Assembly: GCF_000725545.1 (NCBI RefSeq)
Contig: NZ_JNZP01000010.1
Span: forward strand, 124,001 to 188,000
Source of the DNA: Streptomyces exfoliatus
GTDB taxonomy: Bacteria; Actinomycetota; Actinomycetes; Streptomycetales; Streptomycetaceae
Direction: 5' to 3'
Length of the DNA: 64,000 nt
The position numbers and the translations under genes were made by a program. Within the stretch, counting starts at the first letter, position 1; each line of letters begins with the position of its first letter. Shown here piece by piece: positions 1-64,000 of this stretch. The notes beneath the pieces are model-generated. The model was not told where the DNA came from. It was given only the letters and a program-made list of their open reading frames with translations, and searched no databases.

Positions 1-888
1 CTGCTCGGTGGAGAGGATGAGGACGGGGAGTCCGGCGCGGCGCAGGGCGGCGATGCCGAGGCCGTCGCCGCGGTGCGCGGAGACGAACTCGCGCCCCTCG
101 GAGTCGAGATGGACCCGGTCGTCGGTCTGGGTGCCGTCGAAGTCCAGGACCACCGCGTCGATGTCGGCGAAGCCGGGGGTGGCGGGGGTGTCGAGCAGCG
201 GCGCGAGGGCGCGGGCGCGGGCCAGGTCGTGCGGGTCGTCGATCTCCAGGACCCGGGCGGGGTCGGTGACGACGAGCGCGGTGCGGCCGAAGAAGCGGTG
301 CCGGTGGCTGCGGAAGCCGGTCGCGTCCATGGCGTAGACGGCGCCGGTCTCCAGGTACTCGGGCTCCCGGTCCTGCCGGCGGGGGCGGTGCGCCTTGTCG
401 TGGTTGACGCCCTCGGCGCCCCGCAGGGTGTCGCGCCAGAGGAAGCCGTGCGACGGGGCGGCCGTGAAGGCCGTGTCGGCGGCGCCCGAGGTGATGCGCT
501 CGGCGGTCTCGGCGACCTCGGCGGAGCCGAGGAAGGGGCTCGTGCACTGGACGAGGAGGACGACGTCGGCCGGACGGCCGTGGGTGGCCTCGAAGGCGTC
601 CATGGCGTGCAGGACCGCGGCCTCGCTGGTGGCGGTGTCGCCCGCGATCTCGGCGGGGCGCTGCACGGCCTCCGCTCCGGCGGTGCGGGCCGCCGCCGCG
701 ATGGCGGCGTCGTCGGTGGAGACCACGACGTGGGTGACGGGGCGGGCGCCGAGGCAGGCGTGGACGGCGCGGGCCACCAGGGGGACGCCGGCCACCGGCG
801 CGAGGTTCTTGGCGGGCACGCCCTTGGAGCCGCCCCGCGCGGGGATCACGGCGAGCACGGTCGGGGTGCTCGGATTCGTCGTCGGCAT
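1..888 (-). CDS. CMP-sialate synthetase (acylneuraminate cytidylyltransferase) fused to HAD phosphatase, partial
   Basis: The gene is read from ATG at 888 and runs off the left edge after 296 codons, so its 3' end is missing. Residues 15-28 (IPARGGSKGVPAKN) are the CTP-binding signature of CMP-sialate/CMP-KDO synthetases, which activate nonulosonic acids as CMP-sugars. At D249 and D251 (DFDGTQTDD) a HAD-type phosphatase domain begins, as in bifunctional NeuA proteins whose phosphatase half resembles KDO-8-phosphate phosphatase. The start overlaps the stop of the upstream DUF6716 gene by one base (TGATG), so the two are translationally coupled. Together with the polysialyltransferase-family gene this points to a cell-wall nonulosonate polymer (teichulosonic-acid type). 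The sugar itself cannot be read from the sequence. Confidence 0.9.
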   Translation of the reverse strand, partial: MPTTNPSTPTVLAVIPARGGSKGVPAKNLAPVAGVPLVARAVHACLGARPVTHVVVSTDDAAIAAAARTAGAEAVQRPAEIAGDTATSEAAVLHAMDAFEATHGRPADVVLLVQCTSPFLGSAEVAETAERITSGAADTAFTAAPSHGFLWRDTLRGAEGVNHDKAHRPRRQDREPEYLETGAVYAMDATGFRSHRHRFFGRTALVVTDPARVLEIDDPHDLARARALAPLLDTPATPGFADIDAVVLDFDGTQTDDRVHLDSEGREFVSAHRGDGLGIAALRRAGLPVLILSTEQ

Positions 889-2177
889 CACAGTTCTCCC
901 AGGCGGCGGATGACGGGCGCGACGCGTTGCACGCCGTGGCGGTACGCGCCCCGCGCCGCGTCCCGGACGATCCGGCGGAGGCCGCTCTCGCGGGGCTCCG
1001 GCGCGGTGACGTCCAGGCGGTGGCGGGCGAGGATCCCCGGCAGGTAGCCGGGGGCCGTCTCCGCGGTGTAGTAGGGGGTGATCGGGGGCAGTGCGGGGAG
1101 CGCCAGGAGGGCGGTGACCCGGTCGCGGGCGGCGTCGAAGGCCGCCTCGTACGAGCCGTCGGACGCGACGCCCTGCCGGGCGAGCCAGGTCTCGTCGGGC
1201 GTCGGGGCGAGCCCCTTGTCGAGCCGGTCGAAGGAGGCGAGGAGGCCGGAGCCGACGAAGTGGTGGTTGCCGAGCGCCTCGCGGACCCCTAGGTCGGTGA
1301 GGATCGCGGTGGGGACGCGCCGGTGGAGGGCTTCGAGGGCGGCCGTGGAGGAGACGGTGACCAGGAGGTCGGTGCGGTCGAGGACCTCGCCCATGTGCCC
1401 GTACACCAGGCGGAAGTTGGCGGGCGGTTCGAGTTCGCGGACCAGCTTCTGGAAGGGGAACTCCTCCAGGTGCGTGGTGTGTTCGCCCGGCTTGGAGCGG
1501 AGCTTGAGGAGCACCTCGCGGTGCGGGTGGAGCCGGGCGTGCTCGATCAGCCGCCTCAACACGTAGGCGCGTTCGGTGCGGGTCGCGGGCACGGACGGCT
1601 GGGCGGCGAAGACCAGGGTGTCGCGGCCGGCCTCGGGGGTGTGCGGGGCGCCGCCGAGGAACGGCAGGGCGGCCTCGACGACCGAGTCGGCTCCGGCGCC
1701 CACTCCCTCGTACACCGCGCGGAAACGCTCGGCGTCGTGGCGGGAGTTGGCCAGGACGACATCGGCGCCGTGGCGGAGCAGCAGGCCGTCGGTGAGCTTC
1801 TCGTAGACGACGCCGACGTAGCCGGTGACGATCACCGGGCGCCGGTCGAGGTCCAGATCGGCCAGGCCCTGGAGGACGGCCCGGACGGTGCCGCCGACGA
1901 GGGCGAGCACGACGACGTCGTATCCCTCGCCGCGCGCCTCCGCGTCCCGTACCGCACGCAGGAAGTCCGCGCCCGTCACCTCGCGCGGGGTGGTCGTGGA
2001 CACCCCTGTCTCGGCGAGCTGGCGCGCGGTGGGCGTCGCCCGTCCGCGCAGGACGAATCCGGTGGGTTCGGCGGTCGCCGTGGTGATGCGGCGCGCCGTG
2101 AGGGCGCCCCATTTCCACCGGGTGTCGGAGTCGGCGAGTACGGCGACCCGTACCGCTTCTCTGTTACTTCCTTGCAC
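888..2177 (-). CDS. DUF6716 putative glycosyltransferase, glycopolymer locus
   Basis: A 429-residue soluble protein beginning VQGSNREAVRVAVLADSDTRWKWG. I recognise it as the DUF6716 putative glycosyltransferase family found next to sialate-type CMP-sugar genes in Streptomyces; the fold (alternating hydrophobic strands, a late region near VTVSSTAALEALHRR) resembles GT-B or capsule-transferase proteins. I choose GTG 2177, not the ATG 48 nt upstream, because a TAGCGT -10 box lies exactly 7 nt before it and there is no ribosome binding site, as for a leaderless mRNA. It is divergent from the GT2 gene at 2397 and coupled to the cytidylyltransferase downstream. Substrate unknown. Confidence 0.75.
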   Translation of the reverse strand: MQGSNREAVRVAVLADSDTRWKWGALTARRITTATAEPTGFVLRGRATPTARQLAETGVSTTTPREVTGADFLRAVRDAEARGEGYDVVVLALVGGTVRAVLQGLADLDLDRRPVIVTGYVGVVYEKLTDGLLLRHGADVVLANSRHDAERFRAVYEGVGAGADSVVEAALPFLGGAPHTPEAGRDTLVFAAQPSVPATRTERAYVLRRLIEHARLHPHREVLLKLRSKPGEHTTHLEEFPFQKLVRELEPPANFRLVYGHMGEVLDRTDLLVTVSSTAALEALHRRVPTAILTDLGVREALGNHHFVGSGLLASFDRLDKGLAPTPDETWLARQGVASDGSYEAAFDAARDRVTALLALPALPPITPYYTAETAPGYLPGILARHRLDVTAPEPRESGLRRIVRDAARGAYRHGVQRVAPVIRRLGEL

Positions 2178-2190
2178 GTCGAGGACGCTA
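2175..2190 (-). promoter_or_regulatory. Leaderless -10 (TAGCGT) and GTG start of the DUF6716 gene
   Basis: On the minus strand TAGCGT at 2190-2185 is followed by 7 nt and then GTG at 2177-2175. The divergent gene at 2397 has the same TAGCGT-N7-GTG layout. No good -35 is visible, so an activator or extended contact may be needed. Confidence 0.5.
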
Positions 2191-2383
2191 GAAGGGCATT
2201 CCGCTTTCCGGCCCAACTGGACCACAACAAACGGTGAACAGAGCCTCTCCGCAGGTTGAAGTGGCCCGCGATACGGACTTTCCGTGGCCGATTTCCCTTG
2301 CCGGTAAAGGCGGTTAATCGTCCCGCCGCTTGGTGTTCACCGAACGGCTGCCCGCCGGTCGGTGGGAATGCCGGGGCGGCGCC

Positions 2384-2399
2384 TAGCGTCGGCCGGGTG
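2384..2399 (+). promoter_or_regulatory. Leaderless -10 (TAGCGT) and GTG start of the GT2 gene
   Basis: TAGCGT at 2384-2389 is followed by 7 nt and GTG at 2397. It mirrors the divergent promoter at 2185-2190, so the two operons of the glycopolymer locus may be co-expressed from the 219-bp intergenic region, which holds no gene. Confidence 0.5.
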
Positions 2400-3425
2400 G
2401 TCAAGCTCTCCGTCGTCGTGCCGTTCTTCAACGTGCAGACATACGCCCCCGACACCCTCACCAGCCTGCGGGCCAACGCCCGCGAGGACTTCGAGTTCCT
2501 CCTTGTCGACGACTGCTCGTCGGACGGGACTCCGGAGCTCCTCGAACGGGCCGCGCGCGAGATCCCGGGTGCCGTCCTGATCAGGCACGCGCACAACGAG
2601 GGCCTCGCCACGGCCCGCAACACCGGCCTCGACGCCGCCCGCGGCGAATACCTCACCTTCCTCGACGGGGACGACTGGCTCGCCCCCGGCTACTACGCCC
2701 GCCTGGTCGCCGCCGCCGAGGAACTCGGCTGCGACTTCCTGCGCACCGACCACGTCTCCGTCACCGGCAGGAACCGCGGGATCCGCCGCGCGCCGGTCGC
2801 CCGCCGCGGCGAGGTGCTGAACCCGCGGGACGCGATCCTGCCGGCGCACCGGACGACCTCGGTCGACTACCCGTACGCCTGGGCGGGGATCTATCACCGC
2901 CGGCTCCTCGACCGCGGCCTGCTGCATTTCCCGCACGGGCTGCGGACGGCCGAGGACCGGCCGTGGATCTGGAAACTGCACCGTGAGGCGGAATCCTTCG
3001 CGGCGATCGGCGAACTCGGCGTCTTCTACCGGCGCGGAGTGGCGACCTCGCTCACCCAGATCGGCGATGTACGGCAATTGGATTTCATTCGCGCATTCGA
3101 CCAGGTGATCGAGGAAACGGCGAGGGACGCGGACGCCGACCTTCTTCTCCCGAAGGCCGTCCGCACCTATTGCGCGGTGATCTCCCATCACATCGGTTCC
3201 ATCGAACGGTTCGAGCCGGACGTGGCACGTCAGCTGAAGGCGATGAGCGCGGGCGCGCTGCGCAGGATGCCGCAGGGGGTCCTCGACGAGGCGCTCTCCG
3301 CGATGGGCGGGGACCGCGCGACGATGCTGCGCAAACTGCGCCGCCGCCGCCCGGCGCCGCCGCCCTCGGCCCCGGACCAGGGCCCCGGCGACCGCTCCGG
3401 CGCGGAGTCGGAGGTGGCCGCGTGA
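2397..3425 (+). CDS. Family 2 glycosyltransferase (GT-A)
   Basis: A 342-residue GT-A enzyme. The N-terminus VVKLSVVVPFFNVQTYAP is the GT2 nucleotide-binding start, DDCSSDGT follows, and FLDGDDW is the metal-binding DxD-type motif near residue 87. GTG 2397 is preferred over the upstream ATG (2256) because the family alignment begins here and a -10 box sits 7 nt upstream. The last 30 residues are Arg/Pro rich. The stop overlaps the next start (GTGA, 3422-3425), so it is coupled to the polysialyltransferase-family gene. It likely adds a sugar to the wall glycopolymer; donor and acceptor are unknown. Confidence 0.88.
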   Translation: MVKLSVVVPFFNVQTYAPDTLTSLRANAREDFEFLLVDDCSSDGTPELLERAAREIPGAVLIRHAHNEGLATARNTGLDAARGEYLTFLDGDDWLAPGYYARLVAAAEELGCDFLRTDHVSVTGRNRGIRRAPVARRGEVLNPRDAILPAHRTTSVDYPYAWAGIYHRRLLDRGLLHFPHGLRTAEDRPWIWKLHREAESFAAIGELGVFYRRGVATSLTQIGDVRQLDFIRAFDQVIEETARDADADLLLPKAVRTYCAVISHHIGSIERFEPDVARQLKAMSAGALRRMPQGVLDEALSAMGGDRATMLRKLRRRRPAPPPSAPDQGPGDRSGAESEVAA

Positions 3426-4735
3426 GCACCCGCCGGACCACCCAGATCTTCTGCGCCTCCACCCTCTACGGAGCGGTGACGATCGCCGCCGCCCTCGACA
3501 GCGGCTGCTTCCCCACCGCCGACCGCCGGATCCTCCTCGTCACCAACAACGCCGCCGTACCGGAGACGACCCCGCCGCTCGACGAGGCCGAGGGATTCGA
3601 CCGGCTGCGCGGCCGCTTCGACTCCGTCCTGTCGTGGAACGAGACGATCTCCCCGCTCCACCCGGGCGGCTGGACCCCGCGCCCCAGCGACCTGCCGCTC
3701 CTCCAGCGCCATCTGCGCAAGCTCTGGGACCTCGGCGACGACCGCGTCGAACTCGCCCTGGAATCACCCCAGGTGACACCCGCGCTCGCCATCGCCCAGC
3801 TGCTGCCCGACGCGCCCATCACCGTGTACGCGGACGGCCTGATGAGCTACGGACCGACCCGCAACAAGATCGACCCGCTGATCGGCGGACGCGTCGGCCG
3901 GCTCCTCCACCTGGACCTCGTCCCCGGACTCGCGCCGCTGCTGCTCGCCGAGTTCGGGGCGGTGGCCGAGACCGTACCGACGGAGGCGTTCACCAAGGTC
4001 GTCGGCGAACTGACGGGCCCCGCGGCCGCGGGGGACGGGCCCGCGCTGCTCCTCGGCCAGTACCTGGCGGCGCTCAACCTGCTCACCGCCGCCGAGGAGG
4101 AGGAGCTGCACCTGCGGATGGTCAGGGGCGCCATCGCCCTGGGCCACCGGCGGCTCGTCTTCAAGCCGCACCCGACGGCCCCCGACGCCTGGTCACGGAC
4201 GCTGGTGCGCGAGGCGGCGGACCTCGGCGCCGAACTGACCGTCGAGGACCGGCCGGTGCTCGCCGAGGTCCTCTACGGCGAGCTGCGGCCCGCGCTCGTC
4301 GTCGGCTGCTTCTCGACGGCGCTGCTCACCGCGCGGACCTTCTACGGGCTGCCGGTCGCCCGGGTCGGCACCGGCACCCTCCTCGAACGGCTCACCCCGT
4401 TCCAGAACAGCAACCGCATCCCGCTCACCGTCGTGGACGCCGTCGTACCGCCCCTGGAGGACGGCGAGGCCGCCGCCGCCGAGATCGGTACGGACCAGCT
4501 GAACGACCTGGTCGCGGCGGTCGGCTTCGCGATGCAGCCGAAGATACGGCCCGAGCTGCGGGAGCCGGCGGTACGGCACCTGTCGGGCCCGCTCGCCGAG
4601 CGCACCCGGCACCACTTCACCCGCCGCCGCCTCACCGTCCTCGACCTGCCCGGCGGCATCCCGCTCCCCCGCCACCCCAAGGTCCGCCGCCTCGCCCGGC
4701 GCGCGCTGCGACTGCGCAGGGCGCTGAAGAGGTAG
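3422..4735 (+). CDS. Alpha-2,8-polysialyltransferase family protein
   Basis: A 437-residue protein I place in the bacterial polysialyltransferase (POLYST) family. Supporting features are an N-terminal FCASTLYGAVTIAAAL stretch, the central DAPITVYADGLMSYGPTR segment, and a GT-B-like C-terminal region with HRRLVFKPHPTAP (the HP motif of this family) followed by a nucleotide-site-like VGCFSTALLTAR. Such enzymes transfer CMP-sialic acids; with the NeuA-HAD gene 2.5 kb away, transfer of a CMP-nonulosonate to a wall polymer is the natural reading. It starts at GTG 3422 overlapping the previous stop, and is closed by a strong terminator shared with the convergent MerR gene. Confidence 0.82.
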   Translation: MSTRRTTQIFCASTLYGAVTIAAALDSGCFPTADRRILLVTNNAAVPETTPPLDEAEGFDRLRGRFDSVLSWNETISPLHPGGWTPRPSDLPLLQRHLRKLWDLGDDRVELALESPQVTPALAIAQLLPDAPITVYADGLMSYGPTRNKIDPLIGGRVGRLLHLDLVPGLAPLLLAEFGAVAETVPTEAFTKVVGELTGPAAAGDGPALLLGQYLAALNLLTAAEEEELHLRMVRGAIALGHRRLVFKPHPTAPDAWSRTLVREAADLGAELTVEDRPVLAEVLYGELRPALVVGCFSTALLTARTFYGLPVARVGTGTLLERLTPFQNSNRIPLTVVDAVVPPLEDGEAAAAEIGTDQLNDLVAAVGFAMQPKIRPELREPAVRHLSGPLAERTRHHFTRRRLTVLDLPGGIPLPRHPKVRRLARRALRLRRALKR

Positions 4736-4746
4736 CGGTGACGACG

Positions 4747-4782
4747 GCGGGCCCGGGACCCGTGCGGGGGTCCCGGGCCCGC
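4747..4782. terminator. Bidirectional intrinsic terminator
   Basis: A perfect 15-bp GC-rich inverted repeat (4747-4761 with 4768-4782) and 6-nt loop lie between convergent stops at 4735 and 4797. No U tract is needed in Streptomyces. Confidence 0.85.
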
Positions 4783-4796
4783 GGGCGCGTGCGCGC

Positions 4797-5618
4797 TCAG
4801 GCGCGGGCGACGGGCTCCTGGATCTCGGCGACCCAACCGGCCGGGTCCTCCGGGCACTCCAGGTACAGCTCACGGGCGTAGCCGGCCGACCGGTAGCCGT
4901 TGGTGTCGAGCCACGCGGCCAGGTTCTGCACGGTCGGCAGGATCTCCTCCATCGATCCCCGGTGGACGATGGTGGCCGCCTCCTCGATGGCGGGCAGGAC
5001 GCGCACCTGGACGCCCTCCACGGCCGTCCCCTCCGGCACGGTCATGCCGGCGTGGACGACGACCGAGCCGTCGCCCTTGCCCGCGTCCTCGTAGTACGCG
5101 ATCCCCGGGCCGAACCCGGTGACCCCCGCGGCCTCGAGCCGGCCGCACAGCCGCTCGTACAGCGGTCCGATGACCGGGGAGATGTCCTGCGGGCCGAAGC
5201 TCGCGGCGACCCCGTCCAGCTCGGCGATCCGCACGGCGGGAATCCTCTTCACGACGACGTCCTGGGTGGACATGCGTCCCTCGCTCTCGATGGCTCGGAG
5301 CCGCGCGCCGACCTGGGCGAGCCGGGCCCGCGCCTCCGCCATGGCCGCTTCCAGCTCGGCCTGGCGCATGCGCAGCATTCCCCGCAGCTCGTCCGCGTCG
5401 ATCCGCTCGCCGAGGATCGCCCCCACCTGTTCGAGGGTGAAGCCGAGGTCCTTGAGCGCGATGACGCGGTTGAGCCGGGCGAGCTGGTCCGCCGTGTAGA
5501 AGCGGTAGCCCGTGTGCGGGTCGACCCGGGCCGGGCGCAGCAGTCCGATGGCGTCGTAATGGCGCAGCATCCGGACCGACACCCGCCCGTGCCGGGCGAA
5601 GTCTCCGATGGTGAACAT
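4797..5618 (-). CDS. MerR-family regulator with GyrI-like effector domain
   Basis: A 273-residue regulator. Residues 1-70 form the MerR winged helix (MFTIGDFARHGRVSVRMLRHYD...GYRFYTADQ), 75-115 the dimerisation coiled coil, and 120-273 a GyrI-like/AraC effector-binding domain (conserved GPGIAYYED and late W). Proteins of this build bind cationic or hydrophobic drugs and twist the promoter to activate exporters. It lies 37 nt downstream of the LysE exporter on the same strand, so exporter and regulator probably form one operon. ATG 5618 follows an AGGGATC ribosome site. Confidence 0.88.
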   Translation of the reverse strand: MFTIGDFARHGRVSVRMLRHYDAIGLLRPARVDPHTGYRFYTADQLARLNRVIALKDLGFTLEQVGAILGERIDADELRGMLRMRQAELEAAMAEARARLAQVGARLRAIESEGRMSTQDVVVKRIPAVRIAELDGVAASFGPQDISPVIGPLYERLCGRLEAAGVTGFGPGIAYYEDAGKGDGSVVVHAGMTVPEGTAVEGVQVRVLPAIEEAATIVHRGSMEEILPTVQNLAAWLDTNGYRSAGYARELYLECPEDPAGWVAEIQEPVARA

Positions 5619-5655
5619 GACGATCCCTACGGAACGGCCTCACACGGTGTGAGGG

Positions 5656-6312
5656 TCAAGCGGCGCTGCTGAGGGAGAGTTTCGCGGCGAAGCCGAGGAA
5701 GAGGGCGCCCGCGGCGGAGGTCGCGCCGGCCGAGAGGCGCCTGCGGCGCCGGAAGGTGGCGGCGAGCCGGGTCCCGCCGAATATCAGCATCGTGAGGTAG
5801 AGGAAGCTGCCGATCTCCAGGAGCGTGCCGAGGACGAGGAAGGACAGCGCCGGGTAGGCGTAGCCGGGGTCCACGAACTGCACGAAGAAGGAGATGAGGA
5901 AGAGGATCGCCTTCGGGTTGAAGAGGCTGATGATCAGGGCGCGGCGGTACGGGTTCTCCCCCGCGGCCGTCGGAGCCTGCGCCGTCTCCTCCGCCTGTGT
6001 GTCGTGCCGCTCGCGCCACATCGACCAGGCCGCCCGCAGCATCCCGTACGCCATCCAGGCCAGGTAGCCCGCGCCCGCGTACTTCACGATCATGAAGAGC
6101 AGCGGGGTGGTCTGGAGCAGTGAGGCGGCGCCGAGCGCGGCAAGGGTCATCAGGACGGCGTCGCCGGTGAAGACGCCGGCGGCGGCCTTGTATCCCGTGC
6201 GCGTGCCCTTGCGGGCGGCGACGGACAGCACGTACAGCGAGTTCGGCCCCGGCAGGAGGATGATGAGGACGAGGCCCACGAGGTAGGTCGGAAGGTCGGT
6301 GACACCCAGCAT
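5656..6312 (-). CDS. LysE-family amino acid exporter
   Basis: A 218-residue inner-membrane protein with about six membrane segments. The N-terminus has the LysE/RhtB signature LPGPNSLYVL after the first helix. These proteins export amino acids or homoserine lactone-like compounds by proton antiport. I begin at ATG 6312 (GAGGA site 8 nt upstream) rather than the ATG 30 nt earlier, because the family starts just before helix 1. A hydrophilic loop near residues 105-125 is rich in Glu and Ala. The MerR gene follows directly and may sense the exported compound. Confidence 0.87.
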   Translation of the reverse strand: MLGVTDLPTYLVGLVLIILLPGPNSLYVLSVAARKGTRTGYKAAAGVFTGDAVLMTLAALGAASLLQTTPLLFMIVKYAGAGYLAWMAYGMLRAAWSMWRERHDTQAEETAQAPTAAGENPYRRALIISLFNPKAILFLISFFVQFVDPGYAYPALSFLVLGTLLEIGSFLYLTMLIFGGTRLAATFRRRRRLSAGATSAAGALFLGFAAKLSLSSAA

Positions 6313-6371
6313 GAGGCGGATCCTCGCACACGGGTACGACAATCCGCCTCAGGGTTCCGCATACCGGAAGA

Positions 6372-7952
6372 TCAGAAGGCGTCGGTGGGGACGTACGTGC
6401 CCCAGACCTCGCGCAGCGCGTCGCAGACCTCGCCGACGGTGGCGCGGGCCCTGAGGGCGTCCTTCATGGGATGGAGGACGTTGTCGGTGCCCTGGGCCGC
6501 CTTCTTCAGCGCGGTCAGTGCCGTGTCGACGGCCGCCTGGTCGCGTTCGGCCCGCAGTCGCGCGAGCCGGGCGGCCTGCTGGGCCTCGATGGCGGGGTCG
6601 ACGCGGAGGGGTTCGTAGGGTTCCTCGACGTCGATCGTGTAGCGGTTGACGCCGACGACGACCCGTTCGCCGCTGTCGGTCTCCTGGGCGATGCGGTAGG
6701 CGGAGCGTTCGATCTCGCTCTTCTGGAAGCCGCGCTCGATCGCACCGACCGCGCCGCCCATCTCCTCGACCCTGCCCATCAGCTCCCGTGCGGCCGCTTC
6801 GACGTCGTCGGTCATCTTCTCGACGACGTAGCTGCCGGCGAAGGGGTCGACGGTGGCGGTGACGTCCGTCTCGTAGGCGAGGACCTGCTGGGTGCGCAGG
6901 GCGAGGCGGGCGGACTTGTCCGTCGGCAGGGCGATGGCCTCGTCGAAGGAGTTGGTGTGCAGCGACTGCGTGCCGCCGAGGACGGCCGCGAGGCCCTGCA
7001 CGGCGACGCGCACGAGGTTGACCTCGGGCTGCTGGGCGGTGAGCTGGACGCCCGCGGTCTGGGTGTGGAAGCGGAGCATCAGCGACTTGGGGTTCTCCGC
7101 GCCGAACTCCTCCTTCATGACCCGTGCCCAGATCCGGCGGGCGGCCCGGAACTTGGCGACCTCCTCCAGGAGCGTGGTGCGGGCCACGAAGAAGAAGGAG
7201 AGCCGGGGGGCGAAGTCGTCGACGTCCATGCCGGCGGCGACGGCGGTGCGGACGTACTCGATGCCGTCGGCGAGGGTGAACGCGATCTCCTGCGCGGGCG
7301 AGGCTCCCGCCTCGGCCATGTGGTAGCCGGAGATCGAGATGGTGTTCCACTTCGGGATCTCGGTCCGGCAGTACTTGAAGATGTCCGCGATGAGCCGCAG
7401 GGAAGGCTTCGGCGGGAAGATGTACGTGCCGCGGGCGATGTACTCCTTGAGCACGTCGTTCTGGATCGTGCCGGTCAGCTGGTCGGCAGGGACGCCCTGC
7501 TCCTCGCCGACGAGCTGGTAGAGCAGGAGGAGCAGGGCGCCGGGGGCGTTGATCGTCATCGACGTGGAGACCCTGTCGAGCGGGATCCCGTCGAACAGGA
7601 CGCGCATGTCCTCGATCGAGTCGATCGCGACACCGACCTTGCCGACCTCGCCGGAGGCGATCGGCGCGTCGGAGTCGTGGCCCATCTGCGTCGGCAGGTC
7701 GAAGGCGACGGACAGGCCCGTCGTGCCGTTCGCGATCAGCTGCTTGTAGCGGACGTTCGACTCGGCGGCGGTGCCGAAGCCCGCGTACTGCCGCATCGTC
7801 CAGGGCCGGCCCGTGTACATCGACGGGTACACGCCACGCGTGAAGGGGTACGCGCCCGGCGCGCCCAGCTTCTCCGCGGGTTCCCAGCCGGCCAGGGCGT
7901 CCGGGCCGTAGACCGGCTCGATGGGGAGTCCCGACTCCGACTCGCGCGCCAT
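6372..7952 (-). CDS. mutA2: Methylmalonyl-CoA mutase-type large subunit, no B12 domain
   Basis: A 526-residue acyl-CoA mutase large (TIM-barrel) subunit. The substrate site shows [11 protein letters not shown] and [13 protein letters not shown]. As I recall, the Tyr and Arg of these motifs mark methylmalonyl-CoA mutase, while isobutyryl-CoA mutase has Phe and Gln. The C-terminal cobalamin-binding domain (DxHxxG) of single-chain mutases is absent, so it must work with a separate small subunit, which is not in this window. The start ATG 7952 has a GGGAGG site. Gene order matches what I recall as mutA2 in S. coelicolor; the symbol rests on that. The role could be propionate or branched-chain acyl-CoA metabolism. 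Confidence 0.85.
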
Positions 7953-8071
7953 GTGCTGCCTCCCTCTAGACCTGTGTTCCTCACAGGATGCTCGGTTCCT
8001 GGTCAGCGCGCGCAACCACACGCGCCCGGGAAGCATCCCTAGGTGTACACGACACGTCCCGGGGGGCAACG

Positions 8072-8962
8072 ATGAAGCGGTCTTCTTCCGTCATACGCAG
8101 AGCAGTACTGGCCGCGGCCTCGGTCGCCCTCGCGACCGCCTGTACGGCCCAGGCGGCCGGCGGCGGCGGCTCCGCGAGTCCGACGAAGACGCCCGCGACC
8201 ACCGCCCCCGCGCCGACCACCCCCGTGCCGACCGCCACACCGTCCGACGACGGCAAGGCCCCCTCCGCGTCCACCACGCCGACCAGCGAGGCGTCGCCCA
8301 CGGAGGCGCCGACCACCGAGGCGCCGAGCCCCGAGGTCATGATGCGTGACGGGGACGAGAGCGAGCAGGTCCGCGAGCTCCAGGCGCGGCTGCGGCAGCT
8401 CGACCACTTCGACCGGGCGCCCACCGGTTTCTACGGGACGATGACGGCCCGTTCGGTCAAGGCCTTCCAGAAGACGCAGGGCCTGCCGGAGAGGGGCTGG
8501 GTCGACGCGGCGACCTGGCGGAAGCTGCTCGGGGCGAGCCGGAAGCCGACCGCCGACGAGCTGAAGCCGTCGACGACCAACCAGCTGGACACGCCCGACG
8601 CCCGGTGCATGACCGGCCGGGTGCTGTGCATCAGCAAGGAGAGCCGGACCCTCGCCTGGATGATCGACGGCAAGGTCGTCTCCGCCATGGACGTCCGCTT
8701 CGGTTCGGAGAACACCCCGACCAGGGAGGGCACGTTCAGCGTGGGCTGGAAGGCCCGCGAGTGGACGTCGACGATCTACCACACGCCCATGCCGTACGCG
8801 ATGTTCTTCAGCGGCGGCCAGGCGGTGCACTACTCGTCGGACTTCGCGGCCCGCGGCTACAACGGGGCTTCGCACGGCTGCGTCAACGTCCGGGACCGGG
8901 CCAAGCTCGCGACCCTCTTCGACCAGGTGAAGGTCGGCGACAAGGTCGTCGTCCACTGGTGA
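8072..8962 (+). CDS. L,D-transpeptidase with peptidoglycan-binding domain, probable lipoprotein
   Basis: A 296-residue exported protein. The signal peptide [24 protein letters not shown] ends in a weak lipobox (ATAC), followed by a Thr/Pro/Ala-rich linker to about residue 85. A PG_binding_1 domain ([15 protein letters not shown]...GYG-like [14 protein letters not shown]) spans about 90-155. The C-terminal YkuD domain ends with the catalytic motif SHGCVNVR. Such enzymes form 3-3 cross-links in peptidoglycan. ATG 8072 has a run of G upstream as ribosome site. It is divergent from the mutase and followed by a strong hairpin. Confidence 0.9.
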
Positions 8963-8983
8963 TCCGGGAGGGAAGAAGAGAGG

Positions 8984-9020
8984 GCGCGGGTGGGACCGGG
9001 GGAACGTGTCCCACCCGCGC
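8984..9020 (+). terminator. Intrinsic terminator after the L,D-transpeptidase gene
   Basis: A perfect 13-bp stem (8984-8996 with 9008-9020) and 11-nt loop lie 22 nt after the stop, facing the convergent gene that ends at 9119. Confidence 0.8.
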
Positions 9021-9118
9021 CGGGTGCGCGGAGCCGTAGGTACGGGGGGAACCCCGGCTCACCGCGCGGCCGATGACCAGTCGGCTCACTCCATACTGCG
9101 CCGTCGCGCCGAGAAGTG

Positions 9119-10297
9119 TTACACCGGCAGCGGAACACGTGCGGTGGCCGTCGATTCCACCGTCGAATCCGCTGCCGTTTCGGCCGCCGGTTCCGCCGCC
9201 GTCGAGCGGACGGTGCCGCGGGTGTCCGGGACGGTGTTCCCGGTCCGGTCGCTGCCGCCGCCGCGCTCGTCGTCCCGACCGCCGCCGTTGTGGCCGCCCG
9301 GCCGGTCCTGGTTCCGGTCGTCGTCGGGGTCGGGGTCGGAGTCGCCCTTGGCGCCGTCCGTGGCGCCGTCGCCGCTCTTGCCGCCGCCGTCGGGCGTGCC
9401 CGTACCGCCACCGCCGCCGAGGATCCGGTCGCAGTATCGGCGGAGGGTCTCGCCGCCGCGAAGGTTGTTCGTGAGCTGCCTCCGGCCGGTGGCGTCCAGC
9501 CGTCCCGCCCGGTACTCCCGGCAGGCCTGCGCGGCCCGCTCAAGGGAGGTCGTACCGCCCGGGCTCACGCCCGTACCGCCGGGGCCCGAAGCGTCGCCGC
9601 CCGGGTCCTTGGCCGGGCCCGACGTGCTCCTGCCCGGCTTCGGGGTGCCCAGGTCCGGGACGCCGGTGCCCTGCCCGTCGGGGCCCGGGGTCGGCGCCGT
9701 CGTGGAGCCGGTGCCGGCGGACGGGGAGACTCCGGGGGCGGGTTCGCCACTGCCGCCCGGGGCCGTCGGAGGTGCCTCGGGGTCCGTGCGTATGCCGGGT
9801 TCCTTCGAGACGAGCGGGTCGGGTGTCTCCCCCGCCGTGACGGAGCTGGCGGGCGCCGGACCGACCAGGGGCAGCACACCTGTTCCAGCGGCGACGGCGA
9901 CCCCTCCCACGGTGACGGCGGCCACCGCGGCGGCGATTCCGTACCGCAGGGAGCGTCCCCAACGACGGGCCGGCGCGACGACGGGCGCGAGCCGGACCCG
10001 GCCCAGATCCGCGTGCTCGGTGCGGGCGGCGGCGGGCGCGGCGGTCGCCGCGCGGGCGCCCGCGCCGACGGCGGCGCGCTCGGCGGCGGCCTTCCGGAAG
10101 GCGGCGAGCGCGGCGGCCTCGCCGGGCAGTTCGGTGCGCCCGGCAGCCACGACGGCCTGGGCGCGGGCCGCGTCGAGGGCTCCGGCGAGGCGTTCGGCCT
10201 GCGTGCGGGCATGGTCGCCGACGGCCTCGACCGGCTCACCGCGGAGCAGCCGCTCCGCGGCCTCCTGATCGAGCCACTGGTACCGCTCGTCGGCCAT
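9119..10297 (-). CDS. Membrane protein paired with ECF sigma factor, putative anti-sigma
   Basis: A 392-residue protein with a soluble Ala/Arg-rich N-terminus, one membrane segment (about residues 115-137) and a long Pro/Gly/Thr/Asp-rich outer region ending in a short conserved-looking part (QACREYRAGRLDATGRRQL). Its ATG at 10297 shares one base with the sigma factor stop (TGATG), the usual arrangement of a sigma/anti-sigma pair. The zinc HxxxCxxC motif of ZAS anti-sigma factors is absent, so anti-sigma activity is inferred from context only. Confidence 0.65.
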   Translation of the reverse strand: MADERYQWLDQEAAERLLRGEPVEAVGDHARTQAERLAGALDAARAQAVVAAGRTELPGEAAALAAFRKAAAERAAVGAGARAATAAPAAARTEHADLGRVRLAPVVAPARRWGRSLRYGIAAAVAAVTVGGVAVAAGTGVLPLVGPAPASSVTAGETPDPLVSKEPGIRTDPEAPPTAPGGSGEPAPGVSPSAGTGSTTAPTPGPDGQGTGVPDLGTPKPGRSTSGPAKDPGGDASGPGGTGVSPGGTTSLERAAQACREYRAGRLDATGRRQLTNNLRGGETLRRYCDRILGGGGGTGTPDGGGKSGDGATDGAKGDSDPDPDDDRNQDRPGGHNGGGRDDERGGGSDRTGNTVPDTRGTVRSTAAEPAAETAADSTVESTATARVPLPV

Positions 10298-11025
10298 CAC
10301 ATGTCCTTCTGCGTACGCGGACGTGATTGCGTCACACCGCGGGGGGTCACGGCCCCCGGCGCACGGCCGCGTTGCGGAGGCACACCGTCCAGTGAGACGA
10401 CGGGCTCACCCGTGCCGTCCGGTCCGTCCGTGCCCGCGCCGGCACCGAGGAGTTCGGCGAGCTTCTTGAGGCCCCGGTGGGCGGCGGTGCGCACGGCACC
10501 GGGGCGTTTGCCCAGGGTGTCGGCGGCGGTCTTGGCGTCCAGGCCGACGACGACGCGCAGGACGACGGCCTCGGCCTGGTCCTGCGGGAGCTGGGCGATC
10601 AGCCGCATGGTGTCCCCGGTGGCCAGGGCCTCCAGGGCCTCGCCCACGGTGTCGGACGCGGCGGGCTTGTCGGTCAGTTCGGTCTCGTCGGCGCCGACGG
10701 CCGGCCGCCGGCCGCGCATCCGTATGTGGTCGAGGGCGCGGTTGCGGGCGATCCGGGCGGCCCAGCCCCTGAAGCGGTCCGCGTCGCCGTCGAAGCGGTC
10801 GAGGTCGCGGGCTATCTGCAGCCAGGACTCGGAGGCGACGTCCTCGGCGTCGGTGTCGCCGACCAGTGTCCGTATGTAGCCGAGCAACCGTGGATGCACG
10901 GCGCGATACACAGTACGGAAGGCGTTCTCGTCCCCGTCCTGCGCAGCGAGCACCGCGGCCGTCAGCTCCGCGTCGTCCCCCAGCACTCCCCAAACCCTGT
11001 TCGTCGGTCGCGTCGGTCGCTTCAT
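10297..11025 (-). CDS. ECF-type RNA polymerase sigma factor
   Basis: A 242-residue sigma-70 family factor. Region 2 lies at about residues 45-100 (DAEDVASESWLQIARDLDRF then FRGWAARIARNRALDHIR) and region 4 at about 145-195 (QLPQDQAEAVVLRVVVGL, AVRTAAHRGLKKL). A low-complexity tail of about 45 residues follows region 4, unusual for compact ECF factors. I use ATG 11025; a GTG at residue 14 is possible because the ATG has no clear ribosome site. Coupled to the membrane protein at 9119. Target promoters unknown. Confidence 0.85.
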   Translation of the reverse strand: MKRPTRPTNRVWGVLGDDAELTAAVLAAQDGDENAFRTVYRAVHPRLLGYIRTLVGDTDAEDVASESWLQIARDLDRFDGDADRFRGWAARIARNRALDHIRMRGRRPAVGADETELTDKPAASDTVGEALEALATGDTMRLIAQLPQDQAEAVVLRVVVGLDAKTAADTLGKRPGAVRTAAHRGLKKLAELLGAGAGTDGPDGTGEPVVSLDGVPPQRGRAPGAVTPRGVTQSRPRTQKDM

Positions 11026-11214
11026 CGCGGCTGGTCACCACCGCCCACGCCGCCTCGCGCATGTGCACGCTACGTCGTGTTCCGGCGCCGCGTCCACGCG
11101 ATCCGGGGTCTTTGTGCAACTTGCAACCTCTGGGTGATGACGTGCTCCTCGGGTGCCGGACGCGGGGAGCGGTCGCGGTGTGACAGAAAACGCAGCCTCG
11201 GCGCTGAATGGAGT
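11026..11214. other. Intergenic stretch without a recognisable gene
   Basis: This is the first part of the 371-bp gap between the divergent sigma gene and the Clp_N-domain gene. I see no credible coding frame. It holds TTGTGCAACTTGCAACC at 11112-11128, rich in TTGCA-like half-sites, but no full promoter I trust. Confidence 0.4.
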
Positions 11215-11285
11215 ACGGAGCCGTGCTGCGGCTCCGTGGACGACGACCGGGGCCTCTCCTGTGGGGGGTGGCGGCCCCGGTCGTC
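11215..11285. terminator. Two tandem hairpins in a divergent intergenic region
   Basis: Hairpin 1 has a perfect 9-bp stem (11215-11223 with 11229-11237, loop 5). Hairpin 2 has a perfect 13-bp stem (11242-11254 with 11273-11285, loop 18). They look like intrinsic terminators, yet neither flanking gene reads into them, so they may end a small transcript or insulate the downstream promoter. Confidence 0.55.
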
Positions 11286-11339
11286 TCCCATTTCCCCTCC
11301 CTTTTCCCAGCCTTCTCCCCTGTCATGGGCGCACTCTGT

Positions 11340-11396
11340 CCACCCACTGTCAACGACTGGTTGACAGTGGGTGGGTGTCAACCTAGGGTTGCACTC
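11340..11396 (+). promoter_or_regulatory. Operator-overlapped leaderless promoter of the Clp_N-domain gene
   Basis: TTGACA (11361-11366), 17 nt, TAGGGT (11384-11389), then 7 nt to ATG 11397: a near-consensus promoter giving a leaderless mRNA. A perfect 15-bp inverted repeat (11340-11354 with 11360-11374, spacer 5) contains the -35 box. A third half-site, TGTCAACC at 11376-11383, pairs with GGTTGACA at 11359-11366. The layout suits a repressor, perhaps the product itself. Confidence 0.75.
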
Positions 11397-12146
11397 ATGA
11401 CGAATCCAGTCGTTCCGACCGTTCCCGTCCGCCTCGACGAACTCATCGACGCGATCAAGAAGGTCCACCCCGACGCCCTGGAGCAGCTCTCCGGCGCCGT
11501 CATCGCGGCGGACCACCTCGGCGACGTCGCCGACCACCTCATCGGCCACTTCGTGGACCAGGCCCGGCGCTCCGGCGCCTCCTGGACCGACATCGGCCGC
11601 AGCATGGGCGTCACCCGCCAGGCGGCCCAGAAGCGTTTCGTCCCCAAGGAGCCGGACGCGGAGAAGATGGACGCGAACGCGGGGTTCAACCGCTTCACCA
11701 CCCGGGCCAGGAACGTGGTCATGGCCTCCCAGAACGAGGCGACGGCCGTCGGCAACGCCGAGATCACCACCGCCCACCTGGCGCTCGGCCTGCTCGCGGA
11801 GCCCCAGGGGCTCGCGGCGTTCTGGATCACGTCCCAGGGCGTGACCCTGGACCAGGTCCGCGAGGCCGTCTCGGCGACGCTGCCGCCGGCCGTCGAGGAG
11901 CCGCCCGCTCTCGTCCCGTACGACGCGGCGGCGAAGAAGGTCCTGGAGCTGACGTTCCGCGAGGCCCTGCGCCTCGGGCACAACTACGTCGGCACCGAGC
12001 ACATCCTGCTCGCCCTCCTGGAGCACGAGGACGGGCAGGGCGTCCTGAGCGGGCTCGGCCTGGACAAGGCCACGGCGGAGCGGGAGATCTCCGAGACGAT
12101 CGCCTCGGTCGCGATCCAGGCCCCGGAGTCCCCTCAGGAGTCCTAG
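11397..12146 (+). CDS. HTH plus Clp N-terminal repeat domain protein
   Basis: A 249-residue protein. Residues 1-80 include an HTH-like stretch (SGASWTDIGRSMGVTRQAAQKRF). Residues 95-240 form a Clp_N double repeat (ARNVVMASQNEATAVGNAEITTAHLALGLL and later GTEHILLALLEHEDG), the module by which ClpA/ClpC bind substrates and adaptors. There is no ATPase domain, so it is not a chaperone; it could be a regulator or adaptor for Clp proteolysis. The HTH and the palindromic operator over its own leaderless promoter suggest autoregulation (inference). Standard leaderless ATG start. Confidence 0.82.
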   Translation: MTNPVVPTVPVRLDELIDAIKKVHPDALEQLSGAVIAADHLGDVADHLIGHFVDQARRSGASWTDIGRSMGVTRQAAQKRFVPKEPDAEKMDANAGFNRFTTRARNVVMASQNEATAVGNAEITTAHLALGLLAEPQGLAAFWITSQGVTLDQVREAVSATLPPAVEEPPALVPYDAAAKKVLELTFREALRLGHNYVGTEHILLALLEHEDGQGVLSGLGLDKATAEREISETIASVAIQAPESPQES

Positions 12147-12167
12147 GCCGGACACGGCCTGGAGGAA

Positions 12168-12728
12168 TCAGGCGGTGCGGGCCCGGCGCGAGACGACCGC
12201 GCGCAGCACCCGGCCGCCCTCGACGGAGAGTTCACGGGCCCGGCGCAGACCGGTCGGGCCGTGGGCGGCCGATTCGAGGACGGCCTGCTGGCGGCGGAGT
12301 TCCCCGGCGAGCAGCGGGCCCGCACCCTCCGGACTCCCCGCCCGGCAGCGCTCGACGAGGCCGTCGGACACCTCGGCGGCGTCGTACCGGCCGTGCAGGA
12401 CGAGGGCGGTGACGGAGCATGCGCCGGCCCAGGCGCGGAGGGCGTCCGCGGTCCAGGCCTCGGGAGCGGCGGCCAGCATCCCGCGTACGGCACCGGCGTC
12501 CTCCGCGCCGTCGGCGCCGAGTTCGGCGCGGGCCTTGGCGACTGCCTCGCCCCAGGCCTGTCCGTCGCCGCGCGCGACAGCCGCCCACACGGGCCGCAGG
12601 ACGTCGCCGCGGTCGGCGGCGAGCAGCGGGAGGCAGCGGTCGAGGCAGGCGAGGCCGGCCGCGGCCAGCCCCCGCTCGTCGGCCCCGTCGATCAGTTCCA
12701 GCAGGCTCCGGCCGTTCCCCGACGTCAT
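12168..12728 (-). CDS. Conserved hypothetical protein, helical
   Basis: A 186-residue, Ala/Leu/Arg-rich soluble protein with no motif I recognise. It looks like an all-helical repeat bundle (repeated ALRAWAGACS- and LAGELRRQQAVL-like segments). ATG 12728 has a GAGGAGG site 5 nt upstream. Upstream lies the inverted repeat GCAGTA-N7-TACTGC (12757-12775), a possible operator. It converges on the Clp_N gene with 21 nt between stops. No function can be assigned. Confidence 0.7.
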   Translation of the reverse strand: MTSGNGRSLLELIDGADERGLAAAGLACLDRCLPLLAADRGDVLRPVWAAVARGDGQAWGEAVAKARAELGADGAEDAGAVRGMLAAAPEAWTADALRAWAGACSVTALVLHGRYDAAEVSDGLVERCRAGSPEGAGPLLAGELRRQQAVLESAAHGPTGLRRARELSVEGGRVLRAVVSRRARTA

Positions 12729-12756
12729 GGACGCCTCCTCGCCACCCGATGCGGAC

Positions 12757-12775
12757 GCAGTACTTCCACTACTGC
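12757..12775. promoter_or_regulatory. Small inverted repeat upstream of the hypothetical gene
   Basis: GCAGTA (12757-12762) and TACTGC (12770-12775) with 7 nt between, 29 nt upstream of ATG 12728. The surrounding 12729-12855 holds no gene. Confidence 0.3.
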
Positions 12776-12855
12776 GCCGAGGGGCGCTTTTTCGTCACTG
12801 CGCGGCCGGAATCATCCCAGTGGCGCGGCGCGCTGCATAGAGGCCGGACAGCCGC

Positions 12856-13278
12856 CTACGACGCCCCGTGCGTCTTCTCGTTGAAGACCTCCACCGGACA
12901 CTTGGCCCGAGTGGCGCGAGCGCCGTCCCTGATCCGGCCGTCACTCGTCACCAGCGGCACGTCGTACCCCTCGGCGAGCGCCACGTACACGGCGTCGTAC
13001 GCGCTGAGGTTCGCGTACAGCTCCCGCACGCGTGGCAGCAGGAACAGGTGCTCCGACCTGCGCAGCGGTAGTTCGGCGAACGCGGCGCAGGCATCGTCCA
13101 GCTCGCGGTCGGTCAGCTTGCCGCCCCGGTGCCTGCCCAGGAGTGCGGACGTCACCTCGACATCCACCAGGTAGGGGGCGAGGAGCCGCTCGCCCTTCAC
13201 CCGCTCCCTCACCGCGACGCCGACCGGTCCCGCGTCGGAGAGCAGCATGACCAGCGCGCCGGCGTCCATGACGATCAC
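12856..13278 (-). CDS. vapC: PIN-domain ribonuclease toxin (VapC family)
   Basis: A 140-residue PIN-domain protein. The acidic residues expected of the metal-dependent RNase site are visible: D5 (VMDAGAL), a central Glu (VDVEVTSALL), and the C-terminal pair in YDAVYVALAE and VTSDGRI. PIN toxins cleave tRNA or other RNA. The start is GTG 13278, overlapping the antitoxin stop (GTGA); ATG three codons later is the alternative. The arrangement antitoxin-toxin with overlapping ends is that of a type II toxin-antitoxin operon. Confidence 0.88.
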   Translation of the reverse strand: MIVMDAGALVMLLSDAGPVGVAVRERVKGERLLAPYLVDVEVTSALLGRHRGGKLTDRELDDACAAFAELPLRRSEHLFLLPRVRELYANLSAYDAVYVALAEGYDVPLVTSDGRIRDGARATRAKCPVEVFNEKTHGAS

Positions 13279-13505
13279 TCGCGCCGCCTTCCCCGGTCGA
13301 TCTCGTCGCGCACGTCCTCGGTGGAGAGTCGCGCCGTGACGCGCCCCTGAATGCGTGCGATCACGTCGTCAAGCGACGGGGTCGCGGCTTCCTGCTCCAG
13401 CAGGGTCCGCGCGTACGCCTGAAGGGACTGCCTGTTGCGGGCGGCCCTTATCTTCAGCTCGGTCAGCGCTTCCTCGGACAGGTCCCGCACGTAGAGAGTG
13501 GCCAT
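13275..13505 (-). CDS. vapB: VapB/FitA-type antitoxin (ribbon-helix-helix)
   Basis: A 76-residue protein beginning MATLYVRDLSEEALTELKIRAA, the ribbon-helix-helix DNA-binding start of FitA-like antitoxins; the acidic tail (STEDVRDEIDRG) would occupy the PIN toxin active site. It precedes and overlaps the toxin. A TAAAGT -10 box (13517-13512) lies 6 nt before ATG 13505, so the operon mRNA is probably leaderless, and the palindrome CTGCTAGCAG at 13535-13544 just upstream could be its autorepression site. Confidence 0.88.
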   Translation of the reverse strand: MATLYVRDLSEEALTELKIRAARNRQSLQAYARTLLEQEAATPSLDDVIARIQGRVTARLSTEDVRDEIDRGRRRE

Positions 13506-13544
13506 GCGACAACTTTAGGCGCATTGCAAGCACTCTGCTAGCAG
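13506..13544 (-). promoter_or_regulatory. Promoter and candidate operator of the vapBC-type operon
   Basis: The -10 box TAAAGT (13517-13512) is 6 nt from the start codon. The perfect 10-bp palindrome CTGCTAGCAG lies at 13535-13544. It sits between this operon and the 3' end of the hexosaminidase gene, which it does not serve. Confidence 0.45.
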
Positions 13545-13551
13545 TTGCCTC

Positions 13552-15186
13552 TCAGCGCACCTTCGCCGCGAGCGCCTGGAACTGCGCCCAGGTCAGCGTC
13601 GGTTTCGTCGGGTTCCAGACCTTCTGGGACAGTGCCGTCAAGGGCATCCGGATGCCCTCCGCCACCTGTGCCTGGGTCTGCGCGCGGGACAGGTCGCACC
13701 AGACCGCGAAGCGGGCGCCCAGGATCTGGGAGTCGTACCGCGCGGGGACGGGGGTCGTGCCGCGCAGGACGAGCGGCGTCCACTGTTCGTAGATGCGGCG
13801 GCCGGTGGGGTACGTGAACTGGTTCGGCTCGCCGAGGACGTAGTAGAGGTACTCGTCGTTGAGGTTCACGACCTTGCGGCCCTCGGCCAGGTACTCGGCC
13901 GGCGGCCTGGCCCCGATCTCCTTGCCGGTCCAGTACTCGACCTCGATGCCCTTGTCGGCATGGACGACGCCGCCGCGGAAGAAGCCGTCGTTCCAGGCCT
14001 TCGCCGTCTTGCCGGTGCCGCGCACCACCGCCGCGCGGTCGTTCAGCCAGCCCTCCGCCAGGTCCTGGACGCGCGCCTGGGAGCCGTACTTCTGCCGGGC
14101 CGCCGTGGCGAGCTGCGGATAGGAGGCCTCGGGCGAGCGGACGGTCAGCGCCTGGTACTCGTCGGCGCCGACGTGGAACCAGCCGCCGGGGAAGAGGGCG
14201 GCGTACTCGCGCAGCAGCTCGTCGACGAGCCGCGCGGACGCCGGCTTGGAGATGTCGATCGCGCCCTGGCGCGGGACCCCCTGGACGTTGCGCAGCTGGA
14301 GGTCCGGGTACGCGCGCAGGACGGCGCCGAGGTGTCCGGGCGAGTCGATCTCGGGCACGACGGTGATGTGCAGGCTCCGCGCGAGGGCGAGGATCCGGCG
14401 GATCTCGGCCTTGGTGAGGTGCTGGGCCGAGACGATCTCGGGGTGGGTGTCCGAGGCGATCCGGAAGCCCTGGTCGTCGGAGAAGTGCAGACCGAACTGG
14501 TTGAGCTTGAGGTCGGCCATCTCCCGGAGCCGCGCCTCGATCCACTCGGCGGTGAAGAACTTGCGGGCGATGTCGAGGTTCAGTCCGCGCTGCGGCTTCG
14601 CGGGGGCGTCGGTGACGGTGCCCTCGGGCATCGCGCCCGAGCCCTTCACCGACTGCTTGAGGGTGCGGGTGCCGTAGAAGACGCCGGCCTCGTCGGGGCC
14701 GCTGATCCGGACCCGGTTGTCGCGGACGGTGAGGGTGTACGACTCGGGGGCGCCGCCCTTCGCCCCGAGGGCCAGCTCGACGTCCCCGGGTCCCGCGGCG
14801 ACGGCGCCGCGGTAGGGCATGCCCAGCTCCCCGGCGAGCAGCCTCCCCTCGTCGGCGAGGGCCGCGCTGTCCGCGGCGACGACGACCCCTGCGGTCGCCG
14901 CGGGCTTCCAGCCGGGCCCGCGCGCGGCCTCGTGGGCGCGGACGGCGGGGACGGTGCGGGGTGCGGTGGAGAGGGGGTGGGTACGGGTGGGCGTGGGCGT
15001 CGGGCTCGGCGGGGCGCTGGTGGGCGCGGCGCTCGTCGACGTACCGCCGGACGATGTCCCGGGCGAGGGGGGACTGGGGGGTCCGCTCGGCGATCCGCCG
15101 GAGCAGGCCGCCACGGTGGCCAGTGCCACCGCGGTCGCCAGGAGTGCGGGGCCCTTGTGGGGCGCCCGTATGGAGTACCGCATCAT
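13552..15186 (-). CDS. Beta-N-acetylhexosaminidase (GH20), lipoprotein
   Basis: A 544-residue exported enzyme. Signal peptide and lipobox (ALATVAAC), then a Ser/Pro/Thr linker, a GH20b alpha/beta domain (about 95-205) and the GH20 barrel with the catalytic Asp-Glu pair in FHVGADEY. Substrate-site motifs KLNQFGLHFSDDQGFR and DSPGH are present. It removes terminal GlcNAc/GalNAc, so chitin or wall-sugar turnover is likely. ATG 15186 has GGAGG 7 nt upstream. Four GTCAC/GTGAC elements lie upstream (15246-15311). It is followed by the unrelated antitoxin gene. Confidence 0.92.
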   Translation of the reverse strand: MMRYSIRAPHKGPALLATAVALATVAACSGGSPSGPPSPPSPGTSSGGTSTSAAPTSAPPSPTPTPTRTHPLSTAPRTVPAVRAHEAARGPGWKPAATAGVVVAADSAALADEGRLLAGELGMPYRGAVAAGPGDVELALGAKGGAPESYTLTVRDNRVRISGPDEAGVFYGTRTLKQSVKGSGAMPEGTVTDAPAKPQRGLNLDIARKFFTAEWIEARLREMADLKLNQFGLHFSDDQGFRIASDTHPEIVSAQHLTKAEIRRILALARSLHITVVPEIDSPGHLGAVLRAYPDLQLRNVQGVPRQGAIDISKPASARLVDELLREYAALFPGGWFHVGADEYQALTVRSPEASYPQLATAARQKYGSQARVQDLAEGWLNDRAAVVRGTGKTAKAWNDGFFRGGVVHADKGIEVEYWTGKEIGARPPAEYLAEGRKVVNLNDEYLYYVLGEPNQFTYPTGRRIYEQWTPLVLRGTTPVPARYDSQILGARFAVWCDLSRAQTQAQVAEGIRMPLTALSQKVWNPTKPTLTWAQFQALAAKVR

Positions 15187-15245
15187 TCGGAATCCTCCCG
15201 TACGGCGGACGGTCCGGCCAATCGGGGGAACGGACCCGCTCATCC

Positions 15246-15311
15246 GTCACTCATACATACAGTCCGTCCCCGTCCATCTGTCACTCGTCACGGAACCGGA
15301 TCTTCCGTCAC
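15246..15311. promoter_or_regulatory. Cluster of four GTGAC half-sites upstream of the hexosaminidase gene
   Basis: Read on the minus strand, GTGAC occurs at 15311-15307, 15291-15287, 15284-15280 and 15250-15246, three of them as AGTGAC. BldD-type sites use AGTGA/GTNAC half-sites, so developmental control is possible. No DasR palindrome is evident here. Confidence 0.35.
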
Positions 15312-15383
15312 TTGTTCCGAAACTCTCCCTTCCGGGTGAAATTCGCGCATCCGTCGGACACTTCCCTCGTCCCGTCGATAACG

Positions 15384-16019
15384 TTGAGTCACGCCCACCC
15401 CACCCGTCCCGGAGTACCGGAGCCCACGCTGACCAGCGACACCCACGTCCCCCGCCGGAAGCCGGGCTCCACGGACACGTCCGCCACCGCGGTCATACCC
15501 GCTCAGAACAAGGGCCCGGCCGCCCACGGCCCCCTGCGCGGGCTCACCGGCTTCAACGCCGCCGCGCCGGTCGAGGCCGAGGCACTGCTCCTCTCCTGCT
15601 GCCACAGCCTCCGTTGGGCCGAACGGGTGGCGGCGCACCGCCCGTACCCCACCCTGGACGCCCTGCTCGCCGCCGCCGACGAGGCCGGGTACGACCTGTC
15701 CCGCGCCGATCTCGACGAGGCCCTGGCCGCCGAGTCCTCCGCGCTGCCGCACCCGGACGCCCCACCGGCGGCCCGGACGGCGCTGCGGGCCGCCCACGCC
15801 GCGTACGAGAGCAGCTTCGGACACGCGTTCGTGATCAGCCTCGACGGAGTGCGTCCCGGCGAGCGGCTCGACCAGGTTTTGGCAGGCATCCGGTCACGTC
15901 TCGGCAACGAAGCGGAGGAGGAACGGGTGATCGCCGCCGACGAACTGAGGCGGCTCGCCCGCGCCCGGCTGGCCTTCCGGCTCACCGAAGGGCTCACAGC
16001 CCGACACTCCGGACCGTGA
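15384..16019 (+). CDS. OHCU decarboxylase-like protein, start uncertain
   Basis: The frame encodes about 190 residues resembling 2-oxo-4-hydroxy-4-carboxy-5-ureidoimidazoline decarboxylase (uricase pathway): GLTGFNAAAPVEAEALLLSCC, then AAHRPYPTLDALLAAAD, and the late YESSFGHAFVISLDG and IRSRLGNEAEEER segments. The usual HPRIG element is replaced by LPHPDAPPAA, so activity is not certain. There is no ATG or GTG at the N-terminus; I give TTG 15384, but a GATAAC -10-like box (15377-15382) directly before it would put the transcript start downstream, and CTG with GGAG upstream (about 15429) is an alternative. No other urate gene is in the window. Confidence 0.65.
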   Translation: MSHAHPTRPGVPEPTLTSDTHVPRRKPGSTDTSATAVIPAQNKGPAAHGPLRGLTGFNAAAPVEAEALLLSCCHSLRWAERVAAHRPYPTLDALLAAADEAGYDLSRADLDEALAAESSALPHPDAPPAARTALRAAHAAYESSFGHAFVISLDGVRPGERLDQVLAGIRSRLGNEAEEERVIAADELRRLARARLAFRLTEGLTARHSGP

Positions 16020-16211
16020 ATCCGTCCGGAATGCGGCGATTCCGGTCTCCGCGATAGCCCGTCCGTGCCTGTTTGATCACACCGATGGACCCCGCGCGAG
16101 CGAACCGACAAGTCGTCGCTACGATGACCGGGGCCGGTGGACCGTACCCGGCCGGGTCAGACCGACACTGAAGCCGGCCGACCCTGATCCCCGCTCCCGG
16201 AGGGTTTTTCC
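16020..16211 (+). promoter_or_regulatory. Upstream region of the sdh operon
   Basis: This gap holds a TACGAT -10-like box at 16120-16125 about 90 nt before sdhC, and the ribosome site GGAGGG just before GTG 16212. The -35 is not convincing. The leader includes an imperfect GGCCGG-rich hairpin. Confidence 0.35.
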
Positions 16212-16592
16212 GTGCCGGCTGGAACGCTGTACCGCGGCCGGGAAGGAATGTGGAGCTGGGTGGCTCATCGAGTCACCGGCGTCCTCATCTTCTTCTTCCT
16301 GTTCGTACACGTGCTGGACACCGCTCTCGTCCGCGTCTCCCCCGAGGCGTACGACGAGGTCGTCGCGACCTACAAGACGCCGATCGTCGCTCTCCTCGAG
16401 TACGGCCTCGTCGCTGCCATCCTCTTCCACGCGCTGAACGGCCTCCGGGTCATCGCCGTGGACTTCTGGTCCAAGGGCCCGCGCTACCAGAAGCAGATGC
16501 TCTGGACCGTCGTGGGCATCTGGGTCGTGCTGATGGCGGGCTCGCTGTACCCGATCCTCGGCCACGCCGCACGTGAACTGTTCGGGAGCTGA
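16212..16592 (+). CDS. sdhC: Succinate dehydrogenase cytochrome b556 subunit
   Basis: A 126-residue inner-membrane anchor with three membrane helices. WSWVAHRVTGVLIFFFLFVHVLDT contains the HRVTG signature of SdhC and a following heme-ligand His. It anchors SdhAB and passes electrons to menaquinone. GTG 16212 follows GGAGGG. It is first of sdhCDAB, 8 nt before sdhD. Confidence 0.95.
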   Translation: MPAGTLYRGREGMWSWVAHRVTGVLIFFFLFVHVLDTALVRVSPEAYDEVVATYKTPIVALLEYGLVAAILFHALNGLRVIAVDFWSKGPRYQKQMLWTVVGIWVVLMAGSLYPILGHAARELFGS

Positions 16593-16600
16593 CGCCAGAT

Positions 16601-17080
16601 ATGTCTGCTGACACCACCTCCTCCACGATCGGCCCCGTCGAGGGCGGCGCCGTCTACGACGTGGACAACCCCGCGCCGTACATCGAGGCCCCCCGCAAGC
16701 GCACCGGCAAGACGCCCAAGGCGACCCGCGGCAACTTCGAGATGGCCGCGTGGCTCTTCATGCGCCTCTCGGGCATCGTCCTGGTCGTCCTGGTCCTCGG
16801 CCACCTGCTGATCCAGCTCTTCCTGGACGGCGGCGTCTCCAAGATCGGCTTCGCCTTCGTGGCCGGCCGCTGGGCGTCCCCGTTCTGGCAGGTCTGGGAC
16901 CTGCTGATGCTCTGGCTCGCCATGCTGCACGGCGCCAACGGCCTCCGTACCGTCATCAACGACTACGCGGAGCGGGCCAACACGCGCCTGTGGCTCAAGG
17001 GCCTGCTGTACACCGCCACGGTGTTCACCATCCTTCTGGGCACGCTGGTGATCTTCACCTTCGACCCGAACATCCGCTAG
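16601..17080 (+). CDS. sdhD: Succinate dehydrogenase membrane anchor subunit
   Basis: A 159-residue anchor protein with a hydrophilic N-terminal 45 residues and three membrane helices. The first helix has RLSGIVLVVLVLGH with the conserved Arg-Ser and heme His. It pairs with SdhC to bind heme and quinone. The gap to sdhA is 25 nt. Confidence 0.94.
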   Translation: MSADTTSSTIGPVEGGAVYDVDNPAPYIEAPRKRTGKTPKATRGNFEMAAWLFMRLSGIVLVVLVLGHLLIQLFLDGGVSKIGFAFVAGRWASPFWQVWDLLMLWLAMLHGANGLRTVINDYAERANTRLWLKGLLYTATVFTILLGTLVIFTFDPNIR

Positions 17081-17105
17081 GCACGGGGCTGAGGTAATCC
17101 ACGTC

Positions 17106-18860
17106 ATGAAGATCCACAAGTACGACACCGTCATCGTCGGCGCCGGTGGCGCCGGCATGCGCGCCGCCATCGAGTCGACGAAGCGCAGCCGCACCGCCGT
17201 GCTGACGAAGCTCTACCCCACCCGCTCCCACACGGGCGCCGCGCAGGGCGGCATGGCCGCCGCGCTCGCCAACGTGGAGGAGGACAACTGGGAGTGGCAC
17301 ACCTTCGACACGGTCAAGGGCGGTGACTACCTGGTCGACCAGGACGCCGCCGAGATCCTGGCGAAGGAGGCCATCGACGCCGTCCTCGACCTGGAGAAGA
17401 TGGGCCTGCCGTTCAACCGCACCCCGAACGGCACCATCGACCAGCGCCGCTTCGGCGGTCACTCCCGCAACCACGGCGAGGCCCCGGTCCGCCGGTCCTG
17501 CTACGCCGCGGACCGCACCGGCCACATGATCCTCCAGACGCTGTACCAGAACTGCGTCAAGGAGGGCGTGGAGTTCTTCAACGAGTTCTACGTCCTGGAC
17601 CAGCTGATCACCGAGATCGACGGTGTGAAGCACTCCGCGGGCGTCGTCGCCTACGAGCTGGCCACCGGCGAGATCCACATCTTCCAGGCCAAGGCCGTGA
17701 TCTACGCGTCCGGCGGCACCGGCAAGTTCTTCAAGGTGACCTCCAACGCGCACACCCTGACCGGTGACGGCCAGGCCGCCTGCTACCGCCGCGGTCTGCC
17801 CCTGGAGGACATGGAGTTCTTCCAGTTCCACCCGACGGGCATCTGGCGCATGGGCATCCTTCTCACGGAGGGCGCCCGCGGTGAGGGCGGCATCCTCCGC
17901 AACAAGGACGGCGAGCGCTTCATGGAGAAGTACGCGCCGGTCATGAAGGACCTCGCGTCCCGTGACGTCGTCTCGCGCTCCATCTACACGGAGATCCGCG
18001 AGGGCCGCGGCTGCGGTCCCGAGGGCGACCACGTCTTCCTGGACCTGACGCACCTTCCGCCGGAGCAGCTCGACGCCAAGCTCCCGGACATCACCGAGTT
18101 CGCCCGTACGTACCTCGGCATCGAGCCGTACACGGACCCGATCCCGATCCAGCCCACCGCGCACTACGCCATGGGCGGCATCCCGACGAACGTCCAGGGT
18201 GAGGTCCTCTCGGACAACACCACGGTCGTCCCGGGCCTGTACGCGGCCGGCGAGGTCGCCTGCGTGTCGGTGCACGGCGCCAACCGCCTCGGCACCAACT
18301 CGCTGCTCGACATCAACGTCTTCGGCAAGCGCTCCGGCATCGCCGCCGCCGAGTACTCCGCCAAGCACGACTACGTCGCGCTGCCGGAGAACCCGGAGTC
18401 CCTCGTCGTCGCGCAGATCGAGAAGCTGCGCAACTCCACGGGCAACGAGCGGGTCGCCGACCTGCGCCGTGAGCTCCAGGAGACGATGGACGCCAACGTG
18501 ATGGTGTTCCGTACGGAGCAGACCATCAAGACGGCCGTCGAGAAGATCGCCGAGCTGCGCGAGCGCTACGAGAACGTGTCCATCCAGGACAAGGGCAAGC
18601 GCTTCAACACGGACCTCCTGGAGGCCATCGAGCTGGGCAACCTGCTCGAACTGGCCGAGGTCATGGCCGTCTCGGCCCTGGCGCGCAAGGAGTCCCGCGG
18701 CGGTCACTACCGCGAGGACTACCCCAACCGCGACGACGTCAACTTCATGCGCCACACCATGGCGTACCGCGAGGTCGGCGAGGACGGCTCCGAGACCGTC
18801 CGTCTCGACTACAAGCCGGTCGTCCAGACCCGCTACCAGCCGATGGAGCGTAAGTACTGA
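17106..18860 (+). CDS. sdhA: Succinate dehydrogenase flavoprotein subunit
   Basis: A 584-residue flavoprotein of normal length. GAGGAG at 12-17 binds FAD, H42 in RSHTGAAQGG is the covalent FAD attachment site, and substrate-site motifs HPTGIW, EGARGEGG and HGANRLGTNSLLD are intact. It oxidises succinate to fumarate in the TCA cycle. The stop shares a base with the sdhB start (TGATG). Confidence 0.97.
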   Translation: MKIHKYDTVIVGAGGAGMRAAIESTKRSRTAVLTKLYPTRSHTGAAQGGMAAALANVEEDNWEWHTFDTVKGGDYLVDQDAAEILAKEAIDAVLDLEKMGLPFNRTPNGTIDQRRFGGHSRNHGEAPVRRSCYAADRTGHMILQTLYQNCVKEGVEFFNEFYVLDQLITEIDGVKHSAGVVAYELATGEIHIFQAKAVIYASGGTGKFFKVTSNAHTLTGDGQAACYRRGLPLEDMEFFQFHPTGIWRMGILLTEGARGEGGILRNKDGERFMEKYAPVMKDLASRDVVSRSIYTEIREGRGCGPEGDHVFLDLTHLPPEQLDAKLPDITEFARTYLGIEPYTDPIPIQPTAHYAMGGIPTNVQGEVLSDNTTVVPGLYAAGEVACVSVHGANRLGTNSLLDINVFGKRSGIAAAEYSAKHDYVALPENPESLVVAQIEKLRNSTGNERVADLRRELQETMDANVMVFRTEQTIKTAVEKIAELRERYENVSIQDKGKRFNTDLLEAIELGNLLELAEVMAVSALARKESRGGHYREDYPNRDDVNFMRHTMAYREVGEDGSETVRLDYKPVVQTRYQPMERKY

Positions 18861-19618
18861 TGGCTACCCCCGTACTGGACAAGGTGGAGAAGGACTCCGC
18901 GGCCTCCCCGTACATCACGGTCACGATGCGGATCCGCCGCTTCAACCCCGAGGTGTCGGACGCGTCGGTCTGGGAGGACTTCCAGATCGAGATCGACCCG
19001 AAGGAGCGTGTGCTCGACGCCCTCCACAAGATCAAGTGGGACGTCGACGGCACGCTGACCTTCCGTCGCTCGTGCGCGCACGGCATCTGCGGCTCGGACG
19101 CGATGCGGATCAACGGCAAGAACAGGCTCGCCTGCAAGACGCTGATCAAGGACATCAACCCCGAGAAGCCGATCACGGTCGAGGCCATCAAGGGCCTGAC
19201 GGTCCTCAAGGACCTCGTCGTGGACATGGAGCCGTTCTTCCAGGCGTACCGGGACGTCATGCCGTTCCTGGTCACCAAGGGCAACGAGCCGACGCGCGAG
19301 CGTCTGCAGAGCGCCGAGGACCGCGAGCGCTTCGACGACACGACCAAGTGCATCCTGTGCGCCGCGTGCACGTCGTCCTGCCCGGTCTTCTGGAACGACG
19401 GCCAGTACTTCGGTCCGGCCGCGATCGTCAACGCGCACCGCTTCATCTTCGACTCGCGTGACGAGGCGGGCGAGCAGCGCCTGGAGATCCTGAACGACAA
19501 GGACGGTGTGTGGCGCTGCCGCACGACGTTCAACTGCACCGACGCGTGCCCGCGTGGCATCGAGGTCACGAAGGCCATCCAGGAGGTGAAGCGCGCGCTG
19601 ATCACGCGTCGCTTCTAG
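18860..19618 (+). CDS. sdhB: Succinate dehydrogenase iron-sulfur subunit
   Basis: A 252-residue Fe-S protein. CAHGICGSDAM with a later NRLACKT holds the [2Fe-2S] cluster, CILCAACTSSCP the [4Fe-4S] cluster and CTDACPRGIEV the [3Fe-4S] cluster. It links SdhA to the membrane anchors. It is the last gene of the operon, with a strong terminator 34 nt downstream. Confidence 0.97.
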   Translation: MATPVLDKVEKDSAASPYITVTMRIRRFNPEVSDASVWEDFQIEIDPKERVLDALHKIKWDVDGTLTFRRSCAHGICGSDAMRINGKNRLACKTLIKDINPEKPITVEAIKGLTVLKDLVVDMEPFFQAYRDVMPFLVTKGNEPTRERLQSAEDRERFDDTTKCILCAACTSSCPVFWNDGQYFGPAAIVNAHRFIFDSRDEAGEQRLEILNDKDGVWRCRTTFNCTDACPRGIEVTKAIQEVKRALITRRF

Positions 19619-19651
19619 CCTTCGGGCCTTCGGGCCTTCCGGCAGATGGCT

Positions 19652-19683
19652 GGGCCCCGCTTCCCTCACGGGAGGCGGGGCCC
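19652..19683. terminator. Terminator of the sdh operon
   Basis: A 14-bp stem with one G-U pair (19652-19665 with 19670-19683) and 4-nt loop, followed by TTCG. It also faces the convergent MarR gene ending at 19703. Confidence 0.85.
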
Positions 19684-19702
19684 TTCGCCGTGTGCGGGCC
19701 GG

Positions 19703-20251
19703 TCAGCCGCCCCAGTGGCGGACGTTGTCGCCGCTCTCCGCCTCGACCATGACCCGGCGCAGCAGGTCGTTGAGGAGGACGCGCTCCTCCGGGGCGAGGA
19801 CGCCGAGGAGGCGCTCCTCCTCGTGGCCGAGGACGTCCATCGCGCCGAGCCAGGTCTCGCGGCCGGCGGCGGTGAGTTCGACGACGACCCGGCGCCGGTC
19901 GGTCGTCGACTGGGTACGGCGGACGAAGCCGCGCTTCTCCAGTGCGTCGAGGCGGCCGGAGACGGAGGCGGGGGCCAGGTCGAGGTCCTGGGCGAGTTCG
20001 GAGGGCGCGGCGCTGCCGCCACGGCCGGCGATCTTGTGGAGCGTGTCGAACTCGTGGCGCTCCAGGTCGAAGTCGACGAGGGACTGCTCCCTGACCCGGC
20101 GGAGGTGGACGGAGAGCTTCTTCATCCGGGTGACGGCGCCTTCGACGACGGGGTCGAGGCCGGGCAGCACGGGCTGCCAGCGGGCGACGTGGTCGTCGGT
20201 CCAGTCGCGCGGTTCGCGTGGGGTACGCGGTTCCTCGGGGGGCGTCGCCAT
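19703..20251 (-). CDS. MarR-family transcriptional regulator
   Basis: A 182-residue MarR protein. The winged HTH is at about 75-145 (GGSAAPSELAQDLDLAPASVSGRLDALEKRGFVRR, then the wing TTDRRRVVVELTAAGR). An N-terminal extension of about 40 residues is hydrophilic. It is divergent from an MFS transporter at 20370, with twin palindromes between them, so it most likely represses that transporter and itself. ATG 20251 has no strong ribosome site. Confidence 0.9.
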   Translation of the reverse strand: MATPPEEPRTPREPRDWTDDHVARWQPVLPGLDPVVEGAVTRMKKLSVHLRRVREQSLVDFDLERHEFDTLHKIAGRGGSAAPSELAQDLDLAPASVSGRLDALEKRGFVRRTQSTTDRRRVVVELTAAGRETWLGAMDVLGHEEERLLGVLAPEERVLLNDLLRRVMVEAESGDNVRHWGG

Positions 20252-20327
20252 GAGCTGATCGTACGTCGGTGGGGGCCGGGCTTCCTCGGGAGGCGGCGGC
20301 GGTCCGCCGGAGCGGAGGCCACATGTA

Positions 20328-20369
20328 TTTCGTTGACGAATTATTCGTTACCGAAATAGTCTCCGTGGC
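20328..20369 (+). promoter_or_regulatory. Twin MarR-type operators on the MFS promoter
   Basis: Two similar palindromes, TTCGTTGACGAA (20329-20340) and TTCGTTACCGAA (20344-20355), lie side by side; between their facing arms is ACGAATTATTCGT, itself a perfect palindrome. A promoter TTGACG (20333-20338), 18 nt, TAGTCT (20357-20362) passes through both, and ATG 20370 is 7 nt after the -10, so the mRNA is leaderless. Confidence 0.72.
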
Positions 20370-21587
20370 ATGCCTGCCGTCAGCACCGTCCCGCCCCCGG
20401 CCGTCCCCCACCCCCTCCGCACCCGCTCCTTCCGGCTGCTCTTCACCGGCCGCACCCTCTCCCTGCTCGGCGACGCCGCCATCCCCGCCGCGCTCGCCCT
20501 CGCCGTCCTCGACGCCACCGGCTCCACCTCGGCCCTCGCCCTCGTCCTCGGCTGCGCCATGATCCCCAGGCTGCTCCTGCTGCCGCTCGGCGGAGTCGTC
20601 GGCGACCGCTTCGACGCCCGTACGGTCGCGCTCACCACCGACCTCGTACGCTGCGCCACCCAGCTCCTCGTCGGCGTCCAACTGCTCGGCGGCGCCCCGA
20701 GCCTGGCCGTCCTCGCGGTCGCGGAAGCCCTCGGCGGCGCGGCCGGAGCCTTCGCCATGCCGACCGGCTCGCCGCTGGTCAAGGGCACCGTGGCACCCGA
20801 GGCCCTGCACCGCGCCAACGCCGCCATGGGGATCGCCCGGAGCGCCACCCGGCTCGGCGGGCCGGCGCTCGCGGGCACCCTGGTCCTGACCGTGGGACCG
20901 GGTTGGGCGTTCGTCCTCGACGCGGCCACCTTCGCGCTCAGCGCCCTGCTCCTCACGGCCGTACGGGTGAACCGCGTGCCGATCCCCCGCCGCTCGCTCC
21001 GCGCCGACCTCAAGGAGGGCTGGCAGGAGGTCCGCTCCCGCGACTGGTACTGGACCAGCCTGATCGGACACAGCGCCTGGAACGGCGCCGCCGCCGTCCT
21101 GATGACCCTCGGGCCCGCCGTCGCCGTGCAACGGCTCGGTGGCGGCGGGACCTGGGTCGTCCTGCTCCAGGTCGGCGCCTTCGGCTTCCTCGGCGGCGCG
21201 CTGCTCGCCCACCGGGCCCGGCCCCGGCGACCCGTCCTGACGGCGAACCTCGGACTCGCCACGTACGCCCTGCCGCTGGTCCTGCTCGCGGTCGCCGCAC
21301 CCGCCCCGCTGACGATCGCCGCGTACGGCCTCGCGCAGGCGGGACTCGGCTTCCTCTCCCCCGTGTGGGAGACCGCCGTCCAGCGGGCCGTGCCCGACCA
21401 CGCGCTCGCCCGGGTCACCTCGTACGACTGGCTGCTCTCCCTGGCCGCCATGCCCCTGGGGTACGCCCTGGCCCCGCTCGCCGCCTCCGCCTGGGGGCCC
21501 GAGGTGCCACTGCTCGCGGCGGCGGTGCTGGTGGGCGGCTGCTGCCTCGGCACCGCCCTGGTGCCGGGGGTGAGGCGGTTCACGTAG
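20370..21587 (+). CDS. Major facilitator superfamily transporter
   Basis: A 405-residue, 12-helix MFS protein of the drug/macrolide-exporter type (MefA-like): FTGRTLSLLGDAAIPAALAL in the first helices and the MFS A-type motif GGVVGDRFDARTV after helix 2. It would pump small molecules out by proton antiport. Its leaderless promoter is covered by the twin operators shared with the divergent MarR gene. Substrate unknown. Confidence 0.9.
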   Translation: MPAVSTVPPPAVPHPLRTRSFRLLFTGRTLSLLGDAAIPAALALAVLDATGSTSALALVLGCAMIPRLLLLPLGGVVGDRFDARTVALTTDLVRCATQLLVGVQLLGGAPSLAVLAVAEALGGAAGAFAMPTGSPLVKGTVAPEALHRANAAMGIARSATRLGGPALAGTLVLTVGPGWAFVLDAATFALSALLLTAVRVNRVPIPRRSLRADLKEGWQEVRSRDWYWTSLIGHSAWNGAAAVLMTLGPAVAVQRLGGGGTWVVLLQVGAFGFLGGALLAHRARPRRPVLTANLGLATYALPLVLLAVAAPAPLTIAAYGLAQAGLGFLSPVWETAVQRAVPDHALARVTSYDWLLSLAAMPLGYALAPLAASAWGPEVPLLAAAVLVGGCCLGTALVPGVRRFT

Positions 21588-21597
21588 GGCTCTGTCA

Positions 21598-21775
21598 GTG
21601 GGGGCCCACCGTCCCGCGCCACCGGGCGGTGGCGGAAGGAGTCGGCCGCGCGGCTCGCGGAGGCCGGGGCCGGGCGGAGGTGGTGCGGCGGCTGCTGGAG
21701 GGGATCGCCGCACAGCCCGCGCACCGGGTGAACGACCCGGATCCGTACGGGACGGGGACGCCGACCCTGGCCTAG
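21598..21775 (+). pseudogene. Probable frameshifted gene remnant
   Basis: Frame 1 reads RWRKESAARLAEAGAG (about 21628-21675), then the coding look switches to frame 2, which reads EVVRRLLEGIAAQPAHR and VNDPDPYGTGTPTLA to TAG 21775. The joined text looks like the C-terminal part of a protein, with high third-position GC in each section. No intact start exists. I do not recognise the family. Confidence 0.35.
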
Positions 21776-21849
21776 GCGGCCAACACCTCGCCCGTCCGGG
21801 GCCTCCGAAGGGGGCCGCCGGGGCGCTGGGGGCTGTCACCGGCCGGGCG

Positions 21850-21902
21850 GGGCGTTGTCGGCGACGCCGAGGTCGCCGACGCCGAGGTCGCCGACAGCGC
21901 CC
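21850..21902. terminator. Bidirectional terminator with repeat-containing loop
   Basis: A 16-bp stem with one G-U pair (21850-21865 with 21887-21902) closes a 21-nt loop. The unit GCCGACGCCGAGGTC is partly repeated in it. It lies between the MFS gene and the convergent hydrolase gene ending at 21922. Confidence 0.75.
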
Positions 21903-21921
21903 TTCTAGCGGCCGGCGGCCG

Positions 21922-22713
21922 TCACCGCGCGGACGCGCCCTGGCTGAGCACCGACACCTCGGCGAGGAAGTCCGCGATCAGGCGGGTGGTGTCCTCCGGG
22001 CGCTCGAGGGCGGGGAGGTGTCCGGCCCAGTCGAGGTCGACGCGGCGGGCGGCGGGGAGGAGCCGGCCGAGGTCGTCGGCGACCGCCTGGAAGTCGGGCA
22101 CGTCATGGGCGCCGGACACCACCAGGGCGGGCACCTCGATGCCGGCGATCTCCTCCGTCGTGACCCCGGGGTTGACGGGGTGGCACTCCTCGGGAGCGGC
22201 GAGCTGGACCTCGAAGGCGTGCCGCTGCATCTCCCGCACGAGGGCGCGGGCGTCCTCTCCGGCCTCGGGGCCGAGCCAGGTGTCGACGTTGAGCTCAACG
22301 GCGCCGTCGAGGTCGCCCGCCTCGATCATCGCGTCCTCGCGGGCGCCCCAGGCCCGCAGTTCGTCGCTCGGCTGCATGACGGGGGTGCCGGAGGCGAGCA
22401 GGGCGAGGGCGGAGACATGGCCGGGGTGGCGGGCGGCGAGTTCCAGGGCGACCCGGCCGCCGAAGGAGGAGCCGACGACGACGGCCCGCTCGATGCCGAG
22501 GTGGTCGAGGAGGTCGCGGACGTCGTCGGCGTGGGTGTGCGCGGCATCCATGGGGCTTTCGCCGAAGCCGCGGAGGTCGCAGCGGACGACCCGGTGCCCC
22601 GCCTCCGAGAGTGCGTGGAACTGCGCGTCCCACATGCGGCGGTCACAGACCCCGGAGTGCAGCAGGAGAACGTTCGAGGTGCCGGTGCCGGCCGTGTCAT
22701 GAGAGAGCGTCAT
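21922..22713 (-). CDS. Alpha/beta hydrolase
   Basis: A 263-residue alpha/beta-hydrolase fold protein. Nucleophile elbow GSSFGG (Ser near residue 83), oxyanion strand VLLLHSGV, acid Asp in SGAHDVPD and catalytic His in AGHLPALE are all present. Family members act on esters, epoxides or C-C bonds, so the substrate is open. TAGGGT lies 7 nt before ATG 22713 (22726-22721), giving a leaderless mRNA. It is divergent from the DCC/TetR operon, whose operators start 67 bp upstream. Confidence 0.87.
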   Translation of the reverse strand: MTLSHDTAGTGTSNVLLLHSGVCDRRMWDAQFHALSEAGHRVVRCDLRGFGESPMDAAHTHADDVRDLLDHLGIERAVVVGSSFGGRVALELAARHPGHVSALALLASGTPVMQPSDELRAWGAREDAMIEAGDLDGAVELNVDTWLGPEAGEDARALVREMQRHAFEVQLAAPEECHPVNPGVTTEEIAGIEVPALVVSGAHDVPDFQAVADDLGRLLPAARRVDLDWAGHLPALERPEDTTRLIADFLAEVSVLSQGASAR

Positions 22714-22779
22714 TCGGCTGACCCTAGGCGGCGGGAGGAGTTTTGGCCATCGCCTTTCCGAACGTCACGCGACCACCAC

Positions 22780-22837
22780 TTGAACACGTTCAAAGAGAGG
22801 TCTACAGTCATGACTGCCAGCTTTTGAACGCGTTCAA
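22780..22837 (+). promoter_or_regulatory. Twin TTGAACnCGTTCAA operators on the DCC-TetR promoter
   Basis: Two 14-bp palindromes, TTGAACACGTTCAA (22780-22793) and TTGAACGCGTTCAA (22824-22837), start 44 bp apart. The first contains the -35 box: TTGAAC (22780-22785), 17 nt, TACAGT (22803-22808). The second lies in the leader. This is a typical repressor layout, and the TetR encoded by the third gene of the operon is the likely binder. Confidence 0.75.
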
Positions 22838-22850
22838 GGGAGGGTGGGGC

Positions 22851-23285
22851 ATGGACCTCACTGTCATCGCGTACATCGTCTACCTGCTGATCAGCGTGGC
22901 CCTGACCATCTGGGTCGCCCGCACACTCAGCCGCAACGGAAGGATCTTCCTCGCGGACGTCCTGCACGGGAACGAGAAGCTCGCCGAAGCGGTCAACCAC
23001 CTCCTGGTGGTCGGCTTCTACCTCGTCAACTTCGGCTTCGTCGCCCTCTACCTGAGCCAGGACGAGGCCGTCCTCGACGCCCGCGCCCTCTTCGAGGCGC
23101 TCTCCGTCAAGCTCGGGGTCGTCCTGCTCGTCCTCGGCGTGATGCACCTCGGGAACGTGTACGTCCTCAACAAGATCCGTCGCCGCGGCGTCATGGAGCG
23201 CGAGCAGGTGCCGCCGGTCGGCCCGCAGGGCTGGACCACCACGCCCAAGGCGGGCCCCTGGGCCCCGCCCGCACCCCAGGGCTGA
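22851..23285 (+). CDS. Small membrane protein of the DCC-TetR operon
   Basis: A 144-residue protein with about three membrane helices (residues 3-22, 45-68, 80-102) and a hydrophilic, Pro-rich tail. No catalytic motif is visible and I cannot name a family. ATG 22851 has AGGGAGGG upstream. It lies 6 nt before the DCC-family gene, so it may anchor or feed that oxidoreductase. Confidence 0.78.
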   Translation: MDLTVIAYIVYLLISVALTIWVARTLSRNGRIFLADVLHGNEKLAEAVNHLLVVGFYLVNFGFVALYLSQDEAVLDARALFEALSVKLGVVLLVLGVMHLGNVYVLNKIRRRGVMEREQVPPVGPQGWTTTPKAGPWAPPAPQG

Positions 23286-23291
23286 CCCGCC

Positions 23292-23714
23292 GTGCCGGCC
23301 CCGACCGCGCCGACGACCCCCGTGGGACGTCTGACCGTGCTGTACGACGCCGACTGCCCGCTCTGCGTGCACCTCAGGCACTGGCTGCTGCGGCAGCGGC
23401 AGCTCGTCCCGCTCGACCTCGTACCGGCCGGGTCGCAGGAGGCCAGGCGCCGCTTCCCGGACCTCGACCACACCGCCACGCTGCGGGAGATCACCGTGGT
23501 CGGGGACCGGGGCCAGGTCTACCGGGAGACCGCCGCCTGGATCGTCTGCCTCTGGGCGCTCGCCGAGCACCGGCCCAGGGCCCACTGGCTCGCCACCCCC
23601 GCCGGACAGCCCTTCGCCCGGATCACCGTGCTCGCGGCGGCGAAGTGGCGCGCCGCCCTCAAGGGGCCCGGCTGCGAGGACGGGCACTGCGAGGTGCCCG
23701 GCCCGCCCGGCTAG
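23292..23714 (+). CDS. DCC family thiol-disulfide oxidoreductase (DUF393)
   Basis: A 140-residue thioredoxin-like protein. VLYDADCPLCVHLRHWL near residues 17-33 is the DxxCxxC motif that names the family. A GPGCEDGHCEVPG tail adds two more cysteines, unusual and perhaps metal-binding. GTG 23292 starts 6 nt after the membrane protein gene. Redox role inferred from the family; partner unknown. Confidence 0.88.
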   Translation: MPAPTAPTTPVGRLTVLYDADCPLCVHLRHWLLRQRQLVPLDLVPAGSQEARRRFPDLDHTATLREITVVGDRGQVYRETAAWIVCLWALAEHRPRAHWLATPAGQPFARITVLAAAKWRAALKGPGCEDGHCEVPGPPG

Positions 23715-23724
23715 GCTCGGCCCC

Positions 23725-24519
23725 GTGAAGGACGTGAAGGAAGAGAAGCAGGCCGACGAGAAGAAGGCCCCCAAGAGCGAGCAGACCCGCACGCTCATCC
23801 TCGAGACCGCGCTCCGGCTGTTCAAGGAGCGCGGTTACGACAAGACGACGATGCGGGCCATCGCCCAGGAGGCCGGGGTCTCCGTCGGCAACGCGTACTA
23901 CTACTTCTCCTCCAAGGAGCACCTCGTCCAGGGCTTCTACGACCGGATCGCCGAGGAGCACCAGGCGGCCGTCGAGCCCATCCTGACCGGCGCCGACAAG
24001 GACCTCACGGCGCGGATCCGCGGGGTCTACCTCGGCTGGCTCGACATCGCGGAGCCGTACCACGAGTTCGCGGCCCAGTTCTTCAAGAACGCCGCCGATC
24101 CGGACAGTCCGCTCAGCCCCTTCTCGCCCGAGTCCGAGGGCCCGCGCGAGGCGGCGATCGAGGTCCACCGGCGGGTCATCTCCGGCGCCTCGGTGAAGGT
24201 CGACCCGGAACTGGCCGAGGCGCTGCCGCGGTTGCTGTGGCTCCAGCAGATGGGCCTGGTGCTGTTCTGGGTGTACGACCGCTCGGAGGGCGCGGTCAAC
24301 AGCCGCCGCCTGGTGGAGCGGCTCGCGCCGGTCACCGCCCGCGCGATCTCGCTCTCCCGCTTCCGGGTCCTGCGCCCGCTCGTGAAGGAGACCCACGAGC
24401 TGCTCTCGGACTTCATGCCGACGGCAGCGGGGATGGCGGCCTCGGGCAAGCCCAAGAAGCGGGCCGACCCGAAGCCGTCGAAGACGTCGAAGACGCCTGA
24501 TACGCCTGAGGATTCGTGA
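23725..24519 (+). CDS. TetR-family regulator
   Basis: A 264-residue TetR protein. After a Lys/Glu-rich head of about 22 residues, the HTH lies at about 25-70 (TTMRAIAQEAGVSVGNAYYYF). The remaining helical domain would bind a ligand; the C-terminal 30 residues are Lys/Thr-rich. GTG 23725 is 10 nt after the DCC gene. It most likely represses its own operon through the twin TTGAACnCGTTCAA palindromes. Its stop is only one base from the convergent stop at 24521. Confidence 0.9.
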   Translation: MKDVKEEKQADEKKAPKSEQTRTLILETALRLFKERGYDKTTMRAIAQEAGVSVGNAYYYFSSKEHLVQGFYDRIAEEHQAAVEPILTGADKDLTARIRGVYLGWLDIAEPYHEFAAQFFKNAADPDSPLSPFSPESEGPREAAIEVHRRVISGASVKVDPELAEALPRLLWLQQMGLVLFWVYDRSEGAVNSRRLVERLAPVTARAISLSRFRVLRPLVKETHELLSDFMPTAAGMAASGKPKKRADPKPSKTSKTPDTPEDS

Positions 24520-24520
24520 A

Positions 24521-26071
24521 CTAGATCCAGCTCAGTTCCCACAGGCGCCAGATGCCCGTGCCGTCCGTCAGGTACTGGGAGCCGGCGACGGCCTCCGTGG
24601 ACAGGACGTAGTCCTTCTTCTGCCACAGCGGGACGAGCGGGACCTCGGCCGCGACCTCGCTCTGGATGTCCTTGAAGTCGGACGTCGCCCGGGACCGGTC
24701 GCTGAACTGCTGCGTCGAGGCGATCAGGGCGTCGATCTTCTTGCTGGAGAACCCGTTGTGCAGGGTGTTCCCGGTGCCGACGAGCGGTGCGGTGAAGCTG
24801 TCGGAGTCGGGGAAGTCGGGGAGCCAGCCGACGGTGTACGCGTCGTAGGCGCCGCTCGCGTACGCCTTCTGGAAGGCCTGCCACTCGGCTTCGACGGTCT
24901 CGACCTCGAAGAGGCCGGACGCCTCCAGCTGCCGCTTGATCTCGGCGGTCTCGGCGGCGTAGGTGGCGTCCTTGCGGTAGCCGAAGGTGAACTTCACCGG
25001 GGTCTTGATGTCGGCCGCCTCCAGGAGCTGCTTCGCCTTCTTGGCGCTCGGCTCCGGATTGACGTCGTAGAACGCGGTGCTGTGCCCGATGAAGCCCTGC
25101 GGGATGAGCGAGTACAGCGGCTCGACCGTGCCCTTGAAGGGGCCGGTGGTGATCGCCGGGCGGTCGAGGACGGCGGCGACGGCCTGCCGCACGGCCTTGT
25201 CGGCCATGGGCGAGCCGGGCCGGACGTTGAGGTTGAGGTTGCGGATCTCCGCGCTCTCCGCCTCGGTGACCCGGATCCCGTCGGTGTTCAGGGTCGAGAC
25301 GAACTCCGGCGGGAGCTGCCGGTGCGTCACCTGGACGGCCCCGGTCTTCCAGGCGTTCGCGAGGTCCGCGGACTGGCCGAAGTACTTCACGAGGACCGGG
25401 CGGCCGGCCTTGGTGACGGCGCCCCGGTACTTCGTGTTGGGCTCCAGGAGGGCGGACTCGCCCTCCTTGTACTCCTTGAGGACGTACGGACCCGAGCCGT
25501 CCACCGCCGAGCCCGTACGCAGCTTGTCGGCCGGGTACTGGTCACGGTCGACGATCGAACCGGCGCCCGTGGCCACCTTCAGCGGGAACGTGGCGTCCCT
25601 GCCGCTCAGGTGGAAGGTGACGGTGCGGCCCGAGGCCGTGACGCTCTTCAGCGTCGGGAAGAGGGCCTTGGGGCCGACGTCCGTCTTGATGCGCAGCATC
25701 CGCTCGAAGGAGTACTTGACGTCCTCCGCGGTCACCTTGCGCCCGTTGGAGAAGGCGAGGTCGTCGCGGAGCTTGCACTCGTACGTCGACAGCTTGGCGC
25801 CCGTGAACTTGCAGCTCTCCGCCGCGTCCGGGACGGGGGTCGTGGACCCCTCCTTGAACGTCAGCAGCGACTGGAAGATGTTGCTGTACATGGCCCAGGA
25901 ACCGGCGTCGTACGCGCCGGCCGGGTCCAGTGAAGTGATCTCGTCGGTTGTGCCGACACTGATCGGATCGGTCCGGCCGTCGTCGGAGGGCAGGAGTTGC
26001 CAGCCCCCCACTCCGGCGGCCACCAGTACTCCACAAATGATGAGGATCCGCAGACGGACCGTCGACCGCAT
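24521..26071 (-). CDS. ABC transporter oligopeptide-binding protein (SBP family 5), orphan
   Basis: A 516-residue family 5 solute-binding protein. A membrane-spanning N-terminus (MRSTVRLRILIICGVLVAAGVGGW) has no lipobox Cys, so it is anchored rather than a lipoprotein. The family core follows: VGTTDEITSLDPAGAYD, then LRDDLAFSNGRKVTAEDVKYSFERML. ATG 26071 has GGAAG upstream. No permease or ATPase gene is nearby, so it may share a transporter encoded elsewhere or act as a receptor. Confidence 0.88.
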   Translation of the reverse strand: MRSTVRLRILIICGVLVAAGVGGWQLLPSDDGRTDPISVGTTDEITSLDPAGAYDAGSWAMYSNIFQSLLTFKEGSTTPVPDAAESCKFTGAKLSTYECKLRDDLAFSNGRKVTAEDVKYSFERMLRIKTDVGPKALFPTLKSVTASGRTVTFHLSGRDATFPLKVATGAGSIVDRDQYPADKLRTGSAVDGSGPYVLKEYKEGESALLEPNTKYRGAVTKAGRPVLVKYFGQSADLANAWKTGAVQVTHRQLPPEFVSTLNTDGIRVTEAESAEIRNLNLNVRPGSPMADKAVRQAVAAVLDRPAITTGPFKGTVEPLYSLIPQGFIGHSTAFYDVNPEPSAKKAKQLLEAADIKTPVKFTFGYRKDATYAAETAEIKRQLEASGLFEVETVEAEWQAFQKAYASGAYDAYTVGWLPDFPDSDSFTAPLVGTGNTLHNGFSSKKIDALIASTQQFSDRSRATSDFKDIQSEVAAEVPLVPLWQKKDYVLSTEAVAGSQYLTDGTGIWRLWELSWI

Positions 26072-26262
26072 TGCCGTGCTTCCTTTTTTCGTCCACCCCA
26101 GCTGCGACGGCCCCCGGAACGCCGCGATGCCCGTCATCCCATCACACGGTTTTCACAAGGGGAAGAGGAAACTTTTACACGACAGGTATATGTCCGGGAA
26201 ATGCGAATTTAAGTCGATGAGCAGCCCGTATCGACCTCTGCGCGGGGAGTGACCGGCCCCGG

Positions 26263-27627
26263 TTACGCCTGTTTCGAGGCGAGTTCGACCAGGGTGATGT
26301 CCGAGGGCGCCCCGACCCGTACGGGAGGTCCCCAGGCGCCCGCGCCCCGCGAGACGTACAGCTGGGTGTCGCCGTACCGTTCGAGCCCCGCGACGGTCGG
26401 GTTGGCCAGTTCGGCCAGGTAGTTGCCGGGCCAGAGCTGGCCGCCGTGGGTGTGGCCGGAGAGCTGGAGGTCCACGCCGTGGCGTACGGCGTCGTGGACG
26501 ACGATCGGCTGGTGCGCGAGGAGGACCGCGGCGCGGGCCCGGTCGCGGTCGCCGAGGGCCCGTGCGAAGTCGGGGCCCTGGCCCTCGCTCTCCCCCGCGA
26601 TGTCGTCGACGCCCGCGAGGTCGAAGCCGGCCGCGATCTCCAGCCGCTCGTTGCGCAGCGGGCGCAGGCCGAGTTCGCGGACGTGGTCGACCCAGGCGTC
26701 GGCGCCCGAGAAGTACTCGTGGTTGCCGGTCACGAAGAAGGAGCCGTGGCGGGCGCGGAGCCGCGCGAGGGGCTCCGCGGCGGAGCCGAGGTTCTCCACG
26801 GTGCCGTCGACGAGGTCGCCGACGACCGCGATCAGGTCGGGCTGGGTGGAGTTGATCGCGTCCACGATGCGCTGGGTGTGGGCGCGGCCCAGGATCGGGC
26901 CGAGGTGGATGTCGGACACGACGGCGATCCGGTAGCCGTGCGCGGCGCGCGGCACCTTGGCGAGCGGGACGGTGACCCGCTTGATCCGGGGGCCGCGCAG
27001 CACGCCGTACGCGCCGTATCCCACGGTCGCCGCGGCGACGGCGGCGGCGGTGCCGCCGACGACCCGGGAGACGAAGAGCCGCCGGGAGACCTCGGCGGGT
27101 GCGGACACGGACGCGGACGCGGGCTCGGCCGGCCCGGCGGGCGGCTCGGCGGGGGTCTCCGCGGGCGTCTCCACGGCGGGTGCGGCCTCGGGGACGAGGA
27201 CCGGCACGGGAGCGGCCGCCGGCGCGGCGGCCGTCGCCGGCACGGGAGCGGTTGTCAGTGCGGCGGTCGCCGGCGTGGCGGCCGTCGCCGGCGCCGCCGC
27301 CCTCGCGTCCCGGCGGGCGAGCCAGGCACGCAGGGCGGGCCGGACGGCCTCGCCGACGGCCAGGGCGAGCGTCACGTACAGGAGCAGGGCGAGCCAGAGG
27401 AAGCCCGGCCAGGCGACCGCCTGCTGGAGCACGAAGGGGGCTCCGGCCCGGGCGGAGCCCAGGGCCGCGAACGACAGCAGGGGCAGCACCACGACGGCGA
27501 CCGTGCCCAGGCGCCGGGGAAGGCTCCCGCGCGTCGTGACGTCACGCACGAGGCGCCGCCACACGTACCAGTGGACCGCGCCGAGCAGCGCGAGAACCAC
27601 GATCAGGACCAGCAGGAACACGACCAC
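26263..27627 (-). CDS. Membrane-anchored metallophosphoesterase
   Basis: A 454-residue protein. N-terminal membrane helices lie at about 1-20, 40-60 and 70-92, then a long Ala/Pro/Thr linker (residues 105-180), a twin-Arg-like segment (SRRLFVSRVVGG), and a calcineurin-like phosphoesterase domain with the metal motifs VVSDIHLGP, VGDLVDG, GNHEY and SGHTHGGQ. It probably cleaves a phosphoester outside the cytoplasm, perhaps of lipids or wall polymers. GTG 27627 follows a GGGG run. It lies 22 nt after the small membrane gene. Confidence 0.9.
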   Translation of the reverse strand: MVVFLLVLIVVLALLGAVHWYVWRRLVRDVTTRGSLPRRLGTVAVVVLPLLSFAALGSARAGAPFVLQQAVAWPGFLWLALLLYVTLALAVGEAVRPALRAWLARRDARAAAPATAATPATAALTTAPVPATAAAPAAAPVPVLVPEAAPAVETPAETPAEPPAGPAEPASASVSAPAEVSRRLFVSRVVGGTAAAVAAATVGYGAYGVLRGPRIKRVTVPLAKVPRAAHGYRIAVVSDIHLGPILGRAHTQRIVDAINSTQPDLIAVVGDLVDGTVENLGSAAEPLARLRARHGSFFVTGNHEYFSGADAWVDHVRELGLRPLRNERLEIAAGFDLAGVDDIAGESEGQGPDFARALGDRDRARAAVLLAHQPIVVHDAVRHGVDLQLSGHTHGGQLWPGNYLAELANPTVAGLERYGDTQLYVSRGAGAWGPPVRVGAPSDITLVELASKQA

Positions 27628-27649
27628 GCCCCGAAACCCCTCTTCTCAG

Positions 27650-27895
27650 TCAGTCGATCGATCGGCGCGCGGCGCGCACCCCACGCAACCCGAGCACCCC
27701 GATCACCGTCCCCAGGACAAAGGACGTGACGGCGAGCAGCAGGTGAACCCAGAAGTAGGCCGTCGGGTCGCCGGCGTCGTCGAACGCGAGGCCGCTCCCG
27801 TCCTGCCACAGGTTCTTGACGAAGGTGACCCAGATGAACCAGCTCCACACCCCGAACGCGAGCAGGAACCAGGAGACGCGGCGGCTGAGCTTCAT
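27650..27895 (-). CDS. SCO4848-type small membrane protein
   Basis: An 81-residue protein with two membrane helices (about 8-25 and 47-70) and a short loop (KNLWQDGSGLAFDDAGD). I recall it as the SCO4848 family of actinobacterial membrane proteins, always near a metallophosphoesterase and a D-Ala-D-Ala carboxypeptidase. A GATACT -10-like box 6 nt before ATG 27895 suggests a leaderless transcript. Function unknown; context suggests the envelope. Confidence 0.8.
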   Translation of the reverse strand: MKLSRRVSWFLLAFGVWSWFIWVTFVKNLWQDGSGLAFDDAGDPTAYFWVHLLLAVTSFVLGTVIGVLGLRGVRAARRSID

Positions 27896-28004
27896 GACCC
27901 CAGTATCACCGTGCGCCTCCCGGCCCCCGCGTCCGGGTGGACGAGCCGGGTCGAAGCGCCAGCCGGGGTTCGGATCCCTGTTCCGTACCTGTACGTTCAC
28001 GACC

Positions 28005-29276
28005 GTGTCTGCTTCGAAGAAGGCCGCTTGGGCGGTCGCCGCTGCTGTGTTGCTGCCGCTTGCCGTCGCCGTGCCCGCCCACGCGGACACGAAGGACGAG
28101 AAGGACAAACAGCCCAAGCCGCCCGCCACGATGTCCTCGCTCGGCGGCCCCCTGCTCGGCAGCCCCGGCACCCAGGTGAAGTTGGGCCCCGGCGCCCCGG
28201 TGCTGCCGAAGGACCTGTCGGGCCGTGCCTGGATCGTCGCCGACGCGGAGAGCGGCCAGGTCCTCGCCGCGCACAACGCGCACTGGCCGCTCGCCCCGGC
28301 CTCCACCCTCAAGATGCTCTTCGCGGACACCCTGCTGCCGAAGTTCCCCAAGACGCAGAACCACCTGGTCACCAACGCCGACCTGGCGGGGATAGGAGCG
28401 GGCTCCAGCCTGGTCGGCATCAAGGAGAAGCAGACCTACAGCGTCCACGACCTGTGGCTCGGCGTCTTCCTGCGCTCGGGCAACGACGCCGTGCACGTCC
28501 TGACCAACATGAACAACGGCCTCCGGCAGACCGTGAAGGACATGAACGCCCGCGCGCGCGAGCTCCAGGCGCTCGACACCCAGGTGGTCTCCCCGGACGG
28601 TTACGACGCCCCGGGCCAGGTCTCCTCCGCGTACGACCTGACGCTCATCGCCCGCAGCGGCATGCAGAACCCCGACTTCCGCGCGTACGCCGCCACGCCC
28701 AGGGCCGTCTTCCCCGGCGAGCTGAAGCCGGGCGGGAAGAAGCGCGAGACGTTCGAGATCCAGAACACCAACCGGCTGCTCACGGGCGACTTCGGCGTCG
28801 CCCCCTACCAGGGCATCGCCGGGGTCAAGAACGGCAACACCACGCACGCGGGCGCCACCTTCACGGGCGTCGCGGAGCGCAACGGCAAGGTCCTCCTCGT
28901 CACGGTGATGAACCCGTCGTCGAAGGAGCAGCACGCGGTCTACCGCGAGACCGCCCGGCTGCTGGACTGGGGCTTCGCCGCGGCGGGCAAGGTGACCCCG
29001 GTCGGCGAGCTGGTGCCGCCGCTGTCCGCGCGTACGGGGACGACCGTGCCGGCCGACGGTTCGGCGCCCGCGCCCGGCAAGAACGCCACCGCGGACACCG
29101 TCCGGGCCGCGGCCACCGACGAGAAGTCCGGTGGCGTGGGGATCGCGCTCGCCGTGGCCGGCGGGGTGCTCGTACTCCTCGCCGGGGCCGTCTTCCTGGT
29201 CAACCGGCGCTGGCCGCTGTCGGCGTCGGCGGGGCGGCGTCGACACCCTCAGCCGGATCCCGACGTGAATCCGTAG
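28005..29276 (+). CDS. D-alanyl-D-alanine carboxypeptidase (S11 family)
   Basis: A 423-residue low-molecular-weight penicillin-binding protein. Signal peptide (VLLPLAVAVPAHA), SxxK motif in PASTLKML, SxN in LRSGNDAV, and the third motif as KNG (GVKNGNTTHAG) in place of KTG. A C-terminal membrane helix (GIALAVAGGVLVLLAGAVFLV) anchors it. It trims the terminal D-Ala of peptidoglycan stem peptides. GTG 28005 lies 7 nt after TACGTT (27992-27997), with TTCGGA 17 nt upstream as -35, so it is leaderless. The 3' end overlaps the convergent YihY gene by 77 nt. Confidence 0.93.
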   Translation: MSASKKAAWAVAAAVLLPLAVAVPAHADTKDEKDKQPKPPATMSSLGGPLLGSPGTQVKLGPGAPVLPKDLSGRAWIVADAESGQVLAAHNAHWPLAPASTLKMLFADTLLPKFPKTQNHLVTNADLAGIGAGSSLVGIKEKQTYSVHDLWLGVFLRSGNDAVHVLTNMNNGLRQTVKDMNARARELQALDTQVVSPDGYDAPGQVSSAYDLTLIARSGMQNPDFRAYAATPRAVFPGELKPGGKKRETFEIQNTNRLLTGDFGVAPYQGIAGVKNGNTTHAGATFTGVAERNGKVLLVTVMNPSSKEQHAVYRETARLLDWGFAAAGKVTPVGELVPPLSARTGTTVPADGSAPAPGKNATADTVRAAATDEKSGGVGIALAVAGGVLVLLAGAVFLVNRRWPLSASAGRRRHPQPDPDVNP

Positions 29277-30111
29277 CCGTCCAGGCGGCACAGAACAGCA
29301 GGAGCTTCGCGGTGAAGTTGATCCAGAGCATCAGGGCGATCGGAACGCCGAACGCCCCGTACATCGACTTCCCCGCGACGTCCCTCATGTAGCCGCCGAG
29401 CAGCAGCTTGAGCAGCTCGAAGCCGACCGCCCCCATGAGCGCGGCGATCACGAGCGCGCGGCGGGGCGGGTGCACGCCGGGCAGCAGCGTCAGCACGTAC
29501 AGCAGGATCAGGAAGTCGGCGACGACGGCGACGAGGACGGCGGCGGCCTGGAGGAGGACTCCACCAGCCCCTTCGCCGGAGACGCCGACCTGGTCCGCGC
29601 TCCAGCCGACGGCGGTGGAGCCGAGCCAGGACGCGGCGAGCGAGCCGACGGCGACGCCGCCGAAGCCGACGAGGATGAGCGCGTCCTTGCCCTTTAGCAC
29701 GACCGGGTTGCCCTCGTCCACGTCGTCGAGCTTCCACACCGCGCGCAGACAGTCCCGCATGGAGCCGACCCAGCCGATGCCGGTCACGAGGAGAAGCGCG
29801 CCCGCGACGAGTCCGACGGTGCCGGCGTTGGCGACCAGGCCGCCGATGTCGAGCTGCTCGGAGATCCCCGGGACCTGATCGGCGATCTTCTCCTCGATCC
29901 GGTCGAGCTGCTCCTGGGAGAGGAGCGCGGCGCCGATCGCTGCGGCCAGGGTGATCAGCGGGAAGAGGGCCAGGAAGGAGAGGAAGGTGATCGCGGCGGC
30001 GAGCCGGCTCCAGTGGACCTCGTCGAGGGTCTCGTACGCGCGCCAGGCGTGGGTGCGCATGAGGCGGACGACCCAGGGGCCGATGACGGGGATCTTGGTC
30101 AGCCAGTCCAT
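29200..30111 (-). CDS. YihY/virulence factor BrkB family membrane protein
   Basis: A 303-residue membrane protein with six helices in the YihY arrangement. WSRLAAAITFLSFLALFPLITL (family start) and the late GAFGVPIALMLWINFTAKLLLF are diagnostic. Family members were once taken for RNase BN, which is not supported; the true role is unknown. Its 3' end runs 77 nt into the carboxypeptidase gene on the other strand, so the last 25 codons of each gene are antisense. Confidence 0.9.
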   Translation of the reverse strand: MDWLTKIPVIGPWVVRLMRTHAWRAYETLDEVHWSRLAAAITFLSFLALFPLITLAAAIGAALLSQEQLDRIEEKIADQVPGISEQLDIGGLVANAGTVGLVAGALLLVTGIGWVGSMRDCLRAVWKLDDVDEGNPVVLKGKDALILVGFGGVAVGSLAASWLGSTAVGWSADQVGVSGEGAGGVLLQAAAVLVAVVADFLILLYVLTLLPGVHPPRRALVIAALMGAVGFELLKLLLGGYMRDVAGKSMYGAFGVPIALMLWINFTAKLLLFCAAWTATDSRRDPAEGVDAAPPTPTAASAG

Positions 30112-30260
30112 GTGCGTAGCTCTACCCGCACCTCCCCGCTCGATCCGCGCGCTGCTCCGGGGTGTTTTCGTGACACTCCTTTAATCACCCATTTCGCCGA
30201 ATCGCCATGCCGCACTTCAATACCGGCATAAGCGACAGAGACGGCTATACGGTCACCCTC

Positions 30261-31652
30261 ATGGCTGTCGAGACCCACGTCCTTGACGACGACTGCGTCG
30301 CACTCAGCGGCTGGGGGCGCACCGCCCCGACCCTCGCGCGCGTGTACCGGCCCCGCGGCCACGCCGAGGCGGCCGAGGCCGTCCGCGCCCACGGGGCACG
30401 CGGCACGATCGCCCGCGGCACGATCGCCCGCGGTCTCGGCCGCGCGTACGGGGACGCCGCCCAGAACGCCGGCGGCACCGTCCTCGACATGACCGGCCTC
30501 GACCGGATCCTGGCCGTCGACGCCACCACCGGCCTCGTCGTCTGCGAGGCGGGGGTCAGCCTGCACCGGCTGATGGCGGCGCTGCTGCCGCTCGGCTGGT
30601 TCGTCCCCGTCACCCCCGCCACGCGGTACGTCACCGTCGGCGGCGCCGTCGCGTCCGACGTCCACGGTACGAACCACCAGGTCGTGGGCTCCTTCGCCCG
30701 GCACGTCACCGCCCTCGAACTCCTCACCGCCGACGGCGGCGTCCGGACCGTGCCGCCCGGCACCCCGCTCTTCGACGCCACCACCGGCGGCATGGGCCTG
30801 ACCGGCGTGATCCTCTCCGTCACCCTGCGGCTGCTGCCCGTCGAGACCTCGCTGATGAGCGTGGACACCGAACGCGCCCGCGACCTCGACGACCTGATGG
30901 ACCGGCTCGGCTCCACCGGCCACCGCCGGAGCCACTCCGTCGCCTGGATCGACCTGCTCGCCCGGGGCGCCGCCACCGGCCGCGCCGTCCTCACCCGCGC
31001 CGACCACGCCCCCTACGACGCGCTGCCCCGCCGCCACCGGGCCCGCCGTGAACCCCTCGCCTTCCGCCCCGGACGGCTGCCCGCCCCGCCGCCGTACGTC
31101 CCCGGCGGGCTGCTGAACCGGACCACCGTCGGACTCCTCAACGAGCTCCGGTACCGCCGGGCCGCCCGCGCGAGCACCGGCCGGCTCCAGCCGCTCACGG
31201 CCTTCTTCCATCCCCTCGACGGCATCCCGCACCGGAACAGGGTCTACGGGCGCGAGGGCGTCGTCCCGTACCGCTTCGTCGTCCCGTACGGACAGGAGGA
31301 GGCCCTGCGGAGGGTGGTCCTGCGGATCGCCGCGCGCGGCTGCCCCTCCTCCCCCGCCACCCTCAGGCGCTTCGGCGCGGGCGGCCCCGGCTGGCTCTCC
31401 TTTCCCCGCCCCGGCTGGGCCCTCGCCCTCGACCTGCCCGCCGGGCTCCCCGGGCTCGGCGCCTTCCTCGACGCGCTCGACGAGGAGGTCGCGGGCGCGG
31501 GCGGCCGGGTCTGCCTCGCCCAGGACTCGCGGGTACGGCCGGAGGCGCTGGCCGCGATGTATCCCCGGCTCGACGAGTTCCGCGCCCTGCGCGCCGAGCT
31601 CGACCCCCGCTCCACCTTCACCTCGGACCTCTCCCGCCGCCTCGCCCTCTAG
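30261..31652 (+). CDS. FAD-linked oxidase, DprE1-like
   Basis: A 463-residue VAO-fold flavoprotein. RGLGRAYGDAAQNAGGTVLDM and the FAD-binding VGGAVASDVHGTNH match decaprenylphosphoryl-ribose oxidase DprE1, which with DprE2 epimerises polyprenyl-phosphoryl ribose to arabinose. The position that is the drug-target Cys387 in M. tuberculosis DprE1 appears to be Ala here (GWALALDLP). A short direct repeat gives RGTIARGTIARG near residue 47. TACGGT (30248-30253) lies 7 nt before ATG 30261, so it is leaderless. It is followed 8 nt later by the DprE2-like gene. Confidence 0.85.
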   Translation: MAVETHVLDDDCVALSGWGRTAPTLARVYRPRGHAEAAEAVRAHGARGTIARGTIARGLGRAYGDAAQNAGGTVLDMTGLDRILAVDATTGLVVCEAGVSLHRLMAALLPLGWFVPVTPATRYVTVGGAVASDVHGTNHQVVGSFARHVTALELLTADGGVRTVPPGTPLFDATTGGMGLTGVILSVTLRLLPVETSLMSVDTERARDLDDLMDRLGSTGHRRSHSVAWIDLLARGAATGRAVLTRADHAPYDALPRRHRARREPLAFRPGRLPAPPPYVPGGLLNRTTVGLLNELRYRRAARASTGRLQPLTAFFHPLDGIPHRNRVYGREGVVPYRFVVPYGQEEALRRVVLRIAARGCPSSPATLRRFGAGGPGWLSFPRPGWALALDLPAGLPGLGAFLDALDEEVAGAGGRVCLAQDSRVRPEALAAMYPRLDEFRALRAELDPRSTFTSDLSRRLAL

Positions 31653-31660
31653 GAGCCCCC

Positions 31661-32416
31661 ATGAAGGACGCCTTCGGCGCACCGCAGTCCCTGCTCGTCC
31701 TCGGCGGCACCTCCGAGATCGGGCTCGCCACCGCCCGGCGGCTGATCGCACGGCGGACCCGTACCGTCTGGCTGGCCGGGCGCCCCTCCCCCGCGCTGAC
31801 CGCCGCGGCCGACTCGCTGCGCGCGCTCGGCGCCGACGTGCACACCGTCCCCTTCGACGCGCTCGACACCGAGTCGCACGAGGAGCGGCTCGGCAAGATC
31901 TTCACGGAGGGTGACATCGACATGGTGCTGCTCGCCTTCGGGGTCCCCGGCGACCAGGCGCGCGACGAGTCCGACCCCGTCGCCGCCGTCCGCGTCGCCC
32001 AGACCAACTACACCGGCGCCGTCTCCGCGGGACTGGTGTGCGCGGGCGCGCTCCAGGCGCAGGGGCACGGCTCGCTGGTGGTGCTCTCCTCGGTGGCGGG
32101 CGAGCGGGCCCGCCGCGCCGACTTCATCTACGGCTCCTCGAAGGCGGGGCTCGACGCCTTCGCCCAGGGCCTCGGGGACGCGCTGCACGGCACGGGCGTG
32201 CACGTCATGGTCGTACGGCCCGGATTCGTGCGCTCGCGGAGGACGGCCGGGCTCGCGGAGGGGCCGCTCCCGACCACCCCGGAGGCGGTCGCGAGCGCGA
32301 TCGAGCTGGGGCTGCGGCGCCGCTCGGAGACGGTGTGGGTGCCGGGGGCGCTGCGGATGGTGATGGCCGCGGTGCGGCACGCGCCGAGGCCGCTGTTCCG
32401 GCGGCTGCCGGTGTGA
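31661..32416 (+). CDS. Short-chain dehydrogenase, DprE2-like
   Basis: A 251-residue SDR. NAD-binding LVLGGTSEIGLATARRL at the N-terminus, NYTG-like QTNYTGAV, catalytic Ser in LSSVAGERARR and YGSSK (YxxxK). It is the usual partner of the upstream flavoprotein and would reduce the 2'-keto intermediate. The ribosome site AGGAG overlaps the previous stop. Streptomyces walls do not generally carry arabinogalactan, so the actual product here is open. Confidence 0.86.
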   Translation: MKDAFGAPQSLLVLGGTSEIGLATARRLIARRTRTVWLAGRPSPALTAAADSLRALGADVHTVPFDALDTESHEERLGKIFTEGDIDMVLLAFGVPGDQARDESDPVAAVRVAQTNYTGAVSAGLVCAGALQAQGHGSLVVLSSVAGERARRADFIYGSSKAGLDAFAQGLGDALHGTGVHVMVVRPGFVRSRRTAGLAEGPLPTTPEAVASAIELGLRRRSETVWVPGALRMVMAAVRHAPRPLFRRLPV

Positions 32417-32464
32417 GGTGCTGGGGGGCGGGGCGGAGGCGTCAGCCGGTGGGGGTGGCGGAGG

Positions 32465-33061
32465 TCAGCCCGTAGGGGTGGCGGTCGGCGCATCGCACGG
32501 GCTGACGCCCTGCGACGGGACGGCCGGCACCGGACGGCCGCTGCCGAACATGTAGTCGCACAGCTTCCGCCAGACGCCGTCCGGACCCTGCTCGTACAGA
32601 GCGAAGGAGCGGCAGGTCCAGGCCGCCTCGTAGCCGGCGAGCTCCTCGAACGCCCGGTCCATCCCCTCCTCGGAGATGCCGTGCGCCACGGTGACGTGCG
32701 GGTGGTACGGGAACTGGAGCTCGCGCACCAGCGGCCCCGTCTCGTCCCGGATCAGGTGCTGGAGGCGGCGGCAGGGCGAGTCGCCCTCCTCCACCTTCAC
32801 GTAGACGACCGGGGAGAGCGGACGGAAGGTCCCGGTGCCCTTCAGGCGTACCGGGAAGGGCTGGTGGCCGGCGGCGACACCGGCGAGGTGCGTCTCGATC
32901 TCCGGCAGCCGCTCCTCCGGGACCTCGGTCGGCGGGACCAGCGTGACGTGCGTGGGGATGCCGTAGGCGGCCGGGTCCCCGAAGCCGGCGCGCCGCTCCT
33001 GGAGCAGGCTGCCGTAGGGCTCCGGGACCGCGATCGAAACGCCGAGCGTTACGGTCCCCAC
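32465..33061 (-). CDS. 2'-5' RNA ligase / phosphoesterase family protein
   Basis: A 198-residue 2H-phosphoesterase family protein with both catalytic motifs, THVTLVPP (near residue 37) and PHVTVAHG (near residue 121). The family includes RNA 2',3'-cyclic phosphodiesterases and 2'-5' ligases. GTG 33061 has GGAGGA 6 nt upstream and is preferred to the earlier ATG. It lies downstream of trpS but is separated by a terminator and a repeat region. Confidence 0.87.
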   Translation of the reverse strand: MGTVTLGVSIAVPEPYGSLLQERRAGFGDPAAYGIPTHVTLVPPTEVPEERLPEIETHLAGVAAGHQPFPVRLKGTGTFRPLSPVVYVKVEEGDSPCRRLQHLIRDETGPLVRELQFPYHPHVTVAHGISEEGMDRAFEELAGYEAAWTCRSFALYEQGPDGVWRKLCDYMFGSGRPVPAVPSQGVSPCDAPTATPTG

Positions 33062-33090
33062 GTCGTTCTCCTCCGTCGTGCTTCGACTGG

Positions 33091-33138
33091 TGTGCGGTGG
33101 TGGCTTGTCTGCGGTGGTGGCTCGTGTGCGGTGTGGCG
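33091..33138. repeat. Degenerate GTGCGGTGGTGGC tandem repeat
   Basis: Three imperfect copies of about 16-19 bp (TGTGCGGTGGTGGC, TGTCTGCGGTGGTGGC, TGTGCGGTGTGGCG) lie between the RNA ligase start and the trpS terminator. No function is evident. Confidence 0.55.
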
Positions 33139-33140
33139 CG

Positions 33141-33177
33141 GGGTGGTGCAGCCGCCAGTGTGCGGCCTGCACCACCC
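33141..33177 (-). terminator. Terminator downstream of trpS
   Basis: A 10-bp plus 5-bp stem with one bulged base (33141-33155 with 33162-33177) lies 66 nt past the trpS stop on the minus strand. Confidence 0.65.
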
Positions 33178-33242
33178 TTATGGCCAGAGTCGTCCGCCTC
33201 GGTGCCCGCTGGGCGGAAGGTCCGTGCCCGGCGGGCAGGACG

Positions 33243-34304
<1,062 letters not shown>

Positions 34305-34312
34305 TCAAGAGT

Positions 34313-34918
34313 GTGAGGACGCGGGAGGGGGGCCTGGTCGACGACGAGGCCGCGGTGATCGAACGGGTACGCGCCGGGGAGCCGGAGGCGTACGCGGCAC
34401 TGGTTCGCGCGCACACGGCGGTCGCTCTGAGGGCGGCGGTGGCGTGCGGCGCGGGCGCGGAGGCCGAAGACGTGGTGCAGCAGGCCTTCTTCAAGGCGTA
34501 CCGCTCCCTCGGCCGGTTCAAGGAGGGCTCGGCGTTCCGGCCGTGGCTGCTGCGGATCGTCGTCAATGAGACCAGGAACACAGTGCGCTCGGCGGGTCGG
34601 CAGCGTGCCGTCGCCGGCCGGGAGGCGGACCTGCTCGGGGGCGAGCCGCGGATACCGGAGTCCGCGGACCCGGCGGTCGCGGCAGAGGAGCGGGAGCGGA
34701 GGCGGCGGCTGCTCGGCGCCTTGGACGGGCTCACCGAGGACCACCGGCAGGTGGTGATCCACCGCTACCTCCTGGAGCTGGACGAGACGGAGACGGCCCA
34801 GGCGCTCGGCTGGCCGAGAGGGACGGTGAAGTCCCGGCTGAGCCGGGCGCTGAAGAAGCTGGGGCTCGTGCTGAAGGAAGGCCCGGAGGAGCGGGAAGGA
34901 GGTGGGGAGCATGGCTGA
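34313..34918 (+). CDS. ECF-type RNA polymerase sigma factor
   Basis: A roughly 201-residue sigma factor. Region 2 is at about 20-85 (AEDVVQQAFFKAYRSLGRF, FRPWLLRIVVNETRN) and region 4 at about 130-185 (LTEDHRQVVIHRYLLELDETETAQALGWPRGTVKSRLSRALKKL). The start is uncertain: GTG 34313 is proposed, since the frame runs open upstream but the region before is the trpS promoter area. Its end overlaps the next gene by 8 nt, which encodes a membrane protein, as in sigma/anti-sigma pairs. Confidence 0.87.
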   Translation: MRTREGGLVDDEAAVIERVRAGEPEAYAALVRAHTAVALRAAVACGAGAEAEDVVQQAFFKAYRSLGRFKEGSAFRPWLLRIVVNETRNTVRSAGRQRAVAGREADLLGGEPRIPESADPAVAAEERERRRRLLGALDGLTEDHRQVVIHRYLLELDETETAQALGWPRGTVKSRLSRALKKLGLVLKEGPEEREGGGEHG

Positions 34919-35744
34919 CGAGGATCTGCCGGAGGAGCTCAGGGCGCTGGGCCGGCGGCTGCGGGTGCCGGACGTGGACGGCGAGACGATGGCCGAGCGG
35001 GTGCTCGCCCAGCTCCTCGCCGAGCGGGTGCCGGTGCCGGTGCCGGGGGCTGGGCCGGAGCCGGTGCCGGAACGGGAGCGGGAGCCGGTGCGTCCCGGTC
35101 GGTCGGCGGCGGCGTCGGCGTGGGTGCGCGCGCGGTGGCGGGCGCTGGTGGCGGGGCTGACCGGGGTGCTGATCGTCCTGGTGCTCACCCCGCCGGTGCG
35201 GGCGGCGGTGGCGGACTGGTTCGGCTTCGGCGGGGTCGCCGTGGAGCACGACCCGGGCGGCCGCCCCGCGCCGCCCGGCGCGGGGGTGCCGGGGTGTCCG
35301 CGGCCGGTGCCGTTGGCGGAGGCCGGGCGCAGAGCCGGCTTCGAGCCGCTGATACCGGAGGCGCTCGGCGTGCCGGACGCGGTCGCGGTGACGGGCTCCG
35401 CCGAGCGGGGCCGGGCGGTGATCAGCCTGTGCTGGCGCGACGGGGAGCGGACGGTCCGGCTCGACGAGTTCCCGGCCCGCCTGGACATCGGCTTCGCCAA
35501 GCAGGTCAGGACGCAGCCGGAGTGGGTCGACCTGCCGGACGGCGCGCAGGGCTACTGGTTCGCGGCCCCGCATCTGCTGACGTTCCCGATGGCGGACGGG
35601 GCGGGCTCGGTGTGGACCCATGAGGTCCGCACGGCGGGCCCCACGCTCCTCTGGACGAGGAACGGGGGCACGCGCACCTTCCGCCTGGAAGGCATACCGG
35701 ACCGCGAGGAGGCCCGCCGGACGGCGGAGTCGACGGGCGGGTAG
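34911..35744 (+). CDS. Membrane protein coupled to ECF sigma, putative anti-sigma
   Basis: A 277-residue protein: soluble N-terminal 75 residues (helical, with MADEDLPEELRALGRRLRVP), one membrane helix at about 82-103 and an outer domain of about 170 residues (RRAGFEPLIPEALGVPDAVAVTG resembles DUF4367-type sensor domains). ATG 34911 overlaps the sigma stop by 8 nt. No zinc motif is visible. Anti-sigma function is inferred from the coupling. Confidence 0.72.
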   Translation: MADEDLPEELRALGRRLRVPDVDGETMAERVLAQLLAERVPVPVPGAGPEPVPEREREPVRPGRSAAASAWVRARWRALVAGLTGVLIVLVLTPPVRAAVADWFGFGGVAVEHDPGGRPAPPGAGVPGCPRPVPLAEAGRRAGFEPLIPEALGVPDAVAVTGSAERGRAVISLCWRDGERTVRLDEFPARLDIGFAKQVRTQPEWVDLPDGAQGYWFAAPHLLTFPMADGAGSVWTHEVRTAGPTLLWTRNGGTRTFRLEGIPDREEARRTAESTGG

Positions 35745-35747
35745 GTG

Positions 35748-35816
35748 CCGGGGAGCGGGAGGCGAGGCCGGGCCCTGCCGGGAGCACTCCCCGGCCGGGC
35801 GCTCCCCGGCCGGGCG
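35748..35816. repeat. Tandem CTCCCCGGCCGGGCG repeat with hairpin potential
   Basis: The 15-bp unit occurs twice in tandem (35787-35801, 35802-35816). CCGGGGAGCG at 35748-35757 pairs with CGCTCCCCGG at 35800-35809. It lies between convergent stops at 35744 and 35824, so it probably acts as a complex terminator. Confidence 0.55.
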
Positions 35817-35823
35817 TGGTCGG

Positions 35824-37101
35824 TCAGACCGGGAGGCCCGGGGCCGGGTACGCGGCCATCAGGGCGGCGACCTCGGCGCGGACGGTGCCGAGGGCGTCCT
35901 CGTCGCCCGCGCCGGCCGCCGCGACTCCGCGGTCGATCCACTCGGCGACCTGGTCCATGTGGTCCGGGGTGAGGCCGCGGGAGGTGAGGGAGGGGGTGCC
36001 GATGCGGATGCCGGAGGGGTCGAAGGGCTTCCGGGAGTCGTAGGGGACGGTGTTGTAGTTGACGACGATGCCCGCCCGGTCGAGGGCCTTCGCGGCGATC
36101 TTGCCGGGGACCTGCTTGGGGGTCAGGTCCATCAGGATCAGGTGGTTGTCGGTGCCGCCGGAGACCAGGTCGAAGCCGCGGGCGAGCAGCGCCTCGGCGA
36201 GGGCCTTGGCGTTGGCGACGACGGCGTGGGCGTAGTCGCGGAAGGAGGGCTGGGAGGCCTCGCGGAGGGCGACGGCGATGGCGGCGGTGGTCTGGTTGTG
36301 CGGGCCGCCCTGGAGGCCGGGGAAGACGGCCTTGTCGAGGGCCTTGGCGTGCTCCTCGCGGGACATGAGCATGGCGCCGCGCGGGCCGCGCAGGGTCTTG
36401 TGGGTGGTCGTGGAGATCACGTCCACGTGCGGGACCGGGGACGGGTGGGCGCCACCGGCGATGAGGCCGGCGATGTGGGCGACGTCGGCGACGAGCACGG
36501 CACCGGCCTCACGGGCGATCTCGCCGAAGGCGGCGAAGTCGATCGTGCGGGGCAGCGCGGTGCCGCCACAGAAGATGACCTTCGGGCGTTCCTTGAGGGC
36601 CAGCTCGCGGACCTGGTCGAAGTCGATGAGCCCCGTGTCCTGGCGTACGCCGTACTGGACGCCGCGGAACCACTTGCCGGTGGCGGAGACGCCCCAGCCG
36701 TGGGTGAGGTGGCCGCCCATGGGCAGGGCCATGCCCATGACGGTGTCGCCGGGCTCGGCGAAGGCGAGGTAGACGGCGAGGTTGGCCGGGGAGCCGGAGT
36801 AGGGCTGGACGTTGGCGTGGTCGACGCCGAAGAGGGCCTTGGCGCGCTCGACGGCGAGGGTCTCGACCTGGTCGATGTTCTGCTGGCCCTCGTAGTAGCG
36901 GCGGCCGGGGTAGCCCTCGCTGTACTTGTTCTGGAGGACGGTGCCGGAGGCTTCGAGGACGGCGGCGGAGACGTAGTTCTCGCTGGGGATCAGGCGCAGG
37001 GTCTCGGCCTGGAGGCGTTCCTCGGCGCCGACGAGGGCGGCGAGTTCGGGGTCGGCGGTGGCGAGTGCGGGGTGCTGGGGGGCGTGCTGCGGGGCGCTCA
37101 T
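35824..37101 (-). CDS. glyA: Serine hydroxymethyltransferase
   Basis: A 425-residue fold-type I PLP enzyme. YSEGYPGRRYYEG, GGHLTHGWG and the PLP-lysine motif STTTHKTLRGPRG identify SHMT, which converts Ser and THF to Gly and methylene-THF. ATG 37101 has GGAGGA 8 nt upstream. A ZTP-type riboswitch fills its leader, linking expression to one-carbon status. FolD, PurN and PurH of the same pathway lie 15-20 kb away in the window. S. coelicolor has more than one SHMT; this corresponds to the one near trpS as I recall. Confidence 0.94.
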   Translation of the reverse strand: MSAPQHAPQHPALATADPELAALVGAEERLQAETLRLIPSENYVSAAVLEASGTVLQNKYSEGYPGRRYYEGQQNIDQVETLAVERAKALFGVDHANVQPYSGSPANLAVYLAFAEPGDTVMGMALPMGGHLTHGWGVSATGKWFRGVQYGVRQDTGLIDFDQVRELALKERPKVIFCGGTALPRTIDFAAFGEIAREAGAVLVADVAHIAGLIAGGAHPSPVPHVDVISTTTHKTLRGPRGAMLMSREEHAKALDKAVFPGLQGGPHNQTTAAIAVALREASQPSFRDYAHAVVANAKALAEALLARGFDLVSGGTDNHLILMDLTPKQVPGKIAAKALDRAGIVVNYNTVPYDSRKPFDPSGIRIGTPSLTSRGLTPDHMDQVAEWIDRGVAAAGAGDEDALGTVRAEVAALMAAYPAPGLPV

Positions 37102-37151
37102 GGCGGGTCCTCCGGGCGTCGGTGGGTCCCGGGGCACTGCGTGGGAGGCGC

Positions 37152-37260
37152 GGCGCCACGCGGGACTTCGGTCCCGTGACGCCCAGGCGGGCGGCGTCTC
37201 GTGTGGTCTGCCGCGCACGGCTCCCCCGGGGTCGCTTCCCCGTACGCCAGTCGCCGTGCG
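37152..37260 (-). promoter_or_regulatory. ZTP (pfl) riboswitch in the glyA leader
   Basis: On the minus strand the aptamer reads CGACTGGCG (37253-37245), GGGGGAG (37227-37221) and CCGCCCGCCTGGGC (37194-37181), the conserved ZTP-riboswitch blocks. P1 pairs 37260-37253 with 37221-37214 (8 bp). A following hairpin (37183-37171 with 37166-37152, loop CGAA) uses the GGCG that ends the aptamer, so ligand binding and the hairpin should be exclusive. ZTP/ZMP rises when 10-formyl-THF is short. A TACTCT -10-like box at 37273-37268 is the likely promoter. Confidence 0.88.
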
Positions 37261-37387
37261 TGTTTTCAGAGTAGCGGGCGCGCCGCGCGGGAGGTTTCCC
37301 GGTCCGGCCTGCGAGCGACGATAGAAAGCAGGGGCCATACCCCTTCGGCGGGTCCATCCCGCGAGCCGCAGGACGAACGGAGATCCC

Positions 37388-38593
37388 GTGTCGAGCACAC
37401 AAGACGCGATCGCTTCGGCGGAGGCGCACAGCGCACACAACTACCACCCCCTGCCGGTCGTCGTCGCTTCGGCGGACGGCGCCTGGATGACCGATGTCGA
37501 GGGGCGCCGCTATCTCGACATGCTCGCCGGATACTCGGCGCTCAACTTCGGGCACGGCAACCGGCGTCTGATCGACGCGGCGAAGGCCCAGCTGGAGCGG
37601 GTGACGCTCACCTCGCGCGCCTTCCACCACGACCGGTTCGCCGAGTTCTGCACGCGGCTCGCGGAGCTGTGCGGCAAGGAGGCGGTGCTGCCGATGAACA
37701 CGGGCGCGGAGGCCGTCGAGACGGCCGTGAAGACCGCCCGGAAGTGGGGGTACGAGGTGAAGGGCGTGCCGGACGGGCACGCGAAGATCGTGGTCGCGGC
37801 GAACAACTTCCACGGCCGGACGACGACGATCGTCAGCTTCTCCACGGACCACGAGGCGCGGGACCACTTCGGCCCGTACACGCCGGGGTTCGAGATCGTG
37901 CCGTACGGCGATCTGACGGCGATGGAGGCGGCGGTCACCGAGAACACGGTGGCGGTGCTGATCGAGCCGATCCAGGGCGAGGCGGGCGTCCTGGTCCCGC
38001 CGGCCGGGTATCTGGCGGGGCTGCGGGAGCTGACGCGCCGGCGGAACGTGCTGTTCGTGGCGGACGAGATCCAGTCGGGCCTGGGCCGGACGGGGCGGAC
38101 GTTCGCGTGCGAGCACGAGGGGGTGGTGCCGGACGTGTACATCCTGGGGAAGGCGCTGGGCGGCGGGGTGGTGCCGGTGTCGGCGGTGGTCGCCGACCGT
38201 GACGTGCTCGGGGTGTTCCGGCCGGGTGAGCACGGTTCGACGTTCGGCGGGAACCCGCTGGCCTGCGCGGTGGCCCTCGAAGTGATCGCGATGCTGCGGA
38301 CGGGCGAGTTCCAGGAGCGGGCGACGGAGCTGGGCGAGCACCTCCACGCGGAGCTGGGCCTGCTCGTGGGCGGCGGTGCGGTGGAGGCGGTGCGCGGGCG
38401 CGGGTTGTGGGCCGGGGTGGACATCACGCCGTCCCGGGGCACGGGCCGGGAGATCTCGGAGAGGCTGATGGAGCGGGGCGTCCTGGTGAAGGACACCCAC
38501 GGTTCGACGATCCGGATCGCGCCGCCGCTGGTGATCTCGAAGGAGGACCTGGACTGGGGTCTGGAGCAGTTGAGGGGGGTGCTGTCGGCCTGA
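37388..38593 (+). CDS. rocD: Ornithine aminotransferase
   Basis: A 401-residue class III aminotransferase. SAHNYHPLPVVVASADGAWMTD, NTGAEAVETAVKTARKW and the PLP-lysine segment YILGKALGGG are typical of ornithine delta-aminotransferase, which makes glutamate semialdehyde from ornithine. GTG 37388 has GGAG 6 nt upstream. It is divergent from glyA. No arginase or proC gene is nearby, so the role (arginine catabolism or proline formation) is from the family. Confidence 0.92.
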   Translation: MSSTQDAIASAEAHSAHNYHPLPVVVASADGAWMTDVEGRRYLDMLAGYSALNFGHGNRRLIDAAKAQLERVTLTSRAFHHDRFAEFCTRLAELCGKEAVLPMNTGAEAVETAVKTARKWGYEVKGVPDGHAKIVVAANNFHGRTTTIVSFSTDHEARDHFGPYTPGFEIVPYGDLTAMEAAVTENTVAVLIEPIQGEAGVLVPPAGYLAGLRELTRRRNVLFVADEIQSGLGRTGRTFACEHEGVVPDVYILGKALGGGVVPVSAVVADRDVLGVFRPGEHGSTFGGNPLACAVALEVIAMLRTGEFQERATELGEHLHAELGLLVGGGAVEAVRGRGLWAGVDITPSRGTGREISERLMERGVLVKDTHGSTIRIAPPLVISKEDLDWGLEQLRGVLSA

Positions 38594-38724
38594 GGGCGTA
38601 AGACCTGGACTTCCCCTGGCGGTGCGGCCGAGAACCGCCCGCGAGGGGGCATCGGCAGGATCAGATGCCTGGGCGGTAGCAGGAAGTGCTCGATCAGCCT
38701 GCCCGGACGCTGTTCTGCGGGCCG

Positions 38725-38766
38725 GCCGTCACCGTCGTGAAGGTCTGACGTCGGGCCGGTGACGGC
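38725..38766 (-). terminator. Hairpin at the end of the glutathionylspermidine-synthase-like gene
   Basis: GCCGTCACCG (38725-38734) pairs with CGGTGACGGC (38757-38766). It starts at the stop codon of the minus-strand gene. The rest of 38594-38724 holds no gene that I can see. Confidence 0.45.
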
Positions 38767-39950
38767 TAAAGGATCACGTGCGGGAGGAAGCGGGCGTACT
38801 CGTCGGTGACGAGGCCCGACGACTCCCGGATCCCGAGTCCCGCCGCCTCGTCCTCGACGACCCACGCGCCGAGCACCACCCGGTTGCCGTCGAAGTCGGG
38901 CAGCGGGGCCAGTTCCTGGTAGCAGCAGGGGTCCCCGTCCCGTACGAACGGCTCCGTGCCCGCCTCGTGCAGGGTGACGCCCGCGCCCTCGCGGCCGAGC
39001 AGCGGTTTGGCCACCCAGCCGGTGGTCGCGGCGAGTTCGCGCGGTCCGTCGAGGTAGGCGGGGAGCAGGTTGGGGTGGCCGGGGTACAGCTCCCACAGGA
39101 TCGCCAGGAGCGCCTTGTTGGAGAGCAGCATCTTCCAGGCGGGCTCGATCCAGCAGGTGGTGCCCGTGCCGCCGCCGTTGTCGAGGGTGTCGAGGACGTA
39201 CCGGCCGAAGCGGTCGGTGGTCAGCCACTCCCACGGGTAGAGCTTGAAGCAGCTGCGGATGAAGCGGAGCCGGTCGTCCACGAAGCGGCGGGAGAGCCGG
39301 TCCCAGCCGATCCGTTCGACGGAGAGGGCCTCGGTCTCCAGACCGGCCTGCTGGGCGGTCTCGCGCAGGTACGCGACCGTCATCAGGTCCTCGCCGAGTT
39401 CGTCGCCGTCGGAGTGGACGAAGTGGACGGGTCCCGGCGGCAGCAGTCGGGCCTGCTTGCGCCAGGCGTCGACGAGCCGTTCGTGGAGGGAGTTCCACTG
39501 GTCGGCGCCGGGGAACCGCTCCTCCATCCAGAACCACTGCGGGCTCGCCGCCTCCACGAGCGACGTGGGGGTGTCGGCGTTGTACTCCAGCATCTTCGCC
39601 GGGCCCGAACCGTCGTAGTGCAGGTCGAAACGCCCGTAGAGGGAGGGGAGTTCGTCACGCCGGCGCCAGGACTCGGCGACCCGGGCGACGAGCTTCGGGT
39701 CTGTGATGCCGAGCTCGGCGAACCGGTCCCGCTCGACGATGTGCGCGGCGGCGGCCAGGCACATCGCGTGGAGCTCCTCGACGACCTCCTCCAGGGCCTC
39801 GACCTCGGGGAGGGTGAAGGAGTAGTACGCGCTCTCGTCCCAGTAGGGGCGCAGCGAACCGTCCGGGTAGCGGGTCAGCGGGTAGACGAGCCCCTGCTCC
39901 TCCACCGTCTCCTGCCAGCCGGGCCGGGGCTCGATGGTGTGCCGTTCCAT
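38766..39950 (-). CDS. Glutathionylspermidine synthase family protein
   Basis: A 394-residue ATP-grasp-like protein of the Gsp_synthase family. PSLYGRFDLHYDGSGPAKMLEYNADTPTSLVE has the family's metal and substrate residues, and WVAKPLLGREGAGV is the ATP-binding loop. Actinobacteria make neither glutathione nor glutathionylspermidine in general, so it more likely joins another amine to a carboxylate, as proposed for E. coli YgiC/YjfC. It lies 13 nt after a small lipoprotein gene. Confidence 0.88.
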   Translation of the reverse strand: MERHTIEPRPGWQETVEEQGLVYPLTRYPDGSLRPYWDESAYYSFTLPEVEALEEVVEELHAMCLAAAAHIVERDRFAELGITDPKLVARVAESWRRRDELPSLYGRFDLHYDGSGPAKMLEYNADTPTSLVEAASPQWFWMEERFPGADQWNSLHERLVDAWRKQARLLPPGPVHFVHSDGDELGEDLMTVAYLRETAQQAGLETEALSVERIGWDRLSRRFVDDRLRFIRSCFKLYPWEWLTTDRFGRYVLDTLDNGGGTGTTCWIEPAWKMLLSNKALLAILWELYPGHPNLLPAYLDGPRELAATTGWVAKPLLGREGAGVTLHEAGTEPFVRDGDPCCYQELAPLPDFDGNRVVLGAWVVEDEAAGLGIRESSGLVTDEYARFLPHVIL

Positions 39951-39963
39951 GTGCCGGGCCCTC

Positions 39964-40263
39964 TCAGCCGCCGCCGGAACCGGAGCAGCCGAAGCCGCCG
40001 GTGTCGACGGCGGTCTTGTCGAAGCTGCCGCCGCTCACCCGGTTGTCGCGGACGGATCCGCCGTAGTAGTACGAGCCCCGCTGGGTCGTGCCGCCGTCGT
40101 CGTCGTCATCGCCGCCGCCGCTCTCGCATCGGTAGCGCGGCAGTTCCTCCCGGGTCAGCGGGTCCACACACCGCTGGTCCGGCTCGGAGCCGCACGCGGT
40201 GATCGTCGCCGCGAGCACACCCATCCCGCCGAGCACCACCGTGCTCGACCTCAGCCTCCGCAT
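39964..40263 (-). CDS. Small lipoprotein next to the Gsp-synthase-like gene
   Basis: A 99-residue lipoprotein: MRRLRSSTVVLGGMGVLAATITAC with lipobox ITAC, then a short Cys-containing part (RCVDPLTREELPRYRC), an Asp-rich stretch and a Gly/Ser/Tyr-rich tail ending GCSGSGGG. Its pairing with the ligase recalls the E. coli ygiB-ygiC pair, where a small envelope protein precedes the ligase. Low-complexity acidic and glycine runs make it look like a substrate or scaffold. Start ATG 40263 with GGGGAGA upstream. Confidence 0.75.
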   Translation of the reverse strand: MRRLRSSTVVLGGMGVLAATITACGSEPDQRCVDPLTREELPRYRCESGGGDDDDDGGTTQRGSYYYGGSVRDNRVSGGSFDKTAVDTGGFGCSGSGGG

Positions 40264-40378
40264 GTCCGTCTCCCCTTCACGGTCGCGACGCCCCACGGGC
40301 ACGCTTGTCGCGTTCACGTCTGTCGCGACCGCACAGTGTAGGCCGGTGGTTTCCGGCCGCACGCCCTAGAGTCATTTC

Positions 40379-41254
40379 GTGCTGCTCGGGATGATTTGTG
40401 CGCTCGCTTCGTCGGTCTGCTTCGGCGCGGCCTCGGTTCTGGAGGCGATGGCGGCCCGTGCCGTGACACCGGGGACCGGCGGTGGGGTCGACGTCGCGCT
40501 GCTGTGGCGGGCGCTGCGGCAGTGGCGGTACGCCGCCGGTCTCGGCCTGGACGGTCTGGGCTTCGTCCTGCAGGTCGTGGCCCTGCGGACGCTGCCGATC
40601 TACGTGGTGGGCGCGGCGACCGCCGGGAGCCTGGCGGTCACGGCGGTCATCGCCTCCCGGCTGCTGCGGGTGCGGCTGAGCCGGACGGAGTGGACGGCCG
40701 TGGCCGTGGTCTGCGCCGGGCTCGCGCTGCTCGCCCTCACGTCGGGAAAGGAAGGCCACCGCGACGGTCCGGAAGCACTGCGCTGGGCACTGCTCGTGGC
40801 CTCCTTCGGGGTGCTGCTGCTCGGCGTGGTCGGCGGCCGGCTGCCGGACCGGCCCCGTGCGCTGGTCCTGGGTCTCGGGGCGGGCTTCGGGTTCGGGGTG
40901 GTGGAGGTGGCGGTCCGGATGTTCGACGGCGTCGACTTCACCGATCCGGCCTGGTACGCGCTCCTGATCGGCGGCGGGGCCGCGTTCGTGCTGCTGACCT
41001 CGGCGCTCCAGCGCGGCTCGGTGACCACGGCGACGGCGGGCACGGTGCTGGGCGAGACGATCGGGCCGGCGGTGGTCGGAGTGGTCTGGCTCGGCGACAC
41101 CACGCGGGAAGGCCTCGGCTGGCTCGCGTTCGTGGGCTTCGCGGTGGCGGTGGCGGGCTCCCTGACCCTGGCCCGCTTCGGCGAGGCCCCGGTGGTGGAC
41201 CCCGAGGGGGACCTGGGGGACGCGGCGGTCACGGAGGCGAAGGAAGGGCCCTAG
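40379..41254 (+). CDS. DMT/EamA-like membrane transporter, C-terminus ended by MITE
   Basis: A 291-residue protein with about nine to ten membrane helices in the drug/metabolite transporter pattern (two repeats; GMICALASSVCFGAASVLEA starts the first, VLGETIGPAVVGVVWLGD is in the second). Substrate unknown. The start is leaderless: TAGAGT (40367-40372), 6 nt, GTG 40379. The stop TAG (41252-41254) is part of the CTAG end of a MITE-like element, so the present C-terminus may not be the ancestral one. Confidence 0.8.
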   Translation: MLLGMICALASSVCFGAASVLEAMAARAVTPGTGGGVDVALLWRALRQWRYAAGLGLDGLGFVLQVVALRTLPIYVVGAATAGSLAVTAVIASRLLRVRLSRTEWTAVAVVCAGLALLALTSGKEGHRDGPEALRWALLVASFGVLLLGVVGGRLPDRPRALVLGLGAGFGFGVVEVAVRMFDGVDFTDPAWYALLIGGGAAFVLLTSALQRGSVTTATAGTVLGETIGPAVVGVVWLGDTTREGLGWLAFVGFAVAVAGSLTLARFGEAPVVDPEGDLGDAAVTEAKEGP

Positions 41255-41419
41255 GGCCTGTCCGGCGGATCAGGGTCGGATAGTCCGCGGCGGCTGGTGC
41301 GGTGCCTCGCAAGGCGCCGGAGCGTCCTCATAGCGGAGCTATGCGGGCGTTTCGGCAACGCGACGAGGTGCCGTGCCAGGCGTCGCGGACCCGGCCATGA
41401 TCCGCCGGACAGGCCCTAG
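41251..41419. mobile_element. MITE-like element with 22-bp perfect inverted ends
   Basis: The ends 41251-41272 and 41398-41419 are perfect inverted repeats (CTAGGGCCTGTCCGGCGGAT plus two bases). The inside is an imperfect long palindrome centred on CATAGCGGAGCTATG (near 41333), so it would fold into one hairpin. It is 169 bp with no coding capacity. The flanking CTAG fits a duplicated YTAR target of the IS5 group. I recall very similar elements as common Streptomyces repeats. Confidence 0.85.
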
Positions 41420-41429
41420 TCCGGACGAC

Positions 41430-42023
41430 CTAGCCCCCGCGCCGCGGTGTCGCGTGCGTGGCGTCGAGGATCAGTGCGAGGAGCCGGTCGGGGCGTGCGG
41501 TGTCCTCGTCGTGACTGGTGGACAGGGCGACACCGACGACGAGTTGGAGCAGGTCGTCGGCGGTCAGGTCGGGGCGCGCCGTTCCGTGCCGCTGGGCGCG
41601 GTCGAGGAGGCCGGTCGCCGCGTCCAGGATCAGCCGGTGGCAGTCGAGGCCGGGCACGCCGGGCTCCTCGACCATCAGGGCGCTGCCCATGCCGTGGTTC
41701 AGCCGGGCGTGGGCCAGGAAGGCGCGCAGCCACCGCGCCAGGGCGTCGTCGGCGGAGTGCGAGGCGGCCAGGGTCTCCGCCTGCCCGCACAGCGTCTCGA
41801 TGCGGTCCTTGAGGACGGCGGTCAGCAGGGCCTGGCGGTTCGGGAAGTGCCGGTACAGGGTCCCGGGGCCCACTCCGGCGCGGCGGGCGATCGCGTTGAG
41901 CGAGGCTCCGGGGCCCGCTTCGGCGAACACCTCCCGCGCCACCGCCGTCAGGCGTTCGCGGTTGAGGCGGGCGTCGGTGCGCCGCGGTGGCTGAGCGGGG
42001 GTGCCGCCCGGCGTGTTCGTCAT
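41430..42023 (-). CDS. TetR-family regulator
   Basis: A 197-residue TetR protein. HTH at about 25-65 (SLNAIARRAGVGPGTLYRHFPNRQAL) and a C-terminal SbtR-like ligand domain. It is divergent from the F420-type oxidoreductase gene; the region between holds an 18-bp inverted repeat flanking both promoters, so it most likely represses both. ATG 42023. The MITE lies directly downstream of its stop. Confidence 0.9.
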   Translation of the reverse strand: MTNTPGGTPAQPPRRTDARLNRERLTAVAREVFAEAGPGASLNAIARRAGVGPGTLYRHFPNRQALLTAVLKDRIETLCGQAETLAASHSADDALARWLRAFLAHARLNHGMGSALMVEEPGVPGLDCHRLILDAATGLLDRAQRHGTARPDLTADDLLQLVVGVALSTSHDEDTARPDRLLALILDATHATPRRGG

Positions 42024-42056
42024 CGTCCCGTCCTTCGGTCGCCTCCCGGTATGGCC

Positions 42057-42113
42057 AACCGGAGAGGTTCTCCGTATCGTACCGGGCAGCGGAACCGGAG
42101 AACCTCTCCGGTT
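42057..42113. promoter_or_regulatory. Large divergent TetR operator
   Basis: AACCGGAGAGGTTCTCCG (42057-42074) and its exact reverse complement (42096-42113) are 21 bp apart. Each arm holds a smaller palindrome (CGGAGA-N3-TCTCCG); the right one extends to GAACCGGAGA-N3-TCTCCGGTTC. Divergent -10-like boxes, TATCGT (+, 42075-42080) and TACGAT (-, 42082-42077), sit in the spacer, so occupancy would silence both genes. Confidence 0.75.
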
Positions 42114-42143
42114 CTCCTCGGGGAAGAGGAATGAGGAGCACCC

Positions 42144-43061
42144 ATGACGGACGGCACCCGCACCGCACTCGGCCGGATCGGGATATGGACCTTCGCCTAC
42201 GACGGCCAGCCCGCCGGACGCGTACGGGAATCCGCCGCGGAACTGGAGGAGTTGGGCTACGGGGCGATCTGGTACGGCGAGGCCTTCGGCCGCGACACCG
42301 TGGGCCAGGCCTGGTTACTGCTGTCGGCGACGCGCCGGATCACCGTCGCCTCCGGCATCGCCAACATCGCCTTCCGGGATCCGATCGCCACCGCCACCGC
42401 GACCCGCACGCTCGGCGAGGCGTTCCCCGGACGGTACGTGCTCGGCCTGGGCGGCCACCGGGTCGACGACACCGTTCACGAGGTGGACGGCTATCCCGTG
42501 CCGGCCCGCGGCAGGGCGCTGCACACCATGGGGGCCTATCTCGCGTCCATGGACGCCGCGCCCTCCCACGGGCCGACCCCGGACCCGGCTCCGCGCCGCG
42601 TACTCGCCGCCCTGGGCCCGAAGATGCTGCGCCTGGCCGCCGAACGCACCTGGGGCGCGCACCCCTACCTCGTCCCCGTCGAACACACCGCGCGGGCCCG
42701 CGAGATCATGGGCCCTGACGCCTTTCTCGGGGTCGAGCAGGCGGTCGTCCTCGACACCGACCTCTCCCGGGCCCGGCAGCTGGCCACGGCCCACGTGGCC
42801 GGATACGTCGCCATGGCACCGCACCAGCAGGCGAACGTACGGAGGCTCGGCTTCGGCGACGAGGACATCGTCGGCGGACCGAGTCGCCGCCTCGTGGACG
42901 CGATCGTGGCGTACGGAGACGCGGACGCGATCCGCCGCCGCGTCCGGCAGCACCTCGACGCGGGAGCCGACCACGTCTGCCTCCAGGTGCTGACAGCCGA
43001 TCCGGCGGCGCTGCCGGCCCGCGAATGGCGCGAACTCGCCTCCGCGCTCCTGCCGACCTGA
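42144..43061 (+). CDS. LLM-class F420-dependent oxidoreductase
   Basis: A 305-residue luciferase-like TIM-barrel protein of the actinobacterial TIGR03620 type. IGIWTFAYDGQPAGRVRESAAELEELGYGAIWYGEAFGRD at the N-terminus and AGADHVCLQVL late are typical. Such enzymes use coenzyme F420 to reduce or oxidise small molecules. ATG 42144 has AGGAG 6 nt upstream. It is under the divergent TetR operator. Substrate unknown. Confidence 0.87.
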   Translation: MTDGTRTALGRIGIWTFAYDGQPAGRVRESAAELEELGYGAIWYGEAFGRDTVGQAWLLLSATRRITVASGIANIAFRDPIATATATRTLGEAFPGRYVLGLGGHRVDDTVHEVDGYPVPARGRALHTMGAYLASMDAAPSHGPTPDPAPRRVLAALGPKMLRLAAERTWGAHPYLVPVEHTARAREIMGPDAFLGVEQAVVLDTDLSRARQLATAHVAGYVAMAPHQQANVRRLGFGDEDIVGGPSRRLVDAIVAYGDADAIRRRVRQHLDAGADHVCLQVLTADPAALPAREWRELASALLPT

Positions 43062-43089
43062 ACCGATCGGCACCCCTGGGAGGGCGCCC

Positions 43090-44592
43090 TCAGGGCAGCA
43101 CCTGGCAGAGGGCCCTGAGGGCGCCCTGCCAGGCGCTGTCCGGTGGTGTGGCGTAGCCGACGACGAGGCCGTCCAGGGTCGCGGGGACCGTGGGGCGGCG
43201 GAACTGGTTGACGCCCTGGACGGCGAGGCCGTGCCAGGCGGCGGACCGCAGCACGTCCTGCTCGGTACCGGGCGGCAGGGTCAGGACCGCGTGGAGGCCG
43301 GCCGCGATCCCGCTGACCCGGGTCCCGGGCGAGTGCGCGGCCACCGCCGCCACCAGCTGGTCGCGGCGGCGCCGGTAGCGCAGCCGCATCGCCCGTACGT
43401 GCCGGTCGTACGCCCCCGAGGCGAGGAACTCCGCGAACGCCAGCTGGTCCGGCGCGCTCGACGTCCAGTCCACCGCCCCCTTCACCGCCGCCACCTCGGC
43501 GGCGAGGCTCTCCGGCAGCACCATCCAGGCGAGCCGCAGCCCCGGGGCGAGGGACTTGCTCGCGGTGCCGAGGTAGACGACCCGCTCGGGATCGAGGCCC
43601 TGGAGCGCGCCCACCGGCTGCCGGTCGTAGCGGAACTCGCCGTCGTAGTCGTCCTCCAGGACGAAACCGCCGGAGGCCCGCGCCCAGTCGACGACCGCCG
43701 CCCGCCGGTCCGGCGGCAGGGCGCCGCCCAGCGGGAACTGGTGGGCGGCCGTCATGAGGACGGCCCCCGGGTGGACCCCCGCCAGGCCCGGACCCGCCAG
43801 TTCCTCGACGCGGGTGCCGCGTTCGTCGAAGGGCAGGACCGGGGTTCCGAGCCCCGCCCCGGTGAGGAGACCGGCGTGGAGGCCGAGCCCGTACGACTCG
43901 ACCGCCACGTCGCGTACCCCTCGGTTCAGCAGCACCTGGCCGATCAGCATCAGCCCGTGCATGAAACCGGCGCAGACGACGATCCGCTCGGGCCGGACGT
44001 GCACGCCGCGCGCACGGGCGAGGTACTCGGCGAGGACGGTGCGCAGTTCGATCCGGCCGCGCGGGTCGCCGTAGCCGAAGGCCTCGTTCGGGGCGGCGGT
44101 GAGCGCCCGCCGGTACGCCTTGAGCCACTCGGCGCGCGGGAAGGACGCGAGGTCGGGGGTGCCGGGCTTCAGGTTGTGCGCGGGCGCGGCGGGCCGGGGC
44201 AGGGCGAGCGCGGGGGCGGGAACGGGGGCGGAGGTGCGCGACGGCCGCGCCCCCGCCGGACGCGGCTCGGCGCGGCGGGGCTCGGCACGGCTCGGCGCGG
44301 CACGGCGGGGCTCTGCGCGGCGGGGCTCGGCGCGGCGGGCGACGCGGGTGCCGGAGCCCTGCCGGGCCGTCAGCCAGCCCTCGGCGACGAGTTCGGCGTA
44401 GGCGTCGGCGACCGTGTTACGGGCCATGCCGAGGTCGGCGGCGAGCGCCCGGGAGGACGGCAGCCGGGTGCCCGCCTCCAGGCGCCCGCTGCGTACCGCC
44501 TCCCGCAGGGCGTCCATGAGGCCGGCCCGCAGGCGCGGACCACGGAGTTCCAGATGGAGGTCGCTGCCGAAAGTGGCCCACTCGTTCGCCAT
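43090..44592 (-). CDS. MocR/PdxR-type regulator (GntR HTH plus aminotransferase domain)
   Basis: A 500-residue hybrid regulator. The GntR winged HTH is at about 15-80 (RLEAGTRLPSSRALAADLGMARNTVADAYAEL). A linker at about 85-135 has tandem RRAEP-type repeats (44268-44340). The fold-type I aminotransferase domain follows, with the PLP-lysine region YLGTASKSLAPGLRL. MocR proteins bind PLP and activate a divergent gene; here that is the AhpD-like gene. ATG 44592 overlaps the ATGGACCAT palindrome region. Confidence 0.92.
   Translation of the reverse strand: MANEWATFGSDLHLELRGPRLRAGLMDALREAVRSGRLEAGTRLPSSRALAADLGMARNTVADAYAELVAEGWLTARQGSGTRVARRAEPRRAEPRRAAPSRAEPRRAEPRPAGARPSRTSAPVPAPALALPRPAAPAHNLKPGTPDLASFPRAEWLKAYRRALTAAPNEAFGYGDPRGRIELRTVLAEYLARARGVHVRPERIVVCAGFMHGLMLIGQVLLNRGVRDVAVESYGLGLHAGLLTGAGLGTPVLPFDERGTRVEELAGPGLAGVHPGAVLMTAAHQFPLGGALPPDRRAAVVDWARASGGFVLEDDYDGEFRYDRQPVGALQGLDPERVVYLGTASKSLAPGLRLAWMVLPESLAAEVAAVKGAVDWTSSAPDQLAFAEFLASGAYDRHVRAMRLRYRRRRDQLVAAVAAHSPGTRVSGIAAGLHAVLTLPPGTEQDVLRSAAWHGLAVQGVNQFRRPTVPATLDGLVVGYATPPDSAWQGALRALCQVLP
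44268..44340. repeat. In-frame repeat in the MocR linker
   Basis: Units of 15 bp built on GGCGCGGCGGGGCTC, with variants, encode repeated Arg-Arg-Ala-Glu-Pro in the linker between the DNA-binding and aminotransferase-like domains. Confidence 0.6.
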
Positions 44593-44596
44593 GGAA

Positions 44597-44639
44597 ATGG
44601 ACCATACTCCTGCGCCACCCGGCTCGTACGGTGAGAGGC
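44597..44639 (+). promoter_or_regulatory. Candidate MocR site and leaderless promoter of the AhpD-like gene
   Basis: ATGGACCAT (44597-44605) is a palindrome preceded by a direct ATGG at 44591-44594. TACGGT (44627-44632) lies 7 nt before ATG 44640. No consensus -35 is present, as expected for an activator-dependent promoter. Confidence 0.5.
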
Positions 44640-45155
44640 ATGACGACCGACACCGTGCAGCCCACGGCCCCCGCCCCGACCGAGTACGCCCACGAGCACG
44701 CCCCCCGACTCCCCCTGGCCGAGCGCGTCCCCGAGTTCTACCGGGCCATGCTCCAGCTGGAGCGGGCGGCGGCGAAGGACGTCGACCCGACCCTCTACCA
44801 CCTGATCAAGATCCGGGCCTCGCAGGTCAACCACTGCGCGTTCTGCCTCGACATGCACACCAAGGACGCCCTCGCCGAGGGCGAGACCGTCGAACGGGTC
44901 GTGCAGCTCTCCGCCTGGCGGGAGTCCCGGCACTTCTACACCGAGCGGGAACTCGCGGCCCTCGCGCTGACCGAGTCCGTCACCCTCCTCACCGACGGCT
45001 TCGTCCCCGACGAGGTGTACGCCCAGGCCGCCGCCCACTTCGACGAGACCGAACTCGCCCGCGTCATCGGCGCGATCGTCGTCATCAACTCCTGGAACCG
45101 GATCGCCGTCAGCACCCGGATGACGCCCGGCCACTACACCCCCCGCTCCGCATGA
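44640..45155 (+). CDS. AhpD-like carboxymuconolactone decarboxylase family protein
   Basis: A 171-residue CMD/AhpD-fold protein with the peroxidase motif NHCAFCLDMHTKD (CxxCxxxH). AhpD-like proteins reduce peroxides using a thiol relay. It starts leaderless at ATG 44640, is divergent from the MocR regulator, and overlaps the next start (ATGA, 45152-45155). The two following genes are probably a MocR-controlled operon. Confidence 0.9.
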   Translation: MTTDTVQPTAPAPTEYAHEHAPRLPLAERVPEFYRAMLQLERAAAKDVDPTLYHLIKIRASQVNHCAFCLDMHTKDALAEGETVERVVQLSAWRESRHFYTERELAALALTESVTLLTDGFVPDEVYAQAAAHFDETELARVIGAIVVINSWNRIAVSTRMTPGHYTPRSA

Positions 45156-45922
45156 GCCCGAACGCACGCGAGGGCGGCGGCTGGACCACGAGGGCCGTCG
45201 GCCTGCGCGCCCTGCACCGGGACCGGTCCGCCGGCGATCCGCTGGTCCTGCCCGGCCCGTGGGACGCGGTGAGCGCCCGCGCCTTCGAGGCGGCCGGCTT
45301 CCCCGCGCTCGCCACGCCGAGTGCCGGGGTGGCCGCCGCCCTCGGGTACGAGGACGGGGCGACGCCCGCCGCGGAGATGTTCGGCGCCGTGGCCCGGATC
45401 GTGCGCGCGGTCTCCGTGCCCGTCACGGCGGACCTGGAGGGCGGCTACGGCCTACCCGCCGCCGAACTGGTCGAACGCGTACGGGAGTCCGGCGCCGTCG
45501 GGGTCAACCTGGAGGACACCGGCGAGGACCGCGAGCTGAAGGACGCGCGGGCGCACGCCGAGTGGCTCGCGGAGGTCCGGGCCGCCGCCGGGCCCGAACT
45601 CTTCGTCAACGCGCGCGTGGACGTGTACATCCGCCGGGTGCCCGACCCGGTGGAGGCGGCGATCACCCGCTCCCGGCTCTACGCGGAGGCGGGCGCGGAC
45701 TGCGTCTACCCGATCGCGGCCCCGCCCGCCGACCTCCCGGCCCTGCGGGCCGCCCTCGGCGACCTCCCCCTCAACGTCCTCGCCGGTCCTGGCGGCCCGC
45801 CCTTCGCGGAGCTCGGGCGGCTGGGCGCGACCCGGATCACCTTCGGCGAGGGACTGCTCCTGCGGGCGAGGGACGACCTGTCGGCGACGGCGACGAAGCT
45901 GCGGGAGGCGGGAGCGCTCTGA
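45152..45922 (+). CDS. Isocitrate lyase / PEP mutase family protein
   Basis: A 256-residue TIM-barrel protein of the PEP mutase/ICL superfamily. PGPWDAVSARAFEAAGFPALATPSAGVAAALGYED, then TADLEGGYG and VNLEDTG hold the Mg-binding acidic residues; FVNARVDVY follows. The catalytic KxCG loop of isocitrate lyase is absent, so the reaction is open (C-C lyase, or oxaloacetate decarboxylase-like). It is coupled to the AhpD-like gene by the ATGA overlap. Confidence 0.87.
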   Translation: MSPNAREGGGWTTRAVGLRALHRDRSAGDPLVLPGPWDAVSARAFEAAGFPALATPSAGVAAALGYEDGATPAAEMFGAVARIVRAVSVPVTADLEGGYGLPAAELVERVRESGAVGVNLEDTGEDRELKDARAHAEWLAEVRAAAGPELFVNARVDVYIRRVPDPVEAAITRSRLYAEAGADCVYPIAAPPADLPALRAALGDLPLNVLAGPGGPPFAELGRLGATRITFGEGLLLRARDDLSATATKLREAGAL

Positions 45923-45943
45923 ACACGGCGCGCCCGCCCCGCC

Positions 45944-46951
45944 TCAGTGCGCCCCCGGCCGGAAGAAGTCCAGGGCCACGCGGAGGACTTCGCGCTGCTT
46001 CGGCCAGGCGCTCTCCGGGCCCGCGGCCAGGATCGCGTAGTGGGTGCCGTCCGCGGCCGTGAAGGCCCGGTCGACGACCTTGCGGCGGCTGCCGTCGGCC
46101 CGGTCGTACGCGTAGACCAGTTCGGCGGAGTCGGCCGGGGCTCCGGCTTCGCCGGTGACCCGTTCGAGGCTGATCTCCTGGTATCCGGGCTTGTTGGCCC
46201 GGCCGTCCTCCGAGGCCCCGCGCAGGGCCTCGTACGGCGTCAGACCCGCCTCGGTGACCACGAAGACCTGGAGCAGGCTCCGGCCGTCCGGCGCGTTGTA
46301 GAAGACGCTCTGGCCGGACTCGGTGCGGTCCCAGCCCTCGGGGACGGCGACCGTGAAGCCCTTGAGGTCCTCGACGGCGCGGTAGCCGGGCGGCGGTACG
46401 TCGTCCGTGGGAGGGGTGGTCCCGTCGGACGGCGACGGCGACTCGGAGGTGGGATCGGACCCGGTGGGGTCACCGGATCCGGTCCCGGTGGGGTCGGTGC
46501 TCTCCGGCGGGGCCGGTACGGAGGCCGACGAGCCGCCGGCCGCCGGGGGCTTCTCGTCGCCCTCCCCGCGCCAGAGCAGCCAGCCGCCGGCGGAGCCCGC
46601 CACGAGGACGGCCGCGGCGACCCCTGCCGCGACGACGGTCCGCGACCGCGTCCGGGCCTCCGGAGCAGGCGCTCCGGGTACGGGAGTCCGCCGGCCACCC
46701 GCCTCGGGCACGTACACGGGGACGTGCGCGGGCGGGTGCAGGGGCGGGTGTGCGGGGGCGTCCGTGGAGACGTACTCCGGTATCGCCCGCCCCGGCGCCT
46801 CGTCCGGTGCGTACTCCGGCGGGGGCGGTGGCGGGGGTACGACGGGCCCGCCACCGGCTCCCCCCACGGGACCGGACACCGTGCCGCCGCTCTCCCAGCT
46901 CTGCGTCTCGTCGTTCCAGCGGGCCCCGCCGCCTCCCCCGTATCCGCTCAT
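45944..46951 (-). CDS. Single-pass membrane protein, third gene of the RHIM-like operon
   Basis: A 335-residue protein. N-terminal Gly/Pro-rich cytoplasmic part (MSGYGGGGGARWNDETQSWE), one membrane helix at about 105-127 (VVAAGVAAAVLVAGSAGGWLLW), a Ser/Thr/Pro/Asp linker to about 185, and an outer domain (LKGFTVAVPEGWDRTESGQ) that resembles the PsbP/LpqN-like domains found outside actinobacterial kinases. It starts one base after the 130-residue gene ends, so it belongs to the same operon. Possible sensor or anchor; function unknown. Confidence 0.75.
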   Translation of the reverse strand: MSGYGGGGGARWNDETQSWESGGTVSGPVGGAGGGPVVPPPPPPPEYAPDEAPGRAIPEYVSTDAPAHPPLHPPAHVPVYVPEAGGRRTPVPGAPAPEARTRSRTVVAAGVAAAVLVAGSAGGWLLWRGEGDEKPPAAGGSSASVPAPPESTDPTGTGSGDPTGSDPTSESPSPSDGTTPPTDDVPPPGYRAVEDLKGFTVAVPEGWDRTESGQSVFYNAPDGRSLLQVFVVTEAGLTPYEALRGASEDGRANKPGYQEISLERVTGEAGAPADSAELVYAYDRADGSRRKVVDRAFTAADGTHYAILAAGPESAWPKQREVLRVALDFFRPGAH

Positions 46952-46952
46952 C

Positions 46953-47345
46953 TCACCCTCCGAGCAGGCTGCCGACGGCCTGCCCGACGGCCACCCCGGA
47001 GGCGAGGATCCCGGTCACCGCGCCCGCGTCGGTGAGGGCCCTGCGCAGCCGGGCCAGTCGCGTCCCGTCGGCCCGTCCCGTGCCCTCGATCTCGTCCTCG
47101 GCGTCGGAGAGTTCGGCGTCCAGGGCGGTCGTCTGCTCGGAGGGGACGACACCGCCGAGGTCGGCGCGGAGCCGGCGGATGGCCTGGAGCAGCTCCTCCT
47201 GGCGCGGGTCGCGGGCCGGCTGCGTGCCGTTCACCGTGTGGGTGACGGTGTTGTGGTCGCCGATGGTGACGCTGCCCCCGGTGTTGGTGACGTGGATGCC
47301 GCCAGGAGCGCGGTCGTCAGGGGTGCGGTTCCCGGTCTCAGCCAC
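46953..47345 (-). CDS. Small RHIM-like motif protein with C-terminal glycine zipper
   Basis: A 130-residue protein with no family I can name. Residues 26-34 read VTIGDHNTV, fitting the amyloid core pattern V/I-x-V/I-G-x-x-N-x-V/M of RHIM motifs. Residues 48-104 are charged and helical (LLQAIRRLRADL, LDAELSDAEDEI). Residues 106-130 form a hydrophobic tail with Gly at 117, 121, 125 and 129, a glycine zipper able to insert in membranes. GTG 47345 overlaps the upstream membrane gene by 8 nt. The same motif ends that protein. A membrane-active effector switched by motif-to-motif templating is my inference. Confidence 0.7.
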   Translation of the reverse strand: MAETGNRTPDDRAPGGIHVTNTGGSVTIGDHNTVTHTVNGTQPARDPRQEELLQAIRRLRADLGGVVPSEQTTALDAELSDAEDEIEGTGRADGTRLARLRRALTDAGAVTGILASGVAVGQAVGSLLGG

Positions 47346-47427
47346 GGATTCCTCCGGTCGTGTCGGTGGTGAAGGTCTTGTTGGTGACGGTGTTGTGGTT
47401 GCCGATGGTCACGTTGCCCTTGGTGTT
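47241..47427. repeat. Diverged 45-bp direct repeat encoding the shared motif
   Basis: 47241-47285 and 47383-47427 match at about 40 of 45 positions; the first 17 bases are identical. They encode the VTIG-x-HNTV motif at the start of the 130-residue protein and the end of the 581-residue protein, a repeat across a gene boundary. Confidence 0.8.
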
Positions 47428-49083
47428 CTCGATGAACGTGGCGCCCTCGGCGACGTGCACGATCCTCTGCTCGAACTCGGCGGTCTCGTAACCGGCTTCG
47501 CGCAGCGCGACCGTCACGCCGTTGGCGACCCGGTCCTGCACGCTCTTGAGGTAGCGGCTGGCGTCCATCTCCTGGAAGAGCGAGGCCTCGTCGTCGGAGC
47601 CCAGCTCGCGGACGGAGACCGCGGGTCCCTCGGGCAGCGCGTTGGTGTGGCCCCCGGTGAGCAGCCGCCAGCCGTGGCCGATCGAGCGGCCGAGCGTGAC
47701 CAGGGCCTGGCCCGCGGAGCGCGGGGTCTGGCCCAGCGCCCAGACGGCCTTGCCGAAGTGGTGGTTGTGCCGGTAGCGGTGGGCGTACCGGTCGGCGTAC
47801 CGGTAGAGCGGCTTCACCGGCCGGAGCACGTGCGGTGCCACTTCCAGCATCAGCATCCCGCCCTGCGTGTGGACGCGGACGAAGACGGTGGTGACGACCT
47901 CCTCGCCCCAGCCGCCGACCCTGATGCGCAGGAAGTGCCTGCGGGTCTCGCCGCCCTCCTCGATGGAGCCGGAGCGGTGCGCCTCGAAGCCCTCGGGGCT
48001 GTACGGGGCGGCTTCGCGGGCCGGGAGTCCGTCGACCGGAAGGAAGACGACCTCGTCGATCTCCAGCTCGCGCAGCCGGTCCCGTACGGCGGCCCGGGCC
48101 TGCGGGGAGCCGTGCGGCGAGGGCACGCGCAGTGCCTCCACGAGCGGGACGACGTGCCGCATGATGGCGCTGTTGTCGAGCGGTTCGGGCGCCTTGCCGT
48201 CCAGGTTCTTGCGGGGCCGCAGTTCGACGGAGAGCGACCAGGGCTCGTAGGGCTCGCCGGCGCCGCGGAACGGGTCGTCGGCGCCGTACATGATGAGCCG
48301 GGCGTGCTGTTCGACCCGGATCCGGTCGCGCAGTCGCCGGGAGCGGACGCCCTGGGCCTGCTCGGCCGGGTCGGACTGCTGGTCGGGGAAGCGCTCCCGG
48401 GACAGCTCCTGCGTGAGCGCGCGGGCGAACTGGCCCTGCTGGGTGGCCACCGCCCAGGCCACGAGCAGCGGCACGGCGATGGTGATCCACACCTCCAGCG
48501 GCCCGATGCCCCACATCCCCTGGGAGGCGAGGCCGACCGCGAAGCCGAGGAACTCGCTCGCCTCGAAGAGGTCGCCGAGGAGCCCTCCGGCGGAGTCGTC
48601 GTCGCCGACGGCGAGGAAGAAGAGGAGCAGGACGGCCTGGAGGAGCATGATCCGGCCGTACCAGCGCAGGATGAAGGCGGGGACGCGGCGGTAGACGGGG
48701 GCGGCAGCGGACCGGCCGCGGACCCAGCGGGCCAGGGCAAGGACCAGGAACGGCGCGATCAGAAGGGCGATCATGCCCTTGGTGAGCGGGAGCGCGACGA
48801 TCCAGAGGGCCAGGATCCCGAGGGCCCAGCCGAGTTCGACGCGGCGGGCGCGCAGCGCGTGGGCGAGGACGCGGCTCGCGTCGAAGCCGAGCGAGGGGGC
48901 GGCGAAACGCTCCTCGTGGACGTACAGCTGGTCGATGACGGCGTCACGGAATCCGTCGTCGAGGTACGTGCCGGCGCAGAGCAGCCGGGTCGCCTCGCTG
49001 GAGGCGGGTAACCGGCGCGGGTCGACGGCCGACGGCGCGTGGGGCGGCCGGCCGGGCTGTTGCGGTACGGACGACTGTGTCAA
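47338..49083 (-). CDS. Multi-pass membrane protein with C-terminal RHIM-like motif
   Basis: A 581-residue protein, first of a three-gene operon. Residues 1-80 are soluble; membrane helices lie at about 84-100, 103-120, 143-160 and 196-213, possibly one more near 178-190. A large cytoplasmic region (about 220-545) has a charged helical part and a beta-rich part (FLRIRVGGWGEEVVTTVFVRVHTQGG). Residues 558-566 are VTIGNHNTV, fitting the RHIM-type amyloid core and nearly identical to the motif of the next protein. ATG 49083 is preceded by a GGGGGAGCC site. I know no annotated function; a membrane receptor for the small protein is proposed. Confidence 0.7.
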   Translation of the reverse strand: MTQSSVPQQPGRPPHAPSAVDPRRLPASSEATRLLCAGTYLDDGFRDAVIDQLYVHEERFAAPSLGFDASRVLAHALRARRVELGWALGILALWIVALPLTKGMIALLIAPFLVLALARWVRGRSAAAPVYRRVPAFILRWYGRIMLLQAVLLLFFLAVGDDDSAGGLLGDLFEASEFLGFAVGLASQGMWGIGPLEVWITIAVPLLVAWAVATQQGQFARALTQELSRERFPDQQSDPAEQAQGVRSRRLRDRIRVEQHARLIMYGADDPFRGAGEPYEPWSLSVELRPRKNLDGKAPEPLDNSAIMRHVVPLVEALRVPSPHGSPQARAAVRDRLRELEIDEVVFLPVDGLPAREAAPYSPEGFEAHRSGSIEEGGETRRHFLRIRVGGWGEEVVTTVFVRVHTQGGMLMLEVAPHVLRPVKPLYRYADRYAHRYRHNHHFGKAVWALGQTPRSAGQALVTLGRSIGHGWRLLTGGHTNALPEGPAVSVRELGSDDEASLFQEMDASRYLKSVQDRVANGVTVALREAGYETAEFEQRIVHVAEGATFIENTKGNVTIGNHNTVTNKTFTTDTTGGIRG

Positions 49084-49192
49084 GGCTCCCCCGATGGTGA
49101 GTAACCGACCCGGTCCGGGGCTCAGTTGCCGCGAACCGGTGGGCCAGCATAGGGGAGGTCGGGGCCGGGGTGTTCGTTGTCGGCACGTGGAA

Positions 49193-49238
49193 CGGCGCCC
49201 CCGGGACGTACGGTCGGTCGTACGTCCCGGGGGCGCCG
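49193..49238. terminator. Terminator of mdh
   Basis: A perfect 20-bp stem (49193-49212 with 49219-49238) and 6-nt loop lie 65 nt past the mdh stop, isolating it from the RHIM-like operon downstream. Confidence 0.9.
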
Positions 49239-49302
49239 AGAGTGTGGAGCCGGGCTCGCGTCAGCCTCTGCCGAGGAGACCCGGACTCGCGTCGGTCGTG
49301 GC

Positions 49303-50472
<1,170 letters not shown>

Positions 50473-50505
50473 TCACTGCCACCCGTCCGACCGGGTGGCG
50501 GCCCG

Positions 50506-51564
50506 TCAGTCGGTCGTACAGCCCTGGCTGCCGTCGGCGAGCGTCGCGCAGGCCCGCGCGTCGGCGCCGGAGCCGACGGCGACCATCGGCGTATACGCGT
50601 CGGTGTCCGGCTGGGCGCCGGTGCCGGGGGTGACGGCGGCGCGTCGCACGGCGCCCGCGGCCTCGACGGTCACGGCGTCGCCGGGGGCGGCCCCGGTGAT
50701 CCGGGCCCAGGCCGCCGCGCAGGTGTCGCTGTAGCGGACCTCGATCTGCGCGGCGCCCACGCGGGTACGGGCGACGGTGGTGGCGAGGGGTCCGCCGCAG
50801 CCCATCTCCTCGGGGTCCCGGCCGGCGCAGTCGGATCCCGCGCACATCACCCCCGCGGGGAGGTCGGCGCGCGGCGTGGCGGGCGGGGCGCTCGTCGTGG
50901 GCGGCGCGGCCGCCCGGCCGTCACCGCCGTCGCCGCCTCCGCCGTCGGAGCCGCCCAGGTCGACGAGGAGCAGGGCGGCGGTGACGACGAGCAGGGCGCC
51001 GAGGACCCCGGCGACGGAGAGCAGGACGGACTGCCGCCGGGAGGCGGGGTCGGAGGCGGGGGCAGGGGTGGGAGCGGAGGCGTGCGCATCGGCGGTACGG
51101 GGTCGGGGCGCGGGCGCCGCCGCCGCGGAAGTCACCGCCGGTTCGGGCCGGTCGAGGCGCCGGATCCGCATGGTGCGATCACCCTCACCGGGCTCCGCGT
51201 CACGCGCCCCACCGGGCTCCGCGTCCCGCCCCCCACCGGGCTCCGCGTCACGCGCCCCGCTGCGGGCGACGTCGCGCGCCACGTCACCTGCCCGCCCCCG
51301 GCTCCAGGCGCGCTCCGCGAGCTCCCAGTCCGTCGCGAGGGCCGCCGGGTCGCTTCCGGCCACCTCGGCGAGTGCGACGACGGCGCTTCGGGGGGCGGGC
51401 AGACGGCCGTTCAGATACGCGTCCCAGGCCGACCGTTCGTGTCCGGTGCGTTCGGCGACGGCGGTGACGGCGAGACCGCTGCGGTCGATCAGCCGACGGA
51501 GCCGCTCGGTGAACGCGGCGACGTCCGGGTCGAGTTCGTCCGGCAGCGCCTTCCAGCCAGGCAT
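50506..51564 (-). CDS. XRE-type HTH membrane protein with DUF2690 domain
   Basis: A 352-residue protein. HTH at about 15-75 (LRRLIDRSGLAVTAVAERTGHERSAWDAYLNGRLP), then a linker with three 8-residue repeats of the type RDAEPGGA (DNA 51187-51258, 24-bp units), one membrane helix at about 178-202, and a C-terminal DUF2690 domain with conserved Cys (CAGSDCAGRDPEEMGC, later SDTCAAAWARI). Such proteins are frequent in Streptomyces; they may relay outer signals to DNA. ATG 51564 is preferred, with GGGGGA upstream. Confidence 0.85.
   Translation of the reverse strand: MPGWKALPDELDPDVAAFTERLRRLIDRSGLAVTAVAERTGHERSAWDAYLNGRLPAPRSAVVALAEVAGSDPAALATDWELAERAWSRGRAGDVARDVARSGARDAEPGGGRDAEPGGARDAEPGEGDRTMRIRRLDRPEPAVTSAAAAPAPRPRTADAHASAPTPAPASDPASRRQSVLLSVAGVLGALLVVTAALLLVDLGGSDGGGGDGGDGRAAAPPTTSAPPATPRADLPAGVMCAGSDCAGRDPEEMGCGGPLATTVARTRVGAAQIEVRYSDTCAAAWARITGAAPGDAVTVEAAGAVRRAAVTPGTGAQPDTDAYTPMVAVGSGADARACATLADGSQGCTTD
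51187..51258. repeat. Three 24-bp tandem repeats inside the XRE/DUF2690 gene
   Basis: Units at 51187-51210, 51211-51234 and 51235-51258 begin ACCGGGCTCCGCGTC and stay in frame. Copy number probably varies between strains. Confidence 0.8.
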
Positions 51565-51729
51565 GTGCGGTCCCCCTTGTCCCGTGGTCCCTCGACTCCC
51601 GAAGGATGGCAGGTCCTGGGGCGACGCGTCCCCCGGATGCGGAGCCGAGGTACCGGAATGGTCACTTCCGTGCCACAGCGCGCCGACGGGCCTTGAACCG
51701 GCTTGGCACGTACATGACCCTTGATCACA

Positions 51730-51769
51730 GCGGCGCCCGCCCTCCCACGGGGGAGAGGGCGGGCGCCGC
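51730..51769 (-). terminator. Terminator of the folD-DUF3017 operon
   Basis: A perfect 15-bp stem (51730-51744 with 51755-51769) and 10-nt loop lie 29 nt after the DUF3017 stop. The remaining 51565-51729 is the upstream region of the XRE gene. Confidence 0.85.
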
Positions 51770-51797
51770 GCCCGACGTTCCGCGGGGCGGAAAGACC

Positions 51798-52382
51798 TCA
51801 GGTCACCGTCAGGTGGAGGACGTCCTCCAGGAACGGGATCCGCAGCCAGGGCTTCGGCTGCACCATGAGCGCGAGCAGCACGATCAGGCCGCCCATCACC
51901 CCGTACGTGATCATGTCCGTGAAGCGGGACCGTACGGCCAGCATGCCCACGGAGGGCAGCACCCGGCGCATCGCGGCCCCCACCAGGAGCGCGGCCCCGA
52001 CGAGGATCGCGCCGATCCGGAAGGCCTCGGGGAACGGGTCCGTGCCCACCACGAGCAGCCCGAGTCCGGCGAGACCGAGCACGGTGATCAGCGGCCACTG
52101 GCGCGCGGGCGCCGGGGCGTCGCCGGGGGCCGCCCGACCGCCGCCCTCGGGCCGTGCGGTGTCGGTCGTGACGGTGGGAGGCCGCCGCCGCGGCCCGCCG
52201 GGGGCGGCGGAGCCGGAAGCGCCGGTCGGGGTACCGGCCGAGGCCGCCGCCTCGATTGCGCCCTCGGCGTCACCCTCGACCTCGGCTCCGGCCGCGGCCC
52301 CCGTGGCGTCCGGCTTCCCAGAGGTCCCGGGGGCCCCAGGGGTCCGCGGAGTCCCCGGGGTGCCCGGGGTCCCGGAGGTCAC
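51798..52382 (-). CDS. DUF3017 membrane protein
   Basis: A 194-residue protein. The first 90 residues are a disordered Gly/Thr/Pro/Ala region, followed by three membrane helices (about 97-112, 120-137, 155-177) of the DUF3017 family. It starts with GTG 52382, one base after the folD stop, and this pairing with folD is conserved in Streptomyces as I recall. Function unknown. Confidence 0.85.
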   Translation of the reverse strand: MTSGTPGTPGTPRTPGAPGTSGKPDATGAAAGAEVEGDAEGAIEAAASAGTPTGASGSAAPGGPRRRPPTVTTDTARPEGGGRAAPGDAPAPARQWPLITVLGLAGLGLLVVGTDPFPEAFRIGAILVGAALLVGAAMRRVLPSVGMLAVRSRFTDMITYGVMGGLIVLLALMVQPKPWLRIPFLEDVLHLTVT

Positions 52383-52383
52383 C

Positions 52384-53244
52384 TCAGAGCGCCGCGGCCG
52401 CGCGCTCCGCGGCCTCGACGACGTTGACGAGGAGCTGGGCGCGGGTCATCGGGCCGACACCGCCGGGGTTCGGGGAGATCCAGCCGGCCACCTCGGCGAC
52501 GTCCGGGTGGACGTCACCGAGGATCTTGCCCTCGGCGTTGCGCGAGACGCCGACGTCGAGGACGGCCGCGCCCGGCTTCACGTCCTCGGGCTTGATGAGG
52601 TGGGGCACACCGGCCGCCGCGACGATGATGTCGGCGTTGCGCAGGTGCGCGGAGAGGTCCCGGGTGCCGGTGTGGCACTGGGTCACGGTCGCGTTCTCGG
52701 AGCGGCGGGTGAGGATGAGCGGCATCGGGCGCCCGATGGTGACACCGCGTCCGACGACCACGACCTCGGCGCCGTTGATCTCCACGCCGTGCGCGCGGAG
52801 CAGCGTGATGACGCCGTTCGGCGTGCAGGGCAGCGGGGCGGGCTCGTTGAGGACGAGCCGGCCGAGGTTGGTCGGGTGGAGCCCGTCGGCGTCCTTGGCC
52901 GGGTCCATCAGCTCCAGGATGCGGTTCTCGTCGATGCCCTTGGGCAGCGGGAGCTGGACGATGTAGCCCGTGCAGGCCGGGTCCTCGTTGAGCTCGCGGA
53001 CGACCGCCTCGATCTCCTCCTGGGTGGCGGTGGCGGGCAGCGTGCGCTGGATCGACGCGAGGCCGACCTGGGCGCAGTCACGGTGCTTTCCGGCCACGTA
53101 CTTCTGGCTGGCCGGGTCGTCGCCGACCAGGACGGTGCCGAGTCCGGGTGTGACGCCCTTCTCCTTGAGGGCCGCCACACGGACGGTCAGATCGGACTTG
53201 ATCGCGGCTGCGGTGGCCTTGCCATCGAGAATCTGGGCGCTCAT
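52384..53244 (-). CDS. folD: Methylene-THF dehydrogenase / methenyl-THF cyclohydrolase
   Basis: A 286-residue bifunctional enzyme. Tyr49 and Lys53 ([10 protein letters not shown]) form the active site, QLPLPKGID the substrate loop, [10 protein letters not shown] the NADP site, and PGGVGPMT the C-terminal signature. It makes 10-formyl-THF from methylene-THF for PurN and PurH. ATG 53244 has GGGAGGA upstream. I looked for a ZTP riboswitch in its leader and did not find one. DUF3017 follows in the operon. Confidence 0.95.
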
Positions 53245-53492
53245 GGAGACATCCTCCCGGATGACCCCCACCTTGTTCCAATTCGCTCGTTCCGAGGGCC
53301 GGCCGGACGTCACGGCAGGTTGCACTTGCACAACTCCCTGGCATACCGACTGGACAAGGGGTCGGCGGTGGGACGACGATGACCGGCGAAGTACCGCGGA
53401 AAGTGCCGGGGGGAAATCCGCTCCAATGCCGTGACAGTCCTCCGCGCGGGCCGCGTCGTCCCCGCACAGAACATTCACGGAGGAATCGCCCG

Positions 53493-54221
53493 ATGAGCTT
53501 CGGCGACCCGAACAACCCCTACGGCCAGCCCCAGGACCCGAACCAGGGCCAGCAGCCTGGTTACGGCTACCCGCAGCAGGCCCCGCAGGGCGTCCCGCCG
53601 CAGCAGGGCTACGGCTACCCCCAGCAGCAGCCGGGCGCGTACCCGCAGGCGCCTGGCACGCTTCAGGCCAACAACGGCTACATCAGCGTGCACGGTCTCG
53701 GCACCGTCAAGGTCGCCTCGATGGGTCTCCGATTCGCCGCGCGTCTGATTGACGGCCTGGCGATCGGCGCCATCGTCGGGGTGCTCTTCGCCATCGGTGT
53801 CGCCGGGGCCCTGGGCATCGGCAGCGCGGCCACGGAGAGCTGCTCCGGCCTGGACCAGATGTCCCCCGCCTACGACACCTGCCTGAACGAGCAGCTCGAG
53901 GCCTCCAGCGGCATTTTCGCCGCCCTCCTGGGCATGGCTGCCCTGGTCGGCATCGCCACCATGCTGTACGAGTGGCTGATGATCTCCTTCGTCGGCGCCA
54001 CGCTCGGCAAGATGGCACTGGGGCTCCGCGTCGTCAAGGAGGCCACGGGCGGCAAGCCGGGCCTCGGCGGCGGCTTCGTCCGCTGGATCATCCCGATCGT
54101 CGGCGCCTTCCTCTGCTACATCGGCGCGATCCTGGTCTACCTGTCTCCGTTCTTCGACAACTCCGGCAAGCTGCAGGGCTGGCACGACCGTGCCGCCGGC
54201 ACGCTCGTCATCAAGAAGTAG
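53493..54221 (+). CDS. RDD family membrane protein
   Basis: A 242-residue protein. The first 55 residues are Gln/Pro/Gly/Tyr repeats (GYGYPQQ type). Then the RDD domain: [19 protein letters not shown] with the Arg-Asp pair, two more helices (about 145-170 and 200-220) and [17 protein letters not shown] with the late Asp. Function of RDD proteins is largely open; some exchange ions. ATG 53493 follows GGAGGAATCG. It is divergent from folD. Confidence 0.9.
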
Positions 54222-54248
54222 CGTTTCCTGCGGGGTTCCCCGCCGCTC

Positions 54249-54283
54249 CGAGGGCCGTCCGGCACAACGCCGGGCGGCCCTCG
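54249..54283. terminator. Bidirectional terminator between RDD and DUF2079 genes
   Basis: A 15-bp stem with one G-U pair (54249-54263 with 54269-54283) and loop ACAAC, followed by GCCGTTT. Confidence 0.85.
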
Positions 54284-54311
54284 GCCGTTTCCCGCGGAAG
54301 GCTCCGCGAGG

Positions 54312-55793
54312 TCACATCCGCTTGAGGACCGCGAAGCCCTCGGAGCGGTGGACGATCTCGTACCGCGCCTCCGGGTGCAGTTGCGTGGCCAGCTGCACCG
54401 GGTCCGAGACCTGCTGCGACCAGCCGCGCAGGTCGTAGGCGAGGTAGTCGGGGGTGGCGCCCTTCGACGTGCCCACCCAGTAGACCCGGTGGTCCGCCGT
54501 GAGGTGCGCGAGGAGCGAGACGTCCGCCTCCACGCTCACGCCCTCCGGCACCGCGTCCACCGCCGCCCGCGCCTGCTCGGTCCGGGTGTCCGTCCGGTAC
54601 GTCTCCGGCTTGAGCAGCTCCCGCAGCGGCAGGTTCACGGCGAGGACCAGCGCGACGGCCGTCGCGACCGGGACGACGACCTTCCCGTACGAGGCGAGCC
54701 ACGCGCGCGGTGAGGTCCGCACCGAGCGGACGCCGTCTACCAGGGCCAGGAAGACCACCGGCATCAGGATCGCGCTGTAGTGCCAGTGCATGCCCCAGTG
54801 GTTGGGGTCCTGGGAGAGGAAGCGCCAGCCGAGCGTGGGCAGGACGATCAGCGTCAGCGGGGAGCGCAGGGCGAGGAAGCCGGTGATCGCGAGCAGGAAG
54901 ATCACCATCTCCCAGCGCTCACCGGAGGTGAGGGCGTCACCGATGACCTGCGAGAACGAGGTCTCGGTCCCCTCCCCCGTCTTCTCGATCTTGGACCAGT
55001 AGTCGTACTCGCCGACCCGGCTCGCCGCCGGGATCAGGACGAGGACGGTCAGCGCGAAGGCCGCCGCGCCGAAGCCGGCCAGGGCCGCGCCCAGCCGCTT
55101 CTGCCCCTTCAGGAAGAGGACCACGCCGACCATGGACACGGTGAGGCCCATGTCCTCCTTGACGAGGACGAGCGGCGCGGACCAGGCGACGGCCGCGGTC
55201 CACCGTCCGAGGAGCAGGGCCCGGCAGGTCAGGGCGAGCATCGGGACGGCGAAGGCGATCTCGTGGAAGTCGGACTTGACCGCTTCCTGGATCCCCCAGG
55301 AGAGCCCGTACGCGACGGCGAGACCGATGCCGGCGGCCCGGCTGCCGAGGATCTGCTGGGCGGTGCGGCCGACGATGACGGCGCCGGAGGCGAACAGCGC
55401 GGCCTGCCCGAACAGCAGCGCGACCGGCGAGGGCCAGATCCAGTAGAGCGGCGCGAGGAGCGCGGTGACCGGGCTGAAGTGGTCGCCGAGTATGTGGAAG
55501 CCGGGGCCCTTGATGTCGACGACGGGTGCGCGCAGCTCGGCGTACGCCCGGACGGACTGCCCGAAGATCCCGAGGTCCCACGACGGGGTGCGGAAGTGCG
55601 CGTACTGCACCCAGGAGTAGAGGAAGTACAGGCCGCAGAGGATGCCCGCGAGGATCAGGTACGGGCGGAGCGGGGCCGGTGCGAGGCCGGCCGGCTCCTC
55701 GGCGCGCGCGGCGCCGGGATTGCCGGTGGCGTCCTCCTCGGCGGACCTGTTCTGTACGTCCAACACCACGCCCCCACTACCAGTGGTCGACAA
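54312..55793 (-). CDS. DUF2079 polytopic membrane protein
   Basis: A 493-residue protein with about ten membrane helices. WDLGIFGQSVRAYA and GDHFSPVTALLAPLYW are the DUF2079 signatures; the family resembles GT-C glycosyltransferases that use polyprenyl-phosphate sugars. Residues 1-40 are soluble and acidic, and the C-terminal 100 residues form an outer domain. A role in wall or surface glycan assembly is possible but unproven. ATG 55793. Confidence 0.87.
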   Translation of the reverse strand: MSTTGSGGVVLDVQNRSAEEDATGNPGAARAEEPAGLAPAPLRPYLILAGILCGLYFLYSWVQYAHFRTPSWDLGIFGQSVRAYAELRAPVVDIKGPGFHILGDHFSPVTALLAPLYWIWPSPVALLFGQAALFASGAVIVGRTAQQILGSRAAGIGLAVAYGLSWGIQEAVKSDFHEIAFAVPMLALTCRALLLGRWTAAVAWSAPLVLVKEDMGLTVSMVGVVLFLKGQKRLGAALAGFGAAAFALTVLVLIPAASRVGEYDYWSKIEKTGEGTETSFSQVIGDALTSGERWEMVIFLLAITGFLALRSPLTLIVLPTLGWRFLSQDPNHWGMHWHYSAILMPVVFLALVDGVRSVRTSPRAWLASYGKVVVPVATAVALVLAVNLPLRELLKPETYRTDTRTEQARAAVDAVPEGVSVEADVSLLAHLTADHRVYWVGTSKGATPDYLAYDLRGWSQQVSDPVQLATQLHPEARYEIVHRSEGFAVLKRM

Positions 55794-55894
55794 AAGAGCA
55801 ACCCATTAGACCAGAGTCCACCCGATCGGCGGATCTGTCGCCGACGGGCTCTTCGCGGCCGATCGCTTCATGAGCGGCTGATCCCGACGAGGGA

Positions 55895-55930
55895 GGGCCC
55901 GCCGGTACGCGCGTGCGTACCGACGGGCCC
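55895..55930. terminator. Terminator of the purN-purH operon
   Basis: A 16-bp stem with one G-U pair (55895-55910 with 55915-55930) and 4-nt loop lie 14 nt past the purH stop. Confidence 0.87.
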
Positions 55931-55944
55931 CTCGTACTCGTGGA

Positions 55945-57484
<1,540 letters not shown>

Positions 57485-57510
<26 letters not shown>

Positions 57511-58114
57511 GAACCTTTCGTCCCTCAATGCGATAGCCGTGCCGGGCGAGGCGCCCCACGACGTCGACGAGCAGCGAGCGCTCGACTTCCTTGATGCGCT
57601 CGTGCAGAGCGGCTTCATCGTCCTCGTCCCGCACCTCGACCACGCCCTGGGCGATGATCGGGCCGGTGTCGACACCGTCGTCGACGAAGTGGACGGTGCA
57701 CCCGGTGACCTTCGCGCCGTAGGCGAGGGCGTCACGCACCCCGTGGGCACCGGGAAAACTGGGGAGAAGGGCCGGGTGGGTGTTGACGACCCGGCCGCCG
57801 AAGCGGGCGAGGAACTCCTTGCCGACGATCTTCATGAACCCGGCCGAGACGACGAGGTCCGGCTCGTGGGCGGCGGTCGCCTCGGTCAGCGCGCGGTCCC
57901 ACTCGTCGCGGGTGGCGTGGTCCTTGACGCGGCAGACGTAGGTGGGCAGCCCGGCGCGTTCGGCGCGTTCCAGACCGACGATGCCGTCACGGTCCGCGCC
58001 GACGGCGACGACCTCGGCCCCGTACCCCTCGGGGTCCGCGGCGATGGCGTCGAGGAGGGCCTGCAGATTGGTACCGGAACCGGAGACCAGGACGACGAGG
58101 CGGGCGGCAGCCAC
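57485..58114 (-). CDS. purN: Phosphoribosylglycinamide formyltransferase
   Basis: A 209-residue GAR transformylase. [19 protein letters not shown] binds the phosphate, [14 protein letters not shown] holds catalytic His and Asn-site residues, and [19 protein letters not shown] the Asp. It uses 10-formyl-THF in purine synthesis. GTG 58114 has a GAAAG site. It overlaps purH by 26 nt. Confidence 0.95.
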
Positions 58115-58478
58115 TGGGTCACTCTTTCCGTGGTGTTTGTGCGGTCGTACGAACGAATCGTGCCGCTCGATACGGGGAACCCTACGAATGGCTCGACCGT
58201 CAGCAACGATACCGGCACACGGGACGGCCCCCACGGGACGGGGGCGGAGCAGGGCGGTAGCGTCAGGGTCCGACGCCCGACGCACACCTCCGGCCGGCAC
58301 CGGTCGGACACCCGGACGGCGTATCGGACGAGCAGCACGCGGTACTGGCAGAGCGCCACACGCAGAGCACAGAAGTACGACGCAGAGCACAGACGCAGCA
58401 CGCAGCACGTAGACGAGACAGCAGCGGAGACCACGGGTGCGGCCGTGGTCGTGACGACAGAGGGAAGACGTTCAGCAG
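58115..58478. other. Divergent intergenic region with CGCAGAGCACAGA repeats
   Basis: A 364-bp gap without a gene. CGCAGAGCACAGA occurs at 58361 and 58381 (20-bp period), and CAGCACG-type units follow (58395-58410). The purN promoter should lie on the minus strand here, and the promoter of the gene at 58479 on the plus strand, but I cannot place either with confidence. Confidence 0.5.
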
Positions 58479-59231
58479 ATGCCGGAACGCCAGTCCACGG
58501 ACGACAACAACCCGTTCGCGCCGCCGCCCGAGGGCCGGCCGGATCAGCCGTGGCAGCCACGGCGACCGGAGGGCTCGGACGACGAGTCGTCCGGGACGCC
58601 GGACTCGTCGGGGCCGTCGGACGGCCGCTGGAGCCCGCGCCAGCCGGGCCCCTCGAACGACGGCTTCGGCCGTGGGCCCGAGCGCCAGGGCGGGCCGGAG
58701 GGCGGACCCGATCAGGGCGGCCCTGGTCAGGGCGGTTCCGGTCAGGGCGGGCCCGGGCGCCAGGGGCTCCGCTGGGACCCGACGGACCCGGCGCAGCGCC
58801 GTGCGCGGTACGCGATCCTCGCCGGCATGTGGGCCTTCTTCTTCGCCCTCTTCGAGCTCCCGGAACTGGCGCTGCTCCTCGGCGCCCTGGGCCTCTACTG
58901 GGGGATCAGCTCGCTGCGCGCCAAGCCGAAGGCGGCGGCCGAGGTGTCGCCGACATCACAGCCGGCCGCAGCGTCACCGTCTCAGCCCTCGGGACGCCCG
59001 TCGGGCCAGGGCGCCACGGCCACCCCGCTCCGCTCGATGCGCACGGCCGCGATCAGCGGCATCGTCGCGGCGAGCGTCGCCCTGATGATCGTCGCGGTGG
59101 GCTTCACCATGCAGCTCGTCTACAGCGACTTCTACGAGTGCCGTGACGACGCCCTCACCCACGCGGGCCAGCTGGCCTGCAACGACCTGCTGCCGAAGCC
59201 GCTCCGCGCGGGCTTCGGGGTCCGGGAGTAG
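58479..59231 (+). CDS. Conserved membrane protein near perM and purN
   Basis: A 250-residue protein. Residues 1-110 are a disordered, Gly/Pro/Gln-rich N-terminus (GQGG repeats), followed by membrane helices at about 113-150 ([27 protein letters not shown]) and 190-212. The last 30 residues hold three Cys near the outer face ([19 protein letters not shown]). Its position by the PerM-like gene and purN matches a conserved actinobacterial membrane gene (the Rv0954 place). Function unknown. Confidence 0.75.
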
Positions 59232-59240
59232 CAGCAGCTC

Positions 59241-60782
59241 CTAACCGGCGGCCGGGGGCGGCGGCGGGGAGGGTTCCCAGGCCGCCGGGAGAAAGTCGTA
59301 CGGCTCGAAGGCGGAATCGCCGTACGGGTCGTCGTCGATGCCGAGGTCGGACGCCGACCGTGCCTCGCCGGACGCGAGCCCTTCGGGGGCGGACGGGGGT
59401 ACGGAGCCGGGTGCGAGGCCGGAGGCGGAACCCGCCTCCGGGGTCGCGCCCGGGGCGGAGGCCGCTGCCCCCGGGGTCGCCGCGCCCGCTCCCTGGCCGG
59501 CCATGGACGGGGGCGCGGACGCGGACCCGGACGCCGCCACCGGTGCCGGAGCCGGCACCTGCGCAGGCCGAGCCACCCGCAAGGGCTTCGGGCGCAGGCC
59601 GCGGCGGCCCCAGGCCCGTACCCCCAGAGCCGTCGGGACACCCAGGCACACCCCCCACAGGACCGTCGCCGCGCCCGCCTGCCACCACACCGGGCCGAAC
59701 GCGGACAGCCGGCCGGCGCCGAGCGGGCCGCCCGCGGCCCCCGCGAGGACGGCGGCGACCACTCCACAGCCCCAGGCCGTGCCCAGCGCCGTGAGCGCCG
59801 TGTCCCGGGCCGCCCAGGTCCGCGCCGAGCGGCCCACGCGCCACCCCTGGAGCACGGTGGCGGCCAGCGGGGCGGCCACGGCGGACCAGTGCAGCCAGCC
59901 GCCGGGCCCCTCGGCGGGCAGCGCGGCCAGGAGCGGGAAGGGCGGCACGGCCGGATCACCCGCGAGGCCCAGGGGCGTGGCGAGGGCGCCCGTACCGACG
60001 GCGAAGCCGGACCCGAGCCCGTACGCGGCCCCCCAGACGGCCATGTTCGGCAGCAGCGCCAGGACGAGCAGCAGGACCGCCACCCGCCCCGACCACTCCC
60101 CCGCGAGACCCGCGTACGCGGCCTGCGCGTCGCGCGCGTGCCAGGCCAGCGACACCGCCGCGGCGACCGCGCCGCCGCCGAGCAGCGTCACGAGCCCGAG
60201 GCCCGCCGCGCGCAGGGCGACGGCGGCCTCGCGCTGCCCCGGCAGCGGACGGCCGAGCGCCGTCCATGCCCCCGCGCACGCCGCGCCCCCGACGACGGCC
60301 GGCATCCACAGACCGGCGGTGGCCAGGTCGGCGGGGAGCGGACCGCTCGCGCTGTAGAGCACGACCGCGGCGGCCACCAGCAGATACCCCCCGGCCACGG
60401 CGGCGACGGCGCCGCTCGCGGAGGGGCAGGGCCGGTCGCCGTCGTCGCCCGCGTCGAGGGTGTCCCGGGCGGCCCGGTGGACGAGCCAGACGGGCAGGAC
60501 GGCGAGGAGCAGCGGGACGACGCCGAGCGGCGCGGGCACGCCGGACAGGGTGTCCGTACGGACGAGGTCCACGCCGTGGGCGAGCAGCCAGAGCCCGGCG
60601 GCCAGGTGCAGGGCGCCGCCGGGGCCGCTGTCGGGGTACGGGGAGCTGATCCAGGCCGCGACCACCAGGACCGCGAGGCCGCCGAGACCGAGTCCGGCGG
60701 CGAGTCCGCCGCGGACACAGGCGGTGGCGAGCGCGGTGGAACGGCCGCCCTGGACCAGGGGGTGCTCGGTCACATGGGTCAC
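59241..60782 (-). CDS. PerM-like DUF6350 cell division membrane protein
   Basis: A 513-residue protein with about ten to eleven membrane helices over residues 17-395 and a long acidic, Ala/Pro/Ser-rich cytoplasmic tail ending in a Pro run. I assign it to DUF6350, the family of M. tuberculosis PerM (Rv0955), which supports division under stress. The neighbourhood sucCD-...-perM-purN-purH is the same in mycobacteria as I recall. GTG 60782 has GGGAGC upstream. It is convergent with the gene at 58479, 9 nt between ends. Confidence 0.82.
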
Positions 60783-60901
60783 GGGCTCATGCTCCCAACG
60801 ACACGCGCTTTTGCCGCGTAACAGGCAAACCTCCGTTGTGTCGCTCAAGATACGTTTATGTACTTTTCCGCCCAGAGCAGCTCTGCGGGAGGTCGACACC
60901 G

Positions 60902-62308
<1,407 letters not shown>

Positions 62309-62318
62309 GTGCCGCGGC

Positions 62319-62374
62319 ACGTGAGAGGGCCCCGCCCCTCCCGGTCTCCCGGGAGGGGCGGGGCCCTCTCACGT
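62319..62374. terminator. Very long bidirectional terminator
   Basis: A perfect 24-bp stem (62319-62342 with 62351-62374) and 8-nt loop lie between the hybrid regulator and sucD, which converge here. Confidence 0.92.
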
Positions 62375-62398
62375 ACTGCCTGTCAGGCTGCTGTGCGT

Positions 62399-63283
62399 TC
62401 AGCCCGCCAGGATGGCGCGCGCCAGCTTGGCCGTCTCGGTCGGCGTCTTGCCGACCTTGACGCCCGCGGCCTCAAGGGCCTCCTTCTTCGCCTGGGCCGT
62501 GCCGGAGGAGCCGGAGACGATGGCGCCGGCGTGGCCCATGGTCTTGCCCTCGGGCGCGGTGAAGCCCGCGACGTAGCCGACGACCGGCTTGGTGACGTTG
62601 GCCTTGATGAAGTCGGCCGCACGCTCCTCGGCGTCGCCGCCGATCTCGCCGATCATGACGATCAGGTCGGTGTCGGGGTCCGCCTCGAACGCCGCGAGGG
62701 CGTCGATGTGCGTGGTGCCGATGACCGGGTCGCCACCGATGCCGACGGCGGACGAGAAGCCGAGGTCACGGAGCTCGTACATCATCTGGTACGTCAGCGT
62801 GCCGGACTTCGAGACCAGACCGATGCGGCCCGGCTTCGTGATGTCGCCCGGGATGATGCCGGCGTTGGACTGGCCCGGGGTGATGAGACCGGGGCAGTTC
62901 GGGCCGATGAGGCGGGTCTTGTTGCCCTTGTCCACGGCGTACGCGTAGAACGCGGCCGAGTCGTGGACGGCGATGCCCTCGGTGATGACGACGGCGAGGG
63001 GGATCTCGGCGTCGATCGCCTCGACGACGGCGGCCTTCGCGAAGGCCGGCGGCACGAAGAGGACCGAGACGTTGGCGCCGGTCTCCTTCATCGCCTCGGC
63101 GACGGTGCCGAAGACCGGGATCTCGGTGCCGTCGAAGTCGACGGTCGTGCCGGCCTTGCGGGGGTTCACGCCACCGACGATGTTGGTGCCGTCACCCAGC
63201 ATGAGCTTGGTGTGCTTCATGCCCGTGGCACCGGTCATGCCCTGGACGATGACCTTGCTGTCCTTGTTGAGGAAGATAGCCAT
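62399..63283 (-). CDS. sucD: Succinyl-CoA synthetase alpha subunit
   Basis: A 294-residue subunit. [17 protein letters not shown] binds CoA, GPNCPGLI follows, and the phosphohistidine loop is in [21 protein letters not shown] (His near residue 250). With SucC it interconverts succinyl-CoA and succinate with ADP or GDP phosphorylation. It lies 21 nt after sucC. Confidence 0.96.
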
Positions 63284-63304
63284 GGCTCTGGTGTCCCTCG
63301 TCCC

Positions 63305-64000
63305 TTACTTCGCAGCCGCGAGCTCGGCGGCCTTGTCGGCCGCTCCGTCCATGGTGTCCACGCGCTGCACCAGCGGGTGGTTGGCGTCCGACAGGATCTT
63401 GCGACCCAGCTCGGCGTTGTTGCCGTCGAGGCGCACGACCAGCGGCTTGGTGACCTCTTCGCCCTTCGACTTCAGGAGCTCCAGGGCCTGGACGATGCCG
63501 TTGGCGACCTCGTCACAGGCGGTGATGCCACCGAAGACGTTGACGAACACGGACTTGACGTCCGGGTCGCCGAGGATGATCTCCAGGCCGTTCGCCATGA
63601 CCTCGGCCGAAGCGCCGCCGCCGATGTCGAGGAAGTTGGCCGGCTTCACGCCGCCGTGGTTCTCACCGGCGTACGCGACGACGTCCAGGGTCGACATGAC
63701 CAGACCGGCACCGTTACCGATGATGCCGACCTCGCCCTCGAGCTTGACGTAGTTGAGGCCCTTGGCCTTGGCGGCAGCCTCGAGCGGGTTGGCTGCGGCC
63801 TTGTCCTCGAGCGCCTCGTGCCCGGGCTGACGGAAGTCGGCGTTCTCGTCGAGAGACACCTTGCCGTCCAGGGCCAGGATGTCGCCGGAGGCGACCTTGG
63901 CCAGCGGGTTCACCTCGACGAGGAGCGCGTCCTCGGCGACGAAGGTGTCCCACAGGGTCACGAGGACCTCGGCGACCTTCTCGGCCACCTCGGCCGGGAA
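63305..64000 (-). CDS. sucC: Succinyl-CoA synthetase beta subunit, 5' part missing
   Basis: The last 231 codons are present; the start lies beyond the right edge (family length about 390). [44 protein letters not shown] and [18 protein letters not shown] are typical SucC segments. It provides the nucleotide-binding subunit. The operon order is sucC-sucD. Confidence 0.95.

Follow-up and report, generated by a model that had tools for sequence, protein, structure and literature searches.

Matched terminal motifs in a three-gene Streptomyces operon, a candidate amyloid-signalling-like module without an NLR

Three open reading frames, here termed genes A, B and C, follow one another on the minus strand of the window (the whole 64,000-nucleotide stretch of Streptomyces exfoliatus DNA that was analysed). 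Genes A and B share an 8-nt overlap, which suggests coupled translation. VTIGNHNTV near the C-terminal end of the A protein is matched by VTIGDHNTV near the N-terminal end of B. The positions of both, and their fit to the RHIM core pattern, were the starting point of a first-pass annotation of this DNA and are confirmed. Among 56 selected open reading frames of the window (18,992 aa) the pattern [VI]x[VI]GxxNx[VM] occurs twice, both times in the adjacent A and B where the motifs are 115 bp apart; the expectation from residue shuffles is 0.043 matches per window, with a maximum of 1 in 300 shuffles.

Table 1. Positions of the three genes and their parts in the window
Feature	Position	Strand	Basis
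Gene A, membrane protein, 581 aa, TTG start	47338..49083	-	sequence, predicted TM helices, model
Transmembrane helices of A, four predicted, within residues 69-226	48406..48879	-	TM prediction and model
Predicted alpha/beta domain of A, residues 240-475	47659..48366	-	model; cytosolic by inferred topology
VTIGNHNTV motif of A (residues 558-566), within the disordered C-terminal tail 537-581	47386..47412	-	sequence and model
Gene B, 130 aa, GTG start, GGAGGA at 47355-47350	46953..47345	-	sequence
VTIGDHNTV motif of B (residues 26-34), within the disordered N-terminal tail	47244..47270	-	sequence and model
Predicted four-helix domain of B, residues 47-129, with hydrophobic, small-residue-rich last helix (114-129)	46959..47207	-	model and homologue alignment
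Gene C, third in the operon, 335 aa, with a single TM segment at residues 105-123	45944..46951	-	sequence
Gene C signature WNDETQSWE, residues 12-20	46892..46918	-	sequence and comparison of operons

An mdh homologue is present upstream of the A-B operon in 67 of 72 loci, in which respect the site resembles a core locus more than a defence island, and 64 of 69 operons have a C-type signature (of the WNDETQSWE kind) behind B. Matches to B occur in 41 of 150 genomes of the bacterial family, five of them covering the head region only, and 40 of these 41 genomes have a single match. Two plasmid copies of A-B-C were also found. Their A and B motifs agree by eye, and in one copy the coil is one residue shorter in A and B alike.

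The four helices of the A model span residues 69-100, 106-122, 130-159 and 195-226, and the charges flanking them suggest an N-in, C-in topology. No NCBIfam or PADLOC family matches A at E 1, its sole Pfam match, PKK, is at chance level (E 0.19), and a Foldseek search of the PDB with its whole model returns nothing at E 0.001. The B model has four helices preceded by an N-tail whose residues 4-41 are under pLDDT 50. Both motifs lie in disordered tails of the models with no beta structure modelled there, and so, as the first-pass reading entailed, outside stable globular domains. Foldseek finds nothing in the PDB for the B model at E 0.001, and VIA-align yields generic four-helix bundles only, the bacteriocin immunity proteins 2ip6, 2zrr and 2bl8 being among the many listed. 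At the sequence level B has a weak match to PADLOC PDC-M14B (E 0.005), its helical domain matches DUF5955 (PF19380) at E 0.011 and 16.5 bits, below the curated cut-off of 27.1 bits, and a Pfam scan finds no PF10137 domain in it. The glycines at 117, 121, 125 and 129 of B, earlier seen as a glycine zipper, are indeed present, but a conserved zipper had to be given up: in 57 aligned homologues Gly is kept mainly at 129 (96%), with 54% at 117, 33% at 121 and 33% at 125. Gly, Ala and Ser jointly reach 96, 86, 63 and 98% at 117, 121, 125 and 129 in this alignment, by which the predicted last helix is conserved in its small residues and not as a zipper of glycines. The C protein, as had been proposed, appears single-pass, with a single hydrophobic stretch that passes the threshold applied; it has weak, sub-threshold matches to TIGR03931 and PsbP.

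Whether the resemblance of the two motifs extends beyond this genome was followed in A loci L031-L140 (L001-L030 were omitted as B-centred repeats, and 80 of 243 loci were kept at one selection step). B is next to A in 108 of these 110, giving 105 distinct pairs. In one of the two exceptions (L046) the locus stops shortly after A, and that genome's B match is on another contig; in the other (L048) the A tail lacks the motif. The A and B motifs change together, the covariation on which the first-pass idea had been made to depend, and by inspection none of the 105 pairs has the motif in one partner only. The score of an A tail with its own B head averages 71.6 (range 39-98), whereas foreign pairings average 42.2, and the largest value in 5000 permutations is 47.2. 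Residue-shuffled B heads average 26.1 with a maximum of 55, which is exceeded by 94 of the 105 own pairs and not by the other 11; the weakest are L093 (39) and L085 (43). The own B head is unbeaten for just 24 of the 105 A tails, because close relatives tie or score slightly better.

The motifs fall into about a dozen classes among close homologues, and into more in distant ones. With classes defined by our own patterns, drawn up after the sequences had been seen, A and B agree in 102 of 103 classified pairs, the discordant one being L093; the heads of the window's own locus and of L061 are unclassified because the pattern missed GSVTIG. On the tree of A cores there are 13 class changes in A, 12 in B and 13 that are joint. 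In an independent-pairs test for GAxxIG, B changed as A did in 4 of 5 pairs and showed no difference in 1, the pairs being too few for significance in this and any other class. Coil spacing is equal in A and B of 102 of the 105 pairs (unequal in L085, L093 and L124), and on the tree the co-indel within the STFA class comes down in essence to a single event. By these sequence comparisons the A and B motifs match and co-evolve at the protein level.

The matching outlasts the RHIM-like core. The wider pattern [VI]x[VIL]GxxNx[VIM] is present in 102 of 120 B and 117 of 120 A homologues among the matches listed. More distant operons lose the RHIM-type pattern, and related lineages lose the RHIM Asn while their A and B motifs stay matched. 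The Pfam RHIM profile (PF12721) is not reported for either tail up to E 10, in a search whose HMMER filters drop most weak matches; as a control, a published BASS3 peptide gave E 0.0013 and 18.7 bits with this profile, itself below the cut-off of 20. Membership of the RHIM family is rejected because no profile match was reported in this search and the core shifts between lineages. What remains is a likeness of the window core V-T-I-G-[DN]-H-N to the RHIM/PP/BASS3 group, for which PMC8086366 gives a Frankia BASS3 peptide containing VQVGDGN (similarity to one BASS3 peptide is weak, with shuffle p 0.017 for A and 0.079 for B), from which related operons differ in having other cores, such as STFAxG, GGAVAxG, GNGIAxG and more.

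A composition-shuffle null has its 99% point at 58 and its maximum at 92. Against it 109 of 134 pass, and 118 of 134 score at least 55; there is no match at L048, L165 or L174, the last two being the A-like loci of a genome outside the family in which neither has a matched partner. In distant A homologues, where the score is the best of several open reading frames, a downstream frame matches the A tail at a score of at least 58 in 18 of 20 loci (L141 and L152 are below). Among nine motif-less A paralogues, none has a matched partner. In five of the distant loci the matching partner has a CAP12-type TIR domain, and the CAP12-PCTIR_TIR profile scores above its cut-off in each of the three such partners tested (L148, L153 and L160). 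From the other side, in 8 of 20 PF10137 loci the gene ahead is A-like and has a tail that matches by eye; PF10137 was not found in the window's genome, where the partner is a predicted four-helix protein. The domain, that of CAP12/Pycsar TIR effectors, comes after the matching motif in the partners of these sister operons, and the earlier suggestion that the small protein is an effector is strengthened by them, the kind of effect that B would have being speculative.

Bacterial amyloid signalosomes with BASS1-10 motifs (NLR plus BELL) are reportedly the subject of Dyrka et al. 2020. In such systems, as described in PMC7889193, the products of adjacent or overlapping genes have a short motif near their ends, as A and B do; the partners include small alpha-helical proteins with a hydrophobic helix, a make-up that B, from its model, may share, and TIR domains, as in the sister operons; and they are mainly of filamentous bacteria, where the A-B operon is one of Streptomyces. 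The differences are as clear. The BASS receptor of that account is an NLR, whereas the receptor-like side of A-B is a predicted four-TM protein, and Pfam at E 1 finds no NB-ARC or NACHT NLR domain in A, B or C. The BASS motif is at the receptor N-end and the effector C-end, the reverse of the arrangement in A and B, and the A-B motif varies widely within one operon family.

We consider it fairly probable that A, B and C constitute an NLR-free, membrane-anchored, amyloid-signalling-like receptor-effector module. A, with its four predicted TM helices and putatively cytosolic alpha/beta domain, would probably act as sensor or as a hub for the signal, perhaps jointly with C, the C-terminal domain of which would be outside the membrane. 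The A C-tail and the B N-tail would each bear a matching beta-arch or solenoid-like motif. On activation or clustering of A, its tails would stack and template B heads in register, as in HET-s, BASS and RHIM amyloid signalling, so concentrating at the membrane the four-helix domains of B with their hydrophobic, small-residue last helix. B as effector would most likely perturb the membrane or kill the hypha, which is speculative; in sister operons the partner of the A-like protein, joined to it by a matching motif of their own, would be a CAP12-type TIR protein and not B. What the sequence comparisons and models show is the match, its co-evolution, the place of the motifs in the tails, the conservation of the operon and the exchange of partner, from which we infer the stacking or amyloid step, the direction of signalling and its outcome.

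The same co-evolution data (the pair survey, scores, classes and coil spacing) would be expected if a short hetero-oligomeric beta stack of the two motifs keeps B, or the TIR protein, permanently on A within an envelope or housekeeping complex, with no templated polymerisation, switch or death. The recurrent mdh and C-type neighbours and the single B match in nearly all B-positive genomes are at home with such a static tether as well. The patchy presence of B, the plasmid copies, the turnover of motif class and the TIR proteins as alternative partners nevertheless speak more for conflict signalling than for a structural complex that stays fixed, and we regard the tether as unlikely. It is much less probable still that B is an inhibitor or immunity protein whose binding by the motif keeps A silent, for which the bacteriocin immunity proteins among the bundles listed for B and the A/B overlap could be cited. 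That gene conversion keeps two close DNA repeats alike, with no functional matching, is hardly credible: the short distance between the motifs and an excess of identical codons in own pairs over codon-usage expectation (0.67 against 0.59, z 6.9) are in its favour, but at scores of at least 65 codon identity in 72 own pairs is no higher than in 1261 foreign ones (0.682 against 0.690), so that with no synonymous-site excess in own pairs it is unsupported.

Whether bacterial signalling amyloids exist in NLR-independent pathways is a question raised in PMC7889193. The A-B operon family, under the receptor-effector reading, is a concrete candidate answer: it has many motif classes, its paralogues without the motif can serve as controls, and some of its partners carry an effector domain known from immunity. 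A wider proposal, which is held tentatively and put at just short of an even chance, is that streptomycetes possess a family of NLR-free membrane receptors which template a beta-solenoid motif private to each lineage and thereby activate effectors that can be exchanged, whether a membrane-active four-helix protein or a TIR enzyme. The motif would be a recodable address, and the in-register strand pair of each lineage would be orthogonal to those of others. If true, bacterial signalling amyloids would greatly exceed the ten described BASS families in diversity and would not be confined to NLR systems. The A-B classes provide a natural test of specificity in stacked beta motifs, with no cross-talk predicted for pairs of different class, and the module could give a function to several unannotated streptomycete protein families.

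In the literature searched, which left most subscription papers outside so that absence is weak evidence, no description of the A-B-C operon was recognised, and no mention of DUF5955 was found, with the same weakness. S. coelicolor SCO4829, a conjectural candidate, was dropped, as PMC3765725 lists it as a putative oxidoreductase. DUF5955 genes as further members of the family were likewise dropped: within about 1.5 kb of the best 30 loci from the matches of 86 genomes no A-like gene is present, and the 7 of these loci inspected by eye have no motif head. Some weaker DUF5955 matches are A partners all the same, for example one in genome G025, the partner in L145, which scores 46.7 bits against DUF5955, over the cut-off of 27.1 bits.

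Genes A, B and C overlap or abut on the minus strand, and none of their products reaches the curated cut-offs of Pfam or NCBIfam in profile searches. Protein A is predicted to comprise four transmembrane helices and an alpha/beta domain and to end in a disordered C-tail (residues 537-581), within which the structure model places VTIGNHNTV. B is predicted to begin with a disordered N-tail bearing VTIGDHNTV and to continue as a domain of four helices, the last of them hydrophobic; it weakly matches DUF5955 (E 0.011) and PADLOC PDC-M14B (E 0.005). Location of the two motif segments inside stable globular domains was tested for, and the models put both in these disordered tails. C has one transmembrane segment, in keeping with the first-pass annotation of it as single-pass, and weakly matches TIGR03931 (E 5e-5, under its cut-off) and PsbP.

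Coordinates of the operon genes in the window, and of individual loci from the survey
Feature	Position	Strand	Length
Gene A	49083..47338	-	581 aa
Gene B	47345..46953	-	130 aa
Gene C	46951..45944	-	335 aa
Matched partner at L144	L144:2963-3412	-	
A-B-C module on a plasmid (L238, NZ_CP054921.1)	5058-8044		
A-like protein of the DxYxA clade in the window's genome (L176)	G000:C15:151687-152730		
DUF5955 gene in the window's genome (L224)	G000:C27:23060-23317		

Both A and B do fit the RHIM-like pattern that had been noticed in them, and the observation is more than chance: the pattern has two matches in 56 selected window ORFs, both in the A/B pair, where shuffles lead one to expect 0.043. For each protein 120 homologues were listed, from totals of 194 (B) and 1104 (A), and those bearing names are Streptomyces. 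In these lists [VI]x[VIL]GxxNx[VIM] is retained in 102 for B and 117 for A, the B exceptions being mostly GAFAIGDHNTV-like, with Phe replacing the first hydrophobic residue.

The key result is that the matching of A and B is conserved and the motif sequence is not. Of the A loci gathered, a search of 150 Streptomycetaceae genomes supplied 30 and named genome contigs the other 80 (the best of 243). B is directly behind A in 108 of these 110. The motif form differs much between operons, and A and B of one genome share it: the window's GNVTIGNHNTV/GSVTIGDHNTV (A/B) has as counterparts GAVGIGDHNTI/GAFAIGDHNTV, GSTFAVGSHAS/HSTFAIGSHAH, GNGIAIGKDSK/GNGIAVGAGAS, SGGAVAVGSGS/TGGAVAAGRES, GSNNNVAAG/GSNNNVAAG, DSAVNFG/GSAVNFG, DSAFSVGG/GSAFSIGG and GAFAFG/GAFAFG. 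The survey of co-variation proposed in the first-pass annotation bore it out. Over 105 distinct pairs the tail of A aligns with the head of its own B at a mean score of 71.6 (39 to 98), as against 42.2 for swapped partners, with none of 5000 permutations of the pairing above 47.2; residue-shuffled heads score 26.1, and their maximum of 55 is exceeded by 94 of the own pairs. The own-head advantage is zero above 95% A identity and rises with operon distance, reaching 30 to 37 score units where A identity is under 70%, as co-divergence predicts; because it vanishes among close operons, just 24 of the 105 tails have no head that scores better than their own. Motif class, by our own patterns, agrees in 102 of 103 classified pairs, and on a tree built from the A core, tail excluded, it changes 13 times for A, 12 for B and 13 for the joint state.

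This anatomy, with two flexible ends, a short common motif, receptor-like and effector-like proteins and overlapping genes, fits amyloid-type signalling. Most likely, A would cluster at the membrane and a beta stack of its tails would nucleate, recruiting and templating B, whose helical domains would then act at the membrane. The main rival is a static tether, in which the motifs hold B on A and there is no switch. As PMC7889193 describes them, bacterial amyloid signalosomes pair an NLR bearing an N-end motif with a BELL or other effector bearing a C-end motif. Here, in contrast, no NLR domain was found in A, B or C, and the motif ends are reversed (A C-end, B N-end); the same review poses the question of whether NLR-independent signalling amyloids exist. 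The profile search does not secure the RHIM label: the Pfam RHIM model reports neither tail, though it reports the published BASS3 peptide at E 0.0013, below cut-off, and direct comparison of the tails with that peptide gives weak similarity. With the RHIM/BASS3 label not secured, no NLR domain found and the ends reversed, the A-B operon is filed by working likeness, as a putative new variant of amyloid-signalling-like systems and not as a RHIM or BASS member.

Since the two motifs are only 115 bp apart in the window, DNA homogenisation by gene conversion was a real rival account of their likeness. At residues identical in A and B the same codon is used in 68.2% of cases for own pairs (72 of them) and 69.0% for foreign pairs that are comparably similar as proteins (1261), both above the codon-usage expectation, 0.59. 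No pair-specific DNA identity was found in this comparison, so protein-level selection is the better explanation of the matching. In 102 of 105 pairs A and B have the same gap between the two putative strands; one class has a one-residue insertion common to both, essentially one event on the tree. In-register stacking, which we infer, would require coils of equal length in both partners.

In the control sets motif and matched partner come and go together. A paralogous A clade ending DxYxA is without the motif, and none of nine such proteins has a matching neighbour; the A-like protein of this clade in the window's genome (L176) has neither. L048, which is without B, has an A tail with no visible motif. 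No A-like gene is within about 1.5 kb of the 30 best DUF5955 (PF19380) loci, and no motif head was seen by eye in the seven of these inspected. DUF5955 passes its cut-off in 83 of the 150 Streptomycetaceae genomes; the window's genome has a DUF5955 gene (L224), and no mention of the family was found in the literature searched.

Matching was also scored in 20 regions with distant A homologues (21-36% identity to A among those aligned), in 18 of which the best-matching downstream ORF scores at least 58 against the A end. Many of these motifs are unlike RHIM, e.g. GNQAVGQGASA/GNQAVGFQAQA, or NVSGSGHSNISYNNN in both partners. By eye, most of the partners in these regions are small, B-like and helical, and that of L145 passes the DUF5955 cut-off. 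In five regions (L142, L148, L153, L155, L160) the partner consists of the motif and, after it, a CAP12-type TIR domain, three tested at E <=1e-25 and the other two over cut-off (as L188 and L190). Of 20 loci of this TIR family (PF10137) in the 150 family genomes, eight are preceded by an A-like gene, its tail matching by eye. Across the phylum an A-like gene is present in 13 of 296 genomes, and such genes are rare beyond the family, with four of the 13 lying there, one of them marginal. In the search beyond the family a matching partner is present at L167 and L168 and lacking at the two loci of genome G332, L165 and L174. The matched partner at L144 seems to be two motif-like repeats, with no other domain recognised by eye, and is possibly an adaptor or amplifier. 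GGA-class B proteins of L049, L050, L051, L053, L057, L058 and L059 have two motif copies ahead of the helical domain (GGISIGRMSGGAAASG and GGISVGTMSGGAVAAG in L050), like fungal HET-s, which also has two repeats according to PMC7889193.

Upstream of the operon there is an mdh homologue in 67 of 72 loci. A C-like W-N-x-E-T-x-x-W signature (W-N-x-E-T-Q-x-W-E at the N-end of the window's C) follows B in 64 of 69, and C was found in 46 of 68 by a stricter homology test. B is patchy: of the 150 family genomes 41 have it, five of them by the head alone. No protein A was found in the 50,697 phage records searched, and it was present on 2 Streptomyces plasmids in 72,556 plasmid records. The full A-B-C module on the Streptomyces plasmid L238 has two IS5 transposase genes nearby upstream and, by eye, a coil that is shorter by one residue in A and in B alike.
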